Positions 1-64,000 of a stretch of DNA of 64,000 nucleotides are shown here, piece after piece (positions within the stretch are counted from its first letter, which is position 1; each line of letters begins with the position of its first letter). Position numbers and translations under genes: made by a program. Location of the stretch: NCBI RefSeq assembly GCF_000429685.1, contig NZ_AUCI01000001.1, positions 186,001 through 250,000 on the forward strand, written 5' to 3'. The notes under the pieces were generated by a model. The model ran no database searches, had not been told where the DNA came from, and worked only from the letters and a program-made list of their open reading frames with translations. The stretch is from Salibacterium aidingense DSM 18341. GTDB taxonomy: Bacteria; Bacillota; Bacilli; Bacillales; Marinococcaceae.

Positions 1-444
1 CTTCTCGTTCATGGTTCTGCCGGACTTCATTTTCAGAACAGCGGCTCCATTGACAGCCATGCCAAGCAGAGAAAGCATAAGCATTCCGCCAGCATGAGGA
101 GTTTCCGGGTTCAACAGCCTGGGAACGGCTTCAGATAGCACAAATAAAGAGCCGGCAATTAATACAAGGCTGTTGACGAGCGCTCCCAGTAAAGAAAACC
201 GGCGGTAACCGAAGGTAAAGGTATCATTGCTCCGCTGCTCTGACTTATTCTGCAGCACCCATGCCGTGCCAAGCGATAGGGAATCTCCCAAATCATGAAT
301 GGCATCTGAAATAATGGCCATGCTGTTCGTCAAAATGCCGCCTATCAATTCAATGATCGTAAAACCGAAGTTTAGGAAGAATGCCGTTTTTATATTGGAT
401 TGGCTGTGATGATGATGGTGATGGTGTTGGTGTTCATGGCTCAT
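1..444 (-). CDS. CDF-family cation efflux protein (partial, C-terminus outside window)
   Basis: Membrane exporter of divalent metal (Zn/Cd/Co class) by proton antiport. Only the first 148 residues lie here. The start ATG at 444 overlaps the stop of the upstream repressor gene as ATGA, so the two are translationally coupled. The N-terminus is a histidine-rich tail (MSHEH, then a run of His), followed by a hydrophobic segment and the CDF metal-site signature SDAIHDLGD near residues 46-54. Further membrane segments follow, including one around ALVNSLVLIAGSLF. Co-transcription with a CadC-type sensor supports a metal-efflux job. The metal cannot be fixed from sequence. Family assignment is firm. 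Confidence 0.9.
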   Translation of the reverse strand, partial: MSHEHQHHHHHHHSQSNIKTAFFLNFGFTIIELIGGILTNSMAIISDAIHDLGDSLSLGTAWVLQNKSEQRSNDTFTFGYRRFSLLGALVNSLVLIAGSLFVLSEAVPRLLNPETPHAGGMLMLSLLGMAVNGAAVLKMKSGRTMNEK

Positions 445-845
445 TGACCATCTGCCTCCACTGCCTGTTCTTCTGTTTCCCGGACGGATACTTCCTGCTG
501 GTGATGACTGGCAAGGGTTACGATATCTTCTACATGGCTGTCATCCAGAGAATAGTACACCAGCTTGCCCTCTTTCCGGTATTTCACCAGTCCCAACTTA
601 CGAAGATAACGCAAATGATGGGAGGTGGAAGCAATGGAAGCATCCAGCAGATTAGAAGCATCACAAACACATAATTCTTCTTCGGCTGCAAGCGCCAGCA
701 GAATTTTCATCCGGTTTTTATCAGCCAGCCCTTTAAACATCACCGCCATACGTTCTACTCTTCGGTTATCAATGGACACGTGAAGCCGTGCTACTTTTTC
801 TTCATCCACGCAGGTAACTTCACATATATCATTAGGTTTGGCCAT
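441..845 (-). CDS. cadC: CadC-type ArsR/SmtB metal-responsive repressor
   Basis: Winged-helix repressor that releases DNA on binding soft divalent metals. With the start at 845 it has 134 residues. Cys8 and Cys12 in the N-terminal arm, plus Cys59 and Cys61 in the ELCVCD motif, match the four-cysteine Cd/Pb/Zn site of plasmid pI258 CadC almost residue for residue. The recognition helix region has the typical SHHLRYL. An in-frame ATG at 884 exists, but it falls inside the probable -10 box. The ATG at 845 has an AAGAAGGGAT ribosome site, so it is preferred. The gene overlaps the downstream CDF exporter by ATGA. An operator-like palindrome lies just upstream. Confidence 0.9.
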   Translation of the reverse strand: MAKPNDICEVTCVDEEKVARLHVSIDNRRVERMAVMFKGLADKNRMKILLALAAEEELCVCDASNLLDASIASTSHHLRYLRKLGLVKYRKEGKLVYYSLDDSHVEDIVTLASHHQQEVSVRETEEQAVEADGQ

Positions 846-882
846 TCTATCCCTTCTTTCCGCCTTGCTCTTATCTACATAC

Positions 883-912
883 ATTATACTATATTCAAGC
901 GGATATTTGAAT
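883..912 (-). promoter_or_regulatory. cadC promoter with cadO-like operator
   Basis: On the minus strand a TATAAT -10 box occupies 888-883. A perfect inverted repeat, ATTCAA-N8-TTGAAT, occupies 893-912 and overlaps the -35 position (TTCAAA at 911-906). Its right half, ATATTTGAAT, is the same as the right half of the staphylococcal cadO operator as I remember it. Position and repressor type both fit autoregulation of the cadC-exporter pair. Confidence 0.65.
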
Positions 913-928
913 GTTTAAAGGAAATAAA

Positions 929-1342
929 TTATTTTCGTGTTTCCATTGCTTCGTTTAGTTTTTTCATCTCGTAATAAAAATAGACATAAAAACTCATCCA
1001 AATCACAATATATAATAGAAGAAATAAGGCAGCAGCCACGAGAAAACCGGAGATGGTAAAGGGAATCCAGCCCACTACAAAAGACAGGACAAAATAAAGG
1101 ATGGTAACCGTGAAAAAGTGGAGGATCGTACGGGTAACCAGGCTCCAGTCTTCCTTCGCAAAGATCAGAGCCCCGACGCTGAAAAACCATCCGCAGAACA
1201 TATTCCCCAGCGAATTCACTACGAATCTGCCGCCGTCCAATTCTGTGTATCCCCCAAATCCAATCATCCCAAAGTAAACCATGACACTGATAAACGCACC
1301 AAAACTAATGCCGGTATAACTGTAAAATAACAAGGTCTTCAT
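929..1342 (-). CDS. DUF3021-type four-helix membrane protein
   Basis: Integral membrane protein of 137 residues with four hydrophobic stretches: near residues 8-30, 45-62, 72-95 and 100-122. It ends in a short charged tail. Proteins of this kind (DUF3021) are commonly encoded directly after a small LytTR regulator in Bacilli, as here, where the upstream regulator stops one base before this start. The function is not established. The pairing suggests a membrane partner or target of the LytTR factor. The family call rests on size, topology and neighbourhood. Confidence 0.7.
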   Translation of the reverse strand: MKTLLFYSYTGISFGAFISVMVYFGMIGFGGYTELDGGRFVVNSLGNMFCGWFFSVGALIFAKEDWSLVTRTILHFFTVTILYFVLSFVVGWIPFTISGFLVAAALFLLLYIVIWMSFYVYFYYEMKKLNEAMETRK

Positions 1343-1343
1343 G

Positions 1344-1796
1344 TTATCCCTTTCCTTTCCACTGAATTTTTTTCTTTATATTCCCTACATATTTTCTGGA
1401 GACATACTCTTTTTCACCGGTGCGAAAATAAACACAGAGCGATCCGCTGAAGGAAGCTTCAAACTGCTTTAGTTCATCCAGGTTGGCAATTACTGATTTG
1501 GATAAACGGACAAAACGATCGTTTGGCAGTTTTTCCTCTAATTCATATAATCTTTCCTTCATTTCAAATGTTCCCTGCCGGGTGGCAGCCATCACAGTTT
1601 TATTTTCCGTATATAGATAAATCAGTTCCTCCGCACGGAAAATGTGGCGGGTCTCCCCCTTCATTCCGGCAAAATACGTTCGCTCCTTTTCTTTCAGCCG
1701 GTCGATCAGCCGATCGATCTCCTGATCCCAGACCTTGGAACGAATCAATACTTCCAGCTTTTCGAAGGCTTCATCAATCTCTACATTGATTTTCAC
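1344..1796 (-). CDS. LytTR-domain DNA-binding regulator
   Basis: Stand-alone LytTR transcription factor of 150 residues with no receiver domain. The N-terminal 50 residues are helical and charged. The LytTR fold follows from about residue 55 to 148, with the hallmarks FRAEELIYLYTENKTV, ERLYELEEKLP, FVRLSKSVIANLDEL and VSRKYVGNIKKKI. Translation starts at a GTG (1796-1794) preceded by a strong AAAGGAGGG ribosome site. The DUF3021 membrane gene follows almost without gap, a recurring two-gene unit. Such regulators often control their own operon and envelope or stress functions. Confidence 0.85.
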   Translation of the reverse strand: MKINVEIDEAFEKLEVLIRSKVWDQEIDRLIDRLKEKERTYFAGMKGETRHIFRAEELIYLYTENKTVMAATRQGTFEMKERLYELEEKLPNDRFVRLSKSVIANLDELKQFEASFSGSLCVYFRTGEKEYVSRKYVGNIKKKIQWKGKG

Positions 1797-1919
1797 CAGT
1801 CCACCCTCCTTTGATGTGTCCCTGCCAGTATAAAGAAGGGAGTACCAAATCGTACAGCTGTTTTTGCCAAGTGGTGCAAAACGGAGGCTGAAATGTATCC
1901 ATCTGCGAATAAGAAAATG

Positions 1920-1946
1920 GATTAATAAGGGGGCGGTTTCGGGTAA
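1920..1946 (+). promoter_or_regulatory. possible sigma-B-like promoter for the gvpU-like gene
   Basis: GATTAA at 1920-1925 and GGGTAA at 1941-1946 are separated by 15 bases. This is one mismatch each from the Bacillus general-stress consensus GTTTAA/GGGTAT. It lies 35 bases before the start codon. Two short boxes can occur by chance, so this is a suggestion only. Confidence 0.35.
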
Positions 1947-1980
1947 AGACTACAAATAAAAGAATGAGGGAGGGAACAAA

Positions 1981-2370
1981 ATGAAGGAAGTCCAGGAAGA
2001 CAAACATAGTGATTATGTTCTGCGGTATCTCGTCCGCCTCGCGGACAATGGAGCGGAAATGGATGTTACATTAAATGTCGGTGGTGCGACGATTAAAGGC
2101 GTGCTGATCGGCAACGTAAAATACCTGGAAGAACTGGAGCATACGCTGCATCGGGGTAACAGTGAGTTAGAAGAAAAGATGACTACCTTTTTTGATAAAA
2201 TGGCAGACAAGTTTAAAAGAGAAACGGATCAGGATGATTATGAAAGCGGGTATCTGCATCTGAGAAAGGCTACCCTCGTTGATTCGCAGGGAAAAGTACC
2301 GCTCCAGGGAAGCCTGTGGAGAGGCAAAATATCAGACGTCAATGGATTCAGCTTTGAATCCGTTCAATAA
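1981..2370 (+). CDS. gvpU: GvpU-like gas-vesicle accessory protein (orphan)
   Basis: Soluble protein of 129 residues resembling GvpU, an accessory protein of Bacillus gas-vesicle clusters. The matching features are an N-terminal VRLADNGAEMDVTLNVGGATIKGVLIG-like region (about residues 18-44), a charged helical middle, HLRKATL near 97, and the terminal LWRGKISDVNGF signature (about 112-123). A GAGGGAGGG ribosome site precedes the ATG. No gvpA or other structural gas-vesicle gene is near, so it is either a relic or an independently used stress protein. It is transcribed away from the LytTR regulator. Confidence 0.65.
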   Translation: MKEVQEDKHSDYVLRYLVRLADNGAEMDVTLNVGGATIKGVLIGNVKYLEELEHTLHRGNSELEEKMTTFFDKMADKFKRETDQDDYESGYLHLRKATLVDSQGKVPLQGSLWRGKISDVNGFSFESVQ

Positions 2371-2757
2371 GAAAAACGCAAGGTGCCCGCCGAAACCCGG
2401 TTCTTTCAGTGACCGTTTCTTCGAAAAGGAAGCTCCGGGAACCTTGCCGCTGCTGGGCGGGCCGCCTCGTTCAAAGGGTAGCTTATTCTAACGGGGCCAA
2501 AGGCAGCTAGGAGAACAGCGGAGCTCGTCTTTTTTACATTTATGTCCTCCAAAAGCATTTGGAAGACACTACTTCTCCTTTTCTTTCCTGCTAATGGGTT
2601 CAAAAGTAATTTAGAGAACAATAAGAACGCGACCCGGTGATCTAGTGGTCTCGATTTTTATAATTGATTTCGACCTAAAAAATCTCTTATGCTAAGGAAA
2701 CGACTTTATAAAATCTCTGTAACCTTGACCAAATAGAGGAAAAGATGTTCACATGAT
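2371..2757. other. non-coding stretch with GC-rich structured segment
   Basis: No convincing gene. Bases 2381-2465 are markedly GC-rich against flanking AT-rich DNA and hold several complementary blocks. GCAAGGT (near 2381) can pair with ACCTTGC, GCCCGCC (near 2389) with GGCGGGC, and ACCCGG with CCGGG. A near-perfect hairpin, TGTCCTCCAAA-AGCA-TTTGGAAGACA, at 2543-2568 is followed by a pyrimidine-rich run and may terminate the gvpU-like transcript. Confidence 0.45.
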
Positions 2758-2795
2758 AAATCCCAAAGGTAAATGTATCATCACCTTTGGGATTT
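2758..2795 (-). terminator. hairpin terminator of the large SLH gene
   Basis: Perfect 13-bp inverted repeat: AAATCCCAAAGGT at 2758-2770 against ACCTTTGGGATTT at 2783-2795, with a 12-base loop. It lies 38 bases beyond the stop of the surface-protein gene. The U-tract is weak, but position and stem strength support termination. Confidence 0.7.
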
Positions 2796-2832
2796 CGTCT
2801 CTTTATTCTGCCAGCCAATGCTTTTTTCTCAT

Positions 2833-5800
2833 CTATTGTGTAGAATATGTTCTTGCTGCTGCTTCAATGTGTTCAAAGGCCCAATGGGAGGGGAGAACAT
2901 CGGTAAAACTTGGGTCAGGAACACCATGTAAGGGTTGTCGATTCGTCATGGTATTTAACATGACAACGGCTTGTGCTCGTGTTAAAGGTTCATTTGGTTG
3001 AAAGGTTTGATTCTCATAACCCTTGATGATTCCTGCTTCCCGTGTTGCTTCAATCGCCCACTTCGCCCAATGTTGTTTCGTGTCGGTAAACGAGATAGGA
3101 ATACCCTCTTTTATTTCTAATTCCATATAGTTAGCTGCTATCACTGCCATTTGTGCTCTTGTCACCACATCGTTTGGTCGGAAGTTACCTTGTTCATCTC
3201 CCTGAAAGATTCCATACTCTTTCACAAATGCAATCCTACCAGCATACGGGTGGGACAAAGTAATATCGTTAAATGGTTTGCTTGTTATTTGTTCTCCTTC
3301 ATATCCCATTAAACGAGCTAACATAATCGCCAATTGCGCTCGCGTAACCGATTGATTCGGCTTAAAAGTACCATCTGGAAAGCCTTTAATATACCACGTG
3401 TACTTGTCTGCATCTTGTGTGAGCTCACGGTGAAAGTCAATGATCGTGAAGGTACTGAAATGATCAATTGAAAATTTGAGTCCCGGCTGCCCGCCCGGCA
3501 TAGTGACAGATTGTCCAACAACAACTTCTTTTTCCCCATTGGTGTGTTCAATAAAGATACCCAATTGTGCAAGGAAGGATGCTCGTTCTGTCGCACCTTC
3601 TGGTAATTCGATGTCGCGCAACGGCAATGTCACGGTGACAGGGCTGTTTGTCAGGTTGGTTTCAATCGTCATCGGTCTTGAGACGACTTCAATATTTTCG
3701 TCCTCCACCCATTCACGAACAACTTCTTCTGTACGTGCACGCTCTTCAATTTCTTCTTTTTTATCTTCTTCTTTAACCGGTACGAGTTTGAAGTAGAAGT
3801 CTTCATCAAGACCTTGTAACGAGTTGTTCGGAACTTGAATGAACACATTCGGGTTGTCGATTTCAAGTGTGATCTCATGTGTTTGTAGTAATAAAAGGGT
3901 ATCTGTCGGAATATCAACATTGACTTCACTGACTTCGTCGTTTTCATCTGGAATGATGATCCGTGCGATATTTTCCCCCGTTTCTTTAGCTTTATCTACG
4001 ATTTCTTCTGCTCGTTCTTTTGTAAAAGTCACGTCATCCGTGATGGTTCCATCGGCTTCCGTCGTGCGTTCGATTGGAATTCGCGTAATGTCTGTCGGGG
4101 CTTCACCGCCAATAGCGACATCGACTTCGATGACTTCGGTCTCTGCTTCACCCTCGGAGGTTCCCCCGCCGCCTCCGCTTCCGCCGTTTCCGCCGGAACC
4201 GCTTGAGCTGCTTTTTCTCGTGATTTCGAACTGATATTGACCGAGTAACACACGCGGATTGTCTGCGTCATATATCCCGACCGTAATCGTGTTTTCACCT
4301 ACTTCAAGCGGTAATTGACCCCAATCGGCAATTTTTGTGTCATTGACGTGAACTTTGACGACCTTATCGCTTGGGGCCGCTGGTGCCGGACTTAATTCAA
4401 CCTGATTGACGTCGTTTGGCACGCTTGCTTCATAGCCGCTTGGTTGATTCCCATCAAAGCTTTCAGAAGCGATAACCGTTGAATCTCCATCCATGATTCC
4501 TATTTGATCCGTTAACCGGCCGGACTCGTTTACATGATATGGTGTTTCACCAAGGTCAATCGCATCTTTTCCAATCAAGTCTCCAAGCTGGTTGTTTGAA
4601 TTAAGATTCTCCTCTATATGACTGTTGTCCAAGTCTGCATCATAAGCTAAGGTGTTGTCGTCTGCACCTTCCGGAAGGGCAAACGAAAGCTTATTTCCAT
4701 TAATTTCAAATGGGTCCTGAACAGGAACTCCGCCAAACGTTAATCCTGAGAGATCGATGGCTTCTTCGTTGATTGGTTTGTTGAAAATGATATTTATTTC
4801 CCCATCTTCCAAAAAGGTTGTCACGATTTCAAGCGGGATGATATGATTGGCTTTGTCAATGTCAGCTTGAGCTTCCGTATTTTCTGGTGTAATTGTTGAA
4901 AGCTCTGTGCTGCCTTCCCCCCTTGATACCACAGCACTGCCCTCCGCCGTCTCATCATATCCAACATCTAACGAATTACTAGGTGCAAATGATTCGTTCA
5001 ATTCGACAATCACTTCATTTCCATTGATTTCCTTTACATCTATCACCGTACGACCGTCCATTTCAAAGCTGGCAAAATCAACAGCTGCCAAGTCCTCTTT
5101 CACCGGCATGTTGAAGGTTAACTTCACCTTATCCGGGGTCTTATCATGGACCGTCACTTTTTCCAGCTTTAATTCATCACCGATGGTAAATGTTTGCGTT
5201 TTCGTCACCGAACGTTCATCGTCTGTTGCCCTTGCTTCAACCGTATAATCGCCAAGCTCCAACTCTTCCCCGACTTCGTAGGACCAACTGGAGTCGCCTG
5301 AGGCCCAGGTCAAAGTTCCATCTGCCTCCACTGGGTTTCCACCCGAATCTTTGACCGTGACGATCAAGGCATCTGAATTTACATAGACTTCTCCTGTCAC
5401 CGTTGGCTTATGCTCCGTTGTATTCCCTTTGGGTGATGTAATCTCTAGAGCGGCAGCAAACGGATCTTCCGCCTCAAAGCTGAAATCCTCAACTGCTGTC
5501 CCATCTGCTTCATCGCCTTTCAGATGACCTTCTGCACCCACATAATCGACATGCACCATCTCCTCAGTGGAAAGCTCAGTTCCAGCCGGTAACGTTAGAA
5601 TGACTTTGGATGAATCCATATCATAAACGGCTGCGGTTACATCAGTAACTCCGGTTCCATCGACCATTACGGTAAAGCCATCATTCTCACTTTCCCCTTC
5701 TCCTAAATCAAACATAACGGCTTTACCAAAATCAATCATGATGGTATTCCCGCCTTCGATAAAGCGGCCGCTCTCGGCAGTCGGCGGGTTTTTTACAAGC

Positions 5801-7644
5801 CCGTCGGTGGCAGCTTGTAATGCATCTAAAGCACTATCTACCTCGGTTGGTGTCGCATCATCATTATTTAACAAATCTTCCGCATCACTGATCGCATTTT
5901 GCAAAGCTGTCCAAGAGTCTTCGGTGTAATCTTCGTTTGCAATGCCCTCTGCTTCTTCAATTTGTTTTAGAAGCTCGCTTTTCGTTCTGTTGACTGTAAT
6001 AGTATACGTTTTCGTGCTACCATCTTGCGCAGTAACCTGTATTGCAATTTCATTGTTCCCAGGATCTAAATCAATGGAGCTACTAGGTTGTCCACTTGTA
6101 ATCGTTTCGCCGTTTACGGTAACAGTAGCATTGGCATCAGCAGCCGTAGGAGTCACCGTGATACTTGATTCTGCATAAGTAACATCCATATTGTAATCAG
6201 TAGTGCTCTCCTCAAAAGTAGGATCTAACGTACCAGTAGATAACGTAACGTCACTCAAATTGGCATTATTATTAATCCATTGCGCAAATAATGTCACATC
6301 TTCCTCACCAATAGAAAGCTCATCACCACCATTAAATGAAGTACCACTTCCATCACTTTTTGTATTCCAATTTAAAAAACTATATCCAGATCGTGTTAAA
6401 TTATTTGCGTTTCCTTCCACACTGGCTGTACTATTTGAATCATATACTTGATCACTCGGTACGTCACCGCTTTCATGACCATTTCCGTTATAGGATAGTA
6501 CATACTTTGTGTAAGTCTTCTTAACAGTGGCACGATTATCATTAGCACCATCCATAAAAACAACATATAGGTTATCATCAGCTGATTGTACAAAGTTTGC
6601 ATGATTTGATGTTCCTGAAGAAACAGGTTCCCCACCAACGCCTTCCCAATTATTATTGGCGGAATCGTACGCTTGAACTAACGTTTGGGCAGTAGCATCT
6701 TTAGTATAAACTACTGACGGATCGTCATTATTATCCATCGCAATGCTTATTTCACCGCCTGAACCTTCCGAAAAACGGGCCTCCCCAACCGTTTGCCAAC
6801 TACCGTCAAATGTTTTAACCGTAGATTTATATTCTCCTATCTCTGAAGTTGAATCTTCTAGATAAGCAACATATAATTGATTATTGCTATCAATAGCAAT
6901 ATCAGTCCCCTGAGAAATACCGTCAGCAATCCCAGAGTTTCCAACTGTTCCCCAAGTTGAACCATTGAATTTTTTTACAGTTATATCGCTATCAGAATAA
7001 ACAACATATGGCGTATTGTTCGTATCGAAGGTGATGCTCAGGAACGAAGTATTTGAACTTGAAAATCCATTGCTTCCGACTGTTTCCCAGCTTGTTCCAT
7101 TATATTTTTTAGCAACTAACTTATAAGAATGACTGGCATCTACATATAAAACATAAACGTTTCCATCGTGATCTACCGCTATATGATTATCATATATTGT
7201 TCCGTCAGAAAATCCATAATTTCCTACTACTTCCCAACTTGAACCGTTATACTTCATAACAGATGCCGAATTATCGTCAGAACCGTCTTTAAATAGCACA
7301 TACGGGGTACCATCTGGTCCTATTGACATATTGAGACCTGCTACAGCCCCAGGTGTAAATCCAGGTGACCCCACTGTTTCCCAATTATCCCCATTAAACT
7401 TTTTGACTGTAGCTCTGTCCGTCTGACTTCCATCCATATATGCAACATATGGTATATTATTGTCATCAAAATCAATATCCGTATATTGCGCAGTACCGTC
7501 AGAAAAGCCCTCATTACCAACAGATTCCCAGGCTGAGGTTGTCGCCTCAATTTCGGATTGGAAACCTGGTGTAATTAAATAAGAAAAACACACTAGCAAT
7601 AAAAGTCCTAATTTTCCGGATTTTGAAAATAAATTTTTGTACAT
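2833..7644 (-). CDS. large secreted SLH-anchored surface protein with seven-repeat propeller
   Basis: Cell-wall surface protein of 1603 residues. A signal peptide covers about 1-36. Residues 39-385 hold seven repeats of about 49 residues, each beginning W-x-x-VG and continuing with GFSDG, a D-x-(D/N)-x-x-x-(P/L)-YV-x-Y core and VKKFNG. This is consistent with a seven-bladed beta-propeller. Next come a Listeria-Bacteroides (Flg_new-like) repeat ending VTLFAQW, a cadherin-like sandwich ending KTYTITVNRT, a FIVAR-like helical module, and several Ig/SwmB-like modules. A Ser/Gly-rich linker (SSSSGSGG...) and a beta-rich region follow, then three C-terminal SLH domains (about 1435-1595) with GFPDGTFKPN/VTRAQ motifs. 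AAGGAG precedes the ATG. The domains suggest binding to an external polymer or surface. The ligand is unknown. Confidence 0.9.
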   Translation of the reverse strand: MYKNLFSKSGKLGLLLLVCFSYLITPGFQSEIEATTSAWESVGNEGFSDGTAQYTDIDFDDNNIPYVAYMDGSQTDRATVKKFNGDNWETVGSPGFTPGAVAGLNMSIGPDGTPYVLFKDGSDDNSASVMKYNGSSWEVVGNYGFSDGTIYDNHIAVDHDGNVYVLYVDASHSYKLVAKKYNGTSWETVGSNGFSSSNTSFLSITFDTNNTPYVVYSDSDITVKKFNGSTWGTVGNSGIADGISQGTDIAIDSNNQLYVAYLEDSTSEIGEYKSTVKTFDGSWQTVGEARFSEGSGGEISIAMDNNDDPSVVYTKDATAQTLVQAYDSANNNWEGVGGEPVSSGTSNHANFVQSADDNLYVVFMDGANDNRATVKKTYTKYVLSYNGNGHESGDVPSDQVYDSNSTASVEGNANNLTRSGYSFLNWNTKSDGSGTSFNGGDELSIGEEDVTLFAQWINNNANLSDVTLSTGTLDPTFEESTTDYNMDVTYAESSITVTPTAADANATVTVNGETITSGQPSSSIDLDPGNNEIAIQVTAQDGSTKTYTITVNRTKSELLKQIEEAEGIANEDYTEDSWTALQNAISDAEDLLNNDDATPTEVDSALDALQAATDGLVKNPPTAESGRFIEGGNTIMIDFGKAVMFDLGEGESENDGFTVMVDGTGVTDVTAAVYDMDSSKVILTLPAGTELSTEEMVHVDYVGAEGHLKGDEADGTAVEDFSFEAEDPFAAALEITSPKGNTTEHKPTVTGEVYVNSDALIVTVKDSGGNPVEADGTLTWASGDSSWSYEVGEELELGDYTVEARATDDERSVTKTQTFTIGDELKLEKVTVHDKTPDKVKLTFNMPVKEDLAAVDFASFEMDGRTVIDVKEINGNEVIVELNESFAPSNSLDVGYDETAEGSAVVSRGEGSTELSTITPENTEAQADIDKANHIIPLEIVTTFLEDGEINIIFNKPINEEAIDLSGLTFGGVPVQDPFEINGNKLSFALPEGADDNTLAYDADLDNSHIEENLNSNNQLGDLIGKDAIDLGETPYHVNESGRLTDQIGIMDGDSTVIASESFDGNQPSGYEASVPNDVNQVELSPAPAAPSDKVVKVHVNDTKIADWGQLPLEVGENTITVGIYDADNPRVLLGQYQFEITRKSSSSGSGGNGGSGGGGGTSEGEAETEVIEVDVAIGGEAPTDITRIPIERTTEADGTITDDVTFTKERAEEIVDKAKETGENIARIIIPDENDEVSEVNVDIPTDTLLLLQTHEITLEIDNPNVFIQVPNNSLQGLDEDFYFKLVPVKEEDKKEEIEERARTEEVVREWVEDENIEVVSRPMTIETNLTNSPVTVTLPLRDIELPEGATERASFLAQLGIFIEHTNGEKEVVVGQSVTMPGGQPGLKFSIDHFSTFTIIDFHRELTQDADKYTWYIKGFPDGTFKPNQSVTRAQLAIMLARLMGYEGEQITSKPFNDITLSHPYAGRIAFVKEYGIFQGDEQGNFRPNDVVTRAQMAVIAANYMELEIKEGIPISFTDTKQHWAKWAIEATREAGIIKGYENQTFQPNEPLTRAQAVVMLNTMTNRQPLHGVPDPSFTDVLPSHWAFEHIEAAARTYSTQ

Positions 7645-7920
7645 CGAATCTACTCCTTATGATAATGTACCTAATCAGGGGAAGGTCGAATATTTAGTTA
7701 CATACTATCAGTCTTGAGTATAATATTCCATGTAATCTTTAAACTTTTCAAAAATACCAGTGTGATCGGCAAAGGCAAATAAACAGAAAAAAGCAGGGAC
7801 AATCTAAAACAAGACTTGCATCCATGGGTAAATGGTTGTGAGTCCAAGAAACATGGGTGTAGCTAGCTCCTTTTCTCTCACCACCATTTGTTATTTTTGC
7901 TGTGTGTTTTCCTATGTCTA
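7645..7920. other. promoter-side spacer of the SLH gene
   Basis: AT-rich, no gene seen. It must hold the promoter of the large SLH gene (TATACT-like box near 7719-7724 on the minus strand), but I cannot pair it convincingly with a -35 box. Confidence 0.3.
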
Positions 7921-7958
7921 AAAAAAGCGGACCCGCTTTTATGCGGTGTCCGCTTTTT
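7921..7958 (-). terminator. terminator of the glcEFD-glcB operon
   Basis: AAAAAGCGGAC at 7922-7932 pairs with GTCCGCTTTTT at 7948-7958. A second short stem, CCGC/GCGG, lies inside. On the minus strand the stem ends in a U-run 22 bases after the malate synthase stop. It is symmetric, so it may work both ways. Confidence 0.85.
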
Positions 7959-7979
7959 CCACACTTTTCGGAACATCTT

Positions 7980-10163
7980 CTACCTGCGGGCGGCGGTCAT
8001 TTTCTGCTTTGCTTCCCGGCGGCGCTGGTGCAGGATGGGTTCAGTGTAGCCGCTTGGCTGGTCATATCCGTTAAAGACCAGGTCGCAGGCAGCCTGAAAC
8101 GCTGTAGATTCATCAAAATTCTCCGCCATTGGGACGTACCCCTCCACCCCTTGATTCTGCTCATCTACGATTTTGGCCATCCGTTTCATGGTATCGAGGA
8201 GCTGTTCTTCACTGCAGATGCCGTGATAAAGCCAGTTTGCCAGAAGCTGACTGGCTATCCGCAGGGTCGCCCGGTCTTCCATTAATGCAACATTGTTAAT
8301 ATCCGGCACTTTCGAGCAGCCAATACCCATTTCCACCCAGCGTACAACATAGCCGAGGATGCCCTGGGCGTTGTTATCCAGTTCTTCTTGTATATCTTCT
8401 TTCGTCCAGTCCGGATTTAGCGCGGTCGGCACGTTCAGGATATCGTCTTCCAATTCTTCGGATTGATGAAGAAGCTGGTTCTGGACTTCTTTTACATCCA
8501 TCTGATGATAATGAATGGCATGCAAAACAGCAGCAGTTGGCGAAGGGACCCAGGCCGTGTTGGCCCCTGCTTTCAGCTGGCCGGCTTTTTGTTCCAGCAT
8601 ATTTGCCATTAATTCCGGCATCGCCCACATTCCTTTGCCGATCTGGGCGCGCCCCTTCAGACCGGTTTCCAGCCCTTTGTATACATTTGACTTTTCATAA
8701 GCCTGCAGCCAGGTCGAACGTTTCATTTCTCCTTTTCGGATCATCGGTCCTGCTTCCATGGAAGTGTGGATTTCGTCGCCGGTACGGTCGAGAAAGCCGG
8801 TGTTTATAAAAACCACCCGATCTTTTACTTCGCGTATGCAGGCTTTCAGATTCAAAGAAGTACGGCGCTCTTCATCCATGACCCCGATTTTCAATGTATT
8901 CCGTGCAAGTTCCAGCATATCTTCGATTCGTTCAAATAAACGATTGGAGAACGCCGTTTCTTCGGCTCCGTGCATTTTCGGCTTTACGATATAAATCGAT
9001 TGCTCCCGGGAGTTCACATACGGACTGTTGCCAAGCAGATCATGTTTGGCAATCAGACTCGTCAGCACTCCGTCCAGGATCCCTTCCGGCATTTCCTTAT
9101 CGTTTTTATCCAGAACAGCCGGTGTGGTCATCAAGTGCCCAACATTACGGATGAACATGTGGGAGCGGCCGGAAAGAGTCAGCGTCCCCCCGTCTGGTGT
9201 GTTGTAATTCCGATCCGGGTTCAGCTTCCGGGTTACGGAGTTTGCCCCCTTGGTGAATGCCGTGGTTAGATCCCCTTTCATTAACCCTAGCCAGTTTCGA
9301 TAAACACGGACTTTATCCTCTGCATCCACGGCCGCTACCGCATCTTCACAATCCATGATCGTCGTGACCGCAGCTTCCAGCACCACGTCTTTCACCGCTG
9401 CTTTATCCGTTTTCCCGATAGGATGCTCTTCATCGATTTGTATTTCCACATGGAGGTTATTGTTTTGGATCAGCAGCGCTGACGGATTGGTATTATCCCC
9501 TTGGAACCCAGAAAACCGGTCGGGATTCGACAGTCCGGTTTTTGTACCCTCCCCGCTTTCTGCCTGCAGCGTCCCATTTTCAACTGTATAACGAACGACA
9601 TCCTGATGGGACCCCTGCTGCAGGGGAGCAATTTCATCTAAAAACGCTTTGGCCCAGGCGATTACTTTTTCTCCCCGTTTTGGATTGTACTCTGCTGTTT
9701 TCTCCGCTCCGTTTTCCTCTGGAATAACATCCGTTCCGTACAGTGCGTCATAGAGGCTGCCCCACCTTGCGTTAGCTGCATTCAGCGCATATCTTGCGTT
9801 ATCCACCGGGACAATAAGCTGAGGGCCGGGCTGTCCGGCAATTTCTTCATCCACCTTTTCGGTGGTGATCTGAAAATCATCTCCCTCCGGCTCCAGGTAG
9901 CGGATGTCTTGTAAAAACTGCTTATATTTATCAAAATCAAAATTTCTCTTATTATCCTGATGCCAGGCATGAATCTGTTCCTGTATAGCTTCCCTTTTTC
10001 TCAGCAGTTCTTTATTTTCGGGTTCAAAGTCGAAATATAAGGCTTCAAGTTCTTTCCAGAAGTATTCCTTCTCTACTCCAGTGCCCGGTAAAACTTCCTT
10101 ATTAACAAACGTATATAATTCCTCGGCCACTTGAAGATGTCCCGCTTCCATATATTTCCCCAT
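7980..10163 (-). CDS. glcB: malate synthase G
   Basis: Condenses glyoxylate with acetyl-CoA to L-malate in the cytoplasm. At 727 residues it has the usual length of the G isoform, longer than malate synthase A. Recognisable blocks are [16 protein letters not shown] near 270-285, which lines the Mg/glyoxylate site, [15 protein letters not shown], and the C-terminal [19 protein letters not shown] with [19 protein letters not shown] ribosome site precedes the start. It is the last gene of the glycolate operon, 122 bases after the FAH-family gene. That gap carries an element shared with the glcE leader, so partly independent control is possible. No isocitrate lyase is near, pointing to glycolate-derived glyoxylate as substrate. 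Confidence 0.95.
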
Positions 10164-10182
10164 TTTTCATCACTCCTCATTA

Positions 10183-10225
10183 TTGCTTATTAAGAAACTA
10201 GGTTTTATATCAATGCTGTGCATTG
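10183..10225 (-). promoter_or_regulatory. glcB leader element shared with glcE, plus palindrome
   Basis: Bases 10183-10205 match 19 of 23 positions with 15255-15277 ahead of glcE: TTGCTTATTA, one variable base, then GAAAC, three variable bases and GTTT. The core GAAAC-N3-GTTTY is an inverted repeat typical of a dimeric regulator site. Next to it is a perfect palindrome, CAATGC-TGT-GCATTG, at 10211-10225. The site lies just upstream of the ribosome site. Confidence 0.55.
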
Positions 10226-10285
10226 TCTGATTTCTCCTGTCATTTTTCTCCTTATTTCTTTCAGTTGGATTCCGAAAAATGGAAA

Positions 10286-11083
10286 CTATTTAAAAGATAC
10301 CGGCCCCGTCGCTTCTTTTGCTTTCACAAAGGAATTGGTCAGGTCACCTATTCCTTCAACAGCGCAGGTTATGGTGCTTCCTGCTGTCACCATTTCAGCT
10401 CCGGCCGGACTTCCTGTCAAGAGGACATCTCCTTTTTTCAATGTCATCACGCGGGATAAATACGCAATCATTTCTTGTATGGGAACAATCATGAGTGCGG
10501 TAGAACTGTTCTGTTTTTCTATGTTGTTTAAACTCGCTTTCACCCGCGCCTCCAGCGGATTGAGTTCCGTTTCCAGATAGGGGCCGAGCGGGGTGAACGT
10601 ATCAAACGATTTACCGACCATCCAATGATTATCTTCCCGAAAATACTGCGGAGCCGTCACATCGTTTCCAACGGTGTAACCAAACACATAATCCAGGGCT
10701 TCTGATGTGGTTACATTTTTTGTATCTTTTCCTATGACAACAGCTAATTCCGATTCAAATTTCACTTCGTTAATAGCCGCAGGCATGACGATGTCGTCAT
10801 CCGGACCGATCACAGAGGAGGTTGGTTTAAAGAAAAATACCGGAATGTCTGGCAGCGCTTCCGGAAGTTCCTCGGTTTTTGTGACAAAGTTTGCTCCAAT
10901 TCCGATGATCTGATTTGGTTCCAGCGGAGCAAGCAGTTTCACCTCTTCCTGAGAAAAGCTGCGGCCAGTATAATTCCAATGATCAAAAATGTTCCCTTCT
11001 ATTTCTTTTAATACATTTCCTGCCGCTACTCCCTGCAGTACTTCAGAGGAAGCAGCAAACCTGGCAAACTTCATAGGTTCCAT
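10286..11083 (-). CDS. fumarylacetoacetate-hydrolase-family protein
   Basis: Probable metal-dependent hydrolase, decarboxylase or isomerase acting on a small oxo-acid, 265 residues. The FAH fold core spans about 60-255. It shows FFFKPTSSVIGPDDDIVMP, a metal-ligand region EVKFESELAVVIGKD, FGYTVGNDVTAPQ, GKSFDTFTPLGP and the terminal LLTGSPAGAEMV. It sits between glcD and glcB, 12 bases after the glcD stop, inside a glycolate/glyoxylate operon. Family members include oxaloacetate decarboxylases and acylpyruvases. A role in trimming glyoxylate-derived or oxaloacetate side products is inference. The exact substrate is unknown. Confidence 0.8.
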   Translation of the reverse strand: MEPMKFARFAASSEVLQGVAAGNVLKEIEGNIFDHWNYTGRSFSQEEVKLLAPLEPNQIIGIGANFVTKTEELPEALPDIPVFFFKPTSSVIGPDDDIVMPAAINEVKFESELAVVIGKDTKNVTTSEALDYVFGYTVGNDVTAPQYFREDNHWMVGKSFDTFTPLGPYLETELNPLEARVKASLNNIEKQNSSTALMIVPIQEMIAYLSRVMTLKKGDVLLTGSPAGAEMVTAGSTITCAVEGIGDLTNSFVKAKEATGPVSFK

Positions 11084-11095
11084 CCTTTCTTGGCT

Positions 11096-12553
11096 TCATT
11101 TGGAAGCGGCTGCTTTTTCTTCTTTTTTCACTTCTCCGCAACGGCCTGGAGAAGGAAATAGTTTTCCAGCATTTAATAAATAATACGGATTGAACACTTC
11201 CCGAATATTCGTTTGCGCCTCTATTTCCTTGTCGGAGAAAACAAACCGCATTTCTTCCCGTTTTTCAATGCCAACCCCGTGCTCCCCGGTAATAGAGCCG
11301 CCAACATCTGCGCACGCCTGAAGGCAGGCACTCCCCGCTTCAAGCGCCTTATCGGTTTCTCCGGGAATTCTAGAGTCAAATAGAATAAGCGGATGAAGGT
11401 TCCCGTCGCCGGCGTGAAATATATTAGCTATCCGCAATCCGTATTCTTGGCTGATTTCCCGAATGCGGCCCAGGACCTGGGGCAGAGTACTGCGGGGGAT
11501 CACGCCATCCTGCACAAGGTAATCCGGAGAAATCGCCCCCATCGCTCCAAACCCTGTTTTTCGATTGGCCCACCACCGGGCTCTTTCCTGCTCATCTTCT
11601 GCCACCTTCACGGAGCGGACATTCCGCTTTTCACACACGTCCAGTATTTTATTGATCTGTTCTTCAATGCCGGCGGAGATACCATCGACTTCTATGAGCA
11701 GCAGGGCTTCTATATCTTTTGGATGACCGACGGGATAGGCAGCGGATTCTACAGCTTCAATGGCTGTGCCGTCCATCATCTCAAGGGCTGCCGGAACAAT
11801 CCCTTCGGACACAATATCCGAAACGGCCTGACTTCCGTCTGCAACATCGTCAAAGTAAGCCAGCACCGTTTTCTTTTCCTCCGGATGCGTTAAAATACGA
11901 ACCGTAATTTTCGTAACAATGCCAAGCGTTCCTTCCGATCCTGTTAAAATGCCCAGTAAATCATAACCGGGGACGTCCATAATCCCGTTCTTCCCGATTT
12001 CAATGATGGCTCCGTCCGGCGTGACCACTTCCAGACCAAGAATGTGGTTTGTTGTTACCCCGTATTTTAAACAGTGGGCCCCGCCGGCATTTTCCGCTAC
12101 ATTTCCGCCAATCGTACAACAGTATTGACTCGAGGGATCCGGAGCATAATAGTATCCTTTATCGGAAATGGAATTGGTCAAGGTAAGATTGACATATCCA
12201 GGTTCTACGACCGCACAACGGTTTTTCAAATCTACGTTCAGAAGACGTTTCATTTTCACCAGACTGATAATGACTTCTCCGTTCAGCGGCACAGCACCTC
12301 CGCTCAGCCCTGTACCGGCTCCTCTGGCAAGAAACGGAAGATCATTTCTGGACAAGTACGAGACGATTTCCGCTGTTTCTTCGGTGTTTTTCGGAAATAC
12401 GACCGCTTTTGGAAGGTAGCTGTGGATGGTGAACCCATCGTTTTCATAGGCTGTCAGATCCTCTTTGTGAAACAAAATCTCCTTTTCTCCTACGATGGCG
12501 GCAAGATTTTTTATATGCTTATCATTGGTCTGCAGCCTTTTTTTACGGCGCAT
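11096..12553 (-). CDS. glcD: glycolate oxidase subunit GlcD (FAD-linked)
   Basis: FAD subunit oxidising glycolate to glyoxylate, electrons passing to the Fe-S subunit GlcF. The chosen start (MRRKK, 12553) overlaps the glcF stop by one base (TAATG) behind AAAGGAGG, giving 485 residues. An in-frame ATG 14 codons earlier lies within glcF and lacks a ribosome site. The FAD-binding type 4 domain covers about 40-220, with the flavin loop FLARGAGTGLSGGAVP and PDPSSQYCCTIGGNVAENAGG. The C-terminal domain carries NIFHAGDGNLHPLILFD and GEHGVGIEKR. The operon order E-F-D differs from the D-E-F order of Escherichia coli. Confidence 0.93.
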   Translation of the reverse strand: MRRKKRLQTNDKHIKNLAAIVGEKEILFHKEDLTAYENDGFTIHSYLPKAVVFPKNTEETAEIVSYLSRNDLPFLARGAGTGLSGGAVPLNGEVIISLVKMKRLLNVDLKNRCAVVEPGYVNLTLTNSISDKGYYYAPDPSSQYCCTIGGNVAENAGGAHCLKYGVTTNHILGLEVVTPDGAIIEIGKNGIMDVPGYDLLGILTGSEGTLGIVTKITVRILTHPEEKKTVLAYFDDVADGSQAVSDIVSEGIVPAALEMMDGTAIEAVESAAYPVGHPKDIEALLLIEVDGISAGIEEQINKILDVCEKRNVRSVKVAEDEQERARWWANRKTGFGAMGAISPDYLVQDGVIPRSTLPQVLGRIREISQEYGLRIANIFHAGDGNLHPLILFDSRIPGETDKALEAGSACLQACADVGGSITGEHGVGIEKREEMRFVFSDKEIEAQTNIREVFNPYYLLNAGKLFPSPGRCGEVKKEEKAAASK

Positions 12554-13914
12554 TATTCCTGCCTCCTTTGCTCTTCTTCTTTTTGGTAAGCCCAATCCAG
12601 GAGCTGGACGGTGTGTACCACGTTGGCACTTCTGCCGTATTTTTTCACGCCCATCGCCATCTGCAGCATACAGCCGGGATTCCCCATGGAAATCATCTCC
12701 ACCTCCTCCGGTACGTTTTTCATCTTGCTTTCGAGCACATCTTCCGCCATTTCCGGGTTGGTAATATTATAGATTCCGGCACTCCCGCAGCAGCGGTCGG
12801 CATTTTCCATCGGTACCATTTCCACACCGGGAACATCAAGGAGAATTTCACGAGGTTCCTGCCGCACCCCCTGCCCGTGTGCCAAATGGCAGGCATCATG
12901 ATAGGTAAGGCGGGTGTTCAGCTCGGCCGTTGGTTTATCATATCCTGTATCATGCAGGTATTTGGAAACATCGACGACTTTTTCAGCGAATGCTTCCGCT
13001 TTCTCCCGCCATTCGGTATCTACTTCCCGGAAAAGTTCCGGATATTCCTTCAGCATACAGCCGCAGCCCGCTGCGTTTCCAACTACCGTATCTGCCTGTT
13101 TGAAAGCTTCCATATTCTGTTTTGCCAGTTTTCTTCCCATATCCCGGTCCCCCGCATGAACATGCAGCGCTCCGCAGCATGTCTGGTTTTGAGGGACAGC
13201 AACATCATTGCCGTTTCTCGTCAGAACGTTAATCGTGCTTTCATTGACATCACTAAACATGACATCCATCACACAACCGGAAAAGAAAGCTATTTCTCGT
13301 TTCGATTCCGTATCAGCTTTCACGACCGTTTCGTGTTTATATTTCTTCCGGATGGGCTCCTGCACCTCCGGCATGACCGCTTCCATTAATTCAAGATGTT
13401 CCGGCATTGCCTTCAGCATTCCTGTTTTGCGGACGAGCGTCTGCACTCCGCTTTTTTGATAAAATTTCAATAAATTCCCGAAAAACTGAAGCCGTCCGGG
13501 ATGAGGGAAAAGTCCGTGCAAGAAAAAGCGGCTCACCCCTTTTCGCCAGCCTGTCAGCGGCATGGCCTGCCGGATCTGCCCGCGTGCTTCTTCAATCAAA
13601 CCGCCTACGTCTACATCTGCCGGACAGGCTGTCGTGCATGCTTTACAGTCCAGGCATGCAAACACTGGATCGGTAAATGGTTCGCTTACTTCCAGTTTTC
13701 CTTCTGCTACTGCTTTAATTAAATGGACCCTTCCGCGGGGAGAATGCTGTTCCTGGCCTGTGATTTCATAAGTGGGGCAGGCTTCCAGGCACATACCGCA
13801 GTGAACACAATCCGCCCACTTGTCTTCATCGGGTTTATCCCTCCATAAATAATTACTCAACTGCGACGTTGAACAAGGAGGTTCTTCAAACGCTGTTTTT
13901 CCATCAGTATCCAT
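12553..13914 (-). CDS. glcF: glycolate oxidase iron-sulfur subunit GlcF
   Basis: Fe-S electron-transfer subunit of glycolate oxidase, 453 residues. Two ferredoxin-type 4Fe-4S motifs lie near residues 37-47 (CVHCGMCLEACP) and about 90-100 (CLDCKACTTACP). Two CCG cysteine-rich domains follow, with CCGALHVHAG and DACHLAHGQG...DRCCGSAG, the type that binds a further cluster or quinone-linked partner. The start ATG follows the glcE stop directly (TAGATG) with an AGGAGGG site inside glcE. The stop overlaps the glcD start by one base. The tight coupling fits a stoichiometric complex. Confidence 0.93.
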   Translation of the reverse strand: MDTDGKTAFEEPPCSTSQLSNYLWRDKPDEDKWADCVHCGMCLEACPTYEITGQEQHSPRGRVHLIKAVAEGKLEVSEPFTDPVFACLDCKACTTACPADVDVGGLIEEARGQIRQAMPLTGWRKGVSRFFLHGLFPHPGRLQFFGNLLKFYQKSGVQTLVRKTGMLKAMPEHLELMEAVMPEVQEPIRKKYKHETVVKADTESKREIAFFSGCVMDVMFSDVNESTINVLTRNGNDVAVPQNQTCCGALHVHAGDRDMGRKLAKQNMEAFKQADTVVGNAAGCGCMLKEYPELFREVDTEWREKAEAFAEKVVDVSKYLHDTGYDKPTAELNTRLTYHDACHLAHGQGVRQEPREILLDVPGVEMVPMENADRCCGSAGIYNITNPEMAEDVLESKMKNVPEEVEMISMGNPGCMLQMAMGVKKYGRSANVVHTVQLLDWAYQKEEEQRRQE

Positions 13915-15225
13915 CTACAGCCCTCCTACGAATCGTTTTGGGTTCAGGGTACGCTGCGGATCTATCTTTGTTTTTATCCCTTCCATTAAGAAAAAATGAG
14001 CCGGTGGCTCTCCCCAGACACTAACCTCCCGGCGTAAAGCCAGAGAAGCGTGCTGAACAACGAGATAACCTCCTTTTTCCTCCACTGCTTCTCTTAAGGA
14101 GGAAATGGAGTCTGCCAGCTGCTTTTTGTCTCCCTTGAGATGCAGCTGACAAAGGCCATGGCCCATGCCGCCATGTCCGCCTTCACATAAAGCTTCACGC
14201 TCCCCTTCTTTTAATACTTCCAGTACGTCACTATGTTGTACACCGATTTTTACCAGCACTTCCGTTCCTTGATGTTGTTCCGAGGTATCAAGTGCGAACG
14301 TATGTTGGAACCGCTCCCAAAAGGCACCGGCTTCTTCGACGTTCAAAATGGATAAGCGGGCATTTGCGGGCTGTATGTTTCGAATATAGTCTTCTTGATA
14401 AAACACAGAACTTGCCACATCTTCAAGCGCTGCGGCCAGCGTAAAAGAAGCATCCCCTGTCAAAGTTTCAGCAAGTGCAGGAGTAAGCAGCTCCAGCGAG
14501 ACCGGTTCCATTCTGGATTTCATCAGCTTCTCGGAAAAAGCCTGAATGTCATCGATATCACCTTCTGGAAAGCTAAGCAGGACCAGACTTTCATGTTCTG
14601 GAAGCGGGCGCAGCTTCAGCCCTATTTCTGTGATGACGCCAAGTGTCCCCATGGAGCCGACAAACAGTTTGTTCATATCATATCCTGCTACATTTTTGAC
14701 GACTTTGCCGCCGGTTCGGATGATTTCTCCGTTTGCGTAGGCCACCCTCAAACCTATGACAAGATCCCGCGCCGACCCATAAGCGAGTCTTTTTGGGCCG
14801 CTTTCATTGGCAGCGATCACCCCGCCGATCGTTGCATTTTCTGCGTGGATGGGATCGATGGGGAGCTTCTGACCGTGGGAAGCCAAATAGTCCTGTAATT
14901 CGCGGAAGGGGGTTCCCGGTTTGACGAAAATCGTCATGTCACCTACAGAATGTTCCTTTATCCCCCTGAAGGAAGCGGTTGATAATAAAATGTCCGCAGT
15001 ATCCTCTGTTCCGCCTAATCCTCTTTTTGAACCACAACCGCAAACATTCACTTTCTTTTCCGCAGTGGAGGCAAAAGTAAGAATGGCTGCAATCTCCTCT
15101 TCTGTCCGAGGAAAGACCAATACCTGCCCATCATTCCCATACCTGGTCTCCGCTGTTTTTTGTTCCTGCACGTGGTCTGCCGGCAGAATTGACGTTAACT
15201 CCTTCCAAACATCAGCTGTTATCAT
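13915..15225 (-). CDS. glcE: glycolate oxidase subunit GlcE (FAD-binding)
   Basis: Second FAD-binding subunit of glycolate oxidase, 436 residues, first gene of the operon. The FAD-binding type 4 domain covers about 30-210 with VNVCGCGSKRGLGG, FVKPGTPFRELQDYL, ATIGGVIAANESGPKRLAYGS and GGKVVKNVAGYDMNKLFVGSMGTLGVIT. The C-terminal cap ends PQRTLNPKRFVGGL, typical of GlcD/GlcE proteins. AATGGAGGG precedes the ATG. About 30 bases upstream is the GAAAC-N3-GTTTC palindrome that recurs at glcB. It is a paralogue of glcD and shorter at both ends. Confidence 0.9.
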   Translation of the reverse strand: MITADVWKELTSILPADHVQEQKTAETRYGNDGQVLVFPRTEEEIAAILTFASTAEKKVNVCGCGSKRGLGGTEDTADILLSTASFRGIKEHSVGDMTIFVKPGTPFRELQDYLASHGQKLPIDPIHAENATIGGVIAANESGPKRLAYGSARDLVIGLRVAYANGEIIRTGGKVVKNVAGYDMNKLFVGSMGTLGVITEIGLKLRPLPEHESLVLLSFPEGDIDDIQAFSEKLMKSRMEPVSLELLTPALAETLTGDASFTLAAALEDVASSVFYQEDYIRNIQPANARLSILNVEEAGAFWERFQHTFALDTSEQHQGTEVLVKIGVQHSDVLEVLKEGEREALCEGGHGGMGHGLCQLHLKGDKKQLADSISSLREAVEEKGGYLVVQHASLALRREVSVWGEPPAHFFLMEGIKTKIDPQRTLNPKRFVGGL

Positions 15226-15254
15226 GGACGCCCTCCATTCAGCTTATATAATTG

Positions 15255-15278
15255 TTGCTTATTATGAAACCTTGTTTC
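15255..15278 (-). promoter_or_regulatory. glcE leader operator-like element
   Basis: A perfect inverted repeat, GAAAC-CTT-GTTTC, at 15266-15278 is preceded by TTGCTTATTAT. The 23-base stretch 15255-15277 agrees at 19 positions with the one ahead of glcB. Recurrence at the two ends of one pathway operon suggests a common regulator. Confidence 0.55.
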
Positions 15279-15382
15279 TTTTTTATTGAAAAAAGGAAGC
15301 TGTATAACACAGCTCTTTTCAATTATTAAACCATTTCTCTTTCTTCTTTTCAATAATATTTTAAAAATTTAATAAAGGAGAA

Positions 15383-15422
15383 AACCTTATCCCTGTCTGA
15401 TGTAGCTTCCCAGGATAAGGTT
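15383..15422 (-). terminator. terminator of nadBCA
   Basis: AACCTTATCC at 15383-15392 pairs with GGATAAGGTT at 15413-15422 around a 20-base loop. On the minus strand the stem is followed by TTCTCCTTTATT. It lies 70 bases after the nadA stop. A second small hairpin (AGCTGT/ACAGCT, 15300-15316) flanked by A/T runs lies between it and glcE. Confidence 0.6.
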
Positions 15423-15492
15423 ATGCTTATAAGTAGGTGTTGATTCATAAGAAACTTTTAATCCTTGGCCGCGGTTTTTCGTTTATCTATGA

Positions 15493-16590
15493 TTATTGTT
15501 GGAGCATGCGTTCCAGAGCAGTCCAGGCTTCGTGCTTTGTTGCAGGGTCCACTTCAATTACGTGATGGGGAGCAGGGGACGAAATGCTTTCCAATGACCA
15601 TAATAAATGAGGGAGATCAATACGGTTCATCGTTAAGCAGGGACACATATTGGGGTTCAGGGAGTAGACAGTCTTATCTGTTTCTTCCTGCATTAAGCGG
15701 TGGACGAGGTTCATTTCTGTACCGACAGCCCATGTACTTCCTGACGGCGCCTCCCGGATGGTTTGAATAATTTTATTGGTGGAACCGGCGGCATCTGCGG
15801 CCTGCACCACATCAAACATGCACTCCGGATGAACGATAACGCTGGCGTCCGGGTTTTCCTTTCTCACCTGGCGGACATTGTCCATCGTGAATTTTTCATG
15901 GACCGAGCAGTGCCCTTTCCATAAAATCATCCGGACCTGTTCTGCATCTCCCTCCCACTCCAGTGTTTCCCGGATGGGGTCCCATACCGCCATTTTTTCC
16001 AAAGGGAGACCCATCTCATAAGCGGTATTTCGACCTAGATGCTGATCAGGCAAAAATAATATGCGCTCTTTCTGAGCAAACGCCCACGCCAGCATGTTTT
16101 CTGCATTCGACGATGTCAAGGTTGCCCCTTGGTTCCTTCCGCAGAAAGCTTTAATGGCTGCCGTACTGTTCACATAGGTCAAAGGGATGATCGTATCGCC
16201 AAACTCGCCCTGGAGCTTTTTCCAGGCCTTCTCCAGCTGGCTGATTTCTGCCATATCCGCCATGGAACAGCCCGCCCGCAGATCGGGGAGCAGGACGGTC
16301 TGATTCGCTTCAGACAATATATCCGCGGTTTCTGCCATAAAGTGAACACCGCAGAATACAATATACTCCGCGCCATTATTAGCGGCCCCGGTTTTTGCCA
16401 GCTGCAGGGAATCGCCTGTTTCATCAGCAAATTGTATGACTTCGTCTTTTTGATAATAATGCCCCGGCATAAATAAACGAGGACCCAGCTTCCGTTTTAT
16501 TTCCCATACCCGTTCTTCCATCTCCTGCTGGCTCATGGCTTTTATATGTTCCGGCAGAGCGGCTGCCTGAAAACTTTCCAGCACACTCAT
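15493..16590 (-). CDS. nadA: quinolinate synthase
   Basis: Condenses iminoaspartate with dihydroxyacetone phosphate to quinolinate, the second step of de novo NAD synthesis. It is a 365-residue, long Bacillus-type NadA with a 4Fe-4S cluster. Cluster cysteines are Cys80 in VFCGVHFMAETADIL, the cysteine of HPECMFDVVQ and one in NPNMCPCLTMN. GHYYQKDEV (about 43-51) and YVNSTAAIKA are substrate-site blocks. The start overlaps the nadC stop as ATGA. The oxygen-sensitive cluster explains why a cysteine desulfurase is encoded divergently. Confidence 0.96.
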   Translation of the reverse strand: MSVLESFQAAALPEHIKAMSQQEMEERVWEIKRKLGPRLFMPGHYYQKDEVIQFADETGDSLQLAKTGAANNGAEYIVFCGVHFMAETADILSEANQTVLLPDLRAGCSMADMAEISQLEKAWKKLQGEFGDTIIPLTYVNSTAAIKAFCGRNQGATLTSSNAENMLAWAFAQKERILFLPDQHLGRNTAYEMGLPLEKMAVWDPIRETLEWEGDAEQVRMILWKGHCSVHEKFTMDNVRQVRKENPDASVIVHPECMFDVVQAADAAGSTNKIIQTIREAPSGSTWAVGTEMNLVHRLMQEETDKTVYSLNPNMCPCLTMNRIDLPHLLWSLESISSPAPHHVIEVDPATKHEAWTALERMLQQ

Positions 16591-17432
16591 AACTTCTTCT
16601 CCTCCTCTACTACTAAACTTAAGTCATGCGCCTGCACCGAGTGGGTGACCGCTCCGGCAGATATATAATCGACCCCTGAGCCGCGGTAAGCCGCTATCGT
16701 CTCTATACTGATCATTCCGGAAGCTTCTGTAATAATACCCTCCGGCACATGCGCTGCGAGTTTCTTAACCTGCTCCGGGCTGCAATTATCAAACATGATC
16801 ACATCTGCCCCTGCCTGGACCGCTTCCTGCACTTCCTCTTTTGACGTGGTTTCCACTTCGATTTTAACCATGTGGCCCACTCGCTCTTTCACGTTTGCGA
16901 CAGCCGCTGTGATACTTCCTGCCGCGGCAATATGATTATCCTTGAGCATTACGGCATCATACAGCCCCAGGCGGTGGTTCACGCCCCCTCCGCAGCGGAC
17001 CGCATATTTATCAAACATCCGCAGCCCCGGCATGGTCTTTCTTGTATCACATACCTGAATAGAAGAGTCATCCAGAGCCTGCACAAGTCTTGCAGTCTCT
17101 GTGGCCGTCCCGCACATACGCTGTATGATATTAAGAAGAACCCTCTCCCCGCTCAATAAAGCCCGTACTGGTCCCTTTACGGTAAGTACCTTTTCTCCTT
17201 TGCTGACCCTCGTCCCTTCTGCAGCATGAACCGTCACCTCCATGGCAGGATCAAGCAGCTTCCATCCTTCTTCAAACACGGCGGCCCCGCAAAAAATTCC
17301 CGTCTCTTTCGAAATAACACTTCCAGCCGCTGTGTCCTGCGTCGAAAATACAGCCTCGGTTGTCAAGTCTCCTATCCCTATATCTTCATGGAAGAACTCT
17401 TTTATTTTTTCTCTAACCTGGAACCGATTCAT
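16587..17432 (-). CDS. nadC: nicotinate-nucleotide pyrophosphorylase (carboxylating)
   Basis: Converts quinolinate and PRPP to nicotinate mononucleotide, 281 residues. The N-terminal domain has HEDIGIGDLTTEAVF. The barrel shows LLNIIQRMCGTATETA, CDTRKTMPGLRMFDKYAVRCGGGVNHR-type residues (binding quinolinate and PRPP), MLKDNHI, KIEVETTSKEE and DVIMFDNCSPEQ, all diagnostic. The start lies 20 bases inside the end of nadB with an AAAAGGAGA site. The stop overlaps nadA by four bases. Confidence 0.96.
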   Translation of the reverse strand: MNRFQVREKIKEFFHEDIGIGDLTTEAVFSTQDTAAGSVISKETGIFCGAAVFEEGWKLLDPAMEVTVHAAEGTRVSKGEKVLTVKGPVRALLSGERVLLNIIQRMCGTATETARLVQALDDSSIQVCDTRKTMPGLRMFDKYAVRCGGGVNHRLGLYDAVMLKDNHIAAAGSITAAVANVKERVGHMVKIEVETTSKEEVQEAVQAGADVIMFDNCSPEQVKKLAAHVPEGIITEASGMISIETIAAYRGSGVDYISAGAVTHSVQAHDLSLVVEEEKKL

Positions 17433-18984
17433 GATCAGTCTCCTTTTCTATCTGGAGGACGCCATGCTGCCAGCACACAGCGCTTTGGCCCCATTCCGAT
17501 GACTGATCCGGATAATCCCGGCGGATATGGGCTCCCCTGGATTCTTGCCGGGCCAGGGCACTGCCTGCCATCATCCAGGCGGTGGTGAGCATATTCTTTG
17601 TGGTAAGATTCTCCTGCAAGAGTCCTGTTTCCCCCGGCGAAAAAATAAAATCCTGATAAGTCTTAAGCCAATCTATTATTTCAACAAGCATATGTTTGTC
17701 TTTGACAAGGCCGCAGCATTGCTCCATCCGTTGCTGCAAGGCAGGTTTCACTGGCATATTAAAAATACGCTGTCTTGCATTTTTCTCTTGTCTAATCGGC
17801 TTGGCAGGGCGTACTTCTGTCATTCCTTCGGCAAGTAGTTTCGCCCCGGCCGCCGCTTCGAGCAGAGAATTACTGGCGAGGCGGTTGGCGCCGTGCATCC
17901 CGGTGCAGGCCGCTTCCCCAATCGCATACAGCCCTTCTACACTCGTCCGCCCCCGGGCGTCGGCCGCAATTCCTCCCATCATAAAATGAGCTCCCGGACG
18001 TACGGGAAGATATCCTTCCGCGGGATCCACCCCATGTTTTCCTGCATTTGCTGCAATGGTAGGAAAGGTATTTTCAAAATCCGGTACATTTCGAATATCG
18101 AGAAACACTCCCCTGCCTGCTTCCAGTGTTTCAAACACAGCTTGTGCCACCACGGCCCGGGGAGCAAGGTCTTCCAGAGGGTGCAGGCCTTTCATAATAC
18201 GTCCTCCCTCTTCATCGACAAGAACGCCGCCTTCACCACGGATGACCTCCGATAACAGCCCGGCACCCCTCCCTTCGGCAAACAGCATCGTTGGATGGAA
18301 CTGCATGAATTCCATATCCTTCAGCTTCGCTCCTGCCCGAAATGCCATTGCCAGCCCATCTCCTGTTGCTTCCGGTGCATTAGACGTTACGGGAAAAAGC
18401 TGCCCGCAGCCGCCGCTGGCGAGGACCACTGCCGAACTATACACCGTATAGATGCTTCCGCTTCGGTCTTTTCCTATCAAGCCGGCGCAGTGCTCTTTGT
18501 CCATAAGGAGATCATAGGCTGTGAAAAACTCCAGTATCCGCAGATTGTCAGGGATATTTTTCTTCAACCGCTCCATCATGTAAAATCCCGTCGCATCCCC
18601 GCCCGCATGAAAAATACGCCGCCGGCTGTGGGCGCCTTCTTTTGCCAGCTGAAACGTGCCGTCTTTCTCTTTATCAAACGGCGTGTTCCAGGAGAAAAAC
18701 ATTTCCATTACCGGGCCGGCCTGCTCAATTATTTTTTCAACCACAGAGGCATGATTATGGCCGTAGCCAGCGGCAAGAGTATCCTCTATATGGGAAAAGG
18801 AGGTGTCATGAGCAGCGATAGGAGCTGCAATGCCGCCCTGGGCTCTTTCGGAATTCCCTGCTCCAAGCGTTGATTTCGTTACGATGGTCACGTTTCTCGT
18901 TTTCGCAAGCTGCAGGCCTGCCATTAACCCCGCCAAACCACTTCCAATGATGACCACATCCGTCGTGATAGTTTTGCTTTGCAT
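17413..18984 (-). CDS. nadB: L-aspartate oxidase
   Basis: FAD enzyme oxidising L-aspartate to iminoaspartate, the first step of de novo NAD synthesis, 523 residues. The Rossmann FAD motif VVIIGSGLAGLMAG is at about 10-23. Then come GNSERAQGGIAAPI, the succinate-dehydrogenase-like active-site stretch MEFMQFHPTMLF and GEGGVLVDEEGGR, and PGAHFMMGGIAADARGRTSVEGLYAIGE near the second FAD block. The C-terminal helical domain is shortened and its end overlaps nadC. An AAAAGGAGGGC site precedes the start. It is transcribed away from nifS, so both share one 110-base control region. Confidence 0.95.
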   Translation of the reverse strand: MQSKTITTDVVIIGSGLAGLMAGLQLAKTRNVTIVTKSTLGAGNSERAQGGIAAPIAAHDTSFSHIEDTLAAGYGHNHASVVEKIIEQAGPVMEMFFSWNTPFDKEKDGTFQLAKEGAHSRRRIFHAGGDATGFYMMERLKKNIPDNLRILEFFTAYDLLMDKEHCAGLIGKDRSGSIYTVYSSAVVLASGGCGQLFPVTSNAPEATGDGLAMAFRAGAKLKDMEFMQFHPTMLFAEGRGAGLLSEVIRGEGGVLVDEEGGRIMKGLHPLEDLAPRAVVAQAVFETLEAGRGVFLDIRNVPDFENTFPTIAANAGKHGVDPAEGYLPVRPGAHFMMGGIAADARGRTSVEGLYAIGEAACTGMHGANRLASNSLLEAAAGAKLLAEGMTEVRPAKPIRQEKNARQRIFNMPVKPALQQRMEQCCGLVKDKHMLVEIIDWLKTYQDFIFSPGETGLLQENLTTKNMLTTAWMMAGSALARQESRGAHIRRDYPDQSSEWGQSAVCWQHGVLQIEKETDHESVPG

Positions 18985-19008
18985 GCCGCCCTCCTTTTGA
19001 TTTTACAT

Positions 19009-19063
19009 GTGTCTTGACACTTATATTTACATAAAATTAAACTATACACAAGACTTTTTTGTG
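19009..19063. promoter_or_regulatory. nadB-nifS intergenic palindromes (NiaR-type operator candidate)
   Basis: The 110-base divergent region contains the inverted repeat GTGTC-TT-GACAC at 19009-19020. A related half-site, ACACAAGAC, at 19046-19054 belongs to a looser CACAA...TTGTG repeat at 19049-19063. In Bacillus subtilis the same nifS/nadBCA divergon is repressed by NiaR (YrxA). Position and dyad symmetry fit such control. No niaR gene is in the window. Confidence 0.45.
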
Positions 19064-19094
19064 AAATTTTGAACAACTAAAAAGAGGAGGAGCC

Positions 19095-20246
19095 ATGATA
19101 TATTTGGATCACTGTGCCACCACGCCGATGAGCAGCGGCGCACTCGAGACATATACCAAAACCGCCCAGGCTTTTTTCGGCAATGAACAAAGCCTGCATG
19201 ACAGCGGAGGAGCAGCTGCACAATTAACAGATCACTGCCAGGAGCAGCTTGCCGGGATTATCCGCGGTGTCCCGGAAGGAATGTATTTTACAAGCGGCGG
19301 ATCCGACAGTAACATTTCCGCCCTGTTCAGCCTGGCTTATGGCAGAGAGGAACACGGGAGACATATCATTACTTCGCCGCTCGAACATCCCTCTATCTAT
19401 CAGGCCCTTGGAAAATTAAAAGAAGAAGGGTTCACGGTCAGTGAGGTACAGGTCAAGAGAAACGGCGAAATATGCCTCGACTCTCTCGCAGCACTGCTCC
19501 GGGACGATACCATACTAGTCACAGTCTGCCACGCCAGCAGCGAAACAGGTGTCATCCAGCCTGTGGTGGACATTGGGAATCTGCTCACCAACCACGACGC
19601 TGCCTTTCATTCCGACGCGGTGCAGACCTTTACGAAAATTCCGCTGGATGTAAATGCTATGGGGATGGATGCTGTCTCCGTCTCTGCCCATAAATTAAAC
19701 GGTCCAAAAAATACCGGGGCCTGTTATATCGCACCCGGCACGTCCTGGAAAAGCATGTATCCCGGCATCTCCCATCAGAACGGCTTTCGGCCGGGCACCC
19801 TGGATGTACCGGGTATAGCCGCTTTCACCGAAGCAGCCCTGTCCGGTGTTAAAAACCAGCAGGAACAAGAACAGAGGTGGCGGGTCATGCAGGAATGGTT
19901 TCTCGCACAGCTGCCTGAAGACAGCCTCCCTTTATTTGGGGACAAACGAAAGCGTCTTCCTCATCATCTTGCCCTTAGGTTAAAAAAACGGGAAGGACAG
20001 TGGGTTATGCTGGAATGCAACCGCCGGGGCATCGCTATTTCGGCAGGAAGCGCCTGTAAATCCCACTATTCCAAGCCTTCGAAAAGTCTGCTTGCGATGG
20101 GCCATACGCAGGAAGAAGCACATGGATTGTTCCGGCTCAGTTTCGGAATAGACACCACCTATGAAGAACTCGAACAAACCGCTGCCGTATTAAAAGAAAT
20201 AAGCAGCGTGACTAGAACAGACAAGGGGCCTCAACAGAAGATATAA
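19095..20246 (+). CDS. nifS: cysteine desulfurase (NifS-type, for NadA cluster)
   Basis: PLP enzyme delivering sulfur from cysteine, 383 residues. Shown by YLDHCATTP at 3-11, TSGGSDSNISAL (PLP phosphate region), SPLEHPSIYQAL, HASSETGVIQPV, HSDAVQTFTKIP and the PLP-lysine motif SVSAHKLNGPKNTGACYI. The catalytic cysteine is in SAGSACKSHYSKPSKSLLAMG. An AAAGAGGAGG site precedes the ATG. Divergence from nadBCA is the arrangement known from Bacillus, where this desulfurase matures the NadA iron-sulfur cluster. That role is inferred here from context. Confidence 0.92.
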   Translation: MIYLDHCATTPMSSGALETYTKTAQAFFGNEQSLHDSGGAAAQLTDHCQEQLAGIIRGVPEGMYFTSGGSDSNISALFSLAYGREEHGRHIITSPLEHPSIYQALGKLKEEGFTVSEVQVKRNGEICLDSLAALLRDDTILVTVCHASSETGVIQPVVDIGNLLTNHDAAFHSDAVQTFTKIPLDVNAMGMDAVSVSAHKLNGPKNTGACYIAPGTSWKSMYPGISHQNGFRPGTLDVPGIAAFTEAALSGVKNQQEQEQRWRVMQEWFLAQLPEDSLPLFGDKRKRLPHHLALRLKKREGQWVMLECNRRGIAISAGSACKSHYSKPSKSLLAMGHTQEEAHGLFRLSFGIDTTYEELEQTAAVLKEISSVTRTDKGPQQKI

Positions 20247-20393
20247 CGGGTTTTAGTATCAAGCTCATGCAGCGATCCAGGAAGCATGTTGAACTTCTCT
20301 ATAAATTCCTCCAGCACATCTACTGAAAAATATACGCAATTAGAGTAAACTTGTAGGGAGAAGTAATTTTTCCAGAAGAGAGAGGGATGTCTG

Positions 20394-21482
20394 ATGGAAC
20401 ACGAGTTATCAATACAACAGGCGCCGACGAGAAAAGAAAAACCGGACTACAGCGATTTAAGTTTCGGAAAGCACTTTACAGATCATATGTTTGTGATGGA
20501 TTATAACGAGGAAGACGGCTGGTTCGATGCGAGAATCACCCCGTATGAACCGCTTCTGATGGATCCATCCTCGCTTGTTTTTCATTACGGCCAGGCCGTT
20601 TTTGAAGGATTAAAAGCGTATCATGCCAAAGACAGTGGAATTCTGCTTTTCCGTCCGGAGAAAAATTTTAACCGTCTTAATATATCCAACGAACGGATGA
20701 ACATTCCAGCGGTGGATCCGGACTTTTTAGTGGAAGCGTTGAAAAAGCTGATACATATTGACCGGGACTGGGTTCCCACACAGGAGGGACAATCTCTTTA
20801 TATCCGGCCGTTCATCATTGCCACCGAACCGGCGTTAAGCGTTAAACCGGCCTCCAACTATAAACTGATGATTATTTTGTCGCCGGTCGGCTCTTATTAT
20901 TCCAATTCGGATCAGATGAGCCCAGTCAGCATCTACGTCGAAGATGAATATGTCCGCTCAGTCAAAGGAGGAGTCGGCTTCACGAAAACAGCCGGAAACT
21001 ATGCAGCCAGCCTGAAAGCCCAGACGAAAGCTGACGAACTCGGCTACGACCAGGTCCTGTGGCTTGATGCGATAGAGAAAAAATACGTCGAGGAAGTCGG
21101 CAGCATGAACATCTTTTTCAAAATCAACGGCGAAGTGATCACCCCGGCCCTGAATGGAAGCATACTGGACGGTATCACTCGTGATTCTGTCATTGAGCTG
21201 CTTCGTCATTGGAATTATAATGTACAGGAGCGCCGAATTTCCATCGAGGAAATAAAAGCCGCTCATCAGGACGGTACACTTGAAGAAGTATTCGGCACCG
21301 GAACGGCCGCCGTCATTTCTCCGGTCGGTAAATTGAAATGGAAAGAGGAAGAACTTACGATCAATCATAATGAAACCGGAGCGTTATCCCTTTCCCTTTA
21401 TGAAACCATTGCCGGCATTCAAACAGGGGAAAAGGAAGACAAACTAGGCTGGACCGTACCGCTTGAGGTGAAACAAACGTAA
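20394..21482 (+). CDS. ilvE: branched-chain amino acid aminotransferase
   Basis: PLP class IV aminotransferase of the longer (BCAT II) form, 362 residues, interconverting Val, Leu and Ile with their 2-oxo acids using glutamate/2-oxoglutarate. Motifs are LVFHYGQAVFEGLKAY, FRPEKNFNRLN, YIRPFIIATEP, and the PLP-lysine region GVGFTKTAGNYAASL (about 200-214). LDGITRDSVIELL and FGTGTAAVISPVG follow toward the C-terminus. An AGAGAGGGAT site precedes the ATG. No T-box or CodY site could be recognised in the 147 bases upstream. It stands alone rather than in an ilv-leu operon. Confidence 0.95.
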   Translation: MEHELSIQQAPTRKEKPDYSDLSFGKHFTDHMFVMDYNEEDGWFDARITPYEPLLMDPSSLVFHYGQAVFEGLKAYHAKDSGILLFRPEKNFNRLNISNERMNIPAVDPDFLVEALKKLIHIDRDWVPTQEGQSLYIRPFIIATEPALSVKPASNYKLMIILSPVGSYYSNSDQMSPVSIYVEDEYVRSVKGGVGFTKTAGNYAASLKAQTKADELGYDQVLWLDAIEKKYVEEVGSMNIFFKINGEVITPALNGSILDGITRDSVIELLRHWNYNVQERRISIEEIKAAHQDGTLEEVFGTGTAAVISPVGKLKWKEEELTINHNETGALSLSLYETIAGIQTGEKEDKLGWTVPLEVKQT

Positions 21483-21530
21483 CATGCGGCAGGCAGTCCT
21501 TGCTGCTTAGGTAAAGGAGGTGTTTTATTC

Positions 21531-21767
21531 ATGCAGCCGCAAAAAAACGCAGGCCTTGCCGCCGTATTAAGTGCCATTTGGTGCGGGCTCGGCCAGATTT
21601 ATAACGGCCAGATCGGCAAAGGGGTTCTGTTTATGATTATTCAGTTTATCAACGCTCTTCTAATGTTTGTTTTAATCGGTCTTATTACATATCCTATTTT
21701 CTGGATCTACGGCATGGTTGATGCCTACAAAAAAGCAGAAAAATTCAATGAAAAGAGTGCCATGTAG
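21531..21767 (+). CDS. small TM2-like membrane protein
   Basis: Two-helix membrane protein of 78 residues. GLGQIYNGQIGKGVLF near 25-40 resembles the TM2-domain hairpin signature. The hydrophobic segments are at about 9-22 and 36-65, and the tail is short and charged. AAAGGAGGTG precedes the start. It follows ilvE by 48 bases with no terminator between, so it may share that transcript. The function of such proteins is unknown. Confidence 0.75.
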   Translation: MQPQKNAGLAAVLSAIWCGLGQIYNGQIGKGVLFMIIQFINALLMFVLIGLITYPIFWIYGMVDAYKKAEKFNEKSAM

Positions 21768-21773
21768 GAATAC

Positions 21774-21811
21774 AAAAGACACCGTCTCTCCCATAGAAAC
21801 GGTGTCTTTTT
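21774..21811 (+). terminator. terminator after ilvE and the TM2-like gene
   Basis: Perfect 12-bp stem, AAAAGACACCGT (21774-21785) with ACGGTGTCTTTT (21799-21810), followed by T. A-runs on the other side let it also serve the convergent dehydrogenase gene. Confidence 0.9.
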
Positions 21812-21873
21812 CCTATAATTCAATGCTCTGGGGCAAACTTGTTCTATTTGGGCCAAGGAATTTGTTGAATTTT

Positions 21874-22857
21874 TTATTTGTTATCCCGCATGGCCGCTTC
21901 ATTCAACAAATTCGGCGGGCGCCGGCCCTGGAGAACAGCATCAAGATTTTGGGAAGCAAGAAGCGACATTTTATCTTCCGTCGCACCGGTGGCAGATCCA
22001 ATGTGCGGGGTGGTCACGGTGTTTTCCAGCTGAAGCAGCGGGTGATCGGCAGGGACCGGCTCTTCCTGGAACACATCCAGTCCGGCCGCGAGGATCTCCC
22101 CTTGCTGTAATGCTTCCACCAAAGCGTCTTCATCGACAGTTTCCCCGCGGGACCCATTCACAAAAATCGCGTCTTCTTTCATACGCTTAAACTGCTCCCG
22201 GCCCATAAGATGTCTTGTGTCCGGGGTTAACGGAGTCATCAGGCAGACGTAATCTGCTTCCTGCAGCAGGTCATCCAGTTCGCGGTAAGCAGCTTCGTAT
22301 TTTTCCTCTACTTCCGGTTTACGGGAACGATTGTGATACAGAATCTCCATGTCAAACCCACCGTATCCGCGCTTGGCAATCGCTTCTCCGATCCGGCCCA
22401 TGCCGATGATTCCCAGCTTTCGGTGGTGCACATCAATGCCGAATTTCGAGTCCGAAAGTCCGCTCTTCCAATTTCCTACTTTGACATAGCGATCCAGCTC
22501 CGGAATCCGCCGCGCTGTAGCAAGCAGCAGCCCGAATATGGCATCCGCTGTTGTATCGTTCAATACCCCGGGGGTATTTGTTGCCGCAATCCCCCGTTTG
22601 GTCAGTTCTTCCAAGTCGAGGTTGTCATAACCAACCGACACATTGCTGATCCCCTTCAGCTTCGGGGCATGAGCAAGAAAATCAGCGTCCACCTGCATCC
22701 CGAGACCGATTATTCCATCCGCCTCCGCAAGAGCTTCAGTGAAAGCTTTGTCGTTCAAATCTTCCTCCCCGGAAAATACATGAAGATCATACTTCGCCCG
22801 CAGCTGCTCCTGCGCTTCCTCTCGCACGCGCCCGTAGGCTATTACTTTTTGTTTCAT
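21874..22857 (-). CDS. D-2-hydroxyacid dehydrogenase (glyoxylate/gluconate reductase type)
   Basis: NAD(P)-dependent reductase of 327 residues in the D-isomer-specific 2-hydroxyacid dehydrogenase family, closest in feel to Bacillus YvcT/GyaR. The nucleotide-binding motif LGIIGMGRIGEAIAKR sits near 148-163. The catalytic Arg is in NGSRGETVDE, the Glu in GLDVFQEEPVP, and the His in TPHIGSATGAT. NVSVGYDNLDL is the substrate loop. It follows yyaL by 21 bases and likely shares its transcript. With a glycolate operon in the same window, glyoxylate reduction is a plausible but unproven role. Confidence 0.87.
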   Translation of the reverse strand: MKQKVIAYGRVREEAQEQLRAKYDLHVFSGEEDLNDKAFTEALAEADGIIGLGMQVDADFLAHAPKLKGISNVSVGYDNLDLEELTKRGIAATNTPGVLNDTTADAIFGLLLATARRIPELDRYVKVGNWKSGLSDSKFGIDVHHRKLGIIGMGRIGEAIAKRGYGGFDMEILYHNRSRKPEVEEKYEAAYRELDDLLQEADYVCLMTPLTPDTRHLMGREQFKRMKEDAIFVNGSRGETVDEDALVEALQQGEILAAGLDVFQEEPVPADHPLLQLENTVTTPHIGSATGATEDKMSLLASQNLDAVLQGRRPPNLLNEAAMRDNK

Positions 22858-22878
22858 CGTCTTTTCTCATCCCTTTAT

Positions 22879-24921
22879 TTATTCTTCCAGCATTTTCAAC
22901 GCTTCCGCTGCTTCGTTCACCGGCTGATGACAGGCAAAATTACGACAGACGTAAATCGTAGTACGGCCTTCCACTTTATGATAGGAAGCGGTAAACGGTA
23001 CAGCCTCTGCCAGCGTTTCCGGTTCAGAATGAATCAAAAAGGTCACTTCCGGATAAAACTGCCGCTGCAGCTGCTTGGTTATGGCCGCTGCCTCATTCTC
23101 TGCGTTGTTCGTCAAGACGACCACTTCCTTCATGCCGCTGAAAAGAAGCAGATAACTCTGCAGAAAGTGCATATGTCCGTTTGGATATTGTTTCAATTCA
23201 CGGGCAAACGCATCCTGTGATGTTCTTGCTTTTTCTTCGTACCTCATCGCACCAGTAAAACGCGCGAGCCTTACAAGCTCCCGGGCCGCCACGCTGTTTC
23301 CGGACGGCATCGCTCCGTCAAAAGACTCTTTGGGCCGGGCCAGAAGCTGTTCTGCGTCCCCGCCGTAGAAATAAAAACCACCGTTTTCCTCATCCCAGAA
23401 CAGTTCGATCATGTCATCAGCATAGTGCTTTGCTTTTTCCAGATACGTCACATCGAGACTGCTTTCATATAACTCCAGAAGGGCCCAGAGCACATTCGCA
23501 TAATCGTCAATAAACCCTTTGTGCTTCACCTCTCCGTCGCGGTATCGTACCATTAGCCGCCCGTCCCGGACCAGCTCGGATTCAATAAAAGCAAACGCCC
23601 GCTCTGCTTCTTTGAGAAACGACGGCTTCTCAAACACGCGGGAGGCCCGGGCAAGAGCCGCTGTCATCAGCGCATTCCACGATGTCAGCATTTTATCATC
23701 AACATGCGGCGGCACTCGCTCTTCGCGGGTTTCAAATAATAACGTTTTCGCCTGCTCCAGCCGCTCTCTCACCTGTTTCGGATCGAGCTCATGACGAACC
23801 GCAAATTCTTCCGGAGACTGCCGGATCAAGTTCGGAATATTGGCTCCTTCAAAATTTCCTTTTTCCGTGATATCGTATACTTCACAAAAGAGCGAGCCGT
23901 TTTCCTCCCCGAGTACCTGCTTGATTTCCTGCGGCGTCCAAAGATAAAACTTGCCTTCCACCCCTTCGGAATCCGCATCTTCTCCGGAATAAAAGCCTCC
24001 TGTTTTATCCTGCATCCCGCGCAATACGTATGTCAGTACTTCTTCGGCCGTCTTTTGGAACCGGGGTTCTCCGGTCACCTGATACCCTTCTGTATAGGCA
24101 AGTGCCAGCAAGGCATTGTCATACAGCATTTTTTCAAAATGGGGTACGAGCCATTTTTCATCCACCGAATATCTGGCAAAACCACCGCCGATGTGATCAT
24201 ACATTCCGCCGGCCGCCATGCCGTCGAGCGACTTCAGCGCCATCTGCAGCGCCGTTTCCTTCCCGGAATAGCGGTAATATCGGAACAGATACATCAACAC
24301 ATGCGGCGTCGGAAATTTCGGTGCCCCGCCAAATCCGCCGTACGTGATGTTAAATGTCTGCCGCAGCTGCTCGAAACCTTTATCAAGCGTATCCTGCGTC
24401 AGCTCTGTTTCTCCTTCAGCCGTCTGCGGCTGGATCACATCCACCATCTGTTCGCTGACTTCCTTGATCTTTTCCGGGTCTTCCTTGTACCTATCATACA
24501 GCTGGGTCACGACATCCACCATGCCCGGCATGCCGCGCATACTCTTTTTCGGAAAATACGTGCCCGCATAAAACGGCTTCTGCTCCGGAGTGACGAACAC
24601 GTTCAACGGCCAGCCCCCCTGCCCTGTCATCGCCTGGCACGCGATCATATAAATCGAATCGACATCCGGCCGCTCTTCCCGGTCCACTTTGATGGCGACA
24701 AACCGGTCATTCAACAGCTCGGCCACCTCTTTATCCTCAAAACTCTCCCGTTCCATCACATGGCACCAATGACAGGTGCTGTAGCCGATCGACACCATCA
24801 CCGGCTTATCCTCTTTCCGCGCTTTCTCAAACGCTTCCTCCCCCCACGGAAACCAATCCACCGGGTTGTGGGCGTGCTGCAGTAAATAAGGCGACTTTTC
24901 ATGTATCAAGCGGTTCGCCAT
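22879..24921 (-). CDS. yyaL: YyaL-type thioredoxin-domain protein (DUF255)
   Basis: Cytoplasmic protein of 680 residues. An N-terminal thioredoxin-like domain (about 1-165) carries [14 protein letters not shown] in place of the usual CxxC loop and begins [21 protein letters not shown], diagnostic of this family (human SPATA20 relatives). The rest is an alpha/alpha-barrel resembling N-acylglucosamine 2-epimerase/cellulase folds, with [18 protein letters not shown] and [13 protein letters not shown]. The biochemical role is not settled. The next gene starts 21 bases after its stop. Confidence 0.93.
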
Positions 24922-25350
24922 TCGGACACCATCCTTTGATAAAAGGTTCTCTTTAAAGTGTACCCCATTTGAAATAAAGAAAAAACCGGAGGCCTTCAGT
25001 AAAAGGAAAAAATAGGTTAAAATTCTCTTAAGTGGTAAATGGCCTGCAAATTAATACATCTTTTCTTGATATCATTTTAAGATACTCAGTATATCAAAAG
25101 TCTCCGTCTAAAATCAGAAAAATATATTCTCATATGGCAGCTGTTTTTTCTCTCGAATCCATGAACTTGTTAATGAAGGCTCCCAGTTCATTAATCTACT
25201 TATTCATCAATAACATAGCTTATCCAAGCCTTAGTGAAAAAGGAATGAATGAGACCACTTTAGAGACTTCAATAAAATAAAGCAGCAGATAAGAATCGGT
25301 TATTGTGTCTTTTCTGTTTCACCCATTGTTTGTAGAAAGAAGGTAGTACT
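24922..25350. other. AT-rich gap without a recognisable gene
   Basis: The stretch holds an 82-codon open frame (25032-25280) with no good ribosome site and no recognisable motif, which I do not accept as a gene. No clear hairpin or repeat was seen. The promoter for the following hydrolase should lie near its end. Confidence 0.35.
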
Positions 25351-26775
25351 ATGTCAGAAAAAAACTGGAATAAGCTGAGTATCGCGGGGTTGATAGCCGT
25401 AGGGATATTATTGCTCCTTTTCAGCCCGTTAACTGTTTCTGCTGAAAAGGAAGATAAGATACAAAAAATAAAAGAATATATAGAAGAAGCATTAAATACG
25501 TATAATATCCCAGGTGGAGCGTTGGTGATTTTAGAAAACGGTGAAACATTTTATCAAGATCAATGGGGAGTTTTAAGTGATGGCTCAGTTGTAACAGCAG
25601 ACACTCCTTTTCTCATTGGCTCATTAAGCAAACCAATTACATCTCTGGCAATTATGATGTTAGTGGAAGATGGCAGCATAAAGCTGGATGAACCAATACA
25701 GTCCTATCTTCCATCATTTAGTTATCAAACAGACAGTTCAACCCCAATTACAGTATTGCATCTATTAGAACAAACAAGCGGTATTAGTGAATATGAAGGT
25801 CTTAAAGTTACAGACGTGGAGAGAGAGAGCAAGGGAGCAATCACACAAGCAGTAACAGAACTAAGTGGTGTGGAACTATCTCACGACCCTGGAGAGACTT
25901 ATGAATATAACTCTGCCAACTATTTACTCTTGGGAGCAATCATTGAAAAAGTGACGAACCAAACTGTATCAGAGTTTATGAACCAAAACATTTTCACTCC
26001 TCTTGGAATGGATCATTCTGCTGCTGACTATGAAACCGCCGTGGACAAAGGGTACGTACCTGGTTTCGAGTCATGGTTCGGCAAACCGATAAAAAGTGAC
26101 GGTTTTTATGATAATGCGGGAGCATCGTATGGTTATATTGCTTCAAGTACGAATGATCTGGCGAAATTTTTAACATACATGGTAGAGGGCGGAGACTTAC
26201 TGTCAGAACAATACCTGGAGTTAATAAAAACGCCGCCAGAAGAAGGTAAAACATACGGCTTAGGCTGGCATTTTTCTAAAGAGGAACATTTTCCTTTCCA
26301 TGGCGGGGCAACCCCCGATTTTAGGGCGGAAATGTTCTTTATACCAGAACAAGATGTTGCAGCAGCACTTTTAACAAATAAATATCATATTACAGAAGAT
26401 ACTCAAGTATCTAATATCATGAAAGGGATTCGATCTATCATGAACGAGACAGATCCCGATGAATTGCCAGAGCAAAGCTATAGTCTTCAATGGATTATAT
26501 TGGGCATTACAATATTTCTTGCTATTCTAACTGTGGTCCATTTCTTCAGGCTTCGAAGTAAGAAGAATTTAAACAAAAAAATATTGCTTGTTTCAGGAAT
26601 CGTTTTACTCCTAGTATCTGTTGGATTTGTACCATTGTTTAGTTATGTTACGGGAAGTCCTTGGAAAAGCGTTAGTCTTTACGCACCAGATTTAGCAATT
26701 TTAATCTATTGTCTAGCAGCAATATTTGCTATTAATGGAGTTATGACGTTATCTATTAGTTTGTTAAAAAAGTAA
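25351..26775 (+). CDS. membrane-anchored serine hydrolase (beta-lactamase/PBP4*-like)
   Basis: Secreted or membrane-bound penicillin-binding-protein-like serine hydrolase, 474 residues. An N-terminal hydrophobic segment (about 10-30) is probably an uncleaved or cleavable signal. The class C catalytic motifs are present: SLSK (serine nucleophile with Lys, about 89-92), YEYNSANY (Tyr-x-Asn) and HGGATPDF in place of the KTG box. Three C-terminal transmembrane helices start near 385, 415 and 445, anchoring it. Such proteins include D-aminopeptidases and esterases, so the substrate is open. AAGAAGG precedes the ATG. The gene and its flanks are more AT-rich than neighbours and lie between empty stretches, hinting at acquisition. 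Confidence 0.85.
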   Translation: MSEKNWNKLSIAGLIAVGILLLLFSPLTVSAEKEDKIQKIKEYIEEALNTYNIPGGALVILENGETFYQDQWGVLSDGSVVTADTPFLIGSLSKPITSLAIMMLVEDGSIKLDEPIQSYLPSFSYQTDSSTPITVLHLLEQTSGISEYEGLKVTDVERESKGAITQAVTELSGVELSHDPGETYEYNSANYLLLGAIIEKVTNQTVSEFMNQNIFTPLGMDHSAADYETAVDKGYVPGFESWFGKPIKSDGFYDNAGASYGYIASSTNDLAKFLTYMVEGGDLLSEQYLELIKTPPEEGKTYGLGWHFSKEEHFPFHGGATPDFRAEMFFIPEQDVAAALLTNKYHITEDTQVSNIMKGIRSIMNETDPDELPEQSYSLQWIILGITIFLAILTVVHFFRLRSKKNLNKKILLVSGIVLLLVSVGFVPLFSYVTGSPWKSVSLYAPDLAILIYCLAAIFAINGVMTLSISLLKK

Positions 26776-27154
26776 ATTACTTACTAAATAAACCCTTGAG
26801 CTTAAAATACAGGTGTTAGCTATTAGGCGTTGACATAGGATTTTTGAGTCCTTGTTCGAGGAGACATAACGAAACTTGATCTGTAACAGAGGATACTTCA
26901 CTAATGTTCAGGGATGTACAGAAAGTTTTAGCAAAATTGGCAAATAGTAATGTTCAGTTATTGGACGATTGTTGAAGATCATTAGAAAGATATTAGATGT
27001 AAATGACTTCATTATATATTTAAAAACACGAAAATATTTTCACATCATAATAGAACAACTTTATTTTTAACCCCGTCCTAGATTTAGAACGAGGTTATGA
27101 TAGTTTAGGGGTTGAAAATAAAATAACTTTATAGTTACACTTACTGCTTTATTC
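26776..27154. other. AT-rich non-coding gap with one hairpin
   Basis: No gene seen. AACCCCGT at 27069-27076 can pair with ACGAGGTT at 27089-27096. AACCCC also finds GGGGTT near 27108-27113. These may form a terminator for the convergent genes, but there is no clear U-tract. The rest is featureless and could be decayed sequence. Confidence 0.35.
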
Positions 27155-27682
27155 TTATACACGCTGAACTGCAGGATCAGTAAAAACATCGTTCTCATCT
27201 GTACTTTGCGTCGAAAATTCTGAAACGACAGCTCCTGTTTCCCCTGCCTGAAACCAATGCAGGGTATTAGGAGAAATTGTATACTGTTCGCCGGGCTTAA
27301 GCAAAACCTCTTTCCAAACAGTAAAGTGATTCATTTTGTCCTGTGGAGGAAGAATACTTGGGTTTGGTGTCTCCGTACCAGACACGTATAAATACACTCT
27401 CCCCATCCGACACCGGAACGTTTCTTCCTTTCCCTTCGAGGTCCCTATCGGCGGGTGCAGGTGTTCAGGGCAAGTCTGCCTTGGCAGTAGTACCATTTCT
27501 TTCGCGCAGTAGCTCTCCGTATTAATATAGACAACCAATTGCAGACCCATCTCACGCAATCGACCCATGCCGAAATCAGTGACCTCCATGTTTTCTTTTT
27601 CTTCTGGAGTAAGAGCAATACCCGCCTGTTTAAAATATCTCAAGCATTCCTTCCGAATATGATTCACCTTTTCGTCGTTCAT
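27155..27682 (-). CDS. D-lyxose isomerase (YdaE-like cupin sugar isomerase)
   Basis: Cupin-type aldose-ketose isomerase of 175 residues, resembling Bacillus YdaE and other D-lyxose isomerases that interconvert D-lyxose and D-xylulose and also act on D-mannose/D-fructose. The metal site is visible as CPEHLHPPIG (His74, His76) and KGKEETFRCRMGRVYLYV with its conserved Glu. The downstream ligand His is in ISPNTLHWFQAG. The tail FSTQSTDENDVFTDP is a family signature. It is the last gene of the TRAP transporter operon, 20 bases after the dehydrogenase. That context suggests a pentose or hexose, or its polyol, enters through this locus. Confidence 0.82.
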   Translation of the reverse strand: MNDEKVNHIRKECLRYFKQAGIALTPEEKENMEVTDFGMGRLREMGLQLVVYINTESYCAKEMVLLPRQTCPEHLHPPIGTSKGKEETFRCRMGRVYLYVSGTETPNPSILPPQDKMNHFTVWKEVLLKPGEQYTISPNTLHWFQAGETGAVVSEFSTQSTDENDVFTDPAVQRV

Positions 27683-27702
27683 ATGCCGCTCCTTTCGAAA
27701 GA

Positions 27703-28740
27703 TTAATTTTTCTGTGATTCGCAGTCAATCATAACGTGGATGGTGTCCCCTTTATGATCGTTTCGTAAAGCGAATGCCTCCGCAATGTCCTCCAGTGGAA
27801 GAATGTGAGTAATTGTTTCTTTTGTATTTATCAAACCTTCTGTAACAAGGCGGACTCCTTCATCGAAGAAACGTCGATTATCGATATCACGCTTCGGTTC
27901 TGTTGTTAGAATCTCCAATCGTTTCTTATGCATTTTGAAAAAGTCCACTGGTTCGTGGCAGGTACCAATACACCCATACATCACAATTCTTCCATTCTGT
28001 GCCGCTGCATCCATTGCATCCACCATACCTGAACCTTCCAGAAGACATGGAATAACAACATCAAATCCATCTGGAAAATCGCCCTTTACCACATCCATCG
28101 TTTTTGCCTCTTCATTCGGAAGTTGATACGTGTGTGTAGCTCCATATTTTTCCGCTAAATCAAGTTTTTCTTCAAACAAATCTGTCACAGCCAGGTTCCT
28201 GGGGCTAAATAAGTTAATAACCTGAGTCATGGCCAAGCCGCTTACCCCCTGCCCCATGATTAATACATTTTTGTCCGGCGCAATCTCTCCCAACTCCGCT
28301 GCATGAAGAAGCGGAGGAAGTACTTCTATCAGAGAACCTTCAATCAAGGGAAGATTCTTAGGCAGCACTTTCACCGAAAACGGACTGCAGCATATATATT
28401 CTGCAAAAGCTCCCCACACATAACGCAGTGCCACATGGTCGCCTTCTTTCAATCCAATAACATTTTCTCCGACTTGATCAATAACACCAGCCACTTCATG
28501 ACCCAAACGCGTTGGATATGTTATAAATTCCGGATCTCTAGCTCCGCGAAAGACCTCTACATCACTTCCACAGATACCGACCCATTTGATTTTTATACGT
28601 ACCTCCTCTGCTTCAGGCTCGGGAACTCTTGCCTGTTTTATTGATATTTCTCCAATTTCATCCATCACCGCGCATTTCTGAGTGCCGGGTCCTTCGTGAT
28701 CAACCAACTCCATAGACGGTACCATCATTTTTCTTACCAT
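27703..28740 (-). CDS. zinc-dependent medium-chain dehydrogenase (polyol/sugar type)
   Basis: NAD(P)-linked alcohol or polyol dehydrogenase of the MDR superfamily, 345 residues from the start at 28740. That ATG has AAAGGGGAAA before it. An ATG six codons earlier is poorer. The catalytic zinc site is GICGSD (Cys57) and GHEVAG (His81, Glu82). The nucleotide motif is GQGVSGLA. The four-cysteine structural-zinc lobe is missing, unlike classical sorbitol dehydrogenases. It sits between the HIT gene and the D-lyxose isomerase in a TRAP operon. Oxidising an imported polyol or sugar acid to a ketose is plausible. The substrate is unknown. Confidence 0.82.
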   Translation of the reverse strand: MVRKMMVPSMELVDHEGPGTQKCAVMDEIGEISIKQARVPEPEAEEVRIKIKWVGICGSDVEVFRGARDPEFITYPTRLGHEVAGVIDQVGENVIGLKEGDHVALRYVWGAFAEYICCSPFSVKVLPKNLPLIEGSLIEVLPPLLHAAELGEIAPDKNVLIMGQGVSGLAMTQVINLFSPRNLAVTDLFEEKLDLAEKYGATHTYQLPNEEAKTMDVVKGDFPDGFDVVIPCLLEGSGMVDAMDAAAQNGRIVMYGCIGTCHEPVDFFKMHKKRLEILTTEPKRDIDNRRFFDEGVRLVTEGLINTKETITHILPLEDIAEAFALRNDHKGDTIHVMIDCESQKN

Positions 28741-28778
28741 GATATTTCCCCTTTCCATACCCTAAGTTTTATTAGTTA

Positions 28779-29201
28779 TCAGGATTTGACGTTGTTTAAA
28801 CGCTGCCTGATCTTCTCGTATTCCCCATCAGAAAGAAACGTCTTTTGTTCAGGATTATTATCAAAAGCTTCTCCCCAGTTCATGCCGTCTACATATTTGG
28901 GCACCAGATGAACGTGCAGATGGGAGACGATATCTCCATATATAGCATAGTTTATTTTGTCCGGCCTGAAAGACAGAGATATCCTTTCTGCGGCATCCGC
29001 GACATCATCGAAGTACTGTTTACGTTCCCGTTCCGATAGTTCATACAATTCTGTCTTATGGTTATTCAGTGCCAGCACACACCGACCTGGATAATTTTGA
29101 TCTTTCATGATATACAACGTTGATATTTGCATTGGCATAGCTTGAATCATTAACCGCTGCAGGCTTTCATCTTTCGTACAGTAAAAGCAGGATGCAACCA
29201 C
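28779..29201 (-). CDS. HIT-family nucleotide-binding hydrolase
   Basis: Histidine-triad protein of about 140 residues, with the active-site triad HLHVHLVPK and an N-terminal CFYC pair. Such enzymes cleave nucleoside phosphoramidates or dinucleotides. The start is uncertain. GAGGAGGTGAT overlaps the ATG at 29207, leaving only two bases of spacing. A GTG at 29201 has proper spacing and is preferred. The gene is embedded in the TRAP transporter operon, 30 bases after dctM and 38 before the dehydrogenase. That is an unusual place for a housekeeping HIT protein and suggests a pathway-specific role. Confidence 0.82.
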   Translation of the reverse strand: MVASCFYCTKDESLQRLMIQAMPMQISTLYIMKDQNYPGRCVLALNNHKTELYELSERERKQYFDDVADAAERISLSFRPDKINYAIYGDIVSHLHVHLVPKYVDGMNWGEAFDNNPEQKTFLSDGEYEKIRQRLNNVKS

Positions 29202-29231
29202 CGCCATCACCTCCTCTGTAAATTTTCGCTT

Positions 29232-30509
29232 TTATCGCATCAACCATTCTGGCAAAAACATTACAAGCTGAGGAACATATGTGATCAATAACAACACACA
29301 GATCATCACTGTAAAATAGGGCAAAACTGCTCGAATCACCTCTGTGATCGAAATTTCTCCAATGGCACAGGCTACGAACAAACAAACACCGACAGGCGGA
29401 GTAAACAGTCCGATAGCAAGGTTCACAACCATCACGACGCCGAAATGAACCGGATCCATCCCAAGCGATGTGACAACAGGCAGCAGAATCGGCGTAAAAA
29501 TGATGACAGCAGGACTTAAATCTAGAAAAGTACCAACAAAAAGAAGCAGGGCGGTAATCATTAATAGCAGCAGAAATGGATTTTCTGTAACAGACAGAAG
29601 TCCTTCTGCGATCATCTGCGGAATGCCCTGAATGGCAAAAAGATAACCCAGTGCTGAGGCAGTGGCGATCATAAGTGCTACCATACCAGTTGTTATTGAA
29701 ACATCCAGCATAATTTTAGGCAGATCTTTTATCTGAAGTTCTTTATAATAGAAAAAACCTAATAGAAAGGAGTATAACGCTGCAATTCCTGCAGCCTCTG
29801 TTGCAGTAAATATCCCGCTGATGATCCCGCCTAGAATAATGAGAATTGTCAGCAAGGCTGGGATCCCTCTTAAAATATTAAGCCCGGCTTCTTTTACAGA
29901 TATCCGTTGTTCCACTGGGTATCCTCTTTTTTTAGCAATAACAGCAGTAACAGCCATTAATGCTATAGCAACTAGAACACCCGGAATAATTCCTCCTAAA
30001 AATAATTGCCCGATGGAAACCCCGGCAGCTACTCCGTAAATGACCATGGGTATACTGGGAGGAATCATTACTCCAATTGTCGAGGAAGTAGCAGTAATAG
30101 CTACACTAAAATCCCGGTGATACCCCTTTTTCACCATAGCAGGTATAAGAATGGATCCTACTGATGAGGAATCAGAGGCAGCAGAGCCTGTAATCCCTGC
30201 AAAGAACATGCTGCTAACGATATTTACGTAAGCCAAACCACCTCTCAAAAATCCAACCAATGATTTTGACAGATTAATTAAATCATTGGTGATGCCGCCC
30301 AGCTGCATAAATCGGCCTGCCAGGATAAACAAGGGAACGGCAATTAAGGTGAACGAATTCACCCCCATCAACATCCGCTGCACCATAACAGACAAATCAA
30401 TGTCCCCTACCACAGCGAATCCAAATATTGCAGCAACACCAGTACTCACTGCAATGGGTACATTAATAGCCAGCAGCACAAGTAAGACGATAAATATAAC
30501 AACTGCCAT
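29232..30509 (-). CDS. dctM: TRAP transporter large permease (DctM)
   Basis: Large membrane subunit of a tripartite ATP-independent periplasmic-type transporter, 425 residues with about 12 hydrophobic segments. Family hallmarks include VPLFILAGRFMQLGGIT, GITGSAASDSSSVGSILIPAM, IPPSIPMVIYG and PVGVCLFVACAIGEIS. It energises uptake with a sodium or proton gradient together with DctQ and the binding lipoprotein. The start has an AAAGGAGGAAG site. Gene order P-Q-M is standard. It is followed by catabolic genes on the same strand. Confidence 0.93.
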   Translation of the reverse strand: MAVVIFIVLLVLLAINVPIAVSTGVAAIFGFAVVGDIDLSVMVQRMLMGVNSFTLIAVPLFILAGRFMQLGGITNDLINLSKSLVGFLRGGLAYVNIVSSMFFAGITGSAASDSSSVGSILIPAMVKKGYHRDFSVAITATSSTIGVMIPPSIPMVIYGVAAGVSIGQLFLGGIIPGVLVAIALMAVTAVIAKKRGYPVEQRISVKEAGLNILRGIPALLTILIILGGIISGIFTATEAAGIAALYSFLLGFFYYKELQIKDLPKIMLDVSITTGMVALMIATASALGYLFAIQGIPQMIAEGLLSVTENPFLLLLMITALLLFVGTFLDLSPAVIIFTPILLPVVTSLGMDPVHFGVVMVVNLAIGLFTPPVGVCLFVACAIGEISITEVIRAVLPYFTVMICVLLLITYVPQLVMFLPEWLMR

Positions 30510-30532
30510 GACTTCCTCCTTTCATGCTGCGC

Positions 30533-31033
30533 TTACACCCTGTGTTCTTCTGAATGGTTTTTTCGAAATAGAGACCATAATTGATGTAAGGTGTACAGAA
30601 AAAAGAATCCTCCTGTCAGCGGCATCGGCATATAAAAATAAGCCATCGGTATTCGTAAAATAGGAGAGATCTGATCCATTGCATTAAGGACCAACAGCAC
30701 ACCGTAATAGCACAAAACAGCACCAAAAAAAAGCACAATCACATGTATGACGCAATCAATAATTATTTTGGATAGACATTTCAGCATCCGATAAAAATAT
30801 TCCACTCCTAAATGCATTCGTCTTGTTAACGTAATCACACTTCCCAACAGGCAAAACCAGATAAAGCTTAATCTGGCGAATTCTTCCGTCCACGGAAAGG
30901 ACTGAGTTAAAAATGTTCTGGCAAAGATCTGAAACAAAATATTCAACACCATAACAAATCCGATAAGAATGACCACATTGGCCAGCAGCCTGTTATATAT
31001 AAAATTAATTATTTTATCTCCCATAACGCCCAC
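30533..31033 (-). CDS. dctQ: TRAP transporter small permease (DctQ)
   Basis: Four-helix small membrane subunit, 166 residues, with NVVILIGFVMVLNILFQIFART, the family-typical FPWTEEFARLSFIWFCLLGS near 42-60, and MHLGVEYFY. It bridges the binding protein and DctM. It lies 74 bases after dctP and 23 before dctM in the same transcript. Confidence 0.9.
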   Translation of the reverse strand: MGVMGDKIINFIYNRLLANVVILIGFVMVLNILFQIFARTFLTQSFPWTEEFARLSFIWFCLLGSVITLTRRMHLGVEYFYRMLKCLSKIIIDCVIHVIVLFFGAVLCYYGVLLVLNAMDQISPILRIPMAYFYMPMPLTGGFFFLYTLHQLWSLFRKNHSEEHRV

Positions 31034-31107
31034 CTCTCCGGTGTATTCAAGCCGGGGGAAAATGGAGTAACTGATTATACACTCCTTTATCCGGGTACAT
31101 TGGTTTG

Positions 31108-32220
31108 TTAATTATTGTCGAAATAATCGAAATATTCTTTGCCGATTTCTTCTTCGTATTCATCGTAGATTGGCTGCACCGCTTCTTTAAAGGAAGATTT
31201 ATCTTTAATAAAGTTTACTTCCATTCCGACTTCTTCCAATTCACTTACGGCTTCATCCACTTGCCGCTGCTCTTCTTCATAGGCAAACTTACCAGCCTCT
31301 TCTCCCGCATTTGTGATGATTTCCTGAAGGTCTTCCGGGAGAGACTCAAAGAAATTTTGATCCATCGCAATGGTATTTGGAGTCATAAAATGCTGTGTCA
31401 TAGACACATAATCCGTTACTTCGTATTCTTTTTCGGTTAAAACTAAAGCGATACTGTTTTCCGCTGCGTCAACGACTCCTGTCTGCAGAGCCATGTAACG
31501 TTCATCCGCTGCAATTGGGGTTGGATTGGCTCCCAGCAGTTCCATTGTATTGGTCATTACCGGACTTTCCATTACTCGTATATCCAACCCTTCAAAATCT
31601 CCGGGTGTTTCAATCGGACCTGCCGAACTGTACACATTTCTGGCACTTCTTTGCAGCCAGCCGACAATTTTAATATTTTCCTCTTCTTCCATCACATTGC
31701 TCAATTCATCACCCAGTCCACTTTGAATAACTTCACGCTGATGTTCCATACTCTCTGATAGATAAGGCATATCAAAAATTAACATCCGATCATCCAAAGA
31801 AGAAAGAACCGAGGTTGTGATTTCCGCTGCCTGAATACTTCCAAGCTGTAACCCGTCAATATAATCCGATTGTCCTCCAAGTTGTCCGCTGTGCTGCACT
31901 TCTACTTCAATTCTGCCATCGCTTTCTTCTTCTACCATCTCTTCAAAATGGAAAAAGGCTTGCACCATAGTATCTTCGGGATTGCTCGGTGATGCCATTT
32001 TCAATGTGTATGTCTCCTGATTTTCTGCTTCAGCATCATTGTTGCTGTCTTCTTCTGCTTCACTGTCTTTTCCTGTCTCCACTTTTTCTTCATCTGCTGT
32101 ATCGTTGTTGTTGGAACCACTCGTACTTTCCGTTTCTTCCTGACTACCGCATCCGATAACTATAAAAATAAGTGCGCCTATCATAAAGAAAAATAAAAGA
32201 TTGTTTCGAAATCCTTTCAT
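31108..32220 (-). CDS. dctP: TRAP transporter substrate-binding lipoprotein (DctP)
   Basis: Extracytoplasmic solute receptor, 370 residues from the start at 32220, chosen because AAGGAGGAAG precedes it. An upstream ATG adds 12 codons without a site. The lipobox FIVIGC puts the anchored Cys near residue 24. An acidic, Asn/Glu-rich linker then runs to about 75. The DctP fold has GGQSDYIDGLQLGSIQAAEIT, FEGLDIRVMESPVMTNTMELLGANPTPIA and the helix-capping QTGVVDAAENS. The conserved Arg of RVMES normally salt-bridges a substrate carboxylate. This favours a sugar acid over a neutral sugar, in some tension with the lyxose isomerase downstream. Confidence 0.9.
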   Translation of the reverse strand: MKGFRNNLLFFFMIGALIFIVIGCGSQEETESTSGSNNNDTADEEKVETGKDSEAEEDSNNDAEAENQETYTLKMASPSNPEDTMVQAFFHFEEMVEEESDGRIEVEVQHSGQLGGQSDYIDGLQLGSIQAAEITTSVLSSLDDRMLIFDMPYLSESMEHQREVIQSGLGDELSNVMEEEENIKIVGWLQRSARNVYSSAGPIETPGDFEGLDIRVMESPVMTNTMELLGANPTPIAADERYMALQTGVVDAAENSIALVLTEKEYEVTDYVSMTQHFMTPNTIAMDQNFFESLPEDLQEIITNAGEEAGKFAYEEEQRQVDEAVSELEEVGMEVNFIKDKSSFKEAVQPIYDEYEEEIGKEYFDYFDNN

Positions 32221-32316
32221 TGTTTCTTCCTCCTTAGAAAGATTAATTTTATCCACGTCTCAAGGGCTGATACTGCTCCTCGGATATTATGATTACATAA
32301 ATTACCCTCCTTTTAT

Positions 32317-32330
32317 TGAAAACGCTTTCT
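32317..32330 (-). promoter_or_regulatory. cre-like box upstream of dctP
   Basis: TGAAAACGCTTTCT matches 13 of 14 positions of the Bacillus CcpA consensus TGWAANCGNTNWCA. It lies about 100 bases before the dctP start, suggesting carbon catabolite control of the TRAP operon. Confidence 0.6.
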
Positions 32331-32379
32331 TTTATAACAACTATATATGGATGCGCCACTTTTGTCAATAAATAAATTA

Positions 32380-32422
32380 AGTTTCATCTTATTAAACTCT
32401 AAAAATCATAATTATAGAGTTT
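32380..32422. promoter_or_regulatory. ROK operator candidates between dctP and its repressor
   Basis: Two overlapping inverted repeats occur in the divergent region. AGTTT-N9-AAACT lies at 32380-32398 and AAACTCT-N15-AGAGTTT at 32394-32422. The first has the half-site and roughly the spacing of XylR operators, which are bound by ROK repressors. This fits control by the adjoining ROK gene. Confidence 0.5.
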
Positions 32423-32503
32423 TAAAGTTCCTTTATGTTGAATTTTTTACTTAAGTATCTTTATAATAGAATAAAAATCTTATATAGAATTTGGGTGTTG
32501 AGG

Positions 32504-33709
32504 ATGCAGTTCAATAAATCAAGTGAAAACAGTAAGCTTGCTATTATGCAGACACTTCGGATTTACGGCAGTATGTCAAGGATGAAACTCACAGAACTTA
32601 CCGGCTTCAGCAGAGCCACTGTATCTTTTGTTATTTCTGAACTTATTGAAAGCGGCATCATTAAAGAAACAAAAAAACAACAGTCTACAGGAGGTCGTCC
32701 GGCAGTTATTTTAGAATTAGTACCTTTTTCTACATGTGTTATCGGTGCCAACTTGGATAACAATCACTGGAAAATCGGTGCTTTCGACCTTCTGGACAAC
32801 GTTATCGATGAAACCGATGTTCCTGTACAGACACAGTCGGCTGTTCATACATTTGAAGTACTAAGAACCAGCATTAACTCCTTTATTCGTGAACTGAACC
32901 GCCCTATACTTCCCGTACTTGGAATTGGAACCCCGGGACTCGTAGAAAAAAATGACCATATCATTAAAGCCGCTCCGCCACTTGAGTGGTTCAACGTAAA
33001 CGTAGCCGACATTATGAGCATAGATATGGAGCTTCCCATCATTTTAATGAACAGACACCGCGCCCGCGGTCTTGCGGAGTGTCGTTTCGGCGCCGGAACT
33101 AATTCTTCCAACATAATTTACATCGGGGTTGGTTCTGGAGTCCGCGCAGGTTTCTATATTGACAGACAGCTCATTACCGATTCTTTCGGCGGCGCCGGGG
33201 AACTTGGACACACCACTGTAGAACCATCGGGGCCCCTGTGTTCCTGCGGTAATGAAGGATGCTTGCAAATGCTTTGCTCCACTCCTTTTATTGAAAAACA
33301 GATTAGAAAGTCAGTGCGATTCGGGGAAGATGCCGGGAGCCTCCTGCCGCCTGATACAGATACACGAACCATCAAAGCAATGGATGTTTGCAGGGCAGCA
33401 GATAATGGAGAAGAACTATCGATGGAGGTTATTCATACCGCTTCCAATTATTTAGGGATAACCATGGCAAATCTTGCTAACACCTTTAACCCCGAAACGA
33501 TTATTCTTGGTGGACCAATTCCCAGTACCAGCCGGCTGTTTGTTGAAACTTCCAACAAAATCATGCGGCAGCGTGCACTCCCAAGCATCGTTTCTAGTAT
33601 CGATGTGTTAACAGCAGATCTAGGAGAAATCGGTGGCGCTTTAGGCGCAGCAAATTTCGCCCTCGATCGTTACTTTCCAATAAGCAATCTGGAAAATACC
33701 TCCTATTAA
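32504..33709 (+). CDS. ROK-family transcriptional repressor of the TRAP locus
   Basis: XylR/NagC-type repressor of about 401 residues. The start is taken at ATG 32504, since upstream codons are AT-rich and lack a site. GTG/TTG codons immediately before it are alternatives. An N-terminal winged helix (KLTELTGFSRATVSFVISEL...) is followed by a sugar-kinase-like domain with GIGTPGLVEK, GVGSGVRAGFYI and the ROK zinc motif CSCGNEGCLQ. The kinase phosphate motif reads ANLDNNHWKIG, lacking the DxG of active kinases, so it senses rather than phosphorylates. It is divergent from dctP and convergent with the aldo/keto reductase. Confidence 0.88.
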   Translation: MQFNKSSENSKLAIMQTLRIYGSMSRMKLTELTGFSRATVSFVISELIESGIIKETKKQQSTGGRPAVILELVPFSTCVIGANLDNNHWKIGAFDLLDNVIDETDVPVQTQSAVHTFEVLRTSINSFIRELNRPILPVLGIGTPGLVEKNDHIIKAAPPLEWFNVNVADIMSIDMELPIILMNRHRARGLAECRFGAGTNSSNIIYIGVGSGVRAGFYIDRQLITDSFGGAGELGHTTVEPSGPLCSCGNEGCLQMLCSTPFIEKQIRKSVRFGEDAGSLLPPDTDTRTIKAMDVCRAADNGEELSMEVIHTASNYLGITMANLANTFNPETIILGGPIPSTSRLFVETSNKIMRQRALPSIVSSIDVLTADLGEIGGALGAANFALDRYFPISNLENTSY

Positions 33710-33728
33710 TAGATCATTCGTCATAAAG

Positions 33729-33765
33729 AAAGCAGAGTGATTCCATAAGGAATACCCTGCTTTTT
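33729..33765. terminator. bidirectional terminator between ROK gene and aldo/keto reductase
   Basis: GCAG and ATTCC (33732-33744) pair with GGAAT and CTGC (33749-33760) with a small internal loop. An A-run lies on one side and a T-run on the other. It sits between two convergent stops. Confidence 0.75.
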
Positions 33766-33767
33766 AT

Positions 33768-34814
33768 TTATTGTATTCTGCTGTGCTGCCGGCTTTCATA
33801 ATAGTCTGGACTACTTCCAAGTTTCTCCTTTATACGTTCTGTTGCTTTATTTAACTTTTCAAGAAGTTCTTGCGGTATCTGACCGGATGCCCCTTCTAAA
33901 TTCTGATGCAATTGTTCTTTGTTCCGGCAGCCAACAATTGTAGTTGTGATATCCGGATTCGAAAGCACCCATGCTAACGATAATGGAATAAGATTTACTC
34001 CGTGATCTACAGATAAATCCCTAATCGTGCTAAGCGCTTCTTTAATTTCACGTTCCACTCCTTCTTCCCCGTGTCTGGATTGTGCTCCGCGGGAATAATG
34101 GAAGTGACGGGACCTCGCCTGTTTCGGTTTCATATCTTCCACTACATATTTTCCACTCAATAGTCCCTGCTGCAACGGCATATAGCCAATAACTCCCATG
34201 TCATGCTGCCTGCAGTATGAAGTTAATTCATATTCTATTGCCCGTGAAAATAGATTATATGGAAGCTCATTCGCTGTAATATCCGCTCCCAGTTCTCTCA
34301 GTTCTTCCATTTGTTCCACTCCGTGGTTACTGATTCCTACATGCCGAATTTTTCCCTCGGACTGCAATACCTTTAATGTGCTAAAAGTCTCGCGTATATC
34401 GGGCGGATGATTGATTTTATCCTTGTCTTCCGTAAAATGTTGAATAGATAATGCATTCACAGGCCAATGAACCATATACAAATCAATATAATCTGTTTGT
34501 AAACGCTTTAAACTTTCCTCACAGCTTTGTCTAAGATCATCCGGAAAAGCATTCGCCGGTGTTACTTTAGTACCTACGATAGCTTTGGACCTCCGTCCTT
34601 TCAACGCTGCTCCCAGAGATTCTTCACTTTTACCGTCATTATAAATTTCTGCAGTGTCAAAATAATTCACCCCGTAATCGAGGGCTTCATGAACGATTTG
34701 ATCTACGTCGTTTTGACTTTGGTCTCCCCAGTAATTGCCACCTCCATACTGCCAGCACCCCATTCCAATTGTGCTGAGGTACAAATCTGATTTTCCCAGC
34801 CTGCGCTTTTCCAT
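33768..34814 (-). CDS. aldo/keto reductase
   Basis: NADPH-dependent reductase of 348 residues in the AKR superfamily. The catalytic tetrad is visible as Asp53 and Tyr58 (FDTAEIYNDG), Lys83 (GTKV) and His116 (MVHWP). VGISNHGVEQMEEL and IPLSLAWVLSNPDITTTIVGC provide the cofactor pocket. It is monocistronic, convergent with the ROK repressor of the TRAP locus. It may reduce or oxidise a sugar of the same pathway, though no shared control signal is evident. Confidence 0.88.
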   Translation of the reverse strand: MEKRRLGKSDLYLSTIGMGCWQYGGGNYWGDQSQNDVDQIVHEALDYGVNYFDTAEIYNDGKSEESLGAALKGRRSKAIVGTKVTPANAFPDDLRQSCEESLKRLQTDYIDLYMVHWPVNALSIQHFTEDKDKINHPPDIRETFSTLKVLQSEGKIRHVGISNHGVEQMEELRELGADITANELPYNLFSRAIEYELTSYCRQHDMGVIGYMPLQQGLLSGKYVVEDMKPKQARSRHFHYSRGAQSRHGEEGVEREIKEALSTIRDLSVDHGVNLIPLSLAWVLSNPDITTTIVGCRNKEQLHQNLEGASGQIPQELLEKLNKATERIKEKLGSSPDYYESRQHSRIQ

Positions 34815-35018
34815 TTTTACTCCTCCTCCATTACGTTATTTTTTACATAACCTTAGAACAAATAGAGGAAATGTTACGTAAACTGTATATCAACATTTAT
34901 CTTTTGTCAATTATTAAACTAACTTACTCAAATGGGGAGGAGCGACCTTTATTATAAACATACCCTGTTCACACTTTAATATATGAAGCATTCAATACAG
35001 CCAAGAAATAGGAAACCT

Positions 35019-35447
35019 TTATACCGATTCAGGTTCTTCTTCACATACTTTATGTATTCTTCCGTATAAGTCAAACAGACAAAACAAAGGCAGGGTGTAC
35101 ATGGCGTAATTGAATAACCCTTCTCTTTCTGCATCCAACAAATGAAATATAACCATAGGAATGGCTATTACTAGGGCATATTTCACGACCATTGGCAGTT
35201 TCGTCAAAAAAATTATTCTTGCGGGAATAAGAACAAAAATAAGGTAAATAAAGAAAAGGAAGATTCCTGGTAATATCATTTCTGCCGGAAAGGTGGAAAA
35301 GTTTGAAGGTCTTCCTTCCCTGTAAAAATGGTTCGAAAAATAAAGAATTCCCAAGTGTAATAAAAAAGCAATGGTCGTCAAGGCCAACATTCTAAAATTA
35401 AACAAATCGTTGGCTTTCGTTGGTTTAAACGCATGAAGAATTTTCAT
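35019..35447 (-). CDS. unrecognised four-helix membrane protein
   Basis: 142 residues with four hydrophobic segments, near 21-40, 58-80, 88-103 and 112-126. The charged N-terminus is MKILHAFKPTKAND and the acidic tail EEEPESV. I recognise no family. It follows the lipoprotein gene by 39 bases on the same strand, so the two may form a small membrane-associated unit. An AAAGGAGAT site precedes the ATG. AT-rich gaps border it. Confidence 0.65.
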   Translation of the reverse strand: MKILHAFKPTKANDLFNFRMLALTTIAFLLHLGILYFSNHFYREGRPSNFSTFPAEMILPGIFLFFIYLIFVLIPARIIFLTKLPMVVKYALVIAIPMVIFHLLDAEREGLFNYAMYTLPLFCLFDLYGRIHKVCEEEPESV

Positions 35448-35486
35448 AGAATCTCCTTTCTAAAAAAGCATCCGAAAAATACTCCG

Positions 35487-36302
35487 TTATCCTTTATTTA
35501 ATTGCTCCAGCGTTTCTTCTTTGGAGTAATCTTCATATACGATTTTTTCGAAAATCACTTCAATGTCGGACTCCATGAAATGCTCCTGTTGTTTGCTTGC
35601 TTCGAGAACGGCCTGCCTGAATGTGTCATTCTGAACGAAAGCTTCCGCGAGTTGAAGATCTTCTTCCATATACTTTTGCGAAGGGGGAGGCAGCTGCTTG
35701 AACATTTCAGCAGCTTTCCCTTCCGTTATATCTTCCTTCATATGTTCATGGACATAATTTGTGGTGTTTGGGGCTCCGTATTCGTCGATTTCTCTTATGT
35801 ACTCGTCAAGCTCACGAAAATCACGGAGCAGCGGCATGAAATAATGGTCTCTTTCTCTTCCGCTTATTTGCATATTTTCCTCTAATCTTTTATTGAATTG
35901 GATGATGGTGGCGTGAATGTCTTCCAGGTCTTCCGTCAACACAGCGTCTTCCGCTTCTTCTGCTGCTTCCGATACATCAGGGATCAGGTCCTCTAAAAAA
36001 CTTTTTGCCTGGACAATGTTAAAATCAGCACGCTGCCAGCCTTGGTCATGATATTTTGATAAGGTTTCATGACCGGAAGTAATCACATCGTTCACCACGG
36101 GAGCCACCCCGTTCTCTTGGGCCTTCCCCTTTTCATCTGACTGCTCCTGCGGCTGTTTGTCTTCTCCCCTTGCTTCCACTATCTTTTCCCCATGTTCCAT
36201 GCCGCTTGCTTCTTGATGAGGGGGTTTTTCGGCCCCGCCGTTTACACAAGCTGACAAAGTGAATACCGATGTCCAAATGGTCACATATAAAAATTTCTTC
36301 AT
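35487..36302 (-). CDS. unrecognised helical lipoprotein
   Basis: Start taken at 36302 behind GGAGGGGAATG, giving 271 residues. An ATG 28 codons upstream lacks a signal-like N-terminus. The signal peptide MKKFLYVTIWTSVFTLSAC ends in a lipobox, with lipidated Cys at about 19. A polar, Glu/Gln/Lys-rich linker runs to about 75. The remainder is predicted mostly helical and acidic, with DDLIPDVSEAAEEAEDAVL-like heptads and a long run of charged residues toward the C-terminus. No known domain is recognised. It is probably displayed outside the membrane and possibly paired with the four-helix protein encoded next. Confidence 0.7.
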   Translation of the reverse strand: MKKFLYVTIWTSVFTLSACVNGGAEKPPHQEASGMEHGEKIVEARGEDKQPQEQSDEKGKAQENGVAPVVNDVITSGHETLSKYHDQGWQRADFNIVQAKSFLEDLIPDVSEAAEEAEDAVLTEDLEDIHATIIQFNKRLEENMQISGRERDHYFMPLLRDFRELDEYIREIDEYGAPNTTNYVHEHMKEDITEGKAAEMFKQLPPPSQKYMEEDLQLAEAFVQNDTFRQAVLEASKQQEHFMESDIEVIFEKIVYEDYSKEETLEQLNKG

Positions 36303-36490
36303 CCCAGCATTCCCCTCCATTTTATCTTCTTGCGCTTCCGCAGCTCCTTCATTTTCCAGTATTTTCTTACAATATCGTATCAGCATTCCTTACGTTCTGT
36401 AAACGTTTTGTAATATATTAGACGAAAGAGATTGGTGGATCGTTTCATCCTTTTTGATTTCTCGTTTATTGAAATCTCTACCCAGGCATT

Positions 36491-36517
36491 AAAAAAGGCG
36501 AGGCCTCCGCCCCGCCC
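36491..36517 (-). terminator. terminator of nagZ
   Basis: On the minus strand GGCGGGG (36516-36510) pairs with CCTCGCC (36503-36497), allowing one G-U pair. TTTTTT (36496-36491) follows. It lies about 80 bases past the nagZ stop. Confidence 0.75.
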
Positions 36518-36595
36518 ATCTATTTCTTTGTTGTTCCTGTACAGCCTGAGATGCTGGGAGTAATGGTAATAATGTTACATTCTCTTTACAGAGTG

Positions 36596-37828
36596 CTATT
36601 CGAGACCTTCCACCGTTTCCTCGATCTTTTCATTCAGTGCTCCGGTATCCACGGAGGGTGCGGATTTGTTTCCAAGCTCGTATTTTTGTTTTAAACGGAG
36701 AATCCGTTCTACACTCTGGTCAACCCTTGTTTCTTCGATATCTCCTTGTTCGACTGCCTGGACAAGTGCCTGCTGCACCTCCGAAAACTTTCCATTCCGC
36801 GTATCTGCCATCATCACCATATCCGACCCGGCTTTCACGGAACGTACAGCTGCCTCTGCCATACCGTAATTTTCGGCAATGGCACCCATTGTCATATCAT
36901 CCGTGATCACCACTCCATTAAAGTTGAGATCTTCCCGCAGCAGACCAGTGATAATAGGCCTCGATAACGAAGAAGGATACTGATCATCGATCTGGGGAAA
37001 GAGAATATGGGCCACCATCACCATATCCGCTCCTTCCTTTATTGCTTTTCGAAACGGTGCCATTTCAAACGATTTCACTGTCTGTTTTGATTTATCTATC
37101 CTCGGCAGACTGATATGAGAATCGGTGGAGGTATCACCGTGTCCGGGGAAATGCTTTACGACTGGAATGACCTGCTCTTCTGCAATTCCGTGCATGACAG
37201 CTGTTCCAAGGCTGGTGACAAGCTCTGGATGATCCCCGAAAGAACGATCGCCAATGACGGGATTGTCCGGGTTATTGTTAATATCCAGGACCGGAGCAAA
37301 GTCCATGTTAAAGCGAAAGGCCTTTACTTTTTCCGCCAGCAGGCGCCCTATCTCTTTCGTTACTTCCTCATCGGCCGATTCTCCAATGACAGCATTGGGA
37401 GGAAAATTTTCTATCGTATCCGGGATCCGGCTGACAGAGCCCCCTTCTTCGTCTACTCCTAAAAATAGTGGAATGCTGCCGTTTTCATCCGCCTGTATAA
37501 TATCTGCCGTGTACTGACGCAGCTGCTCCGCGCTTTCTATGTTTCCTCCGAGCAGAAAAATACCGCCGGCCTCTTCTTGAATCATAGACCGCTCCCCGCT
37601 CGACAATGATGTACCCTGCACTCCGACATACATCATCTGCGCTGCTTTTTCTTCCAAGGACATGGATTGAACCTTCGCTTTCACCGGATCCTCTATGCCC
37701 TGCCTGTGCGGCTCCTCCGAGGTATCTGTCTTAAAAGGGGCTGCCTCCGGCGGGGCATGGTTTTCTTCCATACAGCCGGCCAGAACTGCCGTGCCAATCA
37801 ACGTTATAACTAAAAGGAATCGTTTCAT
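36596..37828 (-). CDS. nagZ: beta-N-acetylhexosaminidase lipoprotein (GH3, NagZ)
   Basis: Exported GH3 enzyme removing N-acetylglucosamine from peptidoglycan fragments, 410 residues. A lipobox (LAGC, Cys19) and signal peptide place it on the outer membrane face. Motifs are QMMYVGVQGT, LFLGVDEEGGSVSRI, FAPVLDINNNPDNPVIGDRSFG, the His/Asp acid-base dyad of KHFPGHGDTSTDSH, and the nucleophile Asp in VVITDDMTMGAI. It has the single GH3 barrel without the C-terminal extension of the longer Bacillus subtilis homologue. AGGGAGAG precedes the ATG. It stands alone, divergent from aldA. Confidence 0.92.
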   Translation of the reverse strand: MKRFLLVITLIGTAVLAGCMEENHAPPEAAPFKTDTSEEPHRQGIEDPVKAKVQSMSLEEKAAQMMYVGVQGTSLSSGERSMIQEEAGGIFLLGGNIESAEQLRQYTADIIQADENGSIPLFLGVDEEGGSVSRIPDTIENFPPNAVIGESADEEVTKEIGRLLAEKVKAFRFNMDFAPVLDINNNPDNPVIGDRSFGDHPELVTSLGTAVMHGIAEEQVIPVVKHFPGHGDTSTDSHISLPRIDKSKQTVKSFEMAPFRKAIKEGADMVMVAHILFPQIDDQYPSSLSRPIITGLLREDLNFNGVVITDDMTMGAIAENYGMAEAAVRSVKAGSDMVMMADTRNGKFSEVQQALVQAVEQGDIEETRVDQSVERILRLKQKYELGNKSAPSVDTGALNEKIEETVEGLE

Positions 37829-37947
37829 GATAACTCTCCCTATGTTTTTATCATTCTTTCTTGTGGAATAGAAATGATGTCAGACCTGAAAGCAGACACA
37901 CTATTGTCCGTGTTACGTGTTCCAACATGAAGCTAGGAGGTATGTTC

Positions 37948-39396
37948 ATGGTAACATATAATCATTATATAAACGGAACGTGGGTGCCTTCCGAGCATCA
38001 GGAAACGATTGAAGTTCTGAATCCGGCCACGGAGAAAGTCATTGCGTCCACCCCTTCCGGTTCAAAAAAAGAAACAGAACAGGCCGTACAGGCTGCCCAC
38101 ACCGCTTTCAAGACCTGGAGTAAAACCCCGACGGCTGAACGAGCCGCCTATTTAACAAAAATCGCCGATGCTTTTGAAAAAAATAAAGACCATATTGCCC
38201 GCACGCTGACGGAAGAAAACGGGAAAGTTCTCTCGTTGTCCGAAGCAGAAGTGGATACGGCGGTGGACTATTTCCGCTATATGGCAGGATGGGCAAGAAA
38301 ATATGAGGGAGAAATCTTAAACAGCGACCGCCCGAATGAAAATATTTTCATTATGAAAAAGCCAATCGGAGTCATTGGCGGCATCATTCCGTGGAATTTC
38401 CCCATATTTATCTTCGCCCGCAAAGTTGCTCCGGCTCTTTTAACAGGCTGTACCGCTGTCATTAAACCAGCGCAGGCCACACCGAACGCGACCGGGGAAA
38501 TGATGAAACTCATTCATGATACAGGGCTTCCGGAAGGCGTGTTAAATATTGTGTATGGAAAAGGGTCAACGGTAGGAAACACACTTGCTTCCCATGAAAA
38601 CATCGGCATGGTTTCGATGACAGGAAGCAAACCGGCCGGTACTGCGGTCATGGAGGCAGCTGCTCAAAGCATGACGAAGGTAAATCTCGAACTCGGCGGC
38701 AAAGCGCCTGCGATTGTGACCAAGCATGCAGATCTCGATACGGCGGTGGAAAACATTTATCAGTCCCGGACTATTAATAACGGGCAGGCCTGTACCAATG
38801 CCGAACGTGTTTATGTTCATGAAGACGTGGCAGAGGAGTTCACCAAACGGATCACCGAGAAAATGAAAAATGCCGGTTACGGCAATCCGCTGCAGGACAG
38901 CGATGCGGAGATCGGTCCACTTGTAAACCAGGAGCAGCTGGATAATGTCCACGACATGGTAACAGAAGCAGTGACGGCAGGAGCTTCCGTAGAAACAGGC
39001 GGCCGTCCTGCAGACAACAGCAGCGGCTATTACTTTGAGCCGACAGTATTAACGAACGTCTCCCAGGACATGAACGTGATCCAGAACGAAATTTTCGGCC
39101 CGGTCCTTCCGATTGTAACCTTCCGCACAATGGATGAGGTGCTTGAAAAAGCAAATGATACGGAATACGGCCTCTCCTCTTCCATCTTCAGCGAAAATAT
39201 GCATGAAGTGATGAGAGCCGCCAATGAACTGGATTTCGGCGAAACATTCGTGAACCGTGAAAACTTTGAAGCCATTCAAGGGTTCCACGCCGGCCGGAAG
39301 CAATCCGGCATCGGCGGCGCCGACGGCCGTCACGGCCTTGAAGAACATCTTGAAACGCATGTTATTTACATGCAGTATAAAGATGATATTCAATAA
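37948..39396 (+). CDS. aldA: aldehyde dehydrogenase, lactaldehyde/glycolaldehyde type
   Basis: NAD-dependent aldehyde dehydrogenase of 482 residues from ATG 37948, which has AGGAGGT six bases upstream. A longer frame begins at 37861 but has no site. Catalytic Cys282 (NNGQACTNAERV) and Glu248 (NLELGGKAP) are present, with PWNFPIFIFARK and the terminal NRENFEAIQGFHAG. The last motif and overall similarity point to Escherichia coli AldA, which oxidises lactaldehyde to lactate and glycolaldehyde to glycolate. That product would feed the glycolate operon elsewhere in the window. Succinate-semialdehyde dehydrogenase is the main alternative. Confidence 0.85.
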   Translation: MVTYNHYINGTWVPSEHQETIEVLNPATEKVIASTPSGSKKETEQAVQAAHTAFKTWSKTPTAERAAYLTKIADAFEKNKDHIARTLTEENGKVLSLSEAEVDTAVDYFRYMAGWARKYEGEILNSDRPNENIFIMKKPIGVIGGIIPWNFPIFIFARKVAPALLTGCTAVIKPAQATPNATGEMMKLIHDTGLPEGVLNIVYGKGSTVGNTLASHENIGMVSMTGSKPAGTAVMEAAAQSMTKVNLELGGKAPAIVTKHADLDTAVENIYQSRTINNGQACTNAERVYVHEDVAEEFTKRITEKMKNAGYGNPLQDSDAEIGPLVNQEQLDNVHDMVTEAVTAGASVETGGRPADNSSGYYFEPTVLTNVSQDMNVIQNEIFGPVLPIVTFRTMDEVLEKANDTEYGLSSSIFSENMHEVMRAANELDFGETFVNRENFEAIQGFHAGRKQSGIGGADGRHGLEEHLETHVIYMQYKDDIQ

Positions 39397-39455
39397 GAAA
39401 AAAATAGTCGAGAATACTTGGCGCTATGTTATGAACAGACAAGATACGGTTTACC

Positions 39456-39636
39456 TATCGGACATTTATTCCGCTAAATGATGATATAAGCGGCTTGCAC
39501 CGCCTTTATCGGACATTTGTTCCGCTATCAGGGCTCTGGACCGCTTCTTTTACATTAAAAAGAGGAATTAACGGAACAAATGTCCGAACTCCCCTTCAAA
39601 ATGGTACAATTCAATGAAATAGCGGATCAAATGTCC
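39456..39636. repeat. long palindromic intergenic repeat, copy 1
   Basis: Contains four units of the motif CGGACATTTRTTCCGCTA: direct at 39459-39476 and 39510-39527, inverted near 39570-39587 and 39619-39636. The middle pair forms a 16-bp perfect stem, and its loop can form a further CTTCTTTT/AAAAGAGG stem. Copy 2 at 50438-50565 shares the arms and the loop sequence GGACCGCTTCTTT...AAAAGAGGAA. Both copies lie just downstream of a ROK gene. No coding potential was seen. Confidence 0.85.
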
Positions 39637-39684
39637 TATTCAACACGCCAGCAGCTGGGTTGTGGAGGACCACCGGCCTTCGGA

Positions 39685-40905
39685 TCACTGTGCCGCGATC
39701 ACTTCCGGATCAAATAACTCCACCAGCACGAGGGACACCGCCCCCAGAGAGGTGGCCCGGTCCCCAAGCTTAGACACCGTGACGTCGGTGTGCTTCGCTT
39801 TGGAAGTGAGGGCCCGCTGCTCAATTTCTTCCTTCATCGACGGGAGGATAAACCGGTCTGCTTTGGATACACCGCCGCCGATAACAATTTTTCCTGGATT
39901 TATCACATGGATTAAATTAGTCAGGCCGATACCAATATACCTTCCCGTTTCTTCCAGCAGTGCCACGCACAATTCATCGTTTTCCAGGGCTGCCCGATAG
40001 ACCAGCTCGCCGGTGATTCCGCTGTCTTCCGTTTGCGCCTTCTCTGCCAGTACACTTTTCTCTCCGGCCTCCAGGGCCTGCACCGCTTTTTCGGCGATAG
40101 CCGGACCGGAAGCGACTGTCTGTAAGCAGCCCTCATTGCCGCACTGGCATTTTTTCCCGTGAATGTCGATCGTCATGTGACCGACTTCCCCGGCCGTATC
40201 AAATTCTCCGTGGTACAGCTTTCCATCTATCACCATACCGGCACCGATGCCGCGGCCGATGTTTACGGCCATCATACTGTGCGCTCCGCCGCTTTCTCCA
40301 AACCAGGCTTCTCCGAGAGCCATCGCCCGCGCATCGTTTTCGACCTTTACTGGATAAGAAAACTCCGCTTCCAGCTGTTCTTTAAGGGGGATATCATGTA
40401 AATTTAGATTCGGGGCAAAGAGGGACATGCCGGAGGTCACATCCACGACCCCATGCATCGCCACTCCGATCCCAATGACTTTTTCCTTCAGATGGCTATA
40501 TTTGTTCAAAAACTCCCGTATATCTGTTTTCAGCATATCCATAAACTGGGTCTCATTGATCGGATGTGTAATCGGAGTTAGTGAATCATACAGAATATCT
40601 CCGGATAAATCGGATAAAATCATCTCCATCTCATTTGGTCCGGCATCGATACCGATAACGAAAAACTCGCTGCTATTTATGACAAGCATGGTTGGCTTGC
40701 GGCCGCCCTGGGACATCCCGAGGCTGCTTTCTTTCACAAATCCCTGTTCAATCAACTCTTTTACAATACTGCTGACGGTAGGAGGGGTTAGTTTTGTGTC
40801 TTTTGCGATCTGGGCCCGTGAGATCGGCCCGCTGGTGCGTATTTTATTCAAAATGACGGATTTATTTAACGATTTCATCCATTGAAAGCTGCCGGTTTGT
40901 ACCAT
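39685..40905 (-). CDS. ROK-family repressor linked to beta-galactosidase
   Basis: Sugar-responsive repressor of 406 residues. The winged helix (ISRAQIAKDTKLTPPTVSSIVKEL, about 28-52) is followed by a ROK domain with VIGIDAGPNEMEM, GIGVAMHGVVD, GRGIGAGMVIDG and the zinc motif CQCGNEGCLQ. IVIGGGVSKAD lies near the C-terminus. It is transcribed 36 bases after bgaB on the same strand, so it is probably co-regulated with that gene and controls it. The residues after the DxG differ from those of true glucokinases. Inducer sugar unknown, plausibly a galactoside. Confidence 0.9.
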   Translation of the reverse strand: MVQTGSFQWMKSLNKSVILNKIRTSGPISRAQIAKDTKLTPPTVSSIVKELIEQGFVKESSLGMSQGGRKPTMLVINSSEFFVIGIDAGPNEMEMILSDLSGDILYDSLTPITHPINETQFMDMLKTDIREFLNKYSHLKEKVIGIGVAMHGVVDVTSGMSLFAPNLNLHDIPLKEQLEAEFSYPVKVENDARAMALGEAWFGESGGAHSMMAVNIGRGIGAGMVIDGKLYHGEFDTAGEVGHMTIDIHGKKCQCGNEGCLQTVASGPAIAEKAVQALEAGEKSVLAEKAQTEDSGITGELVYRAALENDELCVALLEETGRYIGIGLTNLIHVINPGKIVIGGGVSKADRFILPSMKEEIEQRALTSKAKHTDVTVSKLGDRATSLGAVSLVLVELFDPEVIAAQ

Positions 40906-40941
40906 AGGGTTCCTCCACGCGAAGTAATTTGCGCCATTATA

Positions 40942-42993
40942 TCACAGAAAATCTGTAGTTTGATTGGATTCTTCCAAAATCATAACATCTTTAGGGGCGA
41001 TGGTGTGCTTTCCTGTGACCGTTTTTCCTGTCAGTAAATCCCGTGTCTCCCTGGCCCCTGCATCAAAGGAAGAGGCATGCGGGTTATGATTTAAAATAAA
41101 TAAATACGATTTGCTGCCCTTGCGCCGCTCGGTTGTTTCCACACCTTCCTCCGCCTGCTTTACAAGAGGAGTGATTCCTTTTTTCTCACAAAGCGCTGCC
41201 AGAAAATCCTGCAGAAATGCCCCTTCCGGACTGGAAGCTACATAATAAGCCTTTCCGCTGCCATAGTTATTCCTGGTTAAAACAGGCATTCCCTTGTAAA
41301 AATCGGAACCGTATTCCGCAAGAACGTCAGCACCTTCCGAGTGAATTAAATCAAATAATAAATGGCAGTTATATTCTTTTTTTCCATGGTCCCATGTTTC
41401 TTTCATGACGATTTGATTTTTCTCCTCAGGAGGGAGGGCATCTATCTCTTCCGCCCAAATGCCAAGCAGACTTCTTAATTCCCCGGGGTAGCCTCCCAAT
41501 GTGACCCTATCATGCTCATTGACCAGTCCGCTGAAAAATGTTGTTACAAACGTGCCGCCGTTGTTCACAAACGTTTTCAGTTTATCGGCATAACCTTTTT
41601 TCACCATATATAAAACGGGGGCAATGATCAGGTCATATTGGCTGAGGTCCTCCTCGATGCCAATCATATCCACCTGAATATTCTGCTGGTACAGCGCATC
41701 GTAATACTTGTGGATCTCTGTTACATAGTCAAGTGCCACGGATGGACCGCTTGATAAATCAACGGCCCACCGGTTTTCCCAGTCGAACACAATCGCCGCC
41801 TTTGCATGAATACGGCTGTTTAACAAAGCGTCGGACAGCTCTTCCAGTTCTTTTCCCAATGCTGCGGTTTCCTTGAACACTCGTGTATGCTCATGGCCGA
41901 CATGTTCAATGACAGCCCCGTGGTACTTTTCTGTGGCACCGATGGAACGCCGTAGTTGAAAAAACAGAACTGTATCCGCTCCCCTTGCCACGGCCTGGTA
42001 ACTCCACAATCTCATAACGCCCGGTCTTTTCAAAGAATTATAAGGCTGCCAGTTCTGCTGACTCGGGGTCTGTTCCATCAGCATAAAGGGCTGGCCGCTC
42101 TTTAATCCTCTCATTAAATCGTGAGTCATCGCGGTGCGGCTGACCGGTGTATCCATCGCCGGGTAATTATCCCATGAAACCACATCCATTTCCCGGCCCC
42201 ATTTAAAATAATCAAGCATAGGATAGGTTCCCATAAGATTAGTGGTCACGGGCGTATCAGGGGTATGTTTTTTAATCGCCTGATCTTCCAGCTGAAAGCA
42301 TTCGAGCAAGCTGTCAGACATAAACCGCCGGTAATCTAAAGATATGCCCTGGAAATCAGTTTCCTTTCCTTCCCTTTCCTCACTTAATATATTCGGCAGT
42401 ACAATTTCTTCCCAGTCATAAAAGGTATGGCCCCAAAAGCGGGTATTCCAGGCTCTGTTTAATTCCTCCAGGGTTTTATACTTATCTTTCAGCCACCTCC
42501 GGAAAGAGGCCTCACATTGATCGCAATAACAATAGCCGCCGTATTCGTTGGAGACGTGCCAGATTAATACGCCTGGATGGTCTTTGTACCGTTCCGCCAG
42601 TTTTCCAGCTATTTTCTCGGAAAATTTCCGGTAGGTTGGACTGTTGGGACAGGAATTGTGTCTGCCGCCGAATTTTCGTTTCCGCCCGTAGAAGTCCACC
42701 CGGAGGATGTCAGGATACTTTCTTGCCATCCAGGCTGGGTGAGCCGCTGTACTTGTAGCCAGGCAGGTGTATATTCCACTTTGGTAGAGGCGGTCAATCT
42801 GTTCATCCAGCCATTCGAACCTATATGTATCTTCATCCGGCTGATTAAGGGCCCAGGAAAATACATTCAAGGTTGCAACATCAATGCCTGCAAGCTTAAA
42901 CATGCGAACATCTTCATTCCAGACACTTTCGTCCCATTGTTCCGGATTGTAATCCCCGCCAAACCAGATTTTTGGCAGCTGTTTATTTATCAT
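40942..42993 (-). CDS. bgaB: GH42 beta-galactosidase
   Basis: Cytoplasmic GH42 glycosidase hydrolysing beta-galactosides, possibly also arabinosides, 683 residues and no signal peptide. It opens with the family block PKIWFGGDYNPEQWDE. The acid/base Glu150 is in HVSNEYGG. The nucleophile is in FMLMEQTPS (about 313). A zinc-binding cysteine set, Cys115, Cys155, Cys157 and Cys160, is intact. The C-terminal glutamine-amidotransferase-like and beta domains follow. An AAAGGGAGTGG site precedes the ATG. The ROK repressor gene follows. Upstream lie a cre-like box and an 8-bp-arm palindrome. Confidence 0.93.
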   Translation of the reverse strand: MINKQLPKIWFGGDYNPEQWDESVWNEDVRMFKLAGIDVATLNVFSWALNQPDEDTYRFEWLDEQIDRLYQSGIYTCLATSTAAHPAWMARKYPDILRVDFYGRKRKFGGRHNSCPNSPTYRKFSEKIAGKLAERYKDHPGVLIWHVSNEYGGYCYCDQCEASFRRWLKDKYKTLEELNRAWNTRFWGHTFYDWEEIVLPNILSEEREGKETDFQGISLDYRRFMSDSLLECFQLEDQAIKKHTPDTPVTTNLMGTYPMLDYFKWGREMDVVSWDNYPAMDTPVSRTAMTHDLMRGLKSGQPFMLMEQTPSQQNWQPYNSLKRPGVMRLWSYQAVARGADTVLFFQLRRSIGATEKYHGAVIEHVGHEHTRVFKETAALGKELEELSDALLNSRIHAKAAIVFDWENRWAVDLSSGPSVALDYVTEIHKYYDALYQQNIQVDMIGIEEDLSQYDLIIAPVLYMVKKGYADKLKTFVNNGGTFVTTFFSGLVNEHDRVTLGGYPGELRSLLGIWAEEIDALPPEEKNQIVMKETWDHGKKEYNCHLLFDLIHSEGADVLAEYGSDFYKGMPVLTRNNYGSGKAYYVASSPEGAFLQDFLAALCEKKGITPLVKQAEEGVETTERRKGSKSYLFILNHNPHASSFDAGARETRDLLTGKTVTGKHTIAPKDVMILEESNQTTDFL

Positions 42994-43037
42994 GCCAAAC
43001 CACCACTCCCTTTTCCTTCGATTTCGATAAAGAAAAA

Positions 43038-43094
43038 GTGTAAGCGTAAAACAAGCTTACACATGCTATGCAGAAAATCATGGAATCGCTTTCA
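43038..43094 (-). promoter_or_regulatory. bgaB control region: palindromic operator and cre-like box
   Basis: A perfect inverted repeat, GTGTAAGC-N9-GCTTACAC, at 43038-43062 lies 45 bases before bgaB. TGGAATCGCTTTCA at 43081-43094 matches the CcpA consensus at 13 of 14 positions. The first is a candidate operator for the co-encoded ROK repressor or a LacI-type factor. The second suggests glucose repression. Confidence 0.6.
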
Positions 43095-43172
43095 ATATAA
43101 ATTGTACCGGGTTTCCGTTCACTCTTCAATAAATTAATTAAATTAATTTATTTTAGATACGTATTTGCCTTA

Positions 43173-43211
43173 AAAAACGGCCGATAATGAATGGTTCTCA
43201 TTACCGGCCGT
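43173..43211 (-). terminator. terminator of the YdaT-like gene
   Basis: On the minus strand ACGGCCGGTAATGA pairs with TTCATTATCGGCCGT apart from one G-T, followed by TTTTTTA. It begins 7 bases after the stop. Confidence 0.9.
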
Positions 43212-43217
43212 GCTTCT

Positions 43218-43667
43218 TTAATACGAATGGCGTGTCTCTTCCTCGCCGTCTTTTCTGTATATTACTGCTTCTGTTCCTTTGTTCTCTGCTATCTCTTTCG
43301 CCCGGTTGATTGCATCTGATTTTTGATCAAACACCTCGTCCGGTTTTTCGGCTCCATTGGCTTGTACTGCCCATCCGTCTTCATGGGCTAGAACCATCTC
43401 TGCGCGGTCCAGCAGTTCGGGGCGGTTCTTGTACCGCTTTCCTTCTTCAGATCGCTCGGTTGGGTCCACCTCTTTCATTAACTCATTGATATCTTCCTCT
43501 GACGCATTTTCATACCATTCTTTCGCCTGCTCGGTTGCAATCGGAATAGCCCGTCCTTCCTTATATCCTTCATCCAGCATTGCATTAGCAATATCAATGG
43601 CCTTTTTCCGCTCGGGTTTATCCAGATTTTTTAATGACGATGGATAGTCGTTTAATGTCCAAGGCAT
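43218..43667 (-). CDS. ydaT: YdaT-like DUF2188 stress protein
   Basis: Small hydrophilic protein of 149 residues. The first 55 (MPWTLNDYPSSLKNLD, then KKAIDIANAMLDEGYKEGRAIPIAT) match Bacillus YdaT as I recall it. The C-terminal 55 form a DUF2188 module with GWAVQANGAEKPDEVFDQKSDAI and EAVIYRKDGE. Its biochemical role is unknown. In B. subtilis ydaT belongs to the sigma-B general stress regulon, and a sigma-B-like promoter is visible upstream. AAGAAGGAGG precedes the ATG. Confidence 0.78.
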   Translation of the reverse strand: MPWTLNDYPSSLKNLDKPERKKAIDIANAMLDEGYKEGRAIPIATEQAKEWYENASEEDINELMKEVDPTERSEEGKRYKNRPELLDRAEMVLAHEDGWAVQANGAEKPDEVFDQKSDAINRAKEIAENKGTEAVIYRKDGEEETRHSY

Positions 43668-43729
43668 ACTGGAGCCTCCTTCTTTTCATCATCGTTCATA
43701 AAAATCTATTTCCAGTTTTCCCGCCTTTC

Positions 43730-43753
43730 AAACCCCTATTCTGCAATTAAAAC
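43730..43753 (-). promoter_or_regulatory. possible sigma-B promoter of the YdaT-like gene
   Basis: On the minus strand GTTTTA (43753-43748) and GGGTTT (43735-43730) are 12 bases apart, close to the GTTTAA/GGGTAT general-stress consensus. They lie 63 bases before the start. A perfect palindrome, CAAACGTTTG, abuts the -35 box. Confidence 0.4.
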
Positions 43754-43808
43754 AAACGTTTGATTAAATAATACCGGCCGGCACATACGGACTCATCCGT
43801 GCCAAATT

Positions 43809-45011
43809 CTACTCTGCTGCCTCGTCGTAGAACGCGATATGATAAATCTCTTCTTTCTCCACTACTGCCTCTGAGATTTTCAGCTCTGCTGATTCCTGCT
43901 CGGCACGAGGTTCTACAAGGATCAGCCGCACTACGTCCCCTTCCACACTCCCTCTTTCAATGGGGATCACATTTCCGTTCCTGTCCTGCAGCGTATAAGC
44001 GTTTAAGTTACTAATGATCTCCTGGTCTGCTGCATTCTGACTAAATGTAATGGTTACTTCTTTTAATCCTTCACCCATCACATCTTCTACAACCGGGGCG
44101 GCCGCTGCGTTCTCCTCCCCGGCTATTTTTCCACTGGTTAAACTGTTTTTATAATACAAATGATAATCTTTTGCCTTTTCCAGCTTTTCCGTCGTTAGGC
44201 GGACAATGCTTTCGGCATTACTGCTTTCGGTCACTTCCGCCCCCACTACATTCAATGCGGGGTCAAAGGAAAAGTCACCGGGAACTGCGCTATTTACAGA
44301 TTGGTTGAAGGTGACATCTACTGTCGTGCTGTCCACCGCCTCCACCCCTGTGATGCCTTGTTCCAGGGAATAATCAACAGCGAGAGCTCTCTCCAGAAAT
44401 ACTGCAAACTGCGCCCGGGTCACAGACTCCAGCGGCCGGAAACTGCCATCTTCCGTGCTGGTAATATCATATTGCGCAAGAATTTCGATATTATTTCTAT
44501 GACTCTCGTTGGCTTCTTCTAGATCTGTAATCCCGGCGCCGCTTCCTTCTATTTCTTCCAAATCAAAAGCCCGTACCATAATGGTAGCCATTTGTTCACG
44601 AGACAGCTCCATTGCTGGAGCAAATTGTGTATTATTTTCCCGTCCCTTTATTAAACCTTCTTTTTTTATCGCAGCTGCAGCCGGCGTAAAATAACTTTCT
44701 TCTGTGAGATCATCAAAAGGAGCTTCCGCCGAAGGATCCACCTCAAGATCAAAAGCATTAGCAAGCATCGCCGCTGTCTGGCCACGGTTCATATTTTCTC
44801 CAGGGCGGTATGTATCATCCTTATACCCGTTTACTATGTTCTGTTCTGAAAGACGCTGGATAGAATCCGAAGCCCAGTACTCTTCGGAAACATCACGAAA
44901 ATCTTCTGCCGCTGCTGCCGGCGGGACATTTAATTGGCTGACAACTCCAAAGGATGATAACAATAAAGTTCCTATGAATAGATGCAAAGAAACCTTTGTT
45001 TTCGTGCGCAC
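43809..45011 (-). CDS. secreted SLH-domain protein with Ig-like C-terminus
   Basis: Surface protein of 400 residues, starting at GTG 45011 because AAGGAGGGG lies five bases upstream and a signal peptide follows at once (VRTKTKVSLHLF...AAAA). The open frame extends 76 codons further, through a terminator-like hairpin, and is not credible there. Three SLH repeats occupy about 35-210, with GYKDDTYRPGENMNRGQ, GRENNTQFAPAMELSREQ and SFRPLESVTRAQ. They anchor the protein to pyruvylated wall polymer. Two beta-rich SwmB-like modules follow (VEAVDSTTVDVTFNQ; LKEVTITFSQNA). The order is reversed relative to the giant SLH protein of this window. Function beyond wall binding is unknown. Confidence 0.87.
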   Translation of the reverse strand: MRTKTKVSLHLFIGTLLLSSFGVVSQLNVPPAAAAEDFRDVSEEYWASDSIQRLSEQNIVNGYKDDTYRPGENMNRGQTAAMLANAFDLEVDPSAEAPFDDLTEESYFTPAAAAIKKEGLIKGRENNTQFAPAMELSREQMATIMVRAFDLEEIEGSGAGITDLEEANESHRNNIEILAQYDITSTEDGSFRPLESVTRAQFAVFLERALAVDYSLEQGITGVEAVDSTTVDVTFNQSVNSAVPGDFSFDPALNVVGAEVTESSNAESIVRLTTEKLEKAKDYHLYYKNSLTSGKIAGEENAAAAPVVEDVMGEGLKEVTITFSQNAADQEIISNLNAYTLQDRNGNVIPIERGSVEGDVVRLILVEPRAEQESAELKISEAVVEKEEIYHIAFYDEAAE

Positions 45012-45463
45012 GACAACCCCTCCTTCTTTTTGAAAATATATAAGTCTATCGCCCCCTTTAACAGCTGAACCTTTCCATTTTATCGTATGGCATGACGGTT
45101 CCATTATCAACACATAAAGGGAAAAAAGCCCAGGGGCAGGCGCCCTGAGCTTTTCTACGAATTCATGCCACTGCAATGCCTGTTCCAATACTTTATCTCC
45201 ATTCATCGTACCATAAGCCATCGTATCGATAACATCCACCGCGGTGCCGTAGCGGCGGGGCAGTGATATAGAAACGCTCCGCCTGCTTAACGTTACAATT
45301 TCAGTTTTTCTTATGGAATGTAAAGGTAACTGCGGCTCTTACGATTGCTTTTTTCATTCCAGAATAACAAAGTAACGGTAAGCCCTGCTTTAACAATCAC
45401 TTTCCATCCATATACCGTTCCTTTTCATAGTTCAACCGGGGCTAACCGAGTGCTTTTTGAGGA
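45012..45463. other. spacer between panF and the second SLH gene, with hairpin
   Basis: No accepted gene. A strong hairpin lies at 45124-45154: AAAAGCCCAGGG with CCCTGAGCTTTT, one mismatch. On the minus strand it ends in TTTTTTC, fitting a terminator for the panF transcript. The 300 bases between panF and the hairpin contain an open but start-poor minus frame that I cannot support as coding. Confidence 0.5.
45122..45157 (-). terminator. terminator upstream of the second SLH gene
   Basis: Twelve-base stem with one mismatch (45124-45135 with 45143-45154), a 7-base loop and a U-run on the minus strand. It separates the yhdT-panF transcript from the SLH gene. Confidence 0.75.
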
Positions 45464-46915
45464 TCAGGGCTGTTCTGCAGCTTGCAGGTCTGCCCTTTTC
45501 CGCCGGACAGCCAGGCTTCCAATGATGTAGCCGGCAAACGATAACAGGACCGGGAGCGTAACAGTGTGCATCCCAAACGGTTCCGGCCAAAGGTTATGAA
45601 TAAGACTGTAGGCCCCCACTCCAATAATAATCGAAGCCATTGCCCCATATTTGTTTCCTTTCGTCCAGTATAACCCGAGCACCACCGGCCAGATAAAGGC
45701 GGACTCGAGACCGCCAAAAGCGAACAAATTCAGCCATATCAATAAATCCGGCGGAGTCAGCGACATCGCAAATACTGTAATACCGAGCAGGGCTGTCACG
45801 CCAAAGCTGATCCGTTTTACTTGTTTACGCGTGGCTTCGGGATTCATATAATTCAAATACACATCTTTGACGACAGTGGAACTAACGAGCAGCAGCAGGG
45901 AATCCACCGTTGACATGATAGCAGCCATTGGGGCCGCAAGCACAAGTCCGGCGAGCCAGGCAGGCAGTACTTCCATGGCAATCTGCGGCATCACAGAATC
46001 AGCCGTTTCGATGCCGGGCAGAATAGGGCGGGCCATCACTCCGACAAGGTGCATGCCAAACATCATAAACGCCACGACGATAGTGCCGATGATTAATGCC
46101 CGGTGCATCCCTTTTGCACTTTTATAGGACATGGCACGCACCGCAACCTGCGGCAGACCGATCACTCCGACTCCGACAAGAATCCAGAAGGAGGACACAT
46201 AGCGCGGCGTTAAGCTTCCATCGTGCCCGAACGGAGTCACCAGATTCGGGTTTTCAGAAGCAAGGTCCGTCATTATATTCCCTATGCCGCCTCCAGCGAT
46301 GATGGTTCCAACCAGAATAATCAGTGTACCGAAAAACATAACAATCCCCTGCAGGGTATCGGTGACGACGACAGCACGGAAACCGCCAATGATAACGTAG
46401 AAAATCACGGAAACCGCAAAAATGAATAATGCCGACGTATACGACAGTCCCGTCAGTGATTCAATCAGACGGGCGCCGCCAACCCATTGCGCTGCCATTG
46501 CAGAAAATAAAAAGATGATAATACTGATAGCACTAAGTAGTACGACAGCTTTACTCTGGTAGCGGCCCTTCAAATAATCAACCAGGGTCACAGCCTTATA
46601 TTGACGTGCCTTAATCGCAAATTTTTTCCCTAAAATCATCAGGACAAAATATCCGGTCGCGACCTGGGACATGGCAAGCAGGACCCAGCCGAGACCTTCA
46701 CTGTAGGCAGCCCCGGGCCCGCCGACAAAGCTGCTCGCGCTTCCATAAGTCGCAATCATCGTCATGGCAAGGATCAGCCCGCCGAGTTCACGGCTGCCGA
46801 GGAAGTATTCCTGCAGGAAGTCGCGCTTTGCTGCCATATGGCGGGCCGCCCAGAACCCAACTCCAAAAATAACAACCAGAAACAAAAACAGCGGAATCGT
46901 TACCCCCCAATTCAT
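45464..46915 (-). CDS. panF: sodium/pantothenate symporter (PanF)
   Basis: Sodium:solute symporter of 483 residues with about 13 membrane helices. ATYGSASSFVGGPGAAY near 56-72, AAQWVGGARLIESLTGLSY, IIGGFRAVVVTDTLQGIVM, and AAPMAAIMSTVDSLLLLVSS are typical of the PanF branch. It imports pantothenate, the coenzyme A precursor, with sodium. The preceding gene is a YhdT homologue whose stop overlaps this start by four bases, an arrangement also known from Escherichia coli. The C-terminus is short and charged. Confidence 0.9.
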   Translation of the reverse strand: MNWGVTIPLFLFLVVIFGVGFWAARHMAAKRDFLQEYFLGSRELGGLILAMTMIATYGSASSFVGGPGAAYSEGLGWVLLAMSQVATGYFVLMILGKKFAIKARQYKAVTLVDYLKGRYQSKAVVLLSAISIIIFLFSAMAAQWVGGARLIESLTGLSYTSALFIFAVSVIFYVIIGGFRAVVVTDTLQGIVMFFGTLIILVGTIIAGGGIGNIMTDLASENPNLVTPFGHDGSLTPRYVSSFWILVGVGVIGLPQVAVRAMSYKSAKGMHRALIIGTIVVAFMMFGMHLVGVMARPILPGIETADSVMPQIAMEVLPAWLAGLVLAAPMAAIMSTVDSLLLLVSSTVVKDVYLNYMNPEATRKQVKRISFGVTALLGITVFAMSLTPPDLLIWLNLFAFGGLESAFIWPVVLGLYWTKGNKYGAMASIIIGVGAYSLIHNLWPEPFGMHTVTLPVLLSFAGYIIGSLAVRRKRADLQAAEQP

Positions 46916-47184
46916 GAGGATCCCTCTTCCTCGTCTTCCAGCGGCACTTCTTTAAAAAAGGCTTTTACAATAAAAGCGACCAGCGCCATCATGACAATGG
47001 AACCTAAAGCACAGCTGTAAAAAAACCACGCCGGCATTCCGAGTATATAGTGGTATTCCCCCGGCGGCTTCGACCCCAGACCGTAGGCGAACCCAAACCA
47101 CCAGAGAAAATTAAAAAGGACAAGTCCCACCCCGATCCAGGCTTCTTTATGAGCGGTTCTAAAACGGGAATCGAAGTTCTGCAT
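46912..47184 (-). CDS. yhdT: YhdT-family small membrane protein (PanF partner)
   Basis: DUF997 protein of 90 residues with two transmembrane helices, near 17-38 and 48-72. The ATG at 47184 is chosen for its GAGGAGG site. The frame is open 21 codons further upstream but without one. The sequence AHKEAWIGVGLVLFNFLWWFGFAYGLG is family-typical, as is its overlap (ATGA) with panF. It is presumed to assist the symporter. No direct function is established. Confidence 0.85.
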   Translation of the reverse strand: MQNFDSRFRTAHKEAWIGVGLVLFNFLWWFGFAYGLGSKPPGEYHYILGMPAWFFYSCALGSIVMMALVAFIVKAFFKEVPLEDEEEGSS

Positions 47185-47329
47185 ATTTATCCTCCTCATC
47201 AAATCTCTAATAAAGATTTTACTATGTCTTTTCGCTTTTTCACACAAAAGAGTTCCATGTTTCTACATGTTTGTTCAGGGTATAATAAACAAAAGAAAGA
47301 TCTACCTTTTATTGATGGAGGACCAGTTC

Positions 47330-48559
47330 ATGCTCGCAGCAATCATTTTCCTACTATGTGTTTCTCTCTTTTTGTCAGGAAGTGAAACCGCCCTTACAGC
47401 TGTGAATAAAATGAAAGTACAATCAAGAGCTGAAAATGGAGAAGCATCGTCAAAAAAACTGTTACATATGATTTCACATCCGGATGAATTGATTACGGCC
47501 ATTCTGATCGGGAATAACATTTCAAACATTATGCTGCCAACCCTTGTTACGATCGCTGCGTTAGATTATGGAGTGAACGTCGGCCTGGCTACAGCCGTGT
47601 TGACAGTTGTAATCATTGTATTTTCCGAGGTGCTCCCAAAATCGATAGCTGCAACGTTCGCTGACAAAATTGCCTACTTGGTGGCACCGGTCATACGGTT
47701 TATCATGACGATATTCAAGCCGTTAACTGCTCTGCTTTCCCTCTTTACAGGAGCCGTCATCCGAGTCATATCAAAAGGGCAGAAAGAACAGATTTCCTTT
47801 TCCAAAGAAGAATTAAAAACAATGGTCGATATCGGATCCTCTGAAGGCACATTTGAAACGGAAGAAACCCAGCGTATTAAAGGGGTCATTGATTTTTATA
47901 ATAAAGACGTTAAGGATGCATTAAAAACACCACGAATGGATATTGTCGGTATTCCCGCCGAAAGCAGTTACAAAGAAGCAGAAGCCATTATTTTGAAGCA
48001 CAATCACACACGCTATCCGGTGTATGACGGGAATATGGATCACATTATCGGAGTCTTTCATTCCAAGCTTTTGCTGCAGTGGGCAAACGCTCCGGGAAAA
48101 AGCCTGTCTGATTTCACCGATAATTACCCCTTATACATTGTGGAAACAACAAATATAGAAAAAGTGTTTAAAATGATGCTGAAAGAAAAAAAACACCTCG
48201 CCATTGTTCTGGATGAATACGGGGGAACGACAGGGATTATCAGCCATGAAGATATCATTGAAGCGATGATCGGCCAGGAGATAGCTGACGAAACGGATGA
48301 AGAAGAGGATGTCTTGATTAAGGAACTGTCAGAGGACCACATCGTCTGTCACGGCAAATTAGGCATACGCCGCCTCAATGACTTGTTTCGTTCCCGTATA
48401 CCAGAAGAAGAGGATATCATCGCCGGATTTCTTTATAAAGAGATGGAGCATATTCCGGGAGAAGGGGAAACATTAGAATATCATTCACTATTCTTTGAGA
48501 TCATAAAAATGGACAAAAACCGCATTGAACAAGTGAAAATCAAGAAGCTTCCCGAGTAG
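47330..48559 (+). CDS. CNNM/CorC-type membrane protein with CBS pair
   Basis: Hemolysin C/CorC-family protein of 409 residues, often linked to magnesium or cobalt efflux. The start at 47330 follows ATGGAGG with eight bases of spacing. The DUF21 membrane domain (about 1-175) contains FLSGSETALTAVNKMK and IIVFSEVLPKSIAATF. Two CBS repeats lie at about 190-310, with RMDIVGIP, HTRYPVYDGNMDHIIGV and LAIVLDEYGGTTGIISHEDI. The transporter-associated C-terminal domain has GKLGIRRLNDLF. It is divergent from yhdT-panF. Eventual substrate uncertain. Confidence 0.9.
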   Translation: MLAAIIFLLCVSLFLSGSETALTAVNKMKVQSRAENGEASSKKLLHMISHPDELITAILIGNNISNIMLPTLVTIAALDYGVNVGLATAVLTVVIIVFSEVLPKSIAATFADKIAYLVAPVIRFIMTIFKPLTALLSLFTGAVIRVISKGQKEQISFSKEELKTMVDIGSSEGTFETEETQRIKGVIDFYNKDVKDALKTPRMDIVGIPAESSYKEAEAIILKHNHTRYPVYDGNMDHIIGVFHSKLLLQWANAPGKSLSDFTDNYPLYIVETTNIEKVFKMMLKEKKHLAIVLDEYGGTTGIISHEDIIEAMIGQEIADETDEEEDVLIKELSEDHIVCHGKLGIRRLNDLFRSRIPEEEDIIAGFLYKEMEHIPGEGETLEYHSLFFEIIKMDKNRIEQVKIKKLPE

Positions 48560-48684
48560 AACGACTAAGTTCATCGCGAACTGTTCATTGTCTAAAAACG
48601 AAGATTCAGATTGGTGTTGTTTCCGTCATACCTTGAGAAGAATTGTTTCTGTGTTTTATAAGCGGGAAAAGGTGCTCCCTATCC

Positions 48685-48732
48685 AGAATAAATGGCACGA
48701 GGTTCTATCCTTGAACCCGTGCCATTTATTCT
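48685..48732. terminator. very strong bidirectional hairpin between convergent genes
   Basis: AGAATAAATGGCACG (48685-48699) and GGTTC (48701-48705) pair with GAACC (48713-48717) and CGTGCCATTTATTCT (48718-48732). This is a 20-bp stem with one bulged base and a 7-base loop. It lies between the stops of the CNNM-type and KduD-like genes. The U-rich part is inside the stem. Confidence 0.75.
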
Positions 48733-48846
48733 ATGTATGTGTTTTATTTATTCCTATGCTAAACATCCGTAAAAACTCCCGTTTCCGGACCTGTACGACC
48801 CAGATCCGAAAGATGATAAAAATCTTCCACCGATGGAAGTTTCCCT

Positions 48847-49608
48847 TTATCTGCCCATCCATCCCCCATCTACTGCCAGCAGATGGCCGTGTACATAATT
48901 GGATTCCGGAGAGGCTAAAAATACAGCCGGGCCTTTGAAGTCGTCTGCTTCGCCCCAGCGTCCGGCCGGAATCCTTTCGAGAATCTGCCGGCTCCGCGTA
49001 GAATCATGAATCAGGGCTGTATTCATTTCCGTTGCAATATATCCTGGAACTAAGGCGTTTACATTAACGCCTTTTGGAGCCCACTCATTAGCAAGAGCTT
49101 TCGTAAGCTGAGCTACGGCTCCTTTGGCGGAGGCGTAAGCCGGGACATTTATCCCCCCTTGAAAGGATAAAAGAGAAGCAACGTTTACAATCTTTCCGTC
49201 TCCTTTCGATACCATGAGCTTTCCTGCCTCCTGACACAGGATCCAGACAGCCTTTAAGTTGATATCCATCACCTGGTCCCAGTCCTCTTCTGGAAATTCT
49301 GCAGCGGGATGCCGTTTCTGAATGCCGGCATTGTTGACGAGAATATCAATGGATCCCATGGTGCGATTTATTTCCGGAATAACCGCCTTAATCTCCTCTA
49401 CATTATTCAAATCACATGGAAAAATAGTGCAATTTACACCTAACGCTTCAATTTCCCGTTTTGTTTCATCGTTAGAAGAGCGCTGAATTAAAGCAAGGTC
49501 AGCCCCGGCCTCTGCCATTGCCACAGCAATGGACTTTCCAATCCCTCTTGTCGTTCCGGTTACTACCGCTGTCTTCCCCTGCAGTGTATCATTCGTAAAC
49601 AAAACCAT
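48847..49608 (-). CDS. kduD: KduD-like short-chain dehydrogenase
   Basis: NAD(P)-dependent SDR of 253 residues from ATG 49608, two bases after the GntR stop, with CGGAGTGAT as site. The glycine motif is VVTGTTRGIGKS (15-26), then LVNNAGIQKR. The catalytic Ser is in VASLLSFQGG, and Tyr/Lys in PAYASAKGAVAQL. The C-terminal GRWGEADDFKGPAVFLAS and GHLLAVDGGWMGR strongly resemble 2-dehydro-3-deoxy-D-gluconate 5-dehydrogenase (KduD) of pectin/uronate breakdown. Gluconate 5-dehydrogenase is an alternative. It is co-transcribed with a GntR regulator but without kduI or kdgK nearby. Confidence 0.85.
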   Translation of the reverse strand: MVLFTNDTLQGKTAVVTGTTRGIGKSIAVAMAEAGADLALIQRSSNDETKREIEALGVNCTIFPCDLNNVEEIKAVIPEINRTMGSIDILVNNAGIQKRHPAAEFPEEDWDQVMDINLKAVWILCQEAGKLMVSKGDGKIVNVASLLSFQGGINVPAYASAKGAVAQLTKALANEWAPKGVNVNALVPGYIATEMNTALIHDSTRSRQILERIPAGRWGEADDFKGPAVFLASPESNYVHGHLLAVDGGWMGR

Positions 49609-49609
49609 A

Positions 49610-50311
49610 TCACTCCGTTTCCTTCTTATGGATAAACACACTGTTATTTACCGTGGCTCTGGTATCTTCGAAGTGGGCTTGAAGGCTCGCTTCCATTTCT
49701 TCTTCCTTCCCGCTTGCGATGGCGTTCACAATATCCAGATGAGTTTGTATTAATACTTCTTCATATATTCCTTCTGCCTCTGTAGACACCCTTCGTTCTG
49801 TCGCCGTCAATAATGCCGTCATAATTAATTTTTCTATGTTTTTCCACACATGATAAATCCGGGTATGTTCACTGCCTTTAATAATAGCTTCGTGAAAGGA
49901 AATATCCTGCACAGCTAATTCAACATAATCTTGTTTAGCCATAGCAATTCTCATTTTTTCTACCGTGAAGTGCAAAAACGCTGTAGGTTCTTCATTGTTT
50001 TGCCTAGCACATTCTTTCATGGCAAAACTTTCAATGAGGTAACGAATGTCATTTAACTCTTCTACATCTTTTTGAGAGATTCCTATAATTTCAGCCCCCA
50101 TCCGTTTTAACTGGACCAGTCCCTCATGCTGAAGGATACGCAGGGCTTCTCTGGAGGGAGATCTGCTCGATTTGTATTGATCAGCAATCGAGTTTTCTGA
50201 GACCACTTCCCCTGGTTTCAGCTCTCCTGTCATAATTTCATAGCGCATATAACCAGCAATTTCTTCCCCTTTGGAAGAAGGATTCAACTTTTCAACAGGA
50301 AACGGCACCAC
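49610..50311 (-). CDS. GntR/FadR (FCD) transcriptional regulator
   Basis: Regulator of 233 residues. The N-terminal winged helix (IMTGELKPGEVVSENSIADQ...SREALRILQHEGLVQL, about 26-70) precedes an FCD helical ligand domain (about 85-220). The latter has a metal-site pattern: Asp in VQDISFHEAII with His, then HVWKNIEK and THLDIVNAI. Such regulators commonly sense sugar acids. The following gene is a KduD-like dehydrogenase, so a uronate or gluconate derivative is a likely inducer. A palindrome of the GntR type lies 26 bases upstream of the start, implying autoregulation. Confidence 0.88.
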   Translation of the reverse strand: MVPFPVEKLNPSSKGEEIAGYMRYEIMTGELKPGEVVSENSIADQYKSSRSPSREALRILQHEGLVQLKRMGAEIIGISQKDVEELNDIRYLIESFAMKECARQNNEEPTAFLHFTVEKMRIAMAKQDYVELAVQDISFHEAIIKGSEHTRIYHVWKNIEKLIMTALLTATERRVSTEAEGIYEEVLIQTHLDIVNAIASGKEEEMEASLQAHFEDTRATVNNSVFIHKKETE

Positions 50312-50336
50312 ATCCTCCCTTCCTTTCTCTCTTTTT

Positions 50337-50355
50337 TTGTATACCTTGTATACAA
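50337..50355 (-). promoter_or_regulatory. GntR-type operator
   Basis: Perfect inverted repeat TTGTATAC-CTT-GTATACAA immediately upstream of the GntR gene. Its right half contains TTGTATACAA, the core of the Bacillus gluconate-operon operator as I recall it. Confidence 0.7.
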
Positions 50356-50382
50356 CTTAATTTTACAGAAAAAACATTGCTT

Positions 50383-50396
50383 TGTAAACGGTTTAA
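50383..50396 (-). promoter_or_regulatory. cre-like box upstream of GntR-kduD
   Basis: TGTAAACGGTTTAA agrees with the CcpA consensus at 13 of 14 positions and lies about 70 bases before the GntR start, next to the operator palindrome. Confidence 0.5.
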
Positions 50397-50437
50397 TAAC
50401 ATTATTTTCCTATTAGCGCTTCCAGCACGCAGCAGCC

Positions 50438-50565
50438 ACGGACATTTATTCCGCTATCCGGCTCTTGGACCGCTTCTTTCACGCAGAAAAGAGGAAATAG
50501 CGGCACAAATGTCCGCTTGCTCCTTCAAAATAGGAAAAATGGAAGAAATAACGGAATATATGTCC
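50438..50565. repeat. long palindromic intergenic repeat, copy 2
   Basis: CGGACATTTATTCCGCTAT (50439-50457) pairs with ATAGCGGCACAAATGTCCG (50497-50515) with two mismatches over 19 bp. A third, inverted unit lies at 50548-50565. The loop GGACCGCTTCTTTCAC...AAAAGAGGAA matches copy 1 (39456-39636). It occupies the space between GntR and the 3' end of xylR. Confidence 0.85.
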
Positions 50566-50582
50566 ACCCCTTCAGCACTACT

Positions 50583-51758
50583 TTATGAAACGGTTACTTT
50601 ATTCTCTGCGAAAAAGGCTTCCACCGAAAAAGCGGCTGAGCCTAAAGCACAGGATTCAATACCGAATTGAGAGAACGTGATAGAAAGGTCTTGATAATAA
50701 TAAGGCAGCAGGCGTTGTTCCAGAACATGGTGAATAGGATTAATCAACCAATTTTGAAGTTTGGAAAGGCGGTTCCCAATGATAATCTGTTCCGGATTAA
50801 ACGTATTGATGACATTGGTCAATCCGATCCCGGCATATTCTCCAATTCGATGAAACAAAGGGATCACCTCTGTATTCCCGTTTTCGGCTTCCTGTATCAG
50901 CATATCCAGTGAAATCTCTCTCTCCTGTAAGGAAGGCAGCGATTTAGCTTGTTCTAATAACGCGCTTTCCGAGCTGTATAATTCCCAGCATCCTTTATTT
51001 CCGCATCTGCATTTTTTGCCGTTGGCATCGATCGTAAAATGCCCCATTTCTCCGGCAATGCCATTTGCTCCTTTATACAACTGATTGTTGATGATAATAC
51101 CAGTGCCAATCCCAATCCCCATGCTGATATATACAAAGTTTCTGCTTGATTTTCCTGCGCCGTGAATATTTTCTCCGTGCGCCCCGGCTTTGGCTTCGTT
51201 TTCTATAACCACGGGGAGTTGAAAGTTCTCTTCCAGTTCCTGTTTTAAATTAACCTGTTCCCAGTTTAAATTCGGTGCGAACAATATTCTCCCGTTCTTA
51301 TCGGTAATCCCCGGCACGCCTATTCCTATACCAACAACGCCATAGGCGCTGAAAGGTTTTCTGTCCATCAGGGATTGGACCACATTTTTCAACATTGGCA
51401 GTACCACATCAAGAGAGGTATTCTCTAAGGGTTCTTCGATTTTTTCTATTACCTCCCCCTGCAGGTCCGTCAACACGGCTAAGATGTAGTTCACCCCCAA
51501 GTCAATCCCAATGGCATACCCGGCTTTTTTGTTAAAGTAGAGCATCACAGGCTTCCGTCCTCCGCTTGAAAGACCTGTTCCAATCTCCTGTACAAATTGT
51601 TCCTCCATTAATTCATTGACCAACCCTGATACGGTCGCTTTATTTAATCCAGAGTCCTTCGAAATCTGTGCTCTCGAAATGGGACTGGATGCTTGAATTG
51701 TTTGGAGTACAATAGACTTATTTATTTTTTTCACCAGTTCCTGATCGCCCGTTTGCAT
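50583..51758 (-). CDS. xylR: xylose operon repressor XylR (ROK family)
   Basis: Xylose-responsive repressor of 391 residues. The winged helix, with ISRAQISKDSGLNKATVSGLVNEL (about 27-50), is close to Bacillus XylR. So are SSGGRKPVMLYFNKKAGYAIGIDLGV, VGIGIGVPGITDKNG, FAPNLNW and the zinc motif CRCGNKGCWELY. Together these identify XylR rather than a generic ROK protein. It is divergent from xylFGH. XylR-operator-like palindromes occur upstream of itself, xylF and xylA. A cluster of xylose genes surrounds it. Confidence 0.93.
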   Translation of the reverse strand: MQTGDQELVKKINKSIVLQTIQASSPISRAQISKDSGLNKATVSGLVNELMEEQFVQEIGTGLSSGGRKPVMLYFNKKAGYAIGIDLGVNYILAVLTDLQGEVIEKIEEPLENTSLDVVLPMLKNVVQSLMDRKPFSAYGVVGIGIGVPGITDKNGRILFAPNLNWEQVNLKQELEENFQLPVVIENEAKAGAHGENIHGAGKSSRNFVYISMGIGIGTGIIINNQLYKGANGIAGEMGHFTIDANGKKCRCGNKGCWELYSSESALLEQAKSLPSLQEREISLDMLIQEAENGNTEVIPLFHRIGEYAGIGLTNVINTFNPEQIIIGNRLSKLQNWLINPIHHVLEQRLLPYYYQDLSITFSQFGIESCALGSAAFSVEAFFAENKVTVS

Positions 51759-51773
51759 GTCATTCCTCCACTG

Positions 51774-51794
51774 TTTGTTTATTTATTAAACATA
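51774..51794 (-). promoter_or_regulatory. xylO-like operator at xylR
   Basis: TTTGTTT-N7-AAACATA, with the same half-site spacing as the xylF operator, 15 bases before the xylR start. The inner TGTTTA/TAAACA is perfectly symmetric. It suggests autorepression. Confidence 0.6.
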
Positions 51795-51893
51795 ATAGCA
51801 TATAAGAAAATATTTCATAAGGGTTATTTTATTTTATTTCATCCTTTAAACCTTTTACATCAGTAAATTATTACTACAAAATTATAATCATGA

Positions 51894-51943
51894 TTGACAC
51901 CGCTTTCAATTAGGTATTATACTTTGTTTATCGGAAAAACAAA
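51894..51943 (+). promoter_or_regulatory. xylFGH promoter with cre and xylO
   Basis: TTGACA (51894-51899) and TATACT (51918-51923) are spaced 18 bases. A cre-like TGACACCGCTTTCA (51895-51908) covers the -35 box. TTTGTTT-N7-AAACAAA (51923-51943), a close match to the Bacillus XylR operator, starts at the -10 box. Both repressors could occlude RNA polymerase. Confidence 0.75.
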
Positions 51944-51968
51944 TTGAAAATTTTGAGGAGGACTTATT

Positions 51969-53048
51969 ATGAAGGGGACAAAAGTATCACTTTTCGCTGT
52001 ACTTGTACTTATTTTGATCCTTAGTGCATGCGGTCAGGATGTGGACAATGACGCAGACGGGGAATCCGGGGAAGACGATGGTAATTTAACAATTGGATTG
52101 TCCGTTGCTGACTTGACGCTGGAGCGGTGGCAGCATGATCGCGATATCTTCGTAGAAAAGGCGGAAGAACTTGGAGCGGATGAAGTAATTGTACAATCGG
52201 CTGATGGGGATGATGCTGAACAAAACAGTCAGGTAGAAACGATGCTCACGCAGGATGTAGATGTCATGGTTATTATACCGGATAACTCCGATAGTATAGG
52301 CGCTGCTGCCTCTCAAGCCCAGGAACAGGGTATTCCAGTGATTGCTTACGATCGGATGATTAATGACACCGACATTGAAGCCTATGTATCTTTTGACAAT
52401 GAACGTGTAGGAGAAATGCAGGCCGAATATTTAGTGGAGGAAGTTCCGGAAGGAAAATACTTTCTATTAGGTGGAGCGCCGACGGACAGCAATGCCCAGG
52501 TCTTCAGAGACGGGCAGATGAATGTGCTGCAGCCGGAGATCGACGAAGGAAACATTGAAGTGGTAGGAGATCAATGGGCCGATGAATGGTCTGCAACAGA
52601 AGCTCTGGACATTATGGAAAATGCCCTCACTTCCAATAACAACGATATTGATGCTGTTGTAGCCTCCAACGACAATACGGCCGGCGGTGCGATTCAGGCT
52701 TTGAATGCCCAGGATTTAGACGGGGAAGTGGCCATCTCCGGACAAGATGCTGACCTGGCTGCCGCCCAGCGTATAGTCGAAGGCACTCAGTCCATGACGG
52801 TATATAAACCTATTACGGAAATAGCTTCCCGGGCGGCGGAACTAGCTGTCACCATAGGAAACGGGGAAGAATTTGAAGCCGACACAGAAGTAGAGAACGG
52901 GGAATACAACATCCCATCCGTACTACTCGACCCGATCTCCGTAAATGAGGACAATATGGTAGACACAATTATTGAAGACGGCTTTCATGACTTTGAAGAC
53001 GTATATGAAGGAGTGCCGGAAGAAGAACGACCTGATTACGAAGAGTAA
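51969..53048 (+). CDS. xylF: D-xylose ABC transporter substrate-binding lipoprotein
   Basis: Receptor for D-xylose uptake, 359 residues. The signal peptide ends in lipobox LSAC (Cys21), followed by an acidic Asp/Glu linker. The type I sugar-binding fold follows, with LTIGLSVADLTLERWQHDRDIF, NSDSIGAAASQAQEQGIPVIAYDRMI, YVSFDNERVGEMQAEYLV, DGQMNVLQP, ASNDNTAGGAIQAL and ISGQDADLAAAQRI, matching XylF. GAGGAGG precedes the ATG. It is the first gene of xylFGH. The strongly acidic composition is consistent with a saline or alkaline habitat. Confidence 0.93.
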   Translation: MKGTKVSLFAVLVLILILSACGQDVDNDADGESGEDDGNLTIGLSVADLTLERWQHDRDIFVEKAEELGADEVIVQSADGDDAEQNSQVETMLTQDVDVMVIIPDNSDSIGAAASQAQEQGIPVIAYDRMINDTDIEAYVSFDNERVGEMQAEYLVEEVPEGKYFLLGGAPTDSNAQVFRDGQMNVLQPEIDEGNIEVVGDQWADEWSATEALDIMENALTSNNNDIDAVVASNDNTAGGAIQALNAQDLDGEVAISGQDADLAAAQRIVEGTQSMTVYKPITEIASRAAELAVTIGNGEEFEADTEVENGEYNIPSVLLDPISVNEDNMVDTIIEDGFHDFEDVYEGVPEEERPDYEE

Positions 53049-53074
53049 TTTGTCTGGGAGCAGGGTGATAAAAG

Positions 53075-54595
53075 TTGACTATTCTTAATATGAAAAATAT
53101 TTCAAAATCATTTCCTGGAGTAAAGGCACTTGATCAAGTGAATCTTCAGGTACAACAAGGCGAGATACATGCTCTCTGCGGGGAAAATGGAGCCGGAAAA
53201 TCAACGCTTATGAAAATTCTCAGCGGCGTGCACCCCGCTGTATCCTATGAGGGAGACATTTACATTCATGGAAAACGTCAAAACTTTGATTCTATCAAAG
53301 ATTCAGAAGAGGCGGGCATCACCATCATATACCAGGAACTGGCCCTGGTTCAGGAATTATCTGTCGCTGAAAATATCTTCTTGGGAAATGAGCCTAAGAC
53401 GAATGGACTTATCGATTGGAGCATGCTTCACTCCAAAACCCAACAGTTACTCGACTACATTGGTTTAACGATCCCGACCAATGAAAAAATTAAAAACCTG
53501 GGGGTTGGCCTGCAGCAATTAGTGGAAATTGCTAAAGCCCTGGAGAAAGAAAGCGACATCATTATTCTGGATGAACCTACAGCTGCGCTGGCTGAAGAAG
53601 AAGTAGATATTCTTATTTCCATTTTAAAAGATCTTAAAGCCAAAGGAATCACTTGTATTTATATTTCCCACAAATTAAAAGAAGTATTGAGAATTGCTGA
53701 TTCTATTACCATTCTTAGAGATGGGCAGACCATAGAAACCATCGATCAATCGGAGGCCACAGAAAATCGAATTATTTCATCAATGGTAGGGAGAGAGCTC
53801 ACGGAGCTTTTTCCCTATCAAAACAATAAAACAGAAGTGCCTGTTTTTTCCGCCGAGAACTTTTCTTTTACAAAAAAAGGCGGGCACACTCCCCTGGTTT
53901 ACGATATCAATATCGAAGTAAACAAGGGAGAGGTCCTCGGCATCGGCGGTTTAATGGGCGCAGGACGTACAGAACTTGCCATGAGTCTGTTCGGAGCATA
54001 TGAAGGGACTCCCTCTGGTTCTATTTACTTGAATGAAAGGCCGGTCCTGTTTCGATCCCCAAAAGATGCCATACAGCAGGGTGTAGGCTATGTATCTGAA
54101 GACAGAAAACGTTTCGGTTTGGTGACCGGAATGGATGTGGCAAAAAACACGACCTTATCATCCCTTCCTCAGATTACTTCTTTTGGGGTCATGGACAAAG
54201 AACAAGAAATCTATCAAACGCAGCAGGTCGTAAATAAAATGAGGGTGAAATCCCCTTCTCTGCAGACGATTGTCAATACATTGAGCGGCGGGAACCAGCA
54301 GAAAGTTGTACTAAGCAAATGGCTGTTAACAGCTCCGAAAGTATTAATACTGGATGAACCGACCAGAGGTATTGATGTTGGAGCCAAACAAGAAATATAT
54401 CATTTAATGAATGAGCTTACTGCAGAAGGAGTAGCCATTATCATGATTTCGTCCGAGCTTTCCGAGCTGATAGGGATGTCAGACCGGATAGCGGTAATGG
54501 CAGAAGGCACCATCACCGGAGAAATCCCAAGAAATGAAGCCGATCAGGAAAGTATTATGAAAATGGCCACAGGAGGACCCAGTCATGTTAAATAA
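53075..54595 (+). CDS. xylG: xylose ABC transporter ATP-binding protein
   Basis: Duplicated sugar ATPase of 506 residues energising xylose import. The start is a TTG at 53075, 8 bases after an AGGGTGAT site. N-terminal Walker A is GENGAGKST (36-44), with a degenerate signature GVGLQQLVEIAKAL and Walker B IIILDEPTAAL. In the second half the P-loop is the relaxed GLMGAGRTEL, the signature LSGGNQQKVVLSKWL and Walker B VLILDEPTRGID. This is the usual pattern for XylG/RbsA proteins. The 3' end overlaps xylH by 11 bases. Confidence 0.94.
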   Translation: MTILNMKNISKSFPGVKALDQVNLQVQQGEIHALCGENGAGKSTLMKILSGVHPAVSYEGDIYIHGKRQNFDSIKDSEEAGITIIYQELALVQELSVAENIFLGNEPKTNGLIDWSMLHSKTQQLLDYIGLTIPTNEKIKNLGVGLQQLVEIAKALEKESDIIILDEPTAALAEEEVDILISILKDLKAKGITCIYISHKLKEVLRIADSITILRDGQTIETIDQSEATENRIISSMVGRELTELFPYQNNKTEVPVFSAENFSFTKKGGHTPLVYDINIEVNKGEVLGIGGLMGAGRTELAMSLFGAYEGTPSGSIYLNERPVLFRSPKDAIQQGVGYVSEDRKRFGLVTGMDVAKNTTLSSLPQITSFGVMDKEQEIYQTQQVVNKMRVKSPSLQTIVNTLSGGNQQKVVLSKWLLTAPKVLILDEPTRGIDVGAKQEIYHLMNELTAEGVAIIMISSELSELIGMSDRIAVMAEGTITGEIPRNEADQESIMKMATGGPSHVK

Positions 54596-55715
54596 GTTAT
54601 CCTTTAAAATGAACATACGAGCTTATGCCCTAATTATCGCCTTTCTTCTTATTGTAGTGATCTTTACCATTTTGACAAACGGTGACTTTTTAACCTCAAG
54701 AAACATTACGAACTTAGTTCGGCAAATGACCGTTATAGGTGTATTAGCAGTGGGAATGACCCTCGTGATTATTTCGGGTAATATTGATCTTTCCGTCGGT
54801 TCTCTCCTGGGTCTGACAGGAGGAATTGCTGCCATTCTCCAGGTATGGTTTGGCTGGAATACATTTTGGGTGATTTTGGCTACGATTGCCGCGGGAATCC
54901 TTATTGGGCTTTGGCAGGGCTGGTGGGTGGCCTACAGGGGGATCCCTGCTTTTATTGTCACCTTAGCCGGAATGATGATTTTTCGAGGGATTCTGCTTGG
55001 GATTAGCGGCGGCCAGACAATAGCACCGTTAGAGCCAAGTTTTATGGCTGTTGGGCAAAGCTATCTCCCCTATTCGATCGGATATGTACTAACCATTATT
55101 TTCATAGCAGGTATCGTCGTATTGAAATTTCGTTCCCGTCAAAAGAGCAAAGCCCTAGATCTGCGTATGAATACGCCATTTGTTGATTACGGGAAAGTGT
55201 TGGCTTCTTCTGCTTTTGCATTGATTCTTGTTTACTATCTAAGCCGGTATCAAGGAATCCCCATGCCTCTGTTAATTTTAACTTTCGTTGCCATGCTGTT
55301 TGTTTTTTTCTTGAATAACACAGCATTCGGGCGGCACCTTTATTCCATTGGCGGCAATCACGAAGCCGCTCTGCTTTCCGGTATTAACATCAAGCGGAAC
55401 ATTCTAATTGTCTTTATGTTAATGGGAGCCTTATCTGCAATTGCCGGCATAATATTGACAAGCCGGTTGAACGCAGCAACAATCGGAGCCGGAGAAATGT
55501 ACGAATTGGATGCTATTGCAGCTGTCGTCATAGGCGGCACCAGCCTTATGGGAGGAACCGGTACTGTCATAGGATCTTTGCTTGGAGCTTTAATTATGAC
55601 CAGCATTGATAATGGAATGAGCATGTTGAATGTGCAGACGTTCTGGCAGAATATTGTTAAAGGATTGATCCTGATCCTCGCTGTCTGGCTGGATATTTCA
55701 TCGAAAAAACAATAG
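54585..55715 (+). CDS. xylH: xylose ABC transporter permease
   Basis: Membrane subunit of the D-xylose importer, 376 residues with about ten helices. NIDLSVGSLLGLTGGIAAIL, RGIPAFIVTLAGMMIFRGI, the cytoplasmic GRHLYSIGGNHEAALLSGINIKR motif, and IGAGEMYELDAIAAVVIGGTSLMGG are typical of the RbsC/XylH family. The last group is its conserved C-terminal signature. It overlaps xylG by 11 bases with an AGGAGG site inside it. It ends the operon before a hairpin terminator 280 bases later. Confidence 0.93.
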   Translation: MLNKLSFKMNIRAYALIIAFLLIVVIFTILTNGDFLTSRNITNLVRQMTVIGVLAVGMTLVIISGNIDLSVGSLLGLTGGIAAILQVWFGWNTFWVILATIAAGILIGLWQGWWVAYRGIPAFIVTLAGMMIFRGILLGISGGQTIAPLEPSFMAVGQSYLPYSIGYVLTIIFIAGIVVLKFRSRQKSKALDLRMNTPFVDYGKVLASSAFALILVYYLSRYQGIPMPLLILTFVAMLFVFFLNNTAFGRHLYSIGGNHEAALLSGINIKRNILIVFMLMGALSAIAGIILTSRLNAATIGAGEMYELDAIAAVVIGGTSLMGGTGTVIGSLLGALIMTSIDNGMSMLNVQTFWQNIVKGLILILAVWLDISSKKQ

Positions 55716-55795
55716 GAAAAACTAAGCCTGGGCAAACTCACCCAAGCTCCCGAGCTTATTCGTCCTCTGCTTCCTTCCATAAAAGCCTGTATTTC

Positions 55796-55925
55796 TCACA
55801 GCAGATCCGTGCAGGCGAGACGCTTTCACGGGGTATGGCCTTCCGCCTCCTTGAACGAGTCTCAGGGGCTTATCCTGCCGGGGCTTCGCCTTATTCTTTC
55901 CCGCAGGTGCCCGCCCGCCTTTCAC
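55796..55925 (-). repeat. GC-rich Bacillaceae-type dispersed intergenic repeat
   Basis: On the minus strand the stretch contains CACCTGCGGGAAAG, AGGCGAAGCCCCGGCAGGA, GAGGCGGAAGGCC, CCCCGTGAAAGCGTCTCGCC and TGCACGGATC in that order. It strongly resembles a repeat I have seen between genes in many Bacillaceae genomes (CCTGCGGGAA...GCGAAGACCCCGCAGG...GAGGAGGC...GCGGAAAGCG...GATC). The GC content is far above neighbouring DNA and there is no good reading frame. Only one copy is in the window, so the repeat status rests on memory. Confidence 0.6.
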
Positions 55926-55992
55926 TGCTTCTTCGAAATAGCATATTGATTATATATGTCCTAAAATAATTATACTTTCTTAGCTTCTCAAA

Positions 55993-56025
55993 AACAGCGG
56001 TTGAGCACCTTCAACCGCTGTTCTT
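55993..56025 (+). terminator. terminator after xylFGH
   Basis: AACAGCGGTTGA (55993-56004) pairs with TCAACCGCTGTT (56011-56022), followed by CTTTTG. Perfect 12-bp stem with a 6-base loop. Confidence 0.85.
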
Positions 56026-56214
56026 TTGATCCCGCCTTTTTATAAGTACATAGGGGACAGGATTAATTAGCCATTTTGGCAGCATCACGCAAAAAAATTC
56101 CCGAACGGATTCACAGCAGAAGGGGCTGCCCCCAAAGGTTTGCGGAAAAATAACCTTTGCGGGGCACTACCAGAACGTTCGGAAATATATTGTTTTGGGA
56201 TGGTTTTTCTTTCA

Positions 56215-57714
56215 TTATCCACGAAATGGTACGAGCTGTTCATTGATGGCGGCCGTACGGCTGTAGACCTGCTGATATATCTGGAACAGTTCTTTATAGG
56301 CTGCCACTTCCTGCGGGCGGGGCTGGAATACTCTATCCTCTTCTATAAAAACATCAGCACATTCCTGAAGACTTGAAAATCCTCCGCTTCCGAAGGCCGC
56401 TAGCATGGCTGCTCCTACACCGGGTCCTTGTTCGCTCTTCAATTTTACAATGGTGGCATCAAAAATATCTGCCTGCATCTGCAGCCATGTATCATTTTTC
56501 GCCCCGCCGCCGATAGAAATGATAGTATCAATTGTTTTTCCGCTTTCTCTAAATATTTCTACCGATTCTTTTAAAGAGAACGTAATGCCTTCCATGACAG
56601 CCCGGACAAAATCTTTTTTGGTATGGGAACTGTCTACCCCAATAAAGCTGGCACGGATAGCAGCATCGGCGTGGGGAGTTCGTTCTCCATCAAGATACGG
56701 GGTAAACAGCAGTCCGTTCGCTCCAGCAGGGAGGTGCTCTACACCCTTCACCATATCTTCAAACGTCTCCTCTTCGGCAAATACATCTTTAAACCAGCGG
56801 AGACTGTTACCGGCGGACAGCGTCACGCCCATGGTGTAATAGGCTCCCGGGGCTCCATGATTAAAATAATGAACTTTTCCTTCAAAGTCTTTGGAACCGT
56901 CTGCTTCATACGAAAGAACAACGCCAGATGTACCGATACTGCAGAATGTCTTCCCTTCTGATAATATTCCTGAGCCCACCGCACCACAGGCGTTATCCGC
57001 TCCGCCTGCAATAACCGGCATATCGGAAGACAGTCCTGTTTTTTCCGCAACAGCAGAGGAGACGGTGCCCACCCTCGCTGTAGATTCCACGAGAGGGGGA
57101 CATAAAGACAAATCTACCCCAAACGTTTCACAAATGTCCCTGCTCCACTCCCGATGCAATATATCCAGCATCAGGGTCCCGGCCGCATCGGAATAGTCCA
57201 TATGAATCCGGCCGGTAAGTGTATACCGCAGGTAGTCTTTAGGAAGCAGGAAAGTACGGGCGTTTTGGAATAGCTCCGGCTCCTTTTCTTTTACCCAGAG
57301 CAGCTTAGGAAGAGTAAACCCTTCCAATGCCGGATTTTTAGTAATCTCTAATACACGCTCTTCTCCCAGCGTTTCGTTAATTTCCCGGCATTGCTTCGTC
57401 GTTCTCGTATCATTCCAGAGAATCGCGTTCCGGAGCACATCATTCTTTTCATCCAATAATACTAATCCATGCATCTGCCCGGAAAAACTTAACCCCTTAA
57501 TCTCCTCCTGTTTTCCTTCAAACCTCTTCATCAATGCTGCCAAAGCATTTATCGTCTGTTCCACCCATTCGGCCGGGTTCTGTTCGCTGTAGCCCGATTG
57601 GGGCTGCAGAAGGGAAAGAGGCTTGGATACTTCATCGACGGCTTCTCCTTTTTCATTCACCAACAGAACCTTCACCGCACTGGTACCAAGATCGACTCCA
57701 ATAAAAAATTGCAT
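56215..57714 (-). CDS. xylB: xylulokinase
   Basis: FGGY kinase phosphorylating D-xylulose to xylulose 5-phosphate, 499 residues. The N-terminal phosphate motif is FIGVDLGTSAVKVLLVN. Further blocks are GLSFSGQMHGLVLLD, WNDTRTTKQC, DYSDAAGTLMLD, the catalytic-Asp motif GGADNACGAVGSG (about 232-244) and IISIGGGAKNDTWLQMQADI. It follows xylA by 13 bases in the same transcript and is convergent with xylFGH. AAAGGAGC precedes the ATG. Confidence 0.95.
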   Translation of the reverse strand: MQFFIGVDLGTSAVKVLLVNEKGEAVDEVSKPLSLLQPQSGYSEQNPAEWVEQTINALAALMKRFEGKQEEIKGLSFSGQMHGLVLLDEKNDVLRNAILWNDTRTTKQCREINETLGEERVLEITKNPALEGFTLPKLLWVKEKEPELFQNARTFLLPKDYLRYTLTGRIHMDYSDAAGTLMLDILHREWSRDICETFGVDLSLCPPLVESTARVGTVSSAVAEKTGLSSDMPVIAGGADNACGAVGSGILSEGKTFCSIGTSGVVLSYEADGSKDFEGKVHYFNHGAPGAYYTMGVTLSAGNSLRWFKDVFAEEETFEDMVKGVEHLPAGANGLLFTPYLDGERTPHADAAIRASFIGVDSSHTKKDFVRAVMEGITFSLKESVEIFRESGKTIDTIISIGGGAKNDTWLQMQADIFDATIVKLKSEQGPGVGAAMLAAFGSGGFSSLQECADVFIEEDRVFQPRPQEVAAYKELFQIYQQVYSRTAAINEQLVPFRG

Positions 57715-57727
57715 AACTCCTGCTCCT

Positions 57728-59050
57728 TTACTGGGAAAATTCGGTAAGCAAATATTGATTAAGGACTGACTTTATTTTTTCAAGATGTCCGGATTGATGC
57801 TCAATCTTTGTTAAATCCAGCGCATGATTTTCCAGTTGGGGAAGGTCCGTCTTATTTTGAACAATAGCGGAGCCAATACCTTCTGAATAACTGCTGTACC
57901 GTTCTTCCAGAATGTTTTCCAGTGCTTTGTCTTTCAGCAGACGCTGGGCAACTCTTAACCCTACCGCATAACTGTCCATGCCGGCGATATGGGCGTGGAA
58001 CAGATCTTCCGGTTTGAACGAACCTCTGCGGACTTTTGCATCAAAGTTCAGACCGCCTTTTCCTAATCCTTCGTTTTTCAGAATTTCATACATGGCAAGA
58101 GTCGTAGAATATAGATCTGTTGGAAACTCATCTGTATCCCACCCCAATAATAGGTCACCCTGATTCGCATCGACCGAACCAAGCATGTTATGAATCCGGG
58201 CATAATGAAGTTCATGTTCAAACGTATGACCGGCCAGCGTGGCGTGATTAGCTTCAATATTGAACTTAAAGTGGTCCGTCAGATCGTAGTTCTGTAAAAA
58301 AGCATACCCGGTGGCCACATCAAAATCATAAAGGTGCTTCATCGGCTCTTTTGGTTTAGGTTCAATTAAAAACTGACCGTCGTATCCAATTTCTTTGGCA
58401 TAATTTACGACCATATGGAAAAATCGGCCTAAATTATCAAGTTCAAGTTTCATATCTGTGTTCAACAGCGTTTCATAACCTTCGCGGCCGCCCCAGAAGA
58501 CATAGTTTTGCCCTCCGAGTTCTTTGCCGATTTCCAGACCTTTTTTCACTTTAGCCGCGGTATAGGCGAAAACATCTGCATTGTTGGATGTCGCGGCGCC
58601 ATGAATAAAGCGGGGATGTGTAAAATTATTCGCTGTATTCCACAACAGCTTTGTTTTGCTGTCTTTCATATAGTCTTTAATCATACTTACAATAATGTCC
58701 AGATTTTTATTCGTTTCTCTTAATGTATTTCCTTCCGGTGCAATATCCACATCATGGAAACAGAAATAAGGAACCCCCAGCTTTTCAAACATTTCAAATG
58801 CTGCTTCCACCCGGGCCTTTGCTAAATCCATTCCCGTATATACATCCCACGGCCTCTCCATCGTTCCGACGCCAAAAGGATCTGATCCATCTTCCACAAA
58901 CGTGTGCCAGTAGGCCACCGCAAAACGCAGATGTTCTTCCATCGTTTTCCCATTTACCTGCTCGTTTGGATTGTAGTATTTAAATGCAAAAGCGTTCGTT
59001 GAATGTGGTCCTTCGTACTGTACGTTATCCATTTGATTAAAATAGGCCAT
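57728..59050 (-). CDS. xylA: xylose isomerase
   Basis: Interconverts D-xylose and D-xylulose, 440 residues (class II length). Catalytic His99 with Asp102 in [12 protein letters not shown], the metal/substrate block [57 protein letters not shown] and the closing [12 protein letters not shown] are all intact. AGGGGGAA precedes the ATG. It has its own promoter with operator and cre, so it is controlled separately from the xylosidase genes upstream. Confidence 0.96.
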
Positions 59051-59063
59051 TGATGGTTCCCCC

Positions 59064-59125
59064 TAAAATCGATTTCATTTTATTATAACTTTCTAAAGTT
59101 ACTTTGTCTATCAGATAAACAAAGT
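59064..59125 (-). promoter_or_regulatory. xylAB promoter with xylO and cre-like box
   Basis: Minus-strand -35 TAGACA (59110-59105) and -10 TATAAT (59087-59082) are 17 bases apart. The palindrome ACTTTGT-N11-ACAAAGT (59101-59125) covers the -35 box. Its sequence shares ACTTTGTTTATC with the xylF operator. TGAAATCGATTTTA (59077-59064) between -10 and start fits the CcpA consensus at 13 of 14. Confidence 0.75.
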
Positions 59126-59142
59126 TCGAAACGCCATTTCCC

Positions 59143-61248
59143 TTAGTCTTCTTCCAACCATAAGATACTGGTTACACCTCTCGGGTAGTATTTGCTTCCT
59201 ACAATTTCTCCTGATATGATTTGGTCACTCCAGCTCCAGACGGATAACGTGGGATGAGTCAGCCACGTTACGTGGGCAGCATCGGCTTTTCCATCGTCTT
59301 CCTCCTTCAAACCAAGTATCTTCCTTGCTATAAACTGGGAAAGATAGATTTTACTCAGCCAAGAATTATTACTGGTCGATGAAATTTTCCATCCACCGTC
59401 TTCAAATTTGCAGCTTCCTTCTTTCAGTACGGTTTGCAGATGCGTACTTAACACATGGAGGTATTCACGAAATCTTCCTTCTGGATCCAATGCTTCCTGA
59501 TTGTTTGTGTAATAAGGAAAAATCAGGCCCTCGATGGCCGGTATGATTTTAGAATCATTGTTTTCTCCAATTACAGCGGGAATATATCCTTCAGAGGTGA
59601 CGTTCGAGACGATCGTGTTTGCCGTTTTTTCCGCCTGTTCTCCCGCTTCTCTGCTTAATTCCGGTTCCCCATTTTCTTTAAATATTTTTTCAAGTGCCAC
59701 ATAGGAAGCCCAGATTTTCCCTCCCAGATAGACATTATTTCTCGCCTGGCCTAACGAAACATCCAGGCTGTCATATGTGGTGATTTCAGCACCACCCCTA
59801 ACTCTGCTGGAATCCAGCCCCATAAGGCCATTACGTTTTGCGGGATCAGGATGGTCACGGTGAAGCAGGCTTTCAAAGGTTTGCTTAAAAATCGCAACAT
59901 TCGTTGTCATCCATTTCTCATCCTGGGTCTGCTCTACATAAACGGACGCTGTTAAAATCCAGTTCACCAGCTGTTCATGTGTCATATGGGAAAAACAGCC
60001 TTCAATCCCGGCCAACTCATAGGCAGAATAATGCGGGCGGCTGATCGTATTGGCGATCCCCATATCATGGGTGAAACTGATTCCGCCGGGATGCAGCTGC
60101 TCTTCCCCGGGAAAACGCACCTGATCGATATAACTGTACCGTTGAATAAACATGTCCAGTTCGTTTCTTACCGTCCAGGGATTCATTTTCAGCTCGTAAT
60201 ACAATTGGTCCACTGTCAGATCAAATGTGTTCATCATGCGGTACTCCCCTTCATTCACCACCCAGAAGGGTTTACCATCATAGAAGAGAAGCTGCGTGCT
60301 GCCGTAATAACTGCGAATGGAATGTGCCATCATAAATTTTTGATCGGCAGACAGGTGAGATGCCTCCACCAAGCTATTGGAAGATAGAGCTCTTTCTTTT
60401 AAATCCTGAAAATGAGCGGTGGCAAATTCCGCCACCTCCTCGATACTGGAAAAATAGTTGGTATAGTAATACGAGGTATCCAACCCAGCTGTTGCCGTTC
60501 CGCCCCGGTAAAAACATACCGCAAACGAATAGGATGCTCGTTGTCCCGCAGGCACTTCCATTACCATAGCACCCACTGTTCCCAGCCCAAAAGTCCAATT
60601 CTCTTTATATTCTGTTGTTAGTATATCTTCGAGGCTGAAATGCAGGGCGGAGGAAGCATCTCCTGAAGACGCAACAGCTGTCACCCGTCCTTCCCCAACT
60701 CCACTGACTTGATCTGAGGTATCATCAAGCCTTCTCATAGAGCTGTAAGGGTCACTTCCCTCATACCCGAAAAAGGCCTTTCTTGGATAAGTCCCTTTCG
60801 TATTATCGATCGTTACTTCCGCCAAAACGGCAGGCACTAGGGAGAGTTTCATTTCGCCGTCAGAGGCTGTTTCCGGATCGGGGACAGGCTGTGCCTGTGA
60901 ATAAATAGTGAAAGCAAGGTCCCCGGCTTCCCATGTATCTGTCCCCACGTTGAAATCCCGCTTCACCTCATTTCTTGGAAACGAGTGAATAATGTCCGGC
61001 TTATCAGGATCCGGGTCTGGATTTTCCATATCATACCGCTGACTTTCATCTTCATTTTCACCAAAAAAAGGGAGAGCATAATAGATGCCGCGGTCTTCCC
61101 GGGATTCCAGACCTATGTAGACATTTTTTCGAGGAGACCGGCCGAGCTCCAGGTCCAGACCGCCTCCATTACCAGGAAACCCTAACGTGAAGCTTGAAAA
61201 AGCTCCAATTGGAGAGTGATGGGCATTAAAAAAATGATTGTTTTTCAT
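59143..61248 (-). CDS. GH52 beta-xylosidase
   Basis: Cleaves xylose from xylo-oligosaccharides with retention, 701 residues from ATG 61248. An upstream ATG in frame lies within the preceding gene. Family GH52 is rare and mostly from Geobacillus and relatives. It begins FFNAHHSPIGAFSSFTLGFPG. The nucleophile Glu is in WVVNEGEYRMMN and the acid/base Asp in NGLMGLDSSRVRGG. The end GSKYYPRGVTSILWLEED is diagnostic. There is no signal peptide, so it acts in the cytoplasm. It follows the GH43 gene by 7 bases and ends 92 bases before xylA, whose promoter is separate. Confidence 0.94.
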   Translation of the reverse strand: MKNNHFFNAHHSPIGAFSSFTLGFPGNGGGLDLELGRSPRKNVYIGLESREDRGIYYALPFFGENEDESQRYDMENPDPDPDKPDIIHSFPRNEVKRDFNVGTDTWEAGDLAFTIYSQAQPVPDPETASDGEMKLSLVPAVLAEVTIDNTKGTYPRKAFFGYEGSDPYSSMRRLDDTSDQVSGVGEGRVTAVASSGDASSALHFSLEDILTTEYKENWTFGLGTVGAMVMEVPAGQRASYSFAVCFYRGGTATAGLDTSYYYTNYFSSIEEVAEFATAHFQDLKERALSSNSLVEASHLSADQKFMMAHSIRSYYGSTQLLFYDGKPFWVVNEGEYRMMNTFDLTVDQLYYELKMNPWTVRNELDMFIQRYSYIDQVRFPGEEQLHPGGISFTHDMGIANTISRPHYSAYELAGIEGCFSHMTHEQLVNWILTASVYVEQTQDEKWMTTNVAIFKQTFESLLHRDHPDPAKRNGLMGLDSSRVRGGAEITTYDSLDVSLGQARNNVYLGGKIWASYVALEKIFKENGEPELSREAGEQAEKTANTIVSNVTSEGYIPAVIGENNDSKIIPAIEGLIFPYYTNNQEALDPEGRFREYLHVLSTHLQTVLKEGSCKFEDGGWKISSTSNNSWLSKIYLSQFIARKILGLKEEDDGKADAAHVTWLTHPTLSVWSWSDQIISGEIVGSKYYPRGVTSILWLEED

Positions 61249-61255
61249 CCTATAC

Positions 61256-62827
61256 CTACTTTCCTGTTGTATAGTGAAAATATTTGAAATCTGCCGGAGT
61301 TCCGGCTCCACTCAAGTCCTGGCTGCACATTCCAGTGAAGGTGCCTGTAAAGCGTATGTAATCTGCATTATCATCGGATAAGTGAGAAATATCCGCTTCC
61401 CCGCCGATTTTTTCCCATTCCTCTCCATCCGTAGAATAATAGAACTGCAGCCGCTCCCGGTTGACGATTCCTTTAAGATAAATGGGTCCTTCTTCCGGCA
61501 AGGAAATTTTCCGGACGATCTCCTCATATTTGCCGGCTGTCGTTTCAATGATTCCTAAACATCTTCCCATTTCCTCATCATGACTGACGTTAAGATACAC
61601 GTGGTCTTCTGTATCGTAATAAAAAATAAGACCGGCCATCTGCTGAAAATACTCCGGAGAAAACTCCAGACATGTTTCGACTTCCGCCTCAAAGCTGTCC
61701 AGTCTCCTGGCGAGTAAACTTTGACGATGAAGAGAGTTCAGCGATTCTCCGCCTTTTAATCGGAGATAGCCTTCTCTTTCCTTTATAGAAACCCAATCAT
61801 TGGTGAATGGGCGCCGCAAAGATTTCCAATGGTGCTTCAGGTTTTCACCGGTAAAATCATCAACATTTTCTTCCTGCTGCGGTAAAAATTCTTCGAGATC
61901 CGGTATTTCCACCTCTGTTTGCGGGGAGCTTCCCCCTTCAACACGGATCCAGTCATCTGACGTCCAGTAACATTTCTGTAGTGCTGTTTCTCTTCCGAGG
62001 ATGCACCGGCCGTCTTTTACGGGGCGCCCGCATAGATGAGCAAGATACCATTCGCCCTGCTGTGTTTCGACCAAGCTTCCGTGCCCGCCCTTCTGCAAAT
62101 AGGCATCGGTTCTATGAGATGTCAATACAGGGTTGGTTGGATCTACTTCATAAGGGCCGAAAAGAGAAGGACTGCGTGCGATGGTTACGGCATGTTCGTA
62201 ACCAGTTCCGCCTTCTGCTGTCACTAAATAATAGTAGCCATTCCGCTTATACACGTGGGGAGCTTCCGTCACGCCAAGTTCTGTCCCCTTGAAAACATTA
62301 GTGACCGGTCCGACAAGCCTTCTTTTTTCCGGAGAATACTGCTGAATAACAATCCCGGCAAAAGAGTGGTTTCCGGATCGATAATCCCACAGCATATTTA
62401 ACAGCCATTTGCTGCCGTCTTCGTCGTGAAACAGAGAAGGATCAAACCCGCTGCTGTTCAAATAGATGGGTTCAGACCATGGCCCTTCTATATTTTCAGC
62501 TGTTACTAAGTAATTATGGGAGTCTTTATAAGCTCCTGTTCTGCTTTTCATATCTGTATAGATGAGATAAAAAAGACCGTCCGAATAGCTGAGACATGGG
62601 GCCCACACCCCGCCGGAATCAATATTTCCTATCATATCAAGCTGAGACCTTCTCTGTAATGGCGAGGGCAGAAGCTCCCAATGTTCCAGATCCTTCGAAT
62701 GGTAAAGTTCCACCCCTGGAAACCACTCAAAGGTAGACGTCGCGATAAAATAATCATCTCCCACCCTGAGAATAGAAGGATCAGGATGAAAGCCCGGAAG
62801 TACTGGATTTACTATTTTCTTTGTCAT
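61256..62827 (-). CDS. xynB: GH43 beta-xylosidase
   Basis: Inverting xylosidase of 523 residues with a five-bladed propeller and C-terminal beta-sandwich. NPVLPGFHPDPSILRVGDDYF carries the catalytic base Asp16. SGFDPSLFHDEDGSKWLLNM holds the pKa-modulating Asp. GTELGVTEAPHVYKRNGYYYL has the general acid Glu. The C-terminal DUF1349/GH43_C2-like domain starts near 315. There is no signal peptide. It is preceded 37 bases upstream by an ABC sugar permease, implying uptake of xylobiose or larger and cleavage inside the cell. Possession of both GH52 and GH43 enzymes in tandem is notable. Confidence 0.93.
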   Translation of the reverse strand: MTKKIVNPVLPGFHPDPSILRVGDDYFIATSTFEWFPGVELYHSKDLEHWELLPSPLQRRSQLDMIGNIDSGGVWAPCLSYSDGLFYLIYTDMKSRTGAYKDSHNYLVTAENIEGPWSEPIYLNSSGFDPSLFHDEDGSKWLLNMLWDYRSGNHSFAGIVIQQYSPEKRRLVGPVTNVFKGTELGVTEAPHVYKRNGYYYLVTAEGGTGYEHAVTIARSPSLFGPYEVDPTNPVLTSHRTDAYLQKGGHGSLVETQQGEWYLAHLCGRPVKDGRCILGRETALQKCYWTSDDWIRVEGGSSPQTEVEIPDLEEFLPQQEENVDDFTGENLKHHWKSLRRPFTNDWVSIKEREGYLRLKGGESLNSLHRQSLLARRLDSFEAEVETCLEFSPEYFQQMAGLIFYYDTEDHVYLNVSHDEEMGRCLGIIETTAGKYEEIVRKISLPEEGPIYLKGIVNRERLQFYYSTDGEEWEKIGGEADISHLSDDNADYIRFTGTFTGMCSQDLSGAGTPADFKYFHYTTGK

Positions 62828-62864
62828 GTTACAGCCGCCTTTCTGTAAGGGTATTCAACAATTG

Positions 62865-63686
62865 CTATCCTTTTACCGATCCTGCAGCCAATCCCTTGAT
62901 AATTTTTTCCTGAGCAACAAAATATACCAGTAACAATGGAATGCTGGCTAAGGAAAGGGCCGCCATCAACCCCGGAATATTAACAGAAAACTCTCCATAA
63001 AATTCCCTTAACCCAATCGGGAGCGTGGCCGCTTCATCTGAGTTCGTCAGAACCAAAGCAAAGATAAATTCATTCCATATATGAATGAAATTGTAAATGG
63101 CGACTGTGGAAGTGGCTGGTATCAATAAAGGAAAAAGAATCTTCCAGAACAGTTGAAAATGTCCACAGCCATCAATTTTTGCAGACTCTTCCAGTTCTTT
63201 CGGCAGTTCTGACATAAACTGCGTATAAATAACCACCGATATCGGAAGAGCAAACGCAACATAAGGACCTATCAATCCCCATATTGTGTTATAAAGCCCC
63301 AGATTCTGTGTCAGCAAAAAAATTGGGATTAACGTGGTATGAATGGGAATCATCATTCCGACCATAAATAACAGCAGCAGCGGCCGGTTTAACTTGAATT
63401 TCATTCTGGAGATGGGATAACTGGCCATAGCACCGAAAATAATAACCAGCACGACCGATATCACGGAAACTACTAAACTATTCCAGAAGAAATGAAAGAA
63501 GTTGGTTTCGAACAAGGCGGTATAATTTTCAAAGGAGAAGTTCTCTGGTAATGCCCAGGGGGCAGAACTGAATTCTCCCTGATCTTTAAACGATGTATTC
63601 AGCATGATGAAAAACGGGAGCCCTGTGAATAAAAGAATAAGAATCGCAACGATGTACAGCGGGGTCTGCTTGATTTTTTTCAGCAT
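62865..63686 (-). CDS. sugar ABC transporter permease (MalG type)
   Basis: CUT1-family inner permease of 273 residues with six helices. The EAA-loop motif reads PKELEESAKIDGCGHFQLFWKILFPLL (about 180-206), the contact site for the ATPase. It begins TPLYIVAILILLFTGLPFFIMLNTSFKD. One base separates its start from the preceding permease stop. Placed directly before two beta-xylosidases, it most likely imports xylo-oligosaccharides. The ATPase is probably the shared MsmK/MsmX type encoded elsewhere. Confidence 0.92.
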   Translation of the reverse strand: MLKKIKQTPLYIVAILILLFTGLPFFIMLNTSFKDQGEFSSAPWALPENFSFENYTALFETNFFHFFWNSLVVSVISVVLVIIFGAMASYPISRMKFKLNRPLLLLFMVGMMIPIHTTLIPIFLLTQNLGLYNTIWGLIGPYVAFALPISVVIYTQFMSELPKELEESAKIDGCGHFQLFWKILFPLLIPATSTVAIYNFIHIWNEFIFALVLTNSDEAATLPIGLREFYGEFSVNIPGLMAALSLASIPLLLVYFVAQEKIIKGLAAGSVKG

Positions 63687-63687
63687 A

Positions 63688-64000
63688 TCAATAATCCGCC
63701 TTTCGTTTGTTGTCTAACGTGATAATAATTACCGTAACGATGAATGCGATGATAAACATCATGGAAGACACCGTGCTCCCATATCCCATGTTAAAATTGG
63801 TAAAGGTTTGATCATACATATACGTAGCCATTAAATCCGTGGCATTATTAGGGCCTCCGCCTGTCATGATGTATATTAAGTCAAAATACTTCAAAGCCCC
63901 GATAATGGACAAAATAGCAGATGTCACGATAATTGGTTTCAACAGCGGAAATGTGATGTTTGAAAACCGCTTCCATCCCGTCGCACCATCGATGTCCGCC
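63688..64000 (-). CDS. sugar ABC transporter permease (MalF/UgpA type), partial
   Basis: C-terminal 104 residues of a CUT1 permease. The N-terminus lies beyond the window. The visible frame enters as ADIDGATGWKRFSNITFPLL, the end of the EAA-loop motif. Then come IIVTSAILSIIGALKYFDLIYIMTGGGPNNATDLMATYMYD, the family-typical segment, and a final helix VSSMMFIIAFIVTVIII. The frame has no start codon with a ribosome site inside the window. It is partner of the MalG-type permease that follows at once. Confidence 0.9.
   Translation of the reverse strand, partial: ADIDGATGWKRFSNITFPLLKPIIVTSAILSIIGALKYFDLIYIMTGGGPNNATDLMATYMYDQTFTNFNMGYGSTVSSMMFIIAFIVTVIIITLDNKRKADY

What the first reader, a model, noticed from the sequence alone, without database searches (positions are those of the whole stretch)
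10183..15278. A 23-nt element repeated in the glcE and glcB leaders
Bases 10183-10205 and 15255-15277 agree at 19 of 23 positions: TTGCTTATTA, a variable base, GAAAC, three variable bases, GTTT. The core is the dyad GAAAC-N3-GTTTY. They sit at matching places, 20-30 bases before the glcE and glcB starts, and nothing similar was noticed elsewhere in the window. This looks like the operator of an unidentified regulator of glycolate/glyoxylate use, and would make glcB partly independent of the long operon.
Basis: seen in the sequence. Interest (0 to 1): 0.6.

Follow-up and report, generated by a model that had tools for sequence, protein, structure and literature searches.

The report
Three-box IclR operator for glyoxylate genes
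A short DNA switch found in front of two glycolate-use genes is very probably the landing site of one particular IclR-family control protein, and the same protein and switch occur together at malate synthase, glycolate oxidase and permease genes in many related bacteria.

Summary
The element is a 25-bp operator on the coding (minus) strand, RAAAC-N3-GTTKC-N7-GMAAY: three copies of one half-site in alternating direction (window 15254-15278 and 10182-10206). A third copy in the genome precedes an LctP/GlcA-type permease gene.

The likely regulator is an IclR-family protein on another contig (G000:C23:35995-36762), 77% identical to one that sits beside the operator in a relative. Of 29 family genomes, 11 have this IclR and all 11 carry the operator; 0 of 18 others do. 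Among the 26 genomes with malate synthase G, the site precedes glcB in 10 of 11 with the IclR and 0 of 15 without. In 299 genomes of the order, all 23 genomes with sites at E <= 0.005 have the IclR; of 26 order-level site loci examined, 24 precede glcB, glcE or an lctP-like gene.

Three-box IclR sites are a published kind (Suvorova & Gelfand 2021), so this is a new member with a proposed regulon. Repression relieved by glyoxylate is inferred, not shown. An independent glcB promoter in the window is not established. No binding was tested, and kinship among genomes is not fully controlled.

The parts
15254..15278 (-). Operator 1, before glcE: GAAAC AAG GTTTC ATAATAA GCAAC; boxes at 15274-15278 (forward), 15266-15270 (reverse), 15254-15258 (forward)
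   Evidence: profile E 7.3e-5 in own genome
10182..10206 (-). Operator 2, before glcB: AAAAC CTA GTTTC TTAATAA GCAAT; boxes at 10202-10206, 10194-10198, 10182-10186; weakest of the three own sites
   Evidence: profile E 8.7e-4
13915..15225 (-). glcE, glycolate oxidase FAD subunit (436 aa)
   Evidence: ORF; FAD_binding_4; best NCBIfam match GlcE, below its cut-off
12553..13914 (-). glcF, glycolate oxidase Fe-S subunit (453 aa)
   Evidence: ORF; CCG and 4Fe-4S domains; GlcF below cut-off, LdhH scores higher but also below cut-off
11096..12553 (-). glcD, glycolate oxidase FAD subunit; start chosen at an internal ATG by inference (the listed ORF starts at TTG 12595)
   Evidence: ORF; GlcD best match in NCBIfam, below cut-off; FAD_binding_4 and FAD-oxidase_C
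10286..11083 (-). Fumarylacetoacetate-hydrolase-family gene of the operon; similar genes also lie next to glcB or the IclR gene in several genomes of the order
   Evidence: neighbourhoods
7980..10163 (-). glcB, malate synthase G (727 aa)
   Evidence: (above NCBIfam cut-off)
15297..15315 (-). Terminator-like hairpin after the nadA-like gene, ending 18 nt upstream of operator 1
   Evidence: 14 such sites in 7700-15700 against 9.2, sd 2.9, in shuffles, so weak evidence alone
15493..16590 (-). nadA-like gene, the upstream neighbour of glcE here; relatives with glcE have a GntR-family gene in this place
   Evidence: ORF; the name nadA is recalled, not tested

Best explanation
The repeated element is the operator of an IclR-family regulator encoded elsewhere in the same genome (G000:C23:35995-36762). 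It has three half-sites (GMAAC) in alternating direction, which make two overlapping palindromes: GAAAC-N3-GTTKC and GTTKC-N7-GMAAC. The regulator binds it before glcEFD, glcB and an LctP/GlcA-type permease, joining uptake and oxidation of glycolate with the condensation of glyoxylate to malate. Most likely it represses: in most relatives examined the operator starts just downstream of the predicted glcB -10 box. Glyoxylate, or glycolate, probably releases it. Shown here: the element, its conservation, its genes, its association with this IclR group and its frequent physical linkage to it. Inferred: binding, direction of control, effector.
For: Three strong profile hits in the own genome, all before glycolate/glyoxylate or permease genes. 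Own IclR 77% identical to the G002 IclR that sits directly before operator + glcB. Family: operator at E < 0.01 in 11 of 11 genomes with the orthologue and 0 of 18 without. Among 26 genomes with glcB: site in 10 of 11 with the IclR (PWM 26.9-38.5), 0 of 15 without (at most -1.7 in 14; G008, of which 246 bases upstream are held, at most 0.7). Order: sites at E <= 0.03 in 31 of 49 genomes with the IclR and 7 of 250 without; at E <= 0.005, 23 of 23 site genomes have it. 32 of 37 sites in IclR genomes of that sample lie within 10 kb of the IclR gene. 30 of 32 site loci examined lie before glcB, glcE or lctP-like genes (one, L207, at only 27% identity). In different genomes the IclR gene is next to glcB, lctP, GntR-glcE or glcE. 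The box layout equals the published three-box IclR type (PMC8222616). 26 of 29 glcB sites examined have a TTG-type -35, a 17-18 spacer and a -10 that starts 14-26 nt upstream of the site.
Against: No binding, expression or effector experiment. The profile and PWM were trained on 14 of the sites, 7 of them among the 10 positives (an eighth, G004, is identical to one of these); untrained positives are G001 and G005 in the family and 27 of 45 genomes in the order. Kinship: the 15 genomes with glcB and no IclR come from five genera (g5-g9), the IclR genomes from seven others; the two genera that contain both kinds (g1, g10) do not help, because the three genomes there without the IclR (G018, G019, G025) also lack glcB. 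18 of 49 IclR genomes of the order gave no site at E <= 0.03 (stricter filters). 12 of the 44 distinct places (E 0.009-0.03) were not fetched. G027 has the IclR and a site at lctP but none before its glcB-GntR-glcEFD operon. Own IclR is not linked to the glc genes and has no site of its own. No clear promoter was found before the own glcE, glcB or lctP sites, nor consistently at the 8 glcE and 5 lctP sites examined.
Confidence: 0.85

Rival explanations
1. The element is the operator of the GntR/FCD-family regulator that sits beside glcE in relatives (GlcC/GlcR-like).
For: A GntR gene lies directly upstream of glcE in all 11 other family genomes with a glcE orthologue (43-100% identity to the G004 query itself). 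GntR GlcR represses glcDEF in Paracoccus denitrificans (PMC11323563, passages).
Against: The own genome carries the element but its best GntR match is 35% and unlinked. Six genomes with the GntR and glcE but without the IclR (G010, G017, G021-G024) have no site. Five genomes with the IclR but without a glcE orthologue (G001, G005, G006, G020, G026) have the site, before glcB; their best GntR matches are 36-41% or below the limit.
Confidence: 0.05
2. Same operator and same IclR, but acting as an activator at some promoters, as BhcR does at the bhc cluster.
For: The closest NCBIfam models include BhcR, an IclR-type activator of glyoxylate assimilation (PMC11323563 section 5). Promoters at glcE and lctP sites are not clear.
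Against: At glcB the operator begins downstream of the predicted -10 box in 26 of 29 sites examined, a place from which activation is unlikely.
Confidence: 0.2
3. The element is an RNA-level signal in the leader or a mobile repeat rather than a protein-binding operator.
For: It lies 19-29 nt before the start codons and contains inverted repeats.
Against: It goes with one DNA-binding protein across genomes and is absent before glcB in the 15 family genomes without that protein. Half-site bases and spacings are kept while the flanks change. It is not a mobile repeat: three strong places in 4.4 Mb.
Confidence: 0.02
4. Chance similarity of two AT-rich leaders.
For: A loose pattern with one mismatch is not specific: 30 hits in the own genome against 18 for the reversed control.
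Against: 0.02 matches expected in the window against 2 found; 0 of 300 shuffles; conservation and association as above.
Confidence: 0.01

Closest known systems
Three-box IclR-family binding sites (Suvorova & Gelfand 2021, PMC8222616)
   Same: Alternating boxes, one pair like group 2 (TGRAACA-N1-2-TGTTYCA), the other like group 1 subgroup GTT-11-AAC, which that paper finds over-represented in Firmicutes; positions near the translation start.
   Different: Box position 2 is often C (GCAAC) where the published group 1 box has R; the outer T and A of group 2 are not regularly kept.
E. coli IclR and AllR
   Same: IclR-type domains; glyoxylate metabolism; malate synthase as a target (aceBAK, IclR; the gene content of aceBAK is recalled); some ligand-pocket positions shared.
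   Different: Different operator (IclR TGGAAATNATTTCCA, PMC8222616 Table 1), different malate synthase type, NCBIfam scores far below the equivalog cut-offs (162.7 against 380; 123 against 406).
BhcR of Paracoccus denitrificans (PMC11323563)
   Same: IclR-type regulator of glyoxylate assimilation after glycolate oxidation, in an organism that also uses a GntR regulator for glycolate oxidase.
   Different: BhcR controls the beta-hydroxyaspartate cycle as an activator; score 204.5 against a cut-off of 350.
KdgR
   Same: Nearest NCBIfam model (205.3 bits); operator also built on GAAAC/GTTTC (PMC8222616 Table 1).
   Different: Below its cut-off of 275; targets here are glycolate/glyoxylate genes, not pectin genes.
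PcaU of Acinetobacter baylyi
   Same: IclR-family operator with a third, external half-site needed for binding (as cited in PMC8222616).
   Different: Other half-site sequence; aromatic catabolism.

Membership tests
IclR-family operator, three-box type | Three half-sites in alternating direction with inner spacings of about 3-4 and 7-8 bases | tested here: met
   14 of 14 sites align without gaps: box 1 to box 2 spacing 3, box 2 to box 3 spacing 7; sites with other spacings would not have been found by this ungapped profile
IclR-family operator, three-box type | Box sequences GRAAC/GTTYC | tested here: inconclusive
   Box 1 GAAAC in 13 of 14; box 2 (reversed) GAAAC or GCAAC in 13 of 14; box 3 GAAAC or GCAAC in 12 of 14, so M rather than R at position 2
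IclR-family operator, three-box type | A cognate IclR-family protein that co-occurs with the site | tested here: met
   11 of 11 against 0 of 18 genomes; 10 of 11 against 0 of 15 genomes with glcB; order 31 of 49 against 7 of 250
IclR-family operator, three-box type | Direct binding of the protein | not testable with these tools
   needs EMSA or footprinting
IclR protein family | HTH_IclR and IclR_C domains | tested here: met
   Pfam PF09339 53.3 bits and PF01614 179.9 bits, both above cut-off
E. coli IclR / AllR / KdgR / BhcR equivalogs | Score above the NCBIfam cut-off | tested here: not met
   162.7/380, 123/406, 205.3/275, 204.5/350
Glyoxylate-binding IclR regulators | Pocket residues that bind the ligand's oxygens (Table 1 of PMC11323563: G160, A161, D212, S239, S241) | tested here: inconclusive
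   Own protein S, A, E, S, S: 3 of 5 identical (positions placed by eye from the alignment); S239 and S241 in 38 of 38 orthologues, but also in 18 and 11 of 25 paralogues
GntR/FCD operator (GlcC/GlcR) | The site co-occurs with the GntR gene | tested here: not met
   No site in 6 genomes with GntR and glcE but no IclR; site present in the own genome without that GntR

The most novel reading that the evidence does not exclude
The three-box operator is a two-state switch. One IclR dimer can sit on either the 13-bp (boxes 1-2) or the 17-bp (boxes 2-3) palindrome, which share box 2, and the ligand (glyoxylate against pyruvate) sets which pair is used. The same protein could then repress glcB from just downstream of its start site and act differently at glcE and lctP, where the site often follows a terminator-like tail with no clear promoter. 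In this lineage the IclR would also have taken over glcEFD alone after loss of the GntR regulator, while glcB moved from the IclR locus into the glc operon and kept its operator.
Probability: 0.15. Interest if true: 0.65.

Novelty: new member of a known kind. Interest (0 to 1): 0.45.

Why it matters
It proposes a function and a target list for an IclR group found in 49 of 299 sampled genomes of this order, and ties glycolate uptake, glycolate oxidation and malate synthase G into one regulon by an operator that can be tested directly. [quoted passage not shown] The alternating three-box operator also offers a compact case for the question, raised in PMC8222616, of whether IclR proteins dimerise on DNA in two ways.

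Tried and rejected
GntR as the binder: pursued first because it flanks glcE in relatives. Dropped when the own genome proved to lack it and the site went with the IclR instead.

UTRA-domain GntR search: no bearing on the question.

Loose 14-position pattern with one mismatch over 12 genomes: mostly chance hits (30 against 18 control in the own genome), and its list was cut short. It did lead to the glcB sites of G002 and G004. Two other zero-mismatch hits that I read (L051, L065) lie inside coding frames and score below 17; the remaining ones were dropped unread on their PWM score.

No call names the source organism or the order. That it is Bacillales-like is recalled from gene content only.

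Contrast inside genera: I first took g1 and g10 as contrasts free of kinship. On checking, the genomes there without the IclR also lack glcB, so the contrast says nothing about the operator; confidence was lowered from 0.87 to 0.85 for that.

Ligand pocket comparison: compatible with a small oxo-acid, but not specific enough to name glyoxylate.

Promoter scan: useful for glcB in relatives only. In one search, 13 of the 26 promoters counted beat all but 5% of single-base shuffles, the others do not (fractions up to 0.64), and many of the genomes are close kin; the consistent placement is the argument. The three misses are the own glcB, L209 and L203. L199 was left out of that list by oversight.

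IclR tree: the base is largely unresolved. The 38 high-identity proteins need 2 label changes (1 in 50% of bootstrap trees); a long-branch own paralogue (L092) joins the same open fork. One origin is neither shown nor excluded.

In one search the upstream slice of G008 was mis-cut at a contig end; one search repeated it on the whole locus.

Literature: searches (listings only, apart from the two papers opened) showed no paper that names this regulator, operator or regulon in this group. Supplementary tables of PMC8222616 were not available, so a prediction there cannot be excluded. PMC8222616: outline, abstract, passages and the whole Results section seen. PMC11323563: passages and section 5 seen.
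Full report
OBSERVATION. The two copies are real and at the stated places. The window holds exactly two matches with up to 3 mismatches; 0.02 are expected. The two 80-nt leaders share a 23-mer at 19 of 23 positions; 0 of 300 shuffles did so. All genes concerned lie on the minus strand. Alignment with relatives extends the element to 25 bp, RAAAC-N3-GTTKC-N7-GMAAY on that strand. In the own genome (4.42 Mb) the strict pattern gives three places with 0-1 mismatch; with up to 3 mismatches 7 places against 3 for the reversed control. The third place lies before a 594-aa L-lactate permease family gene, LctP above its NCBIfam cut-off and also similar to glycolate permease GlcA below cut-off.

GENES. 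The window order is nadA-like (name recalled) | operator 1 - glcE - glcF - glcD - FAA-hydrolase family - operator 2 - glcB. glcB is malate synthase G above cut-off. The glycolate oxidase subunits match their models below cut-off, and the GlcF protein scores higher with LdhH, so substrate identity (glycolate against lactate) rests on the company of glcE, glcD and glcB.

RELATIVES. A family search with GlcE found orthologues in 11 other genomes (44-58% identity; G010 34% and broken). Four of them (G002, G003, G004, G028) carry the element directly before glcE. In all 11 a GntR/FCD gene lies directly upstream of glcE. A looser scan then showed the element before glcB at a separate locus in G002 and G004, with an IclR-family gene immediately upstream. 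Further neighbourhoods: G003 OYE-IclR-[site]-glcB; G028 IclR-GntR-[site]-glcEFD-[site]-glcB-FAH-lctP; G027 IclR-[site]-lctP; G020 (same genus as the window) IclR-[site]-glcB (OYE named by eye).

THE REGULATOR. The own genome has an orthologue of that IclR at C23:35995-36762, 77% identical to the G002 protein, next best 38%. It carries HTH_IclR and IclR_C. An OYE-type gene lies near it as in G002 and G003, but glcB is not there, which fits a move of glcB into the glc operon (inference). By contrast the own genome's best match to the relatives' GntR is 35% and unlinked. No site was found before the own IclR gene.

CO-OCCURRENCE IN THE FAMILY. A sequence-only profile of 14 sites was run over 29 family genomes (E-values rough). 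At E < 0.01 it gives 17 hits, in exactly the 11 genomes that have an IclR at 56% identity or more; 0 of 18 others. The next value is 0.054. G001 and G005 were not in the training set. glcB itself is present in 26 of 29 genomes. Before glcB the PWM scores 26.9 to 38.5 in 10 of 11 genomes with the IclR (7 of these ten trained it, an eighth is identical) and at most -1.7 in 14 of the 15 without; for G008 only 246 bases upstream are held and the whole locus has nothing above 0.7. G027 is the exception: its site is at lctP, and its glcB-GntR-glcEFD operon has none. Kinship limits this test: genomes with and without the IclR fall in different genera, except in g1 and g10, where those without it (G018, G019, G025) also lack glcB.

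CO-OCCURRENCE IN THE ORDER. In 299 sampled genomes, 49 have the IclR at E <= 1e-70 and 38 have a site at E <= 0.03 (both calls drew 299 and list the same handles where visible). 31 have both, 7 a site only, 18 the IclR only. Without the four training genomes the counts are 27 of 45 against 7 of 250. At E <= 0.005 all 23 site genomes have the IclR. Presence of glcB in the 250 others was not tested. Of 37 sites in IclR genomes, 32 lie within 10 kb of the IclR gene; the other five are the own three, G036:C37 and G268:C22. Of 32 site loci checked (6 family, 26 order), 30 precede a target: glcB 26 (one, L200, inside a longer possible frame of glcB), glcE 2, lctP-like 2 (one at 27% identity). L211 and L212, from genomes without the IclR, precede none of the reference genes. 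Of 44 distinct places, 12 weaker ones (E 0.009-0.03) were not fetched. Fisher values ignore kinship.

LAYOUT AND MECHANISM. Suvorova & Gelfand 2021 (PMC8222616; abstract, passages and Results read) describe two IclR motif groups, GKTYCRYW3-4RYGRAMC and TGRAACAN1-2TGTTYCA, and three-box sites in 32 of 181 orthologous groups. The element here joins these two layouts (GTT-11-AAC plus GAAAC-N3-GTTTC), with M in place of R at box position 2. Of 29 glcB sites examined, 26 have a TTG-type -35, a 17-18 spacer and a -10 that starts 14-26 nt upstream of the operator. Taking the start site 12 nt after the first base of the -10, the operator begins at about +3 to +15, a repressor's place (inference). The window's own glcB leader lacks that promoter; the best guess by eye is an extended -10, TGATATAAA, running into box 1. 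Before operator 1 a terminator-like hairpin ends 18 nt away, so the glcE promoter is unresolved; the 8 glcE and 5 lctP sites examined show no consistent promoter. The effector is inferred from the pathway and from IclR, AllR and BhcR, which respond to glyoxylate (PMC11323563, passages and section 5); pocket residues agree only in part.

CONTROL FROM A PARALOGUE. In five genomes of genus g7 another IclR gene (35-37% identity) is followed by GGAAC-N3-GTTCC-N7-GGAAC; in the one whose neighbours were read (L115) a KDPG-aldolase-like gene follows (name by eye). So the three-box layout belongs to the wider protein family, while the base at box position 2 appears to separate the regulons.

VERDICT. 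An ordinary kind of operator, correctly spotted, now with a candidate regulator and a regulon that recurs across an order. It is a new member of a known kind. The strongest open points are direct binding, the sign of control, the effector, and the promoters of glcE and glcB in this genome.

Noticed in passing
L115-L119 (site next to the IclR gene, e.g. L115:2328-2352); L121:1455-1479: A paralogous IclR gene with a GGAAC-N3-GTTCC-N7-GGAAC operator (AGAAC-N3-GTTCC-N7-GGAAC in L121); in L115 a KDPG-aldolase-like and a deoxygalactonokinase-like gene follow (names by eye): same three-box layout, other specificity.
   Followed up: partly
window 15297-15315 (-); also L012, L063, L052, L205, L206, L182, L080: By eye, most sites before glcE and the own lctP site follow a T-rich or terminator-like stretch by roughly 10-25 nt, unlike glcB sites, which mostly follow a consensus-like promoter.
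   Followed up: partly
window 15225-15493: The GntR/FCD gene that precedes glcE in the 11 other family genomes with glcE is missing here; the best match in the genome is 35% and unlinked.
   Followed up: yes
L211, L212 (G143, G033, genus g17): Conserved site-like sequence AAAACTGTGTTTTTTAATATGCAAC in genomes without this IclR at E <= 1e-70; none of the reference genes is next to it.
   Followed up: no
L022 (G010:C44:98158-99345): glcE is broken by three in-frame TGA codons.
   Followed up: no
L074, L061, L209: cre-like sequences (recalled consensus, seen by eye) overlap or precede some glcB and lctP promoters, suggesting added catabolite control in those genomes.
   Followed up: no
window 2833-7644 (-): A 1603-aa secreted repeat protein that ends in S-layer-homology-like repeats (read by eye) lies downstream of glcB.
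   Followed up: no
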